IMG/VR virus record: IMGVR_UViG_3300028388_005718
Span: 1 to 26,171 of that record
Source of the DNA: a virus
Direction: 5' to 3' (one strand)
DNA: 26,171 bases
Shown here: positions 1-26,171 of the stretch, in pieces
Position numbering within the stretch: the stretch's first letter is position 1
Layout: each line of letters begins with the position of its first letter
Program-made: the position numbers and the translations under genes
The notes under the pieces: generated by a model
Seen by the model: only the letters and a program-made list of their open reading frames with translations
Databases searched by the model: none
Told to the model about the DNA's origin: nothing

Positions 1-162
1 CGGCCGAACCTCAGTCTTGATCAGACCATCGATCATCGCCTTGAACTGTGTCACCTTCGGGTCACCTCCACTCTCGAGATGAAGGTCAAACAACTGCTTA
101 ATTAAATCCTCTTTAGTCATGTTAGACTCCTGTGAAATGGTTGGTTGGTTAATGTTAGTCAT
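1..162 (-). CDS. Unknown early protein, partial (3' end beyond the window)
   Basis: The gene reads leftward off the window edge, so only its first 54 codons are present. Two in-frame ATGs, at 162 and 120, are each preceded by an almost identical initiation block (GGAGTCT, a few bases, then ATGACTAA). The 162 start adds 14 residues rich in N, Q, T and S. The part after the second ATG is charged and probably helical (starting MTKEDLIKQLF). The promoter at 207-234 points at it, with about 40 bases of leader rich in CAAT repeats. Base composition is richer in G+C than the genes right of 1400. No family recognised. It is the last unit of the minus-strand promoter array, so an early host-directed role is a guess. 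Confidence 0.7.
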   Translation of the reverse strand, partial: MTNINQPTISQESNMTKEDLIKQLFDLHLESGGDPKVTQFKAMIDGLIKTEVRP

Positions 163-206
163 ATCAGACTCCTTATTGATTGATTGGTTTGATTGGGTTA
201 TGGTTT

Positions 207-234
207 ATTATATTACCGTCAAATAACAGTTACA
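207..234 (-). promoter_or_regulatory. Early-type promoter 1 of the minus-strand array
   Basis: On the minus strand: TGTAAC at 234-229, 16 bases, TATAAT at 212-207. The motif is preceded by GAG, as in the copy at 376-403. It lies about 45 bp upstream of the partial gene starting at 162. Confidence 0.75.
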
Positions 235-274
235 CTCACCGAAACTCGACGATTCGAAGGGTCGACCACTCGAG

Positions 275-334
275 TCACTCAGACCGATGGACGTTAAGGA
301 ACAACAGGACGAGGGGAAGTAAGATAAATAACAC
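275..334 (-). CDS. Micro-ORF, 19-residue hydrophobic peptide
   Basis: GTG start at 334 with AAGGAG at 345-340, leaving 5 bases, which is ideal spacing. The product has one hydrophobic stretch (LFILLPLVLLFL) followed by a polar tail ending HRSE, so it looks like a single membrane-inserting peptide. It follows the promoter at 376-403 with a leader of about 35 bases and ends about 40 bases before the -35 of the next promoter. No family recognised. Confidence comes from the promoter, ribosome site and hydrophobic character together, a combination shared with the micro-ORFs at 410-487 and 749-817. Confidence 0.55.
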   Translation of the reverse strand: MLFILLPLVLLFLNVHRSE

Positions 335-375
335 GGCGACTCCTTGTTTAAATGGGTTAATGGGGTTTACGTTTA

Positions 376-403
376 ATTATAACTCGGTCAGACGTCAGTT
401 ACA
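376..403 (-). promoter_or_regulatory. Early-type promoter 2 of the minus-strand array
   Basis: Minus strand: GAG then TGTAAC at 403-398, 16 bases, TATAAT at 381-376, followed by TAAACGTAAACC. It drives the 19-codon ORF at 334-275. Confidence 0.75.
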
Positions 404-409
404 CTCAAA

Positions 410-487
410 TCACCATGACTTAAGGAGCGAGACGAAGAGACTGATCATCGCGACAGAGAGAATCAAAGGTACTGCAGTTGAAAGCAT
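410..487 (-). CDS. Micro-ORF, 25-residue hydrophobic peptide
   Basis: ATG at 487 with AGGAG at 498-494 and 6 bases between. After MLSTAVP comes a run of L, I, V, S, A, M and F long enough for a short membrane helix, ending in KSW, which gives a positive end. It is transcribed from the promoter at 546-573 after a leader of about 50 bases, and stops 7 bp before the -35 of the next promoter, so the unit is very compact. No homology recognised. Its size and character resemble small phage or bacterial membrane peptides that act on the host envelope, but no function can be assigned. Confidence 0.6.
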   Translation of the reverse strand: MLSTAVPLILSVAMISLFVSLLKSW

Positions 488-545
488 GTGTAACTCCTAT
501 AGGTTAGGGTTGTCAATTAAAGTTCGGTTCCTAGACCACATCTAT

Positions 546-573
546 ATCATAAATTGGCCCAATGAGATTTACA
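546..573 (-). promoter_or_regulatory. Early-type promoter 3 of the minus-strand array
   Basis: Minus strand: ACG then TGTAAA at 573-568, 16 bases, TATGAT at 551-546. This is the most degenerate -10 of the six, but the spacing is identical. It drives the ORF at 487-410. Confidence 0.65.
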
Positions 574-590
574 CGTATATCCTTCTTAAA

Positions 591-639
591 GTCACCACCT
601 CTCACATCAGACCCAACGTGTAAGGACCTCGTGGTGACC
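591..639 (-). ncRNA. Putative structured RNA element, copy A
   Basis: Arms 591-598 and 631-638 are perfectly complementary (GTCACCAC / GTGGTGAC). The enclosed sequence shares a conserved core with copy B at 909-964; on the minus strand both contain TACACGT, then GG, then TCTG, then ATGTGAG. The arms differ in sequence between copies but still pair. It lies downstream of promoter 4 (696-723), after a shared GATCTTTGAAAT motif (664-653), in a stretch where no credible small gene was found. It may be a small RNA or part of an untranslated leader. A DNA-level protein-binding site is an alternative. Confidence 0.4.
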
Positions 640-695
640 AAGTAAACCTAAATTTCAAAGATCGAGGAGGTTAACCTGTATCCTCCTTATGGTTT

Positions 696-723
696 ATTAT
701 ACCAAGTTAAGATTAAAGCTACA
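696..723 (-). promoter_or_regulatory. Early-type promoter 4 of the minus-strand array
   Basis: Minus strand: ACG then TGTAGC at 723-718, 16 bases, TATAAT at 701-696. It is followed by AAACCATAAGGAGG, almost identical to the start of the promoter 6 transcript. The AGGAGG can pair with CCTCCT 11 bases downstream, so the apparent ribosome site is in a hairpin with no start codon after it. Confidence 0.75.
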
Positions 724-748
724 CGTTTCGGGTTGACGAGGTGTGGCG

Positions 749-817
749 TTATAACCACAAGACAAAAATAAGAAGAGCGAGATAAGTCACAAGATCTGGA
801 ATGTTGTGGGGTTCCAT
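749..817 (-). CDS. Micro-ORF, 22-residue hydrophobic peptide
   Basis: ATG at 817 with GGAGG at 828-824, 6 bases away. The product begins with a polar MEPHNIPD and continues as a hydrophobic segment (LALLIFVLWL) to the C-terminus, like a minimal tail-anchored membrane peptide. It is driven by the promoter at 865-892 after a leader of about 45 bases containing CAATCAATCAAT, a sequence also found in the leader of the gene starting at 162. No family recognised. With the ORFs at 275-334 and 410-487 it forms a set of three hydrophobic micro-ORFs, each with its own promoter. Confidence 0.6.
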   Translation of the reverse strand: MEPHNIPDLVTYLALLIFVLWL

Positions 818-864
818 AGACACCCTCCATTAACGTTTAATTGATTGATTGTTCCTATGTTCAT

Positions 865-892
865 ATTATAAACTAGGAAATTAAGTTTTACA
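865..892 (-). promoter_or_regulatory. Early-type promoter 5 of the minus-strand array
   Basis: Minus strand: GCG then TGTAAA at 892-887, 16 bases, TATAAT at 870-865. It drives the 22-codon ORF at 817-749. Confidence 0.72.
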
Positions 893-908
893 CGCATTAC
901 ATCCTTTT

Positions 909-964
909 CAGTCGACCTGTCTCACATCGCAGACCACGTGTATCTGATCCACCTTGTCGACCTG
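909..964 (-). ncRNA. Putative structured RNA element, copy B
   Basis: Arms 909-916 (CAGTCGAC) and 956-964 (GTCGACCTG) pair over 8 bp with one bulged base. A smaller inner stem, CAGA/TCTG on the minus strand, encloses TACACGTGG. The core matches copy A at 591-639 while the outer arms differ but still pair. It lies downstream of promoter 6 and after GATCTTTGAAAT (987-976), also present before copy A. A related GATACACGT motif occurs within the nested repeat near 1172-1180. Confidence 0.4.
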
Positions 965-971
965 AGTTATC

Positions 972-1043
972 CTACATTTCAAAGATCGGAGTCGGAATCC
1001 CGAGGTTGGTTACCATCCCTTCCTCATCGTCCTTAGGAACCAC
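972..1043 (-). CDS. Possible leader peptide of promoter 6 transcript (weak)
   Basis: A GTG at 1043 opens 23 codons ending in TAG at 974-972. An in-frame ATG at 1016 would give only 14 residues. AAGGAGG lies at 1060-1054, 10 bases before the GTG. The GTG sits in the loop of a perfect AGGAAC/GTTCCT stem (1050-1035), which would hide it or bring the ribosome site closer. Unlike the other micro-ORFs the product is not hydrophobic. The corresponding part of the promoter 4 transcript has no ORF, so this may be part of a non-coding leader. Confidence 0.22.
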   Translation of the reverse strand: MVPKDDEEGMVTNLGIPTPIFEM

Positions 1044-1067
1044 CGTTCCTATCCCTCCTTATGTTTT

Positions 1068-1095
1068 ATTATACCCCTTCTTTTCTAGAGTTACA
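1068..1095 (-). promoter_or_regulatory. Early-type promoter 6 of the minus-strand array
   Basis: Minus strand: TCG then TGTAAC at 1095-1090, 16 bases, TATAAT at 1073-1068, followed by AAAACATAAGGAGG. It is the most upstream of the six copies and starts about 10 bp from the nested inverted repeat at 1105-1196. Confidence 0.75.
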
Positions 1096-1104
1096 CGACG
1101 TGGT

Positions 1105-1196
1105 CTAGGCCCCGGGGCTCTCAAGGGCCCTAAAAGGGCCCCTCCAGGAGCCCCTCTCTGTTAACTCAGTGACGTGTATCTGGGGGCTGGGCCTAG
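1105..1196. repeat. Nested GC-rich inverted repeats with alternative pairings
   Basis: Outer stem: CTAGGCCC (1105-1112) with GGGCCTAG (1189-1196), perfect. Middle stem: GGGGCTC (1114-1120) with GAGCCCC (1148-1154), perfect. Inner hairpin: AGGGCCC (1124-1130), loop TAAAA, then GGGCCC (1136-1141). AGCCCC (1149-1154) can instead pair with GGGGCT at 1183-1188, so two folds compete. It lies between the leftward promoter array and the rightward genes. It could be a structured RNA, a transcription terminator for either strand (no clear T tract), a protein-binding site or part of a replication origin. Confidence 0.6.
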
Positions 1197-1216
1197 TCGC
1201 AAACCCAAATTTTCTT

Positions 1217-1244
1217 CCGGAGAACTTTTCGAAAAACTTTTAGG
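1217..1244 (+). repeat. GAACTTTTCGAAAAACTTTT box, degenerate copy
   Basis: CCGGAGAACTTTTCGAAAAA followed by CTTTTAGG. It resembles the boxes at 1328-1372 and 2104-2149 but lacks their TAATATATAG end. The centre is nearly palindromic around TTCGAA, so it may be an operator-like half of the promoter box. Confidence 0.4.
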
Positions 1245-1327
1245 GTACACATCTGAATACATCGTGTGCAAAGAAAAAAAGCGTGTTAAATAGTTTTCAA
1301 TGTGTGAAAGTGTTTTGCTGAATTTGT

Positions 1328-1372
1328 GCAAAAAACTTCGGGAGAATTTTTGAAAAACTTTTTAATATATAG
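1328..1372 (+). promoter_or_regulatory. Repeated promoter-like box upstream of the 1414 gene
   Basis: GCAAAAAAC, TTCGGGAGAA, a T run, GAAAAACTTTTTAA and then TATATAG. The same order of blocks occurs at 2104-2149 before the 2185 gene. The TATATA could be a -10-type element, but there is no TTGACA at the usual distance, so a phage-modified polymerase is likely. The transcript would begin about 35 bp before the gene. Confidence 0.5.
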
Positions 1373-1413
1373 AGTTATAGTTATAGTCATGTGTTATAGG
1401 AAGAATAAAAATA

Positions 1414-2019
1414 ATGAGAAGAAAAGAAACAAACTTATTAGTTGAAAGTTGGAGAAATTTTTTAAAAGAAGAATGTTGGCCTGAAAGGATTGAGATGCCG
1501 ATTGGTAGTCAGGACGACATAAGAAAGAGTTTGGAATATTTTTATCGAATGCATATTCATTATGAGCCTGATTATGAGTATTATAAAAGCATAGGAGAAG
1601 ATATTAGTAGAGTTGATTTTAGTCGATTAGTGAAGAGAAAAAATCCTCCTGCCAGAAAAAAGATTGGTAATATTGGAGGAAATAGTGTAGTTAGGTTTAG
1701 CGGTGGATTCCTAGAAGAAGAAGCATTTATATTTGTTGTAAATAGTGAGGATAATCCTTTGACATACGTAGCATTAGAGCCTTTTAGGGAAGGCTTATGT
1801 GTTGGTAATGTCAGACATTTGAGTGGTAGTGGCTATTATGTAACTGATGTGTATGCGAGTATTGCAAAAGACTGTGGTGTTTTGTATAGTGACGTGAAGC
1901 AGACTGTAGGTGGTGAAGGGATATGGCGGGCTATGATGAAGTTTAGTGATAAGTTGGGATTAGAAGTTTTTGAACCAAGTGAAGAAAATGATTGTCGTTG
2001 GATGTGTCGAGCGAGATAG
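1414..2019 (+). CDS. Putative capsid-packaged protein with possible acetyltransferase-like C-terminus
   Basis: 201 residues; ATG with AGGAAG upstream. Residues 1-19 form an amphipathic peptide (LLVESWRNFLKE) that matches residues 1-19 of the 4320 gene at 12 positions. It ends in L-K-E, the (L/I)-x-E pattern cut by the T4 prohead protease, so this looks like a capsid-targeting peptide. The C-terminal part (about 110-190) alternates strands and helices and has LYSDVKQTVGGEGIWR, reminiscent of the LMSDRGEVSPEAERVW block in the 4320 product and of the end of GNAT-type folds. That fold call is weak. Followed by hairpins at 2007-2054. The coding strand is rich in G and T. Confidence 0.72.
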   Translation: MRRKETNLLVESWRNFLKEECWPERIEMPIGSQDDIRKSLEYFYRMHIHYEPDYEYYKSIGEDISRVDFSRLVKRKNPPARKKIGNIGGNSVVRFSGGFLEEEAFIFVVNSEDNPLTYVALEPFREGLCVGNVRHLSGSGYYVTDVYASIAKDCGVLYSDVKQTVGGEGIWRAMMKFSDKLGLEVFEPSEENDCRWMCRAR

Positions 2020-2054
2020 ATGCTCGAGTTGGGTGTCTCTCGGGCTACAGGCGT
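2007..2054 (+). other. Two 3' stem-loops after the 1414 gene
   Basis: Stem 1 is TCGAGC (2007-2012) with GCTCGA (2022-2027), spanning the stop codon. Stem 2 is GTGTCT (2033-2038) with AGGCGT (2049-2054), a 10-base loop and G-U pairs. Stem 2 matches, in position and loop length, the element after the 2185 gene. There is no T tract, so an ordinary intrinsic terminator is not evident. RNA processing or transcript stability is possible. Confidence 0.45.
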
Positions 2055-2103
2055 AATATAAAAGTTTGAGGCACTTATTTGTAAAAGTAATTTGTGCTTT
2101 TTA

Positions 2104-2149
2104 GCAAAAAATTTTCGGGAGAAATTTTGGAAAACTTTTTAATATATAG
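2104..2149 (+). promoter_or_regulatory. Repeated promoter-like box upstream of the 2185 gene
   Basis: GCAAAAAA, TTTTCGGGAGAA, a T run, GGAAAACTTTTTAA and TATATAG. It is nearly the same as the box at 1328-1372 and lies about the same distance (35-40 bp) from the next start codon. Confidence 0.5.
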
Positions 2150-2184
2150 TTTATTATATAGTTTACATTGACAAGAGTTTAAAC

Positions 2185-3000
2185 ATGATTTTAATAGAAT
2201 ATATAAAGAGTTATTTGAACGAAAGCCTTAAGTCTGCTGATATGTCATATATCGAAGAGTTAGTTTTAAAGTTGAATGAAGCGTGTAAAAAGACTTTTGT
2301 TGAGTTGTCTAATCGAGGTGATGAACATAATTATTACGAATATATATTTGCTTATTTAGACAATGTTATGTATACAAACAAGCCGAGGGTAGAAGAACTA
2401 GAGGAAGGTGTTTACAGAAGGGCGTATGCAATTTCTAGTGAAGACTGGGTTTTGAAGGTATCGATGGATAAAGCGGGCGCAAAAATAAATAAAAAAGAAA
2501 TAGAAATTAGTCAAGGTAAGCACGGTTTAGCTGCTAGAGAAATTTTTTTAAAAGTTTACGATTATGACAAGATTTCTGAGGTGCCTTGTTGGATCATATG
2601 TCAAAAAGTAATACCGATAACTTATATTAATGATTTGAATATTTTAAAGAAAGCATTTCCTACTTTTTGGAATATGATTAAAGAAGGTGATGTGCATAAA
2701 TCGGATGGTATACACTTTACTGCTATGATATGTATGACACTGTCAGCTTTTGGTGAGCGACGTAGTAAAGATAAAAGTCCGAAAAGAGCTTTTTATGACG
2801 CTGCTAGTGCTATTAGTGATTTATATGATTTTGATGATATTACTTTTTATGATGATTTTAATAGAATAAATAAAGCATTTGCGTATATACGTTCTTCTGA
2901 TATGCATGAAGGAAATTTTGGTTTAGTTAGTTTAGAAAACCCGAGTCCTGAGTCTATTGTTATTTTAGACTTTGATGCTGATTTTTATACGGGTAAATAG
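2185..3000 (+). CDS. Kinase-fold protein, putatively capsid-packaged
   Basis: 271 residues. An N-terminal helix (1-15, ending Y-L-N-E) resembles the putative capsid-targeting peptides of neighbouring genes. Residues about 75-95 look like the first strands of a kinase N-lobe, with K91 in WVLKVS as candidate ATP-binding lysine and a glutamate (E105 or E119) as its partner. WIICQKVIPI (136-145) fits the hinge strand. SDMHEGNFG (238-246) fits an H-x-x-x-N-type catalytic loop (D239, H241, N244), and ILDFDAD (260-266) fits the metal-binding DFG-like loop. No glycine-rich loop is obvious, as in aminoglycoside-phosphotransferase or RIO-like kinases. It could phosphorylate a host protein or a small molecule. 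Promoter box upstream, 3' stem-loop downstream. Confidence 0.68.
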   Translation: MILIEYIKSYLNESLKSADMSYIEELVLKLNEACKKTFVELSNRGDEHNYYEYIFAYLDNVMYTNKPRVEELEEGVYRRAYAISSEDWVLKVSMDKAGAKINKKEIEISQGKHGLAAREIFLKVYDYDKISEVPCWIICQKVIPITYINDLNILKKAFPTFWNMIKEGDVHKSDGIHFTAMICMTLSAFGERRSKDKSPKRAFYDAASAISDLYDFDDITFYDDFNRINKAFAYIRSSDMHEGNFGLVSLENPSPESIVILDFDADFYTGK

Positions 3001-3036
3001 AAGTAAATACTCTTAAAAAATATTTTGTCGAGCTGG

Positions 3037-3058
3037 GCGTCTCTTGAGTCACAGACGT
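3037..3058 (+). other. 3' stem-loop after the 2185 gene
   Basis: GCGTCT (3037-3042) pairs with AGACGT (3053-3058) around a 10-base loop. Flanking sequence (TCGAG, CTGGG before; ACAG, AAA after) matches the second stem after the 1414 gene, with paired changes in the stem. GGGGCGTCTCT recurs at 4214-4224 after the 3703 gene without an evident partner arm. Confidence 0.45.
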
Positions 3059-3136
3059 AAAAAATATTTGTGACATGAGTGTATCTTTAGGGTTGAGGCT
3101 GATAGGTAGATTTGTTTTTTATTTGGAGCGAGAAGA

Positions 3137-3373
3137 ATGAATCGATTTGTCTGCTGTGTATTGTTATTTTTGTTGAGTTGTGGTGTTGATTCTGGGTTTG
3201 AGAATCTTGGTGAGAAGAAGGTATGTGATGCGATAAAAGTGCGAGTGCGAGCCTGTACAGGTCGTGGGGTTGAGGAGTGGGGAGGGTGTCATGAAGTTGA
3301 CGAAGATATTGCTTGGGAGAGTGATTGTGGAGAAGTGAAGTGGAAGCTTAACGTGGGAAAGCTGGAGGATTAA
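3137..3373 (+). CDS. Small four-cysteine lipoprotein 1
   Basis: 78 residues. A short signal peptide with hydrophobic core (CCVLLFLLSC) ends in a good lipobox LLS-C15, followed by G. The mature part has four cysteines (about 30, 40, 51, 64), likely two disulfides in the periplasm. The pattern and spacing resemble the lipoprotein at 5278-5529 (K-x-C, about 9 residues, C-x-G). Phage-encoded lipoproteins such as T5 Llp block receptors and cause superinfection exclusion; that role is an inference from type, not from homology. Start ATG follows GGAGCGAGAAG. Confidence 0.7.
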   Translation: MNRFVCCVLLFLLSCGVDSGFENLGEKKVCDAIKVRVRACTGRGVEEWGGCHEVDEDIAWESDCGEVKWKLNVGKLED

Positions 3374-3442
3374 GTGTATGCTGACTTATTTGCTGGCTGG
3401 TGTATATTTATATTTTGTATTAAGAGATTAGCGGAGATTTAA

Positions 3443-3661
3443 ATGAAGTTGTTGGAAAGCTATGTTTTTGAAGTTTTAAAAGAGCAGAATGCGACTGAGT
3501 GTTTGACAAGTGGAGCGTATTTTAATACTGAGATAACGCCTAGGAGAGTGAGTATTTCTGTTGATATGCCTTTTGATTTAGATATTGACGAGAAAGAAGC
3601 TGAGAGGTTGGAGGCTTTATTACATAATGCTGTTGAACTTGTAATGAGCAGGTATTTTTAA
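3443..3661 (+). CDS. Small protein with putative capsid-targeting N-terminus
   Basis: 72 residues. MKLLESYVFEVLKEQ at the start fits the set of N-terminal peptides in this cluster (glutamate at position 5, then hydrophobic face, then L-K-E at 12-14). The rest has a beta-like stretch (RRVSISVDMPFDLDI) and a helix of E, A, L and V to the end. No family recognised. ATG follows GCGGAGATTTAA. Sits between the first lipoprotein and the 3703 gene on the same strand. Confidence 0.65.
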   Translation: MKLLESYVFEVLKEQNATECLTSGAYFNTEITPRRVSISVDMPFDLDIDEKEAERLEALLHNAVELVMSRYF

Positions 3662-3702
3662 CAATAAAGTAATATTTAAGGTATAAAGGAAAAGGTAATT
3701 TC

Positions 3703-4179
3703 ATGAAAACATCTGAGAGACATTTAAGAAGTGTGATAAGAGGCGTAATAAAAGAGTTTGGGATGAGGCAGGTAAAGACCATGCCGAGTGGCGATGATCG
3801 GCGATTTGCTGTGAGTAGTGTAGGAAAAGGTTCTGTTGACGGTGAGATTTCACAAAGTGATGCTGTAAAGTTGATGAGTGCTAGCACTGGTTTTTTTCAA
3901 ACTTTGGTTGATGCAATTAGATTTGGTTTTTTAACACGTGAAGAAGTTAATCGTATTTGTTCTAGTTTGGAGAAGGGCTGTGAAGATAATTTTAAGAGTC
4001 TTGTTGTGTCGCATCCTTGTTTAAAGTGGTGGAAGAACGATGTGTCGAAGATTGCTATGAAGATTGGCGATGAGACGCAGTTTAAGCGTGACTTTTGTGA
4101 GAGTATAAAGAGTAATTGCGAGATGGTAAGAAGCAATTATAATAGGGCATTAGGAAACATTAAGCAAATCCAGATGTGA
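3703..4179 (+). CDS. Unknown protein with putative capsid-targeting N-terminus
   Basis: 158 residues, mostly helical and basic to neutral. Residues 1-18 (SERHLRSVIRGVIKE) carry an L-R-x-x-I-R core like that of the 5560 product and end in I-K-E. The rest contains several cysteines and aromatic pairs (CLKWWKND) but no recognised domain. ATG follows AAAGGAAAAGG. It ends in TGA, showing that TGA is used as a stop here. GGGGCGTCTCT follows about 35 bp downstream. Confidence 0.65.
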   Translation: MKTSERHLRSVIRGVIKEFGMRQVKTMPSGDDRRFAVSSVGKGSVDGEISQSDAVKLMSASTGFFQTLVDAIRFGFLTREEVNRICSSLEKGCEDNFKSLVVSHPCLKWWKNDVSKIAMKIGDETQFKRDFCESIKSNCEMVRSNYNRALGNIKQIQM

Positions 4180-4284
4180 CTTCGTATGTGATATTGTAAT
4201 TTTTTGGTCGGGAGGGGCGTCTCTTTATCTGAAGGATCTTTATTTTTGTATGTTTTGTTTTACTTTCTATTGTGTTTAAACATA

Positions 4285-4290
4285 TATAAT
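4285..4290 (+). promoter_or_regulatory. TATATAAT-type promoter candidate
   Basis: CATATATAATGTG lies about 30 bp before the 4320 start and has no TTGACA-like box at 16-17 bp. The same TATATAAT core occurs before the genes at 6711 and 21381, which suggests a phage late-type promoter of the -10-only kind. Confidence 0.35.
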
Positions 4291-4319
4291 GTGTATAAAG
4301 TAAAAACTGGAGCAAAACT

Positions 4320-5102
4320 GTGAAACGAAAAGAATATAGCTTGTTAGTTGAAGGGTGGAGAGGTTATCTTAACGAGATTGCGTCTGATATAAGTGGTGTG
4401 ACAAAGATTAAATCGCTTGTTGAGAGAATTGTTGCTTTAAGAGAAGAGACAGGAAAAGATGTTAAGATTAGAGCTTATTTTAATGGGACGGTTTTAGAAG
4501 TTGAATTGACAAATTATTCAATTATGAGCATGAATAAAGTGTATTATCAGAAAGCGTGGCTTAATCACTTAGGGAATATAAAAAGAGATGTTAAAGTGGA
4601 GGGTGAAAGAGATCCTTTTGTGATAAAGTATTCTGAAGTGTCTGGTGGGTTTGGTCCTTTGCTTTATGAGATAGGTTTAGAAATAATTAGTTGCATGGAG
4701 AACGGTGCTTTAATGAGTGATCGAGGTGAAGTGTCGCCCGAGGCTGAGAGAGTTTGGAAGAGATATCTCAGGAGATCTAAGTCTGAGTTCAATATTGAAG
4801 CTGTTAAAATGGATTTTTGCGATGAATCTTGGGAAAACGTAATGTATAATGCGCCTTTTGCTGACATGTCTGAGGAAGAGCAGCAGAGGTTTAAGCAAAC
4901 TAAAAAATTGACGCCTGACGATACATCTGATGATATTTATCAATATTCAGCAATTTTAAATGCTGCAGAAAAAGGGAATTTTGCTGATGGTGATTGGGCG
5001 AGCTTTGAAAGCCCGTTAGCTTATGCTTATTATAAGAGAGAGACAGAGATTATTGATTTTATGAAAGATCTTGATGAAAACATAATTGAGTTAGAGCTCT
5101 AG
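4320..5102 (+). CDS. Putative capsid-packaged protein with acetyltransferase-like block
   Basis: 260 residues. GTG start with TGGAG upstream, chosen because it places KRKEYSLLVEGWRGYLNE in line with residues 2-19 of the 1414 product. The peptide ends L-N-E, a T4-type prohead protease site. Residues about 100-155 (GGFGPLLYEIGLEII, then LMSDRGEVSPEAERVW) resemble a GNAT-like layout, a G-x-G loop then helix then C-terminal block, but without a catalytic signature. The acidic C-terminus looks helical. It may be a divergent acetyltransferase or simply a packaged structural protein. Confidence 0.7.
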   Translation: MKRKEYSLLVEGWRGYLNEIASDISGVTKIKSLVERIVALREETGKDVKIRAYFNGTVLEVELTNYSIMSMNKVYYQKAWLNHLGNIKRDVKVEGERDPFVIKYSEVSGGFGPLLYEIGLEIISCMENGALMSDRGEVSPEAERVWKRYLRRSKSEFNIEAVKMDFCDESWENVMYNAPFADMSEEEQQRFKQTKKLTPDDTSDDIYQYSAILNAAEKGNFADGDWASFESPLAYAYYKRETEIIDFMKDLDENIIELEL

Positions 5103-5242
5103 TTTTCAGTTAGAATTTTAACTGTTTTAAAGATTCTTTCTTTTTCTTCTTCAGATAAAAGATCTCTATCTATAACTTCTTGCATTGTTCTTATTAATAT
5201 GTTAATGCAAGTTAATTGTTTTTGATTAATCATGTATCTCAT
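5099..5242 (-). CDS. Small antisense-strand protein filling the gap after the 4320 gene
   Basis: 47 codons from ATG 5242 (or 44 from ATG 5233), ending 4 bp inside the convergent 4320 gene. The product is protein-like, with a leucine/isoleucine helix and then LLSEEEKERIFKTVKIL, so probably two helices. No good Shine-Dalgarno is visible (GAGATAC before the inner ATG). It fills almost the whole gap, and its start lies beside the AT-rich TATAATATAATA region that also precedes the 5278 gene. No family recognised. Confidence 0.42.
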   Translation of the reverse strand: MRYMINQKQLTCINILIRTMQEVIDRDLLSEEEKERIFKTVKILTEN

Positions 5243-5277
5243 AATATTTATAATATAATAAAAATAGAGAGTTTACA

Positions 5278-5529
5278 ATGTATAAAACGATAAAATATAT
5301 TGCAATTGCTTTTACTTTTTTCCTTGCGTCAACTGTATCATGTACAGAAAAGAAAGAAGAAGTAAGAGTAAAGACTGAGTGTGAGCAGATTTTGAATGTA
5401 GTGACTGATTGTATGGGATTACATCGAGGTGCTTTTGATTACATTAATGATTGTGGAAGTGCATCGATAGAAGTGATAAAACAATTAGAGACTTGCGATG
5501 AAATTTTGGATTATATTGAAAACGAATAA
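5278..5529 (+). CDS. Small four-cysteine lipoprotein 2
   Basis: 83 residues. Signal peptide with hydrophobic core (IAIAFTFFLAST) and a slightly unusual lipobox TVS-C22, followed by a charged linker. Four further cysteines (C35, C45, C59, C73) in a helical-looking domain match the number and order in the 3137-3373 product, so the two are probably diverged paralogues. Outer-membrane or periplasmic location is inferred. A receptor-blocking or exclusion role is possible. ATG follows AGAGAG. Confidence 0.68.
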   Translation: MYKTIKYIAIAFTFFLASTVSCTEKKEEVRVKTECEQILNVVTDCMGLHRGAFDYINDCGSASIEVIKQLETCDEILDYIENE

Positions 5530-5559
5530 TATATATTAATATTATAAGTGAGGTAAATT

Positions 5560-6156
5560 ATGTTAATAAAAGAAAGCCAATTAAGAGCAATCATAAGAGA
5601 AGAATTAATATTTGAAAATATTGATATATTGTATGAAGCAGGTTTTATGTCTAAGATTGCAAAGCATGGAAAATCATTTGGTTTGAGCATGCTTTTAGTT
5701 CTTATAGCAGGTGGTTATCTTAATCCATCAAAAGCTTTTGGTAAAAAGTTTCATGATCTTTATGTAAAAGATGCAGCAAAAAGTGCAGCAGCTAAGCTAG
5801 TAAATGTTAAAAAACGAGTTGGCCCCAAAGGTCTAAAAAAACTAAAAGACAATATAGAATATAAAAAATTAAGTGAAAAGCTAGACAAAGCATTAAAAAA
5901 ACTAGATGATGCTTTTAAGAAAAGAGATGATCTAGAAAAAGTAATAGATAAAAATTTTGCAAAATCAAACGATAAACAACGCAAAAAATTCAAAGAACTT
6001 GAAGAAAAAGTCCAAGACAACATTAATAAAGCAAACGAAGAAATGCAAAAAGTTAAAAAAGAATACGATGATTTTTGTCAAAAAATAATTGATGATGCAG
6101 ATTTTGATATTGCTAAATCGCATGAAGATGAATTGGATTACTTAGAAGGTAATTAA
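5560..6156 (+). CDS. Lysine-rich coiled-coil protein with capsid-targeting-like N-terminus
   Basis: 198 residues. ESQLRAIIREE (5-15) is a form of the L-R-x-I-I-R-E-E peptide that I recall at the start of many proteins of marine phages. Cleavage after I-R-E or a following I-F-E would fit a T4-type protease. A hydrophobic stretch (about 40-54) follows, then a long K/D/E-rich region (about 70-190) with heptad character, suggesting a coiled coil. Abundant lysine would suit an internal protein in contact with packaged DNA. ATG follows GTGAGG. The coding strand is A-rich, unlike the G/T-rich genes at 1414-4320. Confidence 0.68.
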   Translation: MLIKESQLRAIIREELIFENIDILYEAGFMSKIAKHGKSFGLSMLLVLIAGGYLNPSKAFGKKFHDLYVKDAAKSAAAKLVNVKKRVGPKGLKKLKDNIEYKKLSEKLDKALKKLDDAFKKRDDLEKVIDKNFAKSNDKQRKKFKELEEKVQDNINKANEEMQKVKKEYDDFCQKIIDDADFDIAKSHEDELDYLEGN

Positions 6157-6306
6157 TTACCATTCATGAACTAAATTAGACTTGATAACAAAGTCGTTTT
6201 TCAAAATAACTTCAGGATGTTTTGTATCATGCATAGAGTTTATTGAGCTTCTCTGTAGTCATTTTCTTTTATAGAATATTGCTATTGCATTTTCTTGCGA
6301 AATCAT
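6157..6306 (-). pseudogene. Interrupted small ORF with in-frame TGA
   Basis: Reading leftward from ATG 6306 (AAGG 6-7 bases upstream), 15 codons are followed by TGA, and the same frame then stays open for 33 more codons to TAA, abutting the end of the 5560 gene. An ATG at 6234 could restart a 25-residue peptide (MHDTKHPEVILKNDFVIK...). TGA is an ordinary stop elsewhere in the window, so this is best read as a small gene broken by a nonsense change, or two tiny genes. No family recognised. Confidence 0.3.
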
Positions 6307-6364
6307 TTTATACCTTATTATATGTTTTAATATATTAATATATATTTTAGCTAAGGAAATTAAA

Positions 6365-6658
6365 ATGAAAAGCGATGATTTATACATAATTCAGTCAGAT
6401 GTAACTGGAATGGTAAAAATAGGTAGATCTAAAAATCCTGCAAAAAGGCTAAAACAGCTTCAAACTGGTAATCCAAATAAGTTAAAATTGATAGCTTGTT
6501 TCCAAGGAGAAGGTTGGAAAGAAAAAATACTCCACGAAAAACTAAATAGATATAGGCTTAAAGGTGAGTGGTTTAGTTACGATTGCGTTGGTAGTATTCC
6601 TGACGGTTTGTATGAGCAAATAAAGTTTGGTTCTTTCGATGATTGGTGGAGCAAATAA
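6365..6658 (+). CDS. GIY-YIG-like protein of the T5orf172/MUG113 type
   Basis: 97 residues. LYIIQ (6-10) and VKIGRS (17-22) are the GIY and YIG strands; R28 in AKRLKQLQTGNP and a glutamate in EKILHEKL fit the catalytic or structural positions of the family; GEWF closes the domain. The length equals a bare domain with no added DNA-binding region. Such proteins in large phages are small DNA-binding or nicking proteins of unclear role, sometimes homing-related. ATG follows TAAGGAA. Preceded by a 200-bp stretch with the broken minus-strand ORF. Confidence 0.8.
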   Translation: MKSDDLYIIQSDVTGMVKIGRSKNPAKRLKQLQTGNPNKLKLIACFQGEGWKEKILHEKLNRYRLKGEWFSYDCVGSIPDGLYEQIKFGSFDDWWSK

Positions 6659-6678
6659 CATCATAAAAGCAATACTTA

Positions 6679-6684
6679 TATAAT
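6679..6684 (+). promoter_or_regulatory. TATATAAT-type promoter candidate
   Basis: ACTTATATAATGAAG lies about 27 bp before the start at 6711, at the head of a run of structural genes. Same core as at 4285 and 21341; no -35 box seen. Confidence 0.35.
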
Positions 6685-6710
6685 GAAGTTAAAAACAAGG
6701 AATTTTTAAA

Positions 6711-7160
6711 ATGACTTACAACATAAACGAAAGTTTTACAGGACCATATCTAGTGTACTTAAAAGCAAGTAGCGCTGCGATAAGTTCTGGAACTGTGGTT
6801 CCTTATAGCATCGTAGAGGAAACACCTGGAAGTGGAATAACTGTGTCAAACGGCCGAATTACACTACCTTGGGGGGAATGGATTTGTTACGCAAGCGTTG
6901 AAAAAACTGGTTTGAGCCAGGTTTTATATTCTACGTGGAGAATATACTATCAAGGTAGTTTAGATGGATCTAGTGGTGCTGGAAGATATACTAATACATT
7001 TTCTAGACAGCTAACTACAGGAGGCCCGTTTTATACAGAAGCAACCACGTCAGCACTAGTAACTAGAGGAAATAGAGACATAGAAGTTTATGTCCATCAA
7101 GCTAACAATGCTACGTTAAGCGGCGAAAGTGATCTTGTTATTTTTGGAGTAAGGCAATGA
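6711..7160 (+). CDS. Beta-rich virion protein (jelly-roll type, inferred)
   Basis: 149 residues. Rich in G, S, T and aromatic residues with alternating strands; SNGRITLPWGEWICYASVE (about 45-63) followed by a long strand region to ESDLVIFGVRQ looks like the compact beta-sandwich heads found in phage fibres and decoration proteins. It resembles the 7460 product in order: a short lead strand, an SNG-x-(I/M)-T-(L/I) element, then W-x-x-Y strands. ATG follows AAGGAATTTTT. It ends in TGA overlapping the next ATG (ATGA), so the two are translationally coupled. Exact virion position unknown. Confidence 0.6.
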   Translation: MTYNINESFTGPYLVYLKASSAAISSGTVVPYSIVEETPGSGITVSNGRITLPWGEWICYASVEKTGLSQVLYSTWRIYYQGSLDGSSGAGRYTNTFSRQLTTGGPFYTEATTSALVTRGNRDIEVYVHQANNATLSGESDLVIFGVRQ

Positions 7161-7435
7161 CTTATATAGTTAAAAAAAGGCCTTTTTATATTGCAACAAT
7201 CTCATCAGGTCAAGACATACCAGCACAGCAAAACGTAAACTTAGAGTTGACTCAAGTTATGACATCTCATGAAGTTTTAAATACTACAAACGTGGTAATT
7301 AAAGAAGGATTGGCATTTTCAGACATGTATACATACGATACAGGTGGTGGATCTCCTAATTTAAATCCAAATGCGGGTCACAGTCCTAAGTTAAACGGAG
7401 GTTTTGGTAGTATACAACAAATAACTCTGTTATAG
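7157..7435 (+). CDS. Small protein, probably structural
   Basis: 92 residues. Starts within the stop of the 6711 gene. The first half is beta-like (IATISSGQDIPAQQNVNLEL), then a glycine/asparagine/proline-rich stretch (GGGSPNLNPNAGHSPKLNGG) that is likely a loop or linker. No cysteine. No family recognised. Position between two similar beta-rich proteins suggests a virion part. Confidence 0.55.
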   Translation: MTYIVKKRPFYIATISSGQDIPAQQNVNLELTQVMTSHEVLNTTNVVIKEGLAFSDMYTYDTGGGSPNLNPNAGHSPKLNGGFGSIQQITLL

Positions 7436-7459
7436 TAGTGATGTAAGGGAAGACAAATA

Positions 7460-7948
7460 ATGACATTTACTAAAGTTTTTGAAATTAGAGGTGTAGATAG
7501 AGTTCAATCTACACTAACTGTTCCTGTAAATCTTAATGTTAACACTAGAATTCCTTGTACACATGAAACAATTAGCGGAATTACTTTTAGTAACGGCCAA
7601 ATGACTATAGACGCAGGAAAAAATGTTTTATTAAGTGCTGGAGCGTTTATAAGCAGAGGTACAATATATAATGCAGGATATTTGGAATATCAATGGTATA
7701 ACGTGACTTCAAGTACTTGGATAGGTAGATCATGTACAGTAGGAACTAATAAATGGAATTATAATACAGAGAGATTTATGAATAGTGCATTTGCTAGATG
7801 TGTAGTGATACCTAGCGTTCAAACAACTGTTGAACTTAGAATAAAAAATATTCATCAAGTCACTAATATAAACGAGACGTCCGATAATGGTACAAACTTT
7901 GAAGAATTATACTATCCTTCACCATGGTATTCTGTTCTTGCTTTTTAA
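7460..7948 (+). CDS. Beta-rich virion protein, related in layout to the 6711 product
   Basis: 162 residues with alternating strands, many N, T and aromatic residues and no helix of note. ITFSNGQMTIDAGKNVLL (about 41-58) corresponds to the SNGRITLPWG element of the 6711 protein. ATG follows AAGGGAAGAC. Its stop overlaps the end of the convergent 7945-8433 gene by 4 bp. Likely a fibre or decoration protein; not assigned to a named family. Confidence 0.58.
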   Translation: MTFTKVFEIRGVDRVQSTLTVPVNLNVNTRIPCTHETISGITFSNGQMTIDAGKNVLLSAGAFISRGTIYNAGYLEYQWYNVTSSTWIGRSCTVGTNKWNYNTERFMNSAFARCVVIPSVQTTVELRIKNIHQVTNINETSDNGTNFEELYYPSPWYSVLAF

Positions 7949-8433
7949 AGTTTTTTGTCTCTATCTATTTCTGGCAGCCATTCCTCAATATGTTTATTTA
8001 AAACAACTTCGTTTTCACTTTTATGTTTAATAACTTTTTTACCGTCCCAAATAGGCATTTTTTCAATTAAAGCTGTTTGTATATCGCTTAGCTGGTCTGT
8101 CTTAAGCTGAATCTGAATCTGTGCATCCCGGAGTCTTGCAATAAGAGCAGCTCTATCAGCATTTGCTGCTGAAAGTTTGTCTTTAAGCTCTTCTATTTCA
8201 GCCGGATCTTTACCTGCAGCTATTGATAACATGCTGGAGATTGATCCTGTTAACATTCCGATTATTCCTATGAGTATATCACGGTTTTCTTCTTGAATTT
8301 TAACGTAAGTTAAAAATATGATTAACGCGACTATTAAAAGCATAAATACTACAGATGCCCACCATCCTCGCTTCGCTTTTTCACTTTGTGTAAATTGCTT
8401 CTTTGTTTTTTCTTCTTTTTTTTGATTTGTCAT
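7945..8433 (-). CDS. Coiled-coil membrane protein, possible lysis protein
   Basis: 162 residues on the minus strand among plus-strand genes. A charged N-terminus (lysine-rich, 1-22) is followed by a membrane segment (WASVVFMLLIVALIIFL, about 25-41) and a second, weaker one (ILIGIIGMLTGSISSMLSI, about 53-71). A long charged coiled coil (about 75-125) and a soluble tail follow. The IGMLTGSISS segment with GKDPAEIEELK resembles holin-like or membrane-anchoring phage proteins. Good Shine-Dalgarno (AGAGG, 5 bases, ATG). It could be a holin, an inner-membrane spanin-like protein, or an exclusion protein; I cannot decide between them. Confidence 0.62.
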   Translation of the reverse strand: MTNQKKEEKTKKQFTQSEKAKRGWWASVVFMLLIVALIIFLTYVKIQEENRDILIGIIGMLTGSISSMLSIAAGKDPAEIEELKDKLSAANADRAALIARLRDAQIQIQLKTDQLSDIQTALIEKMPIWDGKKVIKHKSENEVVLNKHIEEWLPEIDRDKKL

Positions 8434-8501
8434 TGCAACCTCTAGTTTAAGTGTATATTTATATTATTATATATTAATTTAACAAATTATTAAAGAGCAT
8501 C

Positions 8502-8789
8502 ATGACTTATTTAACAAACAAAAAAAACTATACATATGTCGCTGTTAATTCTTCAACAACAGCACAAAAAAGTTTCCACTATGATTGTTCAGGAAACATT
8601 ACGATTACTTTACCTGCAAGTGGAGTGAGTGCAGGAGAAGAAATTAGAATTAAAAACGTAGGCACAGGTATCATAACAATAGACCCGCAATCACAAACCA
8701 TTGATGGTTCTACAGCTGATTATATTTTGGGCATCCAATATTCATCAATTACATTAGTGAGTACAGGATCAAACTGGATAATAATTTAA
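8502..8789 (+). CDS. Small fibre-type beta domain protein
   Basis: 95 residues. After a 25-residue lead, GNITITLPASGVSAGEEIRI, then KNVGTGIITIDPQSQTIDG and STGSNWIII match the strand pattern (TLP..., G...I.IKN.G.G...I, IDG, L.S.GSNW) that recurs in phage tail-fibre proteins as a separate beta domain. Here it stands alone, so it may be a small cap or decoration unit. ATG follows AAAGAGCATC. Followed 9 bp later by the 8799 gene, likely one transcript. Confidence 0.65.
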   Translation: MTYLTNKKNYTYVAVNSSTTAQKSFHYDCSGNITITLPASGVSAGEEIRIKNVGTGIITIDPQSQTIDGSTADYILGIQYSSITLVSTGSNWIII

Positions 8790-8798
8790 GGAGTTAAC

Positions 8799-9212
8799 AT
8801 GTCAGAGATTTATAAATTAAAATGTCAAAATGATGTTGAGCAGCATGATTTAGTAGAATTTGACAATTCTTTAAATATCTGGGTTAAAGCTAATAGCAAC
8901 AGCAGGTTTTTAGGTGTCGTTGTAGACTCTCGCTTAGACGTTACAGAAGAAGTAGACGGTCAAAATCTAGAAGTTTCATATTGTTTTGTATCATTTGCAG
9001 GTGAGCATAAAGCAAAGACAAGTAGAAACATAACTCTAAATGGAGGTAGTTTTCTTGTAGAAAATGGACGAGTTTATTTATCTGAAATATTAACAGACAA
9101 ATACAGGTACATTCTGCCTGTTAAGGAAGAAGAATACGCAGAAGAAAAATTTGTAATTGATAACTCAGTTAAATATTTACTTTCAGACAATCTTGTCACT
9201 TTCGTATTTTAA
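8799..9212 (+). CDS. Small beta-barrel structural protein
   Basis: 137 residues. DLVEFDNSLNIWVKANSNS, then RFLGVV, then a stretch rich in strands resembles the 'value plus lifetime' beta-barrel units of phage decoration and fibre proteins (a related idea, KGQIVYISG..., is part of the 906-residue fibre at 18571). Charged segment KEEEYAEEKF near residue 112. AAGGAG lies 5-6 bases before the ATG. Function in the virion unknown. Confidence 0.55.
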   Translation: MSEIYKLKCQNDVEQHDLVEFDNSLNIWVKANSNSRFLGVVVDSRLDVTEEVDGQNLEVSYCFVSFAGEHKAKTSRNITLNGGSFLVENGRVYLSEILTDKYRYILPVKEEEYAEEKFVIDNSVKYLLSDNLVTFVF

Positions 9213-9223
9213 GGAAGAAAATT

Positions 9224-9808
9224 ATGTATATTCCGCAACCAAGAATTTTTAAGCTAGAAAAATTTACATCAAACTTTTTTGAAACTACATCTGCAACTGC
9301 AACTGCAACATATAGTACTTACTTTCCACGCTCTCTATACCCGTTAAATTACGGTAGTTACAATCAAAGTGTATCCAATATGAAAATAATAGATAATATA
9401 GGTTTGATTGATACGGGTAGTTACTTTAAACTACCGACAGGTAAATTTAAAGTTAAGTTAGAAGTATTGCAAAGACACCCTGTAGCTGAAACGGCCTTTT
9501 TCGAAAACTTGAAAGGATTATTTTGGAAAAATTCAGATGCAACTGCACAAAACGTTAATGTTAACAAAACTTTAACAGAAGTTAGAGATACCGGTGAAAC
9601 AGATAAAACAGGTAACACAATTATATCAATAACTGCAGAGTGTCATATTGAAGTAACTAGCGGAATATCAAACAGTATAGAATTAGGGATGACACTTTCA
9701 GGTAGTAAAACATTGTCATATCCGTATGGAAACGTCTATAAATACGTTACAACTATTGAACAGCTAGACAGCAACACAACATACTTTAATATCGCGCAAG
9801 ACAATTAA
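9224..9808 (+). CDS. Unknown probable virion protein
   Basis: 194 residues with mixed strand pattern, rich in T, S, Y and N. A short TSATATATYST run (about 23-33) is encoded by three copies of a six-base unit near 9292-9309. A repeated TGSYFKLPTGKFKVKLEV hairpin (about 65-82) fits a beta-sandwich. ATG follows AAGGAAG. It ends 4 bp from the convergent cyclase gene. No family recognised. Confidence 0.55.
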   Translation: MYIPQPRIFKLEKFTSNFFETTSATATATYSTYFPRSLYPLNYGSYNQSVSNMKIIDNIGLIDTGSYFKLPTGKFKVKLEVLQRHPVAETAFFENLKGLFWKNSDATAQNVNVNKTLTEVRDTGETDKTGNTIISITAECHIEVTSGISNSIELGMTLSGSKTLSYPYGNVYKYVTTIEQLDSNTTYFNIAQDN

Positions 9809-9812
9809 TAAA

Positions 9813-10661
9813 CTAAAAAGCTTTAAAAATAAAAGGAATTATCCATCCAATATAATAATTTAAATCGATACCAGTTAAAGTGTAGAACATACTGTTAGTA
9901 TGGAAGTTATTTGCAGTTTTTATTAAAAAAAATAAAATAAAAACTAAAGAAATCCAAAAAAGTTTTAATGTTATCCACCATAATAGCTCTTTTAAGCTTT
10001 TGTTTCTTAATCTCGTTCTTATTTTTCTAGCTCCACCAATTCTTTTTGCTTTTTCTCCATCTGGAGGTGGTTGCAACTGTGCTTCAATCAGTCCAATTGC
10101 ATAAATTGCTTCAGGCTCTGCAACGCCTTTAAAAGAGTAAAGGCCTACTAATGCTGATAGTGCTTTTTGAGGAATGTAGCTGCTTCTGTGACCAAATTTT
10201 TTATACTGCATATATGCTTGACTAGACATAAGAATTTGTTCTTCACCACATATCGACATAGTTCTAGCTGCAATGTTTTTTCCGATACCTTCTAAATTTA
10301 TTCTTTTACCACCTGCTCTTACAATATGAGCTTCAGACTTTACAATCAGCATCTTGTCCCAGTGTATACCTACACGACTTCGAAAAGGAAACTTCTTTTT
10401 TCTTAAAAATTTTTTGTACTCAAAAGCAAACGAAATTGCATCTGAGACTGTTGCAAACATCATTAAGTGACCGTCAGATGCATCTATAAGCTGGCCGTTA
10501 TGTCTTGCAATAAAATTCATAACAGCTTTGTCGTGAATACCAAACCACTTTGCAGCAATTCTAGCACCATTTTTTTGAACAAATTTTGTCGAGCCAATAA
10601 TGTCAGTTAAAACTATGGCGATATTTGCTTCAATTGTATTTTCATCTATACTTTTGCTCAT
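9813..10661 (-). CDS. Class III nucleotide cyclase with C-terminal membrane segments
   Basis: 282 residues. A class III cyclase homology domain fills about 10-200: LTDIIGST (D20, first metal), ASDGHLMMF (D63, second metal), RVGIH (96-100), and GIGKNIAAR with N129 and R133 as the transition-state pair, ending with FKGVAEPEAIYAIG. The active-site residues therefore look intact. The two residues that usually select adenine (a lysine before the GDG-like loop, an aspartate before the N-x3-R) align with I59 and I126, so the base used is open. A basic linker (205-220) leads to two membrane helices (about 220-246 and 264-280). Minus strand with AGGA upstream. A phage copy is unusual; it may alter host cyclic-nucleotide signalling or interfere with cyclic-nucleotide-based defence. 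Confidence 0.78.
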   Translation of the reverse strand: MSKSIDENTIEANIAIVLTDIIGSTKFVQKNGARIAAKWFGIHDKAVMNFIARHNGQLIDASDGHLMMFATVSDAISFAFEYKKFLRKKKFPFRSRVGIHWDKMLIVKSEAHIVRAGGKRINLEGIGKNIAARTMSICGEEQILMSSQAYMQYKKFGHRSSYIPQKALSALVGLYSFKGVAEPEAIYAIGLIEAQLQPPPDGEKAKRIGGARKIRTRLRNKSLKELLWWITLKLFWISLVFILFFLIKTANNFHTNSMFYTLTGIDLNYYIGWIIPFIFKAF

Positions 10662-10780
10662 AGATTATCTTTCCTGTTGCATTAAAGAACAAAACAATTT
10701 ATTGCTAAAAATCGTCTATATTATAATTATTATTGTGGAGTCGCAGCATAAATTTATTTTACAAAAAAGAAAGAATTCAA

Positions 10781-11050
10781 ATGAGTAAAGAAGAAATAGT
10801 TAAATCACCTTTCAAAAGCAAAAAGTTTATAGCATATTTAATATCAGATCTTGGATGGAAAGTAGTAATACTTTACATGTTAATGCACCTTAAGTCAAAA
10901 CTCGAAGCACAAGAGCTAACTTTTTTAATGACAGTTGTCATAACAAGTGGAGTAATTCAGATAGGTTACATATTAGGACAAGCTGCACTTGATAAATACA
11001 TTGCAGCTGCTGTTGATATATTAGACAGAGACAACAAAAAAGAGAGATAA
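10781..11050 (+). CDS. Small two-helix membrane protein, holin-like
   Basis: 89 residues from the ATG at 10781 (AAAGAAAGAA before it). A TTG farther upstream at 10733 is less likely because the region ahead of 10781 is AT-rich leader with a TATAAT-like box near 10722-10732. Two membrane segments: about 17-35 (FIAYLISDLGWKVVILYML) and about 46-66 (FLMTVVITSGVIQIGYILG), with charged ends. Size and topology fit a holin or a small inner-membrane effector. It is divergent from the cyclase, sharing the 120-bp promoter region, and only 2 bp from the next gene. Confidence 0.6.
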   Translation: MSKEEIVKSPFKSKKFIAYLISDLGWKVVILYMLMHLKSKLEAQELTFLMTVVITSGVIQIGYILGQAALDKYIAAAVDILDRDNKKER

Positions 11051-11052
11051 TT

Positions 11053-11505
11053 ATGTATTTGGAGTTTGAAAGATGTAAGATTTACCTTAGCAGAATTGAA
11101 AGTTCTTTTGTTGCTGAAGGTCTTGAAAAAATCAAAATAAAAAATAAAAAAAATGTAAAAAGTATAGTTGAAAAACTATATTATAATAGTAATAAAAGAT
11201 ACTTTAGAAAACATCACATTAACGAGATATCCAACAATCTATTGAAAAGTGTAACAGAAGATTTAAAAGAAGAAGTAGGAAGAAACTTAACAAACCAAAA
11301 TGGTATGCTAGGAAACAATAGCGGAACTATAACAGATCAAGATATTTTACATAGAAACGATATTGTAAGTGCTGAGGTTGGTATTAGTGGTAACTCTGAT
11401 ATTGTTACACTTAAAATTAAAGGCAAAAAAGAGAAAGTTTACTATTTTGATTCTCCAGAGTCTGCAAATGAATTTATTAGAAACATTAGAACAAAAAATT
11501 TGTAA
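11053..11505 (+). CDS. Unknown protein, 150 residues
   Basis: Highly charged N-terminal half rich in K, E and N (helical), then a glycine/asparagine loop (GMLGNNSGTITDQD) and a beta-rich end (DIVTLKIKGKKEKVYYFDSP). No domain recognised. ATG follows AAAGAGAGATAA, 2 bp after the membrane protein gene; the two are likely one operon. A role cannot be assigned. Confidence 0.6.
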   Translation: MYLEFERCKIYLSRIESSFVAEGLEKIKIKNKKNVKSIVEKLYYNSNKRYFRKHHINEISNNLLKSVTEDLKEEVGRNLTNQNGMLGNNSGTITDQDILHRNDIVSAEVGISGNSDIVTLKIKGKKEKVYYFDSPESANEFIRNIRTKNL

Positions 11506-11575
11506 ATATTAAAATATTTTTTTATTATTACGATTGAAATTAAATCTATTAGTGTATAATAATAAAGGCGACACC

Positions 11576-13204
11576 TTGCAAAATATAAACATAAATGACT
11601 GGAAAAAGTTTTTCCCTTACAGCTCACCTAGAATTCAGCAAGAAAACGTAATAAATAAAGTTTTAGAATCTTTTAAGAACAATAAAAAATATGCAATTAT
11701 TGATTGTGGAACTGGTGTTGGTAAGTCTGCGATAGGATTAACAATCGCGCAAGCAATAATCAACTCTTCAGAGTATGAAGGAAGCTTTGATAACGGTGCA
11801 TATTTCCTGACTACACAAAAAATTCTTCAAAAGCAATATGAAGATGACTTTTCAAAATCAACAGGATTAGTATCTTTATATTCATCTTCAAATTACAAAT
11901 GCAGTGTAGACAAAGGTACTTCTTGCAAAGAGGTTCAAACAGGTTTGCGATCAAATAGCATGCCAAAAAAATATAGTAGTTGTAGTTATAATTGTTGTTA
12001 TAAAAAAACTAAAAGTGATTTTATGGAAAAAAGTTTAGGAATAACAAACTTTAGCTACTTCCTTACAGAAAAGTCTTTTAGTCAAAAAATACCTAATAAA
12101 AAAGTATTGATTATTGACGAAGCACACAACTTAGAAAACGAGCTTTCTAGATTTGTAGAGATATCAGTTTCTGAATATTTTGCTGAAAAAATCTTAAAAC
12201 TAAAGTCTGATACGTCAGTAAAGACGCAATTTCAAACTTTTAACTGGATTAAAAATACTTACTACCCTAAAGTTTCAAAGAAAATTAAAAATATTTCAGC
12301 ACAAATGGAAAAGTTTGGTCTGACAACTTCAAAACTAGAAGAGTTTTCAAAAATAACTAAAAGATTTGATATGTTAGTTTCTCATGAGAAGAAAATATTA
12401 AATTTTATAAGCCTGTATGATAAGGATAATTGGGTTTTTGACGTTGAAAACAATAAGGGTTATAGAAAATTTATTTTTAAACCGATTGAAGTTGCTGAAT
12501 ATGCAAATGAGTATCTTTTACAATATGCAGATTTTGTAATCTTCATGTCTGCGACTATACTTTCACATGAAGGATTTTCATTGACACTAGGCTTACCACA
12601 CGACAAAACAATATCAGTAAAAGAAGATTCTCCTTTTGATCCTAGAAAGAGTCCAATAGTCTTTTCTCCTGCTGGCAGCATGTCAATGAAAAATATTGAG
12701 AAAACATTGCCTGTCATGACTTCAATGATAAGAGAAATTATGACAAATCATAAGAACGAAAAAGGGATTATTCATACGCATAACATTAAGATTGCTGAGC
12801 ATATTAAAAACAAAATTAGATCAAAAAGAATATTAATTGCTTATGGTGAAAATAGAGACAAAATACTTCAGAAGCATATTGATTCAAAAGAGCCAACAGT
12901 TTTGCTTTCACCTTCAATGGCAGAGGGTGTCAATTTAAAAGGAGACCTTTCAAAATTTCAGGTTGTTTGCAAAATTCCTTTTCCTTATCTTGGTGATAAA
13001 GTAGTTGGTAAAAAAATTAAAAAATGGAGCTGGTGGTATGACTTGCAGACTACTAGGACAATAATACAAAGTGTCGGTAGAAGTATAAGATCAGAAGACG
13101 ACGAAGCAATAACATATATACTTGATAGAGACTGGTCTAGAATATACTCTAAAAATAAGTCTCATATGCCAAAAAACTTTAAAGAAAGTTATATTGAAAC
13201 TTAA
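11576..13204 (+). CDS. DinG/XPD-family DNA helicase with Fe-S cysteines
   Basis: Superfamily 2 5'-3' DNA helicase of the DinG/XPD type, 542 residues from TTG 11576 (AAAGGCGACACC before it). There is no in-frame ATG before the Walker A, and the longer TTG at 11534 lies in AT-rich leader with TATAAT at 11554-11559. Motifs: Walker A GTGVGKSA (about 45-52), cysteine cluster (YKC, TSC, SSC-x-x-x-CC between about 108 and 143) for a 4Fe-4S centre, DEAH (about 181), MSATI, GVNLKG, and QSVGRSIRS. Expected to unwind DNA in replication, recombination or repair. It starts a run with the Nudix and chaperonin-like genes. Confidence 0.88.
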   Translation: MQNININDWKKFFPYSSPRIQQENVINKVLESFKNNKKYAIIDCGTGVGKSAIGLTIAQAIINSSEYEGSFDNGAYFLTTQKILQKQYEDDFSKSTGLVSLYSSSNYKCSVDKGTSCKEVQTGLRSNSMPKKYSSCSYNCCYKKTKSDFMEKSLGITNFSYFLTEKSFSQKIPNKKVLIIDEAHNLENELSRFVEISVSEYFAEKILKLKSDTSVKTQFQTFNWIKNTYYPKVSKKIKNISAQMEKFGLTTSKLEEFSKITKRFDMLVSHEKKILNFISLYDKDNWVFDVENNKGYRKFIFKPIEVAEYANEYLLQYADFVIFMSATILSHEGFSLTLGLPHDKTISVKEDSPFDPRKSPIVFSPAGSMSMKNIEKTLPVMTSMIREIMTNHKNEKGIIHTHNIKIAEHIKNKIRSKRILIAYGENRDKILQKHIDSKEPTVLLSPSMAEGVNLKGDLSKFQVVCKIPFPYLGDKVVGKKIKKWSWWYDLQTTRTIIQSVGRSIRSEDDEAITYILDRDWSRIYSKNKSHMPKNFKESYIET

Positions 13205-13216
13205 AGAAAGTAATTT

Positions 13217-13687
13217 ATGAAAAAAAAATTTACTGGTGCTGGATTTGTAATCTATTTTAATAACAAAAGCAATGTAATAAAAGACATGAAAAACGATGTT
13301 CTTTATCTTACATTAATAGATAATGCAGGTAAAGGAGACTTTCCAAAAGGTGCTATTGATGAATTTGAAGATCCTTTTGAATGTGCTGTTAGAGAAACTG
13401 AAGAAGAAACATCTTTGATAAACAAAAAACACTACACAGGATTTAGTACTAAATCAAGGGTATTTAGTAAAGGTTTAGTTATGTTTACCGGGATTTATAA
13501 TCTTGACTTAGCTGATATTCATACAACACCAGATATAAACAAAAATATAAAGATATTTCCAAATAGAAAAACCGGAGTTATTGAACATAAAAGTTTTTTT
13601 TGGGGAACATATGAGGAATCTAAAAAAGTTCTTCCTCCTTATTTAAAAGAAGTTTTAGATTGGGCTAAGTTAAACATAGAAGATTAA
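13217..13687 (+). CDS. Nudix hydrolase
   Basis: 156 residues. The Nudix box runs GAIDEFEDPFECAVRETEEE followed by TSL: glycine, E, then R-E-x-x-E-E with metal-binding glutamates intact. The usual final G is S, a tolerated change. Substrate cannot be told; phage Nudix enzymes hydrolyse dinucleoside polyphosphates, damaged dNTPs, ADP-ribose or RNA caps. ATG 12 bp after the helicase stop, with AAAGAAAG upstream, so translated with it. Confidence 0.85.
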   Translation: MKKKFTGAGFVIYFNNKSNVIKDMKNDVLYLTLIDNAGKGDFPKGAIDEFEDPFECAVRETEEETSLINKKHYTGFSTKSRVFSKGLVMFTGIYNLDLADIHTTPDINKNIKIFPNRKTGVIEHKSFFWGTYEESKKVLPPYLKEVLDWAKLNIED

Positions 13688-13704
13688 ACTCATAAAATAT
13701 TACT

Positions 13705-14907
13705 ATGATGAAAGACAACAAAAAAATACTAGAAACAATTTTGTTTTTAAGCAGAATAAATAAAAAGTTTAAAAATGGAAGACTGAAGATCATTAGTAGT
13801 GATAGAGTCCACAATTCAAAATTTAGTTTTTTTAGATATATTGTTTCAAACAAAGAGTTTAGAAAACTACCATACAGTAATATTATTATAAATTATTTTA
13901 AAAAATCAGAAAGCTTGTATCCAGGTTGCTCTTATTATTTATCCGAATTTATTGTAAATAAATTTATCAGTAAGAGTGATTTCTTCAGAGAAAGTGAAAG
14001 AATAAAAAATACATTAGAAAACATTGAAAAATATTTTCTTCAAATCTCATCTTTGAAAAACTTTAATTTGATAAAAAACGTTCTAAGATTTTCTGGGCCA
14101 GATGCTACTCTTTTATGTCAATCTTCAAGCAATAACAATATAAGTGTTTGCAAAAGAAAGAATCCTGTGTTTAACGTCAGTATTCACAAAGACTTTGCCC
14201 CTATATATTTTAGTAAGTCTAAGAGCAAAACGCAAACGTACTTAATATCTGTTGCTGACGCGTATATAGAAAGAGAATCAGAAATATTTTCTTTAATAGA
14301 GGAAGCAAAAAAAAATAATGTTGCCTTAATGATTTTTTGCAGAGGAATATCTGATAATGCAGTTAGAGCTTTAAAGAGCATTATTGCAAGAAACAATATT
14401 CATATACTTCCGTATATTGTTAAGTTTGACAACGAAGACCCTTTTAAACTTGAAGACTTGGCTGATGTAATTGGTTGTAGCATTCTCAGAATAGAATCAG
14501 GTGACAACATATACAAAAACTTGATTGAAAAGTCTGTAAGCAATATTTTAAAAGCAAGTTGGGACAAAATTGAAATTATAAAACCAAGCTTATCTAAATT
14601 AAACGACAGTATTAATAAAAAGTTAAGTGTTTGCAATGATGAAAACTTAAGAAAATATCTTTTTAAAAGAAAATCTAGAATTAATACAAATGTAGTAGAG
14701 GTTACTATACCTGATAGTGAAATAGAGCTTTTAAACGAGTTAAAATGTTTAATTGTCGCTTATAATAACATTGCTGTATATGGTTTGTGTAGAGTTAGAG
14801 ACACGTTATATTCAAAGAAATGTGTTGATGTGTCCAGATTACTAGGTGAAAAACTTTTCGATACTTTGAATTCAATAGGTTACGTCGTTTTAAGTGAAAA
14901 GAGGTAA
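13705..14907 (+). CDS. Protein resembling a chaperonin (Cpn60) apical domain
   Basis: 400 residues, basic and helical, probable start MM at 13705. Residues about 175-275 follow the order of a group I/II chaperonin apical domain: a strand TYLISVADAYIERESEI, a helix, ALMIFCRGISDNAVRAL, NIHILPYIVKFDNEDPFKLE and DLADVIGCSILRIESG. The last parallels the 'PGFGDRRKAMLEDIA.LTGGTVI' segment of GroEL. No equatorial ATP motif (such as GDGTT) is seen, and the protein is 140 residues shorter than GroEL, so it is not a normal folding ring. The similarity is by eye and could be wrong. If right, it may bind substrate proteins or host chaperonin. Confidence 0.5.
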   Translation: MMKDNKKILETILFLSRINKKFKNGRLKIISSDRVHNSKFSFFRYIVSNKEFRKLPYSNIIINYFKKSESLYPGCSYYLSEFIVNKFISKSDFFRESERIKNTLENIEKYFLQISSLKNFNLIKNVLRFSGPDATLLCQSSSNNNISVCKRKNPVFNVSIHKDFAPIYFSKSKSKTQTYLISVADAYIERESEIFSLIEEAKKNNVALMIFCRGISDNAVRALKSIIARNNIHILPYIVKFDNEDPFKLEDLADVIGCSILRIESGDNIYKNLIEKSVSNILKASWDKIEIIKPSLSKLNDSINKKLSVCNDENLRKYLFKRKSRINTNVVEVTIPDSEIELLNELKCLIVAYNNIAVYGLCRVRDTLYSKKCVDVSRLLGEKLFDTLNSIGYVVLSEKR

Positions 14908-14910
14908 TAA

Positions 14911-15378
14911 ATGAATTATGTTAAGCATCTTATTGAGTGTCAATGTACACTTCCAATTTTTAAGAACAATACAAAACCTATAAATCACAAAATCCCGGTT
15001 TTTTCTAAGTTTGTCGACAATATTTTTGAAGAAAAATATGTAATGTGCGAGAACTGTAATATTATTCATTATGTGGTAGAAGTTTGTAAAAGCGAGATTA
15101 AATGGGGAAACGAAAGTCTTACAGCAATGATTAACACAAAAGAAGACATAAAGTTTAATCTTACAGCACAAGGTAAAAATACTATTGTAGACTTATTAGA
15201 AAAAAATCAATGTCACGTTTCTGATTGGGAAATGTCTGAATACCTCTTAGAGTCTAAAGAAAGTGGTATTTTAATATTAAACAAAAATGAAATTGATAAT
15301 AATATTATTCTGAATTTAGTAGAATTTCAAGACGGAAATTTTAAACTAAAAAAAGAAATAACTCAGAGGTACATTTAA
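14911..15378 (+). CDS. Zinc-cysteine protein of unknown function
   Basis: 155 residues. Cysteines occur in two pairs: C-x-C near the N-terminus (ECQC, 10-12) and C-x-x-C (MCENC, about 46-49), followed by IIHYV, an arrangement suited to zinc binding. I recall similar small proteins with C-x-C and C-x-x-C in marine phages, but no function. The C-terminal half is mixed alpha/beta. ATG after GAGGTAATAA, 3 bp after the preceding gene; the next start codon overlaps its stop region (TTTAATG). Confidence 0.6.
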   Translation: MNYVKHLIECQCTLPIFKNNTKPINHKIPVFSKFVDNIFEEKYVMCENCNIIHYVVEVCKSEIKWGNESLTAMINTKEDIKFNLTAQGKNTIVDLLEKNQCHVSDWEMSEYLLESKESGILILNKNEIDNNIILNLVEFQDGNFKLKKEITQRYI

Positions 15379-15596
15379 TGCTGGACCCTAAAAATCCAAG
15401 AGATATTAAGTCAATTGAAAAATGCAGGAATATTGTAAAAGAAATAATAGACTTTGGCGTGAATGACAGCGAAATCTTAAAGATTGTAGAGCTTATTTCT
15501 TTAGAACTAGAAAATACTGTCTTAATGAAAAATTTACACAGTGTAATAAAACCTACTAATGAAGAAGAAAAATCTGAAAATAAACTAATTTTATAA
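15378..15596 (+). CDS. Small helical protein
   Basis: 72 residues, helical and charged, with SILKIVELISLELENTV-like hydrophobic heptads. ATG overlaps the preceding stop (TAATG), indicating translational coupling to the zinc-cysteine protein. No family recognised. Confidence 0.55.
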   Translation: MLDPKNPRDIKSIEKCRNIVKEIIDFGVNDSEILKIVELISLELENTVLMKNLHSVIKPTNEEEKSENKLIL

Positions 15597-15607
15597 AGGA
15601 GAAAAAA

Positions 15608-15820
15608 ATGTCAGAGCTAGAAACACAAGAACAAGAATTTACACTTGAGTCAATTGATGATCACTTTAGTCACTTAAAACTTTTAGTTGAAAGTATGGAA
15701 ACAGATGCAATTAAAGCTAACAAGGGAAATAAAGCTGCAGGTGTTAGACTAAGAAAAAGCTTACGTTACGTTAAAGGATTTACAGGTGAGTTTGTAAAGT
15801 TTACGCTAAACAAGGATTAA
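15608..15820 (+). CDS. Histone H1-like protein of the Hc1 type
   Basis: 70 residues. ANKGNKAAGVRLRKSLRYVK (about 37-56) fits the GNKAAG-x-R-x-R-K signature of bacterial Hc1-like histone proteins, here after an acidic N-terminus of 20 residues. Such proteins bind and bend or compact DNA. Inferred to act on phage or host DNA. Strong ribosome site AAAGGAG, 6-7 bases from ATG. Its 3' end overlaps the convergent 15806-16048 gene by 15 bp. Confidence 0.72.
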   Translation: MSELETQEQEFTLESIDDHFSHLKLLVESMETDAIKANKGNKAAGVRLRKSLRYVKGFTGEFVKFTLNKD

Positions 15821-16048
15821 GCTTTTTCTTATTTTTTCAAGAACACTTTTTTCTATTTGACAAACTCTCATCCTAGTAATGCCAAACAAGTCTCCTACTT
15901 CTTGTAGTGTAAAGTCTTCTTTGGCATTTACTTTATTTAAGATACAATTGTTATCTCTATTATCTAAATCGTGCCAGTATCTACATTCAGTATTTTTACA
16001 TGATTTGTTGTTTTTTTTGTGTGCATTAAAGCAAGTAATGTTTTTCAT
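15806..16048 (-). CDS. Zinc-finger plus sigma region 4 regulator
   Basis: 80 residues. N-terminal cysteines and histidines (CFNAHKKNNKSC, NTECRYWH, NNC) probably bind zinc. The C-terminal half FTLQEVGDLFGITRMRVCQIEKSVLEKIRK is, in order, the helix-turn-helix of sigma-70 region 4 (LQEIG..L.VTR.RV.QIE). It lacks regions 2 and 3, so it cannot be a full sigma factor; a promoter-recognition or co-activator role like T4 gp33 is possible. Minus strand, divergent from PhoH; ribosome site AAAGG, rather far (about 11 bases) from the ATG. Confidence 0.75.
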   Translation of the reverse strand: MKNITCFNAHKKNNKSCKNTECRYWHDLDNRDNNCILNKVNAKEDFTLQEVGDLFGITRMRVCQIEKSVLEKIRKSLILV

Positions 16049-16121
16049 ATTATTTGTTAACCTTTCTCAATAAATTAATATTTATTTTATTATAGATTTA
16101 TTAGAAAGAATTTACTATAAG

Positions 16122-17459
16122 ATGCAAAAAAAACAATCAAGAAAAACATTTATAGTTGATACTAGCGTTTTACTCTACGATAAGCATGCATTATTTAATA
16201 TGAATGGAAATGACATTGTTATTCCTATGGTTGTATTAGAAGAAATGGATCGGTTTAAAACTCGAGAAGGCTTATTAGGAGAAAATGCGAGATTTTACAA
16301 CAGGTTTTTAGACGAAACTCGAGAAAAAGGAAGCCTAAACACAGGTGTCTTTATTAAAGATCACAACATCAATTTAAAAGTTAGCTCTTTATCTTCGTGG
16401 AAAGGACTCGAAGGTCTAGACAAAAGCACTAATGATAATATTATTATATCTAACGCAAACTACTTTGTTATTAACAAAAACAAAGATAATAAAGTAATTG
16501 TTATAACAAAAGACATTAATCTTAGAGTTAAATGTGATGCTGTTGGCATAGAGTCAAATGATTACTATGCAGATTATGAGTTTGTTGAGGCTGACAATTT
16601 ATATCAAGGTCATTTAGAGTTATTAGTAGACTCAGACATTATTAACAAGGCTTACTCTGGTAATCATTTGAAAATTGAAGAAGACCTTGTTAGTAATGGC
16701 TACAAATTAAACATTAGCGAAAACGAGTTTGTTATTCTTAAGTCTAATAATGGAAGCAATCAATCTTGCTTAATGATGAGAAGTAATAAAAACTTAGTTA
16801 TTCTTGAAACCAAGCAAGAGATTCAAAAACAAAGTGGAGTAGAACCTAAAAACAAAGAGCAGATTTTTGCTTTAGAGCTTCTTTTAAATGAAGAAATACC
16901 ACTAGTAACACTTACAGGAATACCTGGAAGCGGAAAAACATATTTAGCATTAATGACTGCATTAAAGTTTATTGAAAAGAATACAAAAAAAAGAATTATT
17001 TTTACTCGACCGATTCAAACTGTTGGTAAAGATATTGGTTTCTTGCCAGGAGACTTAAATGAAAAAATGTCTCCATGGTTAGCTCCGATTGTCGACAATT
17101 TTAGAAATCAATTTGGCGACTTATCTTACTTTGAAATGATGATGGAAAAAGGACAAATTGACGTAGCACCTTTGTCTCACATAAGAGGAAGAAGTTTCAA
17201 CGATTCTATAATTATTGTAGACGAAGCTCAAAATGCTACAGTACATGAGCTTAAAACTGTGATTACTCGAACAGGAAGAAACTCTAAGGTAGTATTGCTA
17301 GGTGACATAGAACAAGTTGATCTGCCTTATGTTAATAAATTTTCTAATGGATTGACAATAGTAACAGAAAAGCTTAAAAACGAACCATTAACAGGACACG
17401 TTAACTTTACAAAAGGCTATAGATCAGATCTTGCAAATATTGTTGCAGAAAAACTATAA
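16122..17459 (+). CDS. phoH: PIN-PhoH fusion protein
   Basis: 445 residues. The N-terminal PIN nuclease domain (about 8-150) has FIVDTSVLLYD (D13), VVLEEMDRF (E40/E41) and a downstream KDIN aspartate. The C-terminal PhoH ATPase has Walker A GIPGSGKT (about 266-273), IIFTRPIQTVGKDIGFLPG, and IIIVDEAQNAT Walker B. This is the PIN-fused (YlaK/PhoH2-like) version, which in bacteria acts on RNA. PhoH is frequent in marine phages and often linked to phosphate-limited hosts, but its role in the phage is unsettled. ATG after TTAGAAAGAATTTACTATAAG. Confidence 0.85.
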   Translation: MQKKQSRKTFIVDTSVLLYDKHALFNMNGNDIVIPMVVLEEMDRFKTREGLLGENARFYNRFLDETREKGSLNTGVFIKDHNINLKVSSLSSWKGLEGLDKSTNDNIIISNANYFVINKNKDNKVIVITKDINLRVKCDAVGIESNDYYADYEFVEADNLYQGHLELLVDSDIINKAYSGNHLKIEEDLVSNGYKLNISENEFVILKSNNGSNQSCLMMRSNKNLVILETKQEIQKQSGVEPKNKEQIFALELLLNEEIPLVTLTGIPGSGKTYLALMTALKFIEKNTKKRIIFTRPIQTVGKDIGFLPGDLNEKMSPWLAPIVDNFRNQFGDLSYFEMMMEKGQIDVAPLSHIRGRSFNDSIIIVDEAQNATVHELKTVITRTGRNSKVVLLGDIEQVDLPYVNKFSNGLTIVTEKLKNEPLTGHVNFTKGYRSDLANIVAEKL

Positions 17460-17468
17460 GAGGTAAAA

Positions 17469-17795
17469 ATGGCTAAAGTTTATGATGCAAATCGTCTTAG
17501 AAAGAGTTACCCTTTGATTAGGGTTAAGCCAGTTTATAAGCAATATTTAACTATTGAGCAGGCTGAAAGTGCGTTGGGAGTTGACGTTGAAGTTGCTACT
17601 ATAAACTTTAGCAATTCTTTTCAAGAATCATATACGTTTCAAAAAGACTACTCAGAAATTCCAGTAATAGGACTTACAGTAGAAGATGAAAATGTCAATA
17701 TTTTTATTACTAGTCTTACAACGGAAAGCTTGATTATTGAGAGCTCGAGCGAGTTTACTGGGAAAGTACATATTCAAGTTTACGAAGAGAGCTAA
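17469..17795 (+). CDS. Small H-type-lectin-like protein 1
   Basis: 108 residues, mostly strands. TINFSNSFQESYTF, then EIPVIGLTVEDENVNIFITSLTTESLIIESSSEFTGKV, ending HIQVYE follows the H-type lectin layout (F-strand, P-V-I strand, N..., T-T...F-I, then a final I-x-Y-x strand). ATG after AAGAGGTAAAA. The 17798 protein is about two thirds the length and matches the same order. Both sit just before the fibres, so a sugar-binding role in host recognition is plausible but unproved. Confidence 0.55.
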   Translation: MAKVYDANRLRKSYPLIRVKPVYKQYLTIEQAESALGVDVEVATINFSNSFQESYTFQKDYSEIPVIGLTVEDENVNIFITSLTTESLIIESSSEFTGKVHIQVYEES

Positions 17796-17797
17796 AT

Positions 17798-18016
17798 ATG
17801 CCAATAAAATACGAAACTGGAAAAATTGTTTCTCCTGTAAACGAAGAAGTCTCGACTGTTACTTTATTAAAAAACTACACTTCAAGTCCAGTCATTAAGG
17901 TTACTTGCGATTCAAATGAAAATATTTATTTGCAAAACATAACTACACAACAGTTTGAAATAGTTAATAATAGCGAAGAAGAAGTAACAATACACTACAT
18001 TGTAATTGAAAGGTAA
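17798..18016 (+). CDS. Small H-type-lectin-like protein 2
   Basis: 72 residues, a single beta domain: VSTVTLLKNYTSSPVIKVTC, NIYLQNITTQQFEIVN and VTIHYIVIE repeat the strand order of the 17469 product without its N-terminal 35 residues. ATG 2 bp after the previous stop, and the next gene starts 6 bp after its own. H-type lectin fold inferred from the pattern. Confidence 0.55.
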   Translation: MPIKYETGKIVSPVNEEVSTVTLLKNYTSSPVIKVTCDSNENIYLQNITTQQFEIVNNSEEEVTIHYIVIER

Positions 18017-18022
18017 ATTAAA

Positions 18023-18556
18023 ATGGCGAAAGACTTTCTAAGTAGTCAGATTAGATCTAATAAAATAATCGGCTCCAACCCAACAGGACCAAAACTGTTA
18101 GTATACTCTGATGATACTGCTCTTGACAATGTAGGCAATATTCCAGAAAACATGCTAACTGGTATCGGTCCAGAAACATTTCTATATGTCCATGGCTCAA
18201 AATGCGGAGTAGAACATAGCATACCTAACTCAGTTTCTGTGTTTGGCGGTGATGTTGTTATAAAAGGTAATCTTTATGTAGAAAAAAGTCAAGTGAGTCT
18301 TTGGGAAATTGACAAAGAAGACTCAGATAACTTAGTTCCCACAAACATCTTAGATGGAGACACAGGTTTATTTGCACTAGACTTGAACTTAATATTAGAT
18401 GAAAACACTCTTCAAACATCACAATACACTATGACTAATAGAACGAATGCTGCTGACAAGTATTTTGAGTTCGATTCAGATGGAAACGTAATGCCAAGAG
18501 ACATTGACGCTGAAAGTGCTGTTTGTCAAGCTGAGCTTGATGCTCTAAACAATTAA
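18023..18556 (+). CDS. Tail or fibre-associated structural protein
   Basis: 177 residues. Begins AKDFLSSQIRSNKIIGSNPT, a start I recall from marine phage structural proteins. VSVFGGDVVIKGNLYVEKSQVSLWE (about 73-97) is a typical repeat strand of fibre heads (FGGDV...G.L.V). The end is acidic and helical. Overlaps nothing; ATG 6 bp after the previous stop with AAAGGTAAATTAAA. Probably a connector or minor tail component. Confidence 0.62.
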   Translation: MAKDFLSSQIRSNKIIGSNPTGPKLLVYSDDTALDNVGNIPENMLTGIGPETFLYVHGSKCGVEHSIPNSVSVFGGDVVIKGNLYVEKSQVSLWEIDKEDSDNLVPTNILDGDTGLFALDLNLILDENTLQTSQYTMTNRTNAADKYFEFDSDGNVMPRDIDAESAVCQAELDALNN

Positions 18557-18570
18557 AAGGAATTATTTAA

Positions 18571-21291
18571 ATGGCAGATATAGAAAAATTTGTATATTAT
18601 AGTAACGGTTCAAAAAAGGTTTTAAAACCAACAGACAGAATAGTAATAGGTTCTGGAGGACTAGCATTTGAAGGCGATACAGCTGATGACTTTGAAATTC
18701 AATTATCTGTAGAAGATCCAACCGCTGACAGAACAATCACGTTTCCAGATGAAGATGGAGATGTTGCTTTATTGCAAGGTAATAGTTTGCCTAAAGCGTT
18801 ATCTTTTCCTGTAAAAAATCCTTCAAATACAACAGCTTTAACAAAAGGTCAAATTGTTTATATATCGGGGCATAGTGGAAACAAACCAGAAGTCTCTCTT
18901 GCAAGATCTGATTCTTCGTCTACAATGCCTGCTTTTGGTTTTGTTCAGAGCGACATTTCAGCTGAAGGCGAAGGTTACGTAGTATCTAGTGGTTTATTTA
19001 AAGGTATTGATACAAATACAAATTACGCAGAAGGTGATACACTCTATGTGAGTTCTACAACTGCAGGTGCCTTCCAAAATACTCCACCCACAGGATCTAG
19101 CTTAATACAGAATATTGGTAAGATTATAAAGTCTGACACCAACAATGGTGAAGTATTAGTTGGTGGTGCAGGCAGAACAAATGCAACGCCCAATCTTAAT
19201 CAAGGCAGATTCTTTATAGGTAATGCTAGTAATCAAAGTGTTTCTAGTAGTTATACTTTACCTAATACACTAACAAATAATGCTATTCTTGTTGCAAATA
19301 GCGACGGAACAAGTGTTTTATCTACAGACTTGTTAACTATTGATACTACAAACGATAGAGTGGGCATTGGAACTTCAAGTCCTGCAAGAACACTTCACCT
19401 TGTAGGCGACGTTCAATATGAAGGATCAATGAGAATAGATCAGTATCACAATTCTACAGACGGGCCTGATGTATTAATGCAAAAAGCTAGAGGAACTCCA
19501 TCTTCTGCAACAGCTTCACAAGACGGTGACGAGCTAGGAAAGTTTGTTTTTTATGGCCATAATGGTACTAGCTTTTTAGAGAGTGCGTCTTTTGTTGTTA
19601 CAGATAATGGTAGTCAAGGCGCTGAAATACAATTAAAAACTGCTTCAACTGGAGGAACGCCTGTAGAGAGACTTGAAATAAATAGCTCTGGAGTAATAAC
19701 TTTTAACAACTCTTATTCTTTCCCGACTTCAGACGGAACTTCTGGACAAGTTTTAACCACTAATGGTACAGGGACTCTAACATTTGCAGATGCATCTGGT
19801 GGAATATCTAATCTAGTTGAAGACACAACGCCTCAATTAGGTGGAACTTTAGATCTAAACTCGCAGACAATTCAAGGACATTTGGTTCCTTCTGCTGTAG
19901 ATACGTATAATTTAGGTTCTTCAGCTGCAGAGTGGAATGATTTATATCTTGGCGACTCTTCAAACATCTATTTTGGTCGCGACCAAGATATAACACTTGC
20001 GCACTTTCAAAATCAAGGTCTTGTCTTAAAGTCTGTGTTAGAAGGTAGTCAAACTCCTATTTTAACATTAAGAAACGATGCAGATACGTCTTTGTCTTTT
20101 GCAACTTTACTTTTTGATAGCTATTCTGCGTCTCCTGCAAATAATGATTTTATCCAGCAGATAACAACTAGAGGCAGAAATAGTATTGGTTCTGCGTTTG
20201 AATATAGTAAAGTTCAGACTAGAATAAATAATGTTACAGATGGTTCTGAAGCTGGATTGTTTAGAATCGGCGTTGGCACAGGAGGAACACCAGCAGGCAA
20301 CACTGCAACTATCGCCTTAACAGCTTATGGTAACTCATCAGGTGACGTTGTCGTAAAAGTCGATGAACATGACGGAGTTAGTTCTGGTCTAATGCTTGGT
20401 AATACTCTTGTAACAGCTACTTCAAGTGAGATCAATGCATTAGACATTTCTTCTGAAACGCCAACTGACAATGATGTATTAACATACACAGCAGCAAATG
20501 GATTGCATTGGGCAGCAGGTAGCAATATAGATCTAACTAGCGTATCATCTAACATTGTGCCATCTTCTGCTGATACTTATAATCTGGGTTCTACATCTGG
20601 AGAATGGGCAAATTTATATTTAGGCGATTTGAGTAGTATATATTTTGGCAATGATCAAGATGTTATACTTCAACATAATGCCGATTCTGGACTTACACTT
20701 AAAATGGGAAGTTCACAATCATCTTACGACCCAGCCTTTACTGTAAGGTCTAGCACTAGTAATACTAGCGGAATTGGTCCACAAATTAAGATTCAAAAAA
20801 TGTATACCGACGCAGGTGATACTGTAGGTGACATCTATTTTCAAGGATATCTTTCTGGTGCTTATGACAATTATTCAAGAATTAAGTCTATTGCGCTTGC
20901 TCAAACCCATGGTAATCTAAGATTATCTGTTTTATCTGGAAACATTGAAACAACTGCAATTGATATTATTGGTGATAGTTCATCAACAACCCCAGAGATT
21001 GTAAACGCGGGACCTCTAGCAATTAAAATTGCAGCTGCTGATCCTTCAACAAGAGGAGATCACGCTCATATTTACTCAAAAGATGTTAGCGGATCTGCAG
21101 AAATGTTTGTGCAAGATGAAGCTGGAAACGTTACACAAATATCTCCTCACAATGAAGAAGGTGACTGGATATACTGGTCAGAAAATTCTAAGACTGGTAA
21201 AAAAGTAAAGATCAATATGGAAAAAATGATAAGGCGACTCGAAGAATTAACTGGTGAATCTTTCTTTGAAGAATATGTTGAAGGTAATTAA
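18571..21291 (+). CDS. Tail fibre protein, 906 residues
   Basis: Starts with a short lead then DRTITFPDEDGDVALLQG (about 53-70). A beta-barrel unit (KGQIVYISG, GDTLYVSST, about 85-200) follows, and later two copies of VPSAVDTYNLGSS and VPSSADTYNLGST, then W-x-x-LYLGD and IYFG-x-DQD, at about 438-480 and 660-700. Near the C-terminus GDHAHIYSKD and EMFVQDEAGNVTQISPH precede a helical INMEKMIRRLEELTGESF. These are hallmarks of long trimeric fibres of marine phages. The two copies probably arose by internal duplication. No peptidase or cleavage domain was seen. Confidence 0.85.
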   Translation: MADIEKFVYYSNGSKKVLKPTDRIVIGSGGLAFEGDTADDFEIQLSVEDPTADRTITFPDEDGDVALLQGNSLPKALSFPVKNPSNTTALTKGQIVYISGHSGNKPEVSLARSDSSSTMPAFGFVQSDISAEGEGYVVSSGLFKGIDTNTNYAEGDTLYVSSTTAGAFQNTPPTGSSLIQNIGKIIKSDTNNGEVLVGGAGRTNATPNLNQGRFFIGNASNQSVSSSYTLPNTLTNNAILVANSDGTSVLSTDLLTIDTTNDRVGIGTSSPARTLHLVGDVQYEGSMRIDQYHNSTDGPDVLMQKARGTPSSATASQDGDELGKFVFYGHNGTSFLESASFVVTDNGSQGAEIQLKTASTGGTPVERLEINSSGVITFNNSYSFPTSDGTSGQVLTTNGTGTLTFADASGGISNLVEDTTPQLGGTLDLNSQTIQGHLVPSAVDTYNLGSSAAEWNDLYLGDSSNIYFGRDQDITLAHFQNQGLVLKSVLEGSQTPILTLRNDADTSLSFATLLFDSYSASPANNDFIQQITTRGRNSIGSAFEYSKVQTRINNVTDGSEAGLFRIGVGTGGTPAGNTATIALTAYGNSSGDVVVKVDEHDGVSSGLMLGNTLVTATSSEINALDISSETPTDNDVLTYTAANGLHWAAGSNIDLTSVSSNIVPSSADTYNLGSTSGEWANLYLGDLSSIYFGNDQDVILQHNADSGLTLKMGSSQSSYDPAFTVRSSTSNTSGIGPQIKIQKMYTDAGDTVGDIYFQGYLSGAYDNYSRIKSIALAQTHGNLRLSVLSGNIETTAIDIIGDSSSTTPEIVNAGPLAIKIAAADPSTRGDHAHIYSKDVSGSAEMFVQDEAGNVTQISPHNEEGDWIYWSENSKTGKKVKINMEKMIRRLEELTGESFFEEYVEGN

Positions 21292-21340
21292 TAATACTTA
21301 ACAAATAATTTTTAAATACACAATTAAACAGTACCAATTA

Positions 21341-21346
21341 TATAAT
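21341..21346 (+). promoter_or_regulatory. TATATAAT-type promoter candidate
   Basis: CCAATTATATAATTAGA lies 35 bp before the large fibre gene, in an 89-bp gap. Same core as at 4285 and 6679; no -35 box seen. Confidence 0.35.
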
Positions 21347-21380
21347 TAGATTAGAATAAAATATTAGGAGTCAAATAAAA

Positions 21381-24300
21381 ATGGCAACAAAGAATTTAGT
21401 TCCTAGAGAAGATCTAGAAGGAAAACTAGGTTTAGAAAATAGGCGTTGGTTAGGTGTTAATGCTTCAAACGGTTCTTTTAACGAATTAAAAACTGATTCT
21501 CTTTTAAATAAGGCAGGAAACCCTTTAATAGTATCAGGTGACAATAGCATTGTAATAACTGGCCCGAGTGATCCTGCTGATGGAAATGGCGCTCAATATA
21601 CAATAACCACCTCAGATAGTGGTAGCTCTAATGCTGAAGTTGATAGAATATTTGCTGGGAGCGAAACTGTTCCACAAAGTCAAGCAGTTATTTCTATACA
21701 CGACGTTAATGATCAAAATAATAATAAAATAGTTTTTAAAACTTTAGATACTACTCGATGGTTTATTGACAGTTCAGGTCATTATTTACCTAATACACCC
21801 AATGCCTATAACATTGGCAACGATACTAAACCTGTCAATAAGCTTTACCTGTCAGGAAACGAATCACAAAAAAAAGGTATTAGATTTGTCGATTCTTCAA
21901 ATTATCAAGTTTCCTTAAACACAACTAATGACACACGTCGTCTAATTGTTTCGTCTAATTTTGATTCTAATAATGATAGCTTTGTTTACGACAATCTAGT
22001 TGTTAGAAAATCTCCTGTTAAAGTTTCTACTACAGAAGAACTTTCAGCAACTTACGATAGCGAAGCTGGAACTCTAACAGCTAACAACAATGGCACACTA
22101 ACAATAGATGGCGTAGATATTTTAGCTAACGACAGAGTACTCGTAAATCATCAAACGAATAAGATTCAAAATGGTATTTATAAGTGTACATCTGTAGGAG
22201 ACGTAGAGAACAGTTTTGTTCTAACAAGATCAAACGATCTTAGCATCGGCGACGACTTCAGCAGTGTTTTTGTTGAAGTGTTAGAAGGTCAAAGTAACTC
22301 TGGAAATATTTTTTATGCATCGTCTGATCTAGAAAGCTCACTAGTTGGAACTAATAATATTACTTGGAGTTCTTTCAAGTCATCAGGTCTAGAAAAAGTA
22401 GAAGATGATTCAAGTCCAAGATTAAGTAACAATTTAGATCTTAATGCACACAATTTGGCTTCTTCAAGCACTGTAGAAATACTACCTGATGGCACATCAG
22501 TTGGCGAAGGTTTATCTCTGAATAAAAACCTATTAAAAATAAACTTTGTTAGTGCTAGTCAACCAGACTCTGTAATTCCAGAGTTAGTTTTTGGTGCTTC
22601 TAGCGACAAAGAAATTAAAATAAAATCACCAACAGCATCTGAATTTTTTACTGGCGGGAGTATTGCTAGCAATCAATTTACATTTACTTTTCGGCATGTC
22701 AATCTTACGCAAGCCGAAAAAGATAATTCGTTAGCTTATCTTGCGTCAGAAGGATTTGTCAATTCTGAAATAAACAGTCAAGGTTTTATAACATCAGCTG
22801 ATTTGCCAGATGTCAGTAATTTTATATCAACAGCTGACGATGCAAATTTAAGTACATTAACACTTTCTACATCAGGTAGCGGGTTTTCTTTAACAGCTGG
22901 CAATAAAAGAATCGGTCTTGTTGCAACACCTAGTAATGGAACAGATGCAGCAAACAAAGACTACGTTGACGCTTTAGTTCAGGGTATTAACTCTATACTC
23001 GATACATGCTTAGTTGCAACTGTTTCAAATCTAAATTCAATTTATGCAAATCAACAATTAACATCTCAAGCTAACGGAGCTTTATCTAGCAATATACTTG
23101 ACAATGTTGATATTAATTTAATTGTTGAAAGAGATGAAACAGACCCGCAAAATATTATTACTGGATCAAGAATTTTAGTTTCTAGCCAAGATAATGAAAG
23201 TCAAAACGGTATATATGAAGTAATAGACAAAGGAAACGCGTCCAGTCCTTGGATTTTAGAAAGAGCTGAAGATTTTAGAGAAAATTTCGAAGCAAGTGGT
23301 AGTTTTATTTACGTTGAAAAAGGTGACGTAAATAGCGGTAAAGGATTAGTTTGTACTTCTCCGTCAAATAACGATACAGTTGGCACTGATGATATTAAAT
23401 TTACAATATTTTCAGGTGCAGGAGAAATTCAAGCTGGAAGTGGTCTTACTTTAAGCGGGAATACATTAAACGCAAACATAAAAGACGCTGGCGATGATCA
23501 GATTATTTTTATTGATAACGACAATAAATTTGATGCAAATATTACAAATATTATAACTAAGATTAATACAGCTGGTGGTGTTGAAGCTTCAAATGCAGCA
23601 AGTTTTACTTGGCCTAGTACTTCACTATCACCAATCGCTGCAGATGATCAAATAGTTATCAAAGATTTGTCTTCACAAAATGGTGATGTAAAGAATGCGT
23701 CTGTAAATAACTTAAAACAAACAATGCTCGCTTTTGATACATCAGATATTGACTTTACATATACAGCAAGCCCAGAAAACTGGACTGCGTCAATAGGAGA
23801 TGAGAAAGTAACTAATGTTCACTTGAACCAGTCTGTTGTAACAGGATTGACTGAAGTTGATGAAACTCCTGGAGACAATGATTACTTTATGATCAAAAGT
23901 GACTCTCAGAATGGTTTGAGAAAAGTTTCTTACGAAAATTTAAAAAGTGGCATTTCAGCTACACCAGACTTTTCAAACTTGAGCCAAATCCCAGATGATG
24001 ACATATCTGGCGACGATACTTTAATTATAAATAATTCCACAGATAACACAAGCTACAGTATTGAACTCAATAAAATAACACTTAATACAGTTGTATTGCC
24101 TCCAGAAATATCTGGAAATACTATTGAACTTTATTCTGGAAATAGATACGTTTACGTTGTGCCTCGCTTAGGTAATGATGTTTCTCAAGTAGTTAATTTT
24201 AACTTAAATGACACAGTTGAAGGAACTTCAGACATTGTACCAGAAGGAAGTTCAATTGAATTAGAAATATACCAAGGCAGATTTGACCAAGACAGTTACA

Positions 24301-26105
24301 GTCATTTTCACTATCAAAAACTTTTCAATATAAGCGGAATTGACATCCAGGGTAGTCAAAGTGTTTCTTTTAATTGGATTGATTTAGAATCATCAAACAT
24401 TTTAAAGTTTACTAAGGCAGGAGGGTACTGGAGGTCTAGACAATACAAGAGAAGTGATTCTGTTCATTCTAATACTAGATTAATTAACTTTGTTGAGGGT
24501 GAGCTAAATGATCCTACTAAAATATTTGTTCAACCTTATTATTTTGTAGGTGACACTTCTAGTCAAATTACTTTAAATCTACCTGAAACTAGTTTTGCCT
24601 TAGCAAATGGAGTCAAGTACGGTAATAAATTAAGGTTGTATTTTACACACACTAATATGCAACAAATAACTATTACTAGTTCTGGTGACGAGATTATTAG
24701 AAGAGCTGATGGAAATTCTGGTTCAAGGGTTCCTCGTTTCGGTGGTGATAACTCGGAAAAAATAATAACTTTTGCAAATAGCGCAGAGACAGATATTCCG
24801 TACGTTGATATTGAATTAATTTCAGCAAACGATGCAGCAGGAAGTCAGTCTGAGGGATGGTTAGTATCTTCTCCTTATGATACTAGCGGCGCATCAGGTT
24901 TTGAGCCACCTACAGCCGAGCAGAACGAATTAATAAAGTGGAACGGGACAGCTTGGGTTGCAGGAAAAATTGGATCAATAAATATAGACAACGGATCTAT
25001 TACTGGTGGTGTTGATAATAATGGTGCACCTACTTCTACAATCGCTGCAGAAACAATTGTAGGAGGTAACATAGCAGATGACACCATTACACACGACAAG
25101 CTTAAAAATGTTAACAATAAAAAAGTTTTAGGTAGCTTGTCAAATAGTGGTGACAACGAAAATCCAACGAATACAGTTACAGAAATAAATGTATTAGACG
25201 ATACAACAAGCCCAGTTGCTGATGGTGGAAAACATACTAATTTAGCAACATGGACAGCTATTAAAGAATATGTCGATGATGTAGCAGGTCGCAGCACTTC
25301 TGCCAAAACAGTTATTGAATATAATGCATATTCGGCCGATCCGAATCCTGATCCATCAAGACCAAATACAATTGTCATTGGTGAAAGTGATGCTTTGGGA
25401 GACAGCACAATCCACATTGTCAACAATGTTCAAAGCGGTTTTGGAGCCGCAAGCGCTGAGCATTATAATACCGGTGCCTTTGGACAATCTTATTTGGCCA
25501 ACGTCGCTCCTACTTTTATTTATTTTAACCCAGAAAATACTGTGGTTAATGAAATACGAGGTGATAAATTTCTAACATATCCAAATTTAGCAGTTCAATC
25601 AACAATAAATATTAAACTGCCAAGAATTGAAACTTGGATAGCAAATAGAGGATTTGATCCTTTGGTAATTACATATGAAGTAAAAAATGTAGCCAATGAT
25701 ATCAATCCATTAGCAAGTCTTACAGCCTCGCAGGCAAAAAACAAATTTGCTAGTTTTAGATTTATCCCAAGCGATCTCGACTTTGGTGCTTATTCTACAT
25801 ATGGCGGTAATGACAACACAGTAGATGCTCATGTAAGAGATAATCCTTACAATGAAGTTCCAGTTTACATGAATGGTGATATCGACGCAATTGTAAAGAA
25901 TGGACAAACTTCATATAGTAATCTTACTTTTCTATATGAAGAAGCAAATGCTGCAATTATATCAGAAAAACAGGTTGGCGTGATAAAAACTTTAGAAATT
26001 TACCCAACAAGAGTTGGATCTCTACAACAATATATAGGTAGAAATATGAGTTATAAAACAACAGTAAATGCGCCTTATGTTTGGTCAATTAAAAGAGTTG
26101 GTTAG
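21381..26105 (+). CDS. Giant tail fibre protein, 1574 residues
   Basis: Multi-domain fibre. It opens with a lead of about 80 residues (EDLEGKLGLENRRWLG, then INGSxN-like strand units), then a unit with RVLVNHQTNKIQNGIYK at about 251-325. NGTDAANKDYVDALVQGI at about 518-535 is a standard fibre motif. A second copy of the QNGIY unit (RILVSSQDNESQNGIYE) is at about 597-670. Beta-rich spacers, AEQNELIKWNGTAWV at about 1176, and a distinct C-terminal domain from about 1320 follow. ATG after TAGGAG. Likely the main host-recognition fibre. Composition and codon choice match the preceding fibre. Confidence 0.85.
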   Translation: MATKNLVPREDLEGKLGLENRRWLGVNASNGSFNELKTDSLLNKAGNPLIVSGDNSIVITGPSDPADGNGAQYTITTSDSGSSNAEVDRIFAGSETVPQSQAVISIHDVNDQNNNKIVFKTLDTTRWFIDSSGHYLPNTPNAYNIGNDTKPVNKLYLSGNESQKKGIRFVDSSNYQVSLNTTNDTRRLIVSSNFDSNNDSFVYDNLVVRKSPVKVSTTEELSATYDSEAGTLTANNNGTLTIDGVDILANDRVLVNHQTNKIQNGIYKCTSVGDVENSFVLTRSNDLSIGDDFSSVFVEVLEGQSNSGNIFYASSDLESSLVGTNNITWSSFKSSGLEKVEDDSSPRLSNNLDLNAHNLASSSTVEILPDGTSVGEGLSLNKNLLKINFVSASQPDSVIPELVFGASSDKEIKIKSPTASEFFTGGSIASNQFTFTFRHVNLTQAEKDNSLAYLASEGFVNSEINSQGFITSADLPDVSNFISTADDANLSTLTLSTSGSGFSLTAGNKRIGLVATPSNGTDAANKDYVDALVQGINSILDTCLVATVSNLNSIYANQQLTSQANGALSSNILDNVDINLIVERDETDPQNIITGSRILVSSQDNESQNGIYEVIDKGNASSPWILERAEDFRENFEASGSFIYVEKGDVNSGKGLVCTSPSNNDTVGTDDIKFTIFSGAGEIQAGSGLTLSGNTLNANIKDAGDDQIIFIDNDNKFDANITNIITKINTAGGVEASNAASFTWPSTSLSPIAADDQIVIKDLSSQNGDVKNASVNNLKQTMLAFDTSDIDFTYTASPENWTASIGDEKVTNVHLNQSVVTGLTEVDETPGDNDYFMIKSDSQNGLRKVSYENLKSGISATPDFSNLSQIPDDDISGDDTLIINNSTDNTSYSIELNKITLNTVVLPPEISGNTIELYSGNRYVYVVPRLGNDVSQVVNFNLNDTVEGTSDIVPEGSSIELEIYQGRFDQDSYSHFHYQKLFNISGIDIQGSQSVSFNWIDLESSNILKFTKAGGYWRSRQYKRSDSVHSNTRLINFVEGELNDPTKIFVQPYYFVGDTSSQITLNLPETSFALANGVKYGNKLRLYFTHTNMQQITITSSGDEIIRRADGNSGSRVPRFGGDNSEKIITFANSAETDIPYVDIELISANDAAGSQSEGWLVSSPYDTSGASGFEPPTAEQNELIKWNGTAWVAGKIGSINIDNGSITGGVDNNGAPTSTIAAETIVGGNIADDTITHDKLKNVNNKKVLGSLSNSGDNENPTNTVTEINVLDDTTSPVADGGKHTNLATWTAIKEYVDDVAGRSTSAKTVIEYNAYSADPNPDPSRPNTIVIGESDALGDSTIHIVNNVQSGFGAASAEHYNTGAFGQSYLANVAPTFIYFNPENTVVNEIRGDKFLTYPNLAVQSTINIKLPRIETWIANRGFDPLVITYEVKNVANDINPLASLTASQAKNKFASFRFIPSDLDFGAYSTYGGNDNTVDAHVRDNPYNEVPVYMNGDIDAIVKNGQTSYSNLTFLYEEANAAIISEKQVGVIKTLEIYPTRVGSLQQYIGRNMSYKTTVNAPYVWSIKRVG

Positions 26106-26147
26106 ATTAGATTTTTAAATTAATTAGAGTTAAACGAAAGAAATAAA

Positions 26148-26171
26148 ATGATAAAGATTAAAAACGATTTA
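26148..26171 (+). CDS. Start of a gene running off the right edge
   Basis: ATG at 26148 after AACGAAAGAAATAAA; only MIKIKNDL is visible. It lies 42 bp after the fibre stop on the same strand. Nothing can be said of its function. Confidence 0.45.

Follow-up and report, generated by a model that had tools for sequence, protein, structure and literature searches.

Interchangeable N-terminal leaders of a jumbo phage gene cluster as predicted capsid-targeting propeptides

Introduction

The capsid-targeting sequence (CTS) of bacteriophage T4 is 10-19 residues long and is all that its varied cargo has in common, and proteins fused to it reach cells (PMC3012670, PMC9026906). The T4 core proteins gp22, gp67 and gp68 are likewise substrates of the prohead protease gp21 (PMC5694885). 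In IPIII of T4, replacing E by D at P1 is reported to block the cut. In giant phages of the SPN3US/phiKZ type, the head protease strips N-terminal propeptides off several head proteins, with E at P1 and a preference for S at P1' (PMC10052503, PMC5694885). Both of these preferences recur in the leaders described here, whereas the A-x-E consensus, the propeptides of mostly >100 residues and a head type that is not the gp21/gp23 of the present lineage set the SPN3US/phiKZ type apart. In the Agrobacterium jumbo phage Atu_ph07, ten consecutive genes (CDS 53-62) all begin M-[RK]-W-x-[QD]-L-x-E and have differing bodies, one of them a zeta-toxin/AAA_33 kinase, and the genome encodes an S77 protease, as in the lineage studied here. 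The Atu_ph07 leader differs in being 8 aa long, compared with 13-19 residues in our six proteins. Mass spectrometry detected 29 virion proteins across the whole of the block CDS 31-76, which contains these ten genes (PMC6102473).

Here, we describe six neighbouring genes in a stretch of 26,171 nucleotides (the window), a 26 kb fragment of an uncultivated T4-superfamily jumbo phage of 210-240 kb. The N-termini that their products share are, in our judgement, probably capsid-targeting propeptides, with the role of loading a varied cargo of putative kinase-fold, NUDIX and P-loop kinase proteins for injection.

Results

The phage lineage and its head genes

Since the window contains no head genes, the protease and capsid type of its lineage were taken from relatives. 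The PhoH-like ATPase is 77-93% identical in relatives that have an S77 protease and a gp23-type capsid protein. The close syntenic relatives G002 and G004 both have a prohead protease of the gp21 type (S77, E about 1e-29) as well as a capsid protein of the gp23 type (E about 1e-66), and in G002 the gp23-type capsid, gp20-type portal, gp17-type terminase and gp21-type protease genes all stand in one block. By this four-gene head block, the lineage is a T4-superfamily (far-T4-like) jumbo phage. The nearest relatives of its capsid protein are LR756508, RM378, Mel-JY01 and immuto. The last, a Flavobacterium phage, has leader families of its own; a literature search for its virion proteomics found none. 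The corresponding gene cluster of close syntenic relatives has the same leaders as the window.

Six N-termini share a leader

The original prediction was that six neighbouring products share a capsid-targeting-like N-terminus with E at position 5 and (L/I)-x-E by residue 13-19. All six open reading frames (Table 1, named by their start positions) are present as described, residue 5 is E in 6/6, and each has an [LI]-x-E, ending at residue 19 in 1414 (LKE), 13 in 2185 (LNE), 14 in 3443 (LKE), 18 in 3703 (IKE), 19 in 4320 (LNE) and either 14 (IRE) or 19 (IFE) in 5560. The leaders of 1414 and 4320 are indeed identical at 12/19 positions, and their DNA is 71% identical over 62 nt. A simple leader motif ([LIVT]x[ED], 5-12 residues, [LIV]xE, within the first ~24 aa), which was composed after the six had been seen, occurs in 6/8 cluster genes vs 1/25 remaining window genes (Fisher p=1.7e-4) and, pooled over five related contigs, in 27/49 vs 68/672 genes (p=2.5e-13); shuffled window N-termini gave a mean of 0.8/8 and a maximum of 4. 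In a stricter test, PSSMs trained on the leaders of other phages, with the window excluded, ranked exactly these six first among the 33 window genes, at 33.8, 29.2, 25.3, 18.9, 8.3 and 7.0 bits, with the next window gene at 1.4; the match is weak for 2185 and 3443. Leader genes also occur at sites other than the cluster in these genomes.

Table 1. Features of the cluster and its surroundings in the window; a slash marks the predicted cut.
Feature	Position	Strand	Remarks
Intergenic repeat copy 1	1300..1372	+	upstream of 1414
Leader protein 1, 201 aa	1414..2019	+	class B leader MRRKETNLLVESWRNFLKE/E; PSSM 29.2 bits
Predicted capsid-targeting leader of 1414, residues 1-19	1414..1470	+	
Intergenic repeat copy 2	2077..2149	+	upstream of 2185
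Leader protein 2, 271 aa	2185..3000	+	MILIEYIKSYLNE/S, class C leader; body with putative kinase fold
Predicted leader of 2185, residues 1-13	2185..2223	+	pLDDT <50 at residues 11-17
Lipoprotein-like gene within cluster, non-member	3137..3373	+	leader score negative; orthologues in L208, L218, L219
Leader protein 3, 72 aa	3443..3661	+	class C-like leader MKLLESYVFEVLKE/Q
Predicted leader of 3443, residues 1-14	3443..3484	+	
Leader protein 4, 158 aa	3703..4179	+	class A leader MKTSERHLRSVIRGVIKE/F; PSSM 18.9 bits
Predicted leader of 3703, residues 1-18	3703..3756	+	
Leader protein 5, 260 aa, GTG start	4320..5102	+	class B leader MKRKEYSLLVEGWRGYLNE/I; folded body
Predicted leader of 4320, residues 1-19	4320..4376	+	AlphaFold2: helix 3-18, linker 18-23 pLDDT <50
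Lipoprotein-like gene within cluster, non-member	5278..5529	+	leader score negative; orthologues in relatives
Leader protein 6, 198 aa	5560..6156	+	class A leader MLIKESQLRAIIREELIFE/N; PSSM 33.8 bits
Predicted leader of 5560, residues 1-19	5560..5616	+	
MUG113/T5orf172 (GIY-YIG-like) gene	6365..6658	+	adjoins syntenic cluster in most relatives; identity 71-85% there

The bodies behind the leaders are diverse

No usable match for any of the six bodies came from Pfam, PHROGs, NCBIfam or PADLOC. That of 1414 matched nothing in these four databases, and the protein has the leader alone in common with cluster members L211_2 and L216_4. The 2185 protein matches phrog_4301, a family without known function. 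Its AlphaFold2 model (pLDDT 81) has APH(2'')-IVa, IDH kinase/phosphatase and protein kinases as top Foldseek matches in the PDB (E 3e-4, prob 1.00, TM only about 0.3), and K91, E105, D239 and D262, which would correspond to the catalytic K, E, D and D of a kinase fold, are invariant in alignments. The model of 4320 (pLDDT 87.5) matched nothing in the PDB at E<=0.001 and had one unnamed match at E 3.9e-6 in BFVD along with a few weak GNAT-like matches, on which an acetyltransferase (GNAT) assignment was rejected as too weak; orthologues in L216-L219 are 72-77% identical and retain the leader. In both models a lone N-terminal helix is followed by a low-confidence linker at the predicted cut and then by a folded domain. 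The 3703 body is basic (pI 8.9), as is that of 5560 (pI 9.2), which is Lys-rich and coiled and has a run of hydrophobic residues around 40-53. The 5560 leader is common to L208_12/L220_9; a homologue search with the protein as direct query returned no match, and coiled-coil database matches were set aside as non-specific.

Leader classes are exchanged among relatives

The leaders fall into three classes (A, B and C), and their sequences show them to be modular, interchangeable units that are swapped between bodies. The same leader stands on differing bodies in G003_005/006 and G004_218/219, several MRITE..LR leaders follow one another in L211, and L225/L228 have at least five M-K-L-I-[MI]-E-x-W leaders. 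Leader class differs between orthologous bodies of the putative 2185 kinase; 4320 is class B in the window vs class C in its orthologue G004_219; and orthologous bodies of 3443 carry a class C-like leader in the window and class A in G005_025 and L219_11, with the E/QN junction kept. Among the leader proteins of relatives, the cargo folds include NUDIX and the AAA_33 P-loop kinase. A small head-operon protein (G002_011/G004_146) starts leader-like, and class B leaders adjoin the capsid gene in G004. The tag pattern is found across many related marine phages.

The original prediction had named L-R-x-I-I-R-E-E starts as common in marine phages. Such starts are real and lie at gene starts, with 82/99 non-terminase LRxIIREE matches no more than 12 codons from the start of a called gene vs 5.8% expected; the octamer alone is not specific, because 23/122 matches are terminase N-termini, and as a mark of cargo by itself it was rejected for that reason. 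A strict class B DNA pattern had 0 matches in viral contigs, tblastn with the short leaders returned practically nothing from isolated phages (the exception being one uncultured 484 kb phage), and a literature search for 'IIREE' returned unrelated text alone.

The predicted cut, the protease and the capsid protein

Among 144 distinct leaders, [LIVF]-x-E stands at fixed spacing in 60 vs about 5 expected from shuffling, namely at offset 11 from the anchor in 32/69 class A leaders (2.7 expected) and in 28/75 of class B/C (2.0 expected), these being regex-selected leaders of which a few come from the window itself. P3 is I/L and P1' is often S, in class A also N/A/G; the window P1' residues (E, S, Q, F, I and N) are less uniform than those of relatives. 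The capsid protein of G002/G004 has an inferred site, VLRE/S, that aligns beside the T4 gp23 site FLTE/A. The proposed check, which was to find the prohead protease and compare its site in the head protein, came out in favour of the prediction: relatives encode S77, and the lineage's own capsid site VLRE/S resembles the leader [LI]xE.

The class B leader also resembles the start of the gp23-type capsid propeptide (RM378 MSQPKINEQLIEKWQPLLEG; T4 KAELLNKWKPLLEGE), whose site ends LxE. With the class B profile, the RM378 capsid protein is the best match in its genome (shuffle p=0.0004), and the resemblance gives p=0.002-0.0035 for G002/G004 and p=0.013 for T4 gp23. The capsid propeptide differs in its length of about 60 aa with the site at its end, whereas the leaders' site directly follows the W-x-x-L helix.

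S77 is encoded in 12/16 leader/LRxIIREE contigs and, above 60 kb, in 11/11 vs 3/10 control contigs; among the contigs counted in this association are two in which the motif belongs to the N-terminus of a terminase. Across the 943 genes of four contigs negative for S77, every gene scored below 10 bits with the leader profile. The leader is lineage-specific, since two S77-positive control contigs, Mel-JY01 and RM378 (its capsid protein apart) have few or none. No late promoter common to leader and head genes was recognised, any such signal being inseparable from the AT-rich background.

Discussion

As with the T4 CTS of IPI, IPII, IPIII and Alt, the six proteins have a short N-terminal leader closing with the gp21-type consensus [LI]-x-E; as with the T4 internal proteins, a common leader precedes unrelated bodies of fast-changing cargo, and gp21 and gp23 homologues are encoded (here in the relatives G002 and G004). 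The proposal of T4-like capsid-targeting N-termini is supported as regards modularity, the S77/gp23-type phages and the fixed-spacing [LI]xE; it does not extend to the sequence, which is not that of the T4 CTS, MKTYQEFIAE (with the leader profile, T4 IPI-III give -11 to -12 bits). In sequence the leaders resemble the propeptide of the capsid protein rather than the T4 CTS. Also unlike T4, the leaders come in three interchangeable classes, and the genes that carry them number some ten or more per genome in this lineage; furthermore, in contrast to the basic T4 internal proteins, the cargo is acidic in four of the six mature bodies and enzyme-like.

From these features we infer a route of core binding, cleavage, packaging into the virion, injection and effector action. 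First, as proheads form, every leader helix would attach to their core, much as the beginning of the capsid propeptide itself may do. Through this binding, the folded cargo would be drawn inside the prohead. Subsequently, the gp21-type S77 protease would cleave after [LI]-x-E within the flexible linker behind the leader helix. Finally, the mature cargo would stay in the head and, by analogy, enter the host along with the DNA. The cargo would consist of fast-changing, unrelated proteins, with a putative kinase fold in 2185 and NUDIX and P-loop kinase folds in relatives, acting most plausibly as early host-takeover or counter-defence effectors.

It is rather unlikely that the leader, though it targets the head and is cleaved, belongs to proteins that act inside the head alone, as internal components for structure, core formation or DNA condensation. 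T4 gp22, gp67 and gp68 are also cleaved by gp21 (PMC5694885), and the leader-like start of the head-operon protein, the class B leaders beside the G004 capsid gene and the basic bodies of 3703 and 5560 would all be at home in such a role. However, the strong variation of bodies among close relatives and the putative kinase-fold, NUDIX and AAA_33 proteins suit delivered cargo better. We consider it more improbable still that the leader directs its protein to some other compartment or partner (a membrane, a phage-induced compartment, host degradation or a chaperone), [LI]xE being a chance feature of an amphipathic helix rich in E. The helices predicted for the leaders are of mixed charge, and LRQIIREE is found on terminase N-termini of other phages, which are not cargo. 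Against such an address stand the occurrence of the site at one fixed offset, far more often than shuffling predicts, in each of two unrelated leader classes, its agreement with the capsid cleavage consensus and the strong association of leaders with S77-encoding phages. That the shared N-termini are functionless relics of 5'-end duplication or recombination among paralogues with diverged bodies is hardly credible: despite the 71% DNA identity of the 1414/4320 leader region and the repeated intergenic elements, leaders are retained on unrelated bodies, orthologous bodies exchange a leader of one class for another, and a leader that drift would erase persists in orthologues of 72-77% identity.

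Under the capsid-targeting reading, a wider proposal has in our view an even chance of holding: that a large share of T4-superfamily phages from water and sediment use a few interchangeable leader cassettes as a general loading address, giving each phage a changing set of ~ten or more head-borne enzymes that act within the first minutes of infection. If so, one cassette class would be akin to the start of the capsid propeptide, the enzymes would include kinase-fold, P-loop kinase, NUDIX and other proteins, and many hypothetical proteins beginning MxITExxLRxIIR or LLVExWRxxL would be head cargo. The leaders supply a sequence rule by which phage genes that otherwise defy annotation become predicted head cargo, each with a cut site that can be checked by mass spectrometry. 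If our reading is right, the leaders would offer natural swappable tags for putting proteins into phage heads, and the cargo address would be tied to the capsid protein's own propeptide. Furthermore, the leader profile would pick out injected effectors in uncultivated T4-superfamily phages, a set likely to be rich in host-takeover and counter-defence enzymes.

Six neighbouring proteins with a common predicted leader

The six ORFs said to lie at 1414-6156, named here by their starts (1414, 2185, 3443, 3703, 4320 and 5560), are present at those positions, and the resemblance ascribed to their N-termini, here termed leaders, was borne out: glutamate is residue 5 in 6/6, an [LI]-x-E motif falls by residue 13-19 in 6/6, and the leaders of 1414 and 4320 are identical at 12 of 19 positions. 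Two further genes in the same interval, 3137 and 5278, encode lipoprotein-like proteins without the leader motif, which was absent from 24 of the 25 other window genes tested; the motif is enriched in the cluster (6/8 genes vs 1/25 elsewhere in the window, p=1.7e-4; shuffled control, mean 0.8/8). As this simple motif was devised after inspection of the six proteins, position weight matrices were built from the leaders of other phages only, and the top six of the 33 window genes were exactly the six ORFs, at 33.8, 29.2, 25.3, 18.9, 8.3 and 7.0 bits, with the next gene at 1.4; the weak members are 2185 and 3443. In structure models, 4320 (pLDDT 87.5) and 2185 (pLDDT 81) each begin with a lone helix (residues 3-18 and 2-15), fall below pLDDT 50 at the predicted cut (18-23 and 11-17) and continue into a confident fold. 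The GC skew is +0.3 to +0.58 at 1500-5000, a very strong G-over-C strand bias across the cluster that falls after 5000.

A T4-superfamily jumbo phage

The record is a 26 kb fragment of a virus, with a PhoH-like ATPase that shares 93% identity with those of contigs G001 (34.5 kb) and G002 (211 kb) and 77% with that of G004 (239.5 kb); synteny spans most of the window. Both G002 and G004 encode an S77 (gp21-type) prohead protease and a gp23-type capsid protein, in G002 within the same block as a T4-type portal and terminase. Within the phage collection, the capsid proteins are closest to those of a 484 kb uncultured phage, Rhodothermus phage RM378, Microcystis phage Mel-JY01 and Flavobacterium phages immuto, with S77 in 4/4 records tested, one per lineage. 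Since the relatives carry such head genes, the window belongs to a T4-superfamily jumbo phage, and a gp21-type protease very likely matures the head of that phage; the S77 gene is known from the relatives and is absent from the window.

Modular leaders ending at a protease-like site

The syntenic cluster in the relatives is full of leader proteins, and G002 and G004 carry further leader genes outside it, some of them, in G004, next to the capsid gene. Three classes were distinguished: class A (M-x-I-T-E-x-x-L-R-x-I-I-R-x-x-I-x-E), class B (R-K-E-x-x-L-L-V-E-x-W-R-x-x-L-x-E) and class C (I-L-E-x-Y-I-K-x-x-L-x-E). Judged by sequence, the leaders are modular. Within one genome, MKITENDLRILIREVL is common to G003_005 and G003_006, and MILENYIKEVLLFE to G004_218 and G004_219, on different bodies (the protein after the predicted cut). 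Conversely, the kinase-like 2185 body, with a class C leader in the window, has class B in G002 and G004; the leader of the 3443 body is class C in the window and class A in G005_025, which retains the E|QN junction, and in L219_11; and the 4320 body has class B in the window and class C in G004_219. In G004_034, a 2185 homologue (Table), another N-terminal domain, perhaps a further head-targeting module, replaces the leader.

Selection by first residues from 3035 distinct proteins of all loci gave 69 class A and 75 class B/C leaders, including 2 and 3 from the window (the matrices were trained on 67 and 72). At offset 11 from the anchor, [LIVF]-x-E occurs in 32/69 class A leaders (2.7 expected) and 28/75 class B/C leaders (2.0 expected); P3 is I or L and P1' often S, or in class A also N, A or G. 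The leaders are thus predicted to terminate at a protease-like site. The comparison with the capsid site that the original prediction called for could be made in G002 and G004, where AAQVLRE|SSTMNAGDVGG aligns beside FGSFLTE|AEIGG of T4 gp23. The capsid protein of both also contains a class B-like segment, NKRLVEKWS, scoring above shuffles (p=0.002-0.0035), and the best leader match genome-wide in RM378 is the capsid protein (p=0.0004). These class B-like segments suggest that leader and capsid propeptide may bind in the prohead core in the same way.

Distribution of the leaders

The LRxIIREE pattern was found in DNA at no fewer than 122 sites in at least 119 viral stretches. Among the matches listed, 23 sites are terminase N-termini, and 82 of the 99 others are no more than 12 codons from a called gene start vs 5.8% expected, in agreement with the protein starts of this kind named in the original prediction; gene starts came from a simple caller, except for Atu_ph07 and named T4 head genes. 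In many viral contigs (L004-L122) the large subunit of terminase begins MSQ..DLRQIIREEYLKCA, with the class A octamer and no [LI]xE after it.

S77 was present in 11/11 leader or LRxIIREE contigs above 60 kb, two of them picked up via terminase, vs 3/10 in a small control set of arbitrary contigs above 60 kb. When the matrices were trained without the genome being scored, 12 genes in G002 and 13 in G004 exceeded 10 bits; T4 has one gene at or above this score, and the 943 genes of four S77-negative contigs and the 460 genes of two unrelated S77-positive contigs include none. S77 therefore accompanies the leaders, but the classes described here are lineage-specific. No late promoter common to leader and head genes could be told apart from the AT-rich background.

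The cultured jumbo phage Atu_ph07 also encodes S77, and ten of its genes share a start of their own (Table); one is a zeta-toxin/AAA_33 kinase, and bodies carry YRG[MI]. They fall inside the block CDS 31-76, from which mass spectrometry identified 29 virion proteins, only two of them predicted before (PMC6102473). Flavobacterium phage immuto (L174-L181; cultivated, with S77) has its own shared N-termini, MENFDLKKFLVENKLT in four proteins and MKKQILSEQF..MQ.LAGIITES in two.

Other features of the window

The cyclase-like protein matches PDB cyclase Ma1120 (E 5e-7), mycobacterial LipJ cyclase (E 9e-5) and, under the family cut-off, NCBIfam mod_pep_cyc (E 3e-32); it is 77-92% identical in the closest relatives, and identity falls to 43-64% in others. 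It would be unusual for phages to carry a conserved cyclase. The stretch upstream of the cluster (GC ~0.41 vs ~0.27-0.39 downstream) holds diverged repeats (families D1, D10, D13 and D14) and a GC-rich gggccctaaaagggccc palindrome, and is a possible regulatory or origin region. The Sigma70 region 4-only protein may be a phage transcription factor.

Table. Coordinates of features in the window and in other phages
Feature	Location	Motif or consensus	Remarks
28-nt repeat	window 2014-2041, 3018-3045, 4198-4225	near GTCGAG.TGGGCGTCTCTT	at or just 3' of stop codons of 1414, 2185 and 3703
Class III nucleotidyl-cyclase-like protein	window 9813-10661 (-)		C-terminal hydrophobic segment
Long stretch without convincing genes	window 1-1260		between minus-strand gene 1-162 and leader cluster
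80-aa Sigma70 region 4-only protein	window 15806-16048 (-)		E 2e-10; conserved in relatives
Atu_ph07 CDS 53-62	L422 (NC_042013.1) 19485-29508	M-[RK]-W-x-[QD]-L-x-E start	ten consecutive genes
G004_034, kinase-like 2185 homologue	L214 344-1126; G004 21702-22976	MPYSIKKKNCKDSSGNKG...CHTSKEKAKSAVRARYANE	N-terminal domain in place of leader

Comparison with T4 and nature of the cargo

The T4 capsid targeting sequence (CTS), of 10-19 residues, directs cargo to the core and is cut off by gp21; it is the sole common part of the diverse internal proteins, and proteins fused to the CTS have been packaged and delivered (PMC3012670, PMC9026906, PMC5694885). The proposed likeness to these peptides stands for the manner of working, which by analogy would be the same, but not for the sequence, as the leaders of the window lineage are not T4 CTS. 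This lineage further differs in that its leader classes are interchangeable, its predicted cargo is acidic and enzyme-like, and its leader genes are numerous. The mature bodies are acidic in 4/6 window proteins; the only fold matches of the 2185 body are to kinases (E 3e-4, probability 1.00, low TM), and its K91, E105, D239 and D262 are conserved, while that of 4320 had no significant match among solved structures. In the relatives, predicted cargo includes NUDIX (E 3.6e-9) and AAA_33 P-loop kinase (E 2.7e-9) proteins. From these folds and the T4 precedent, we infer that the cargo would be injected and have an effector function.
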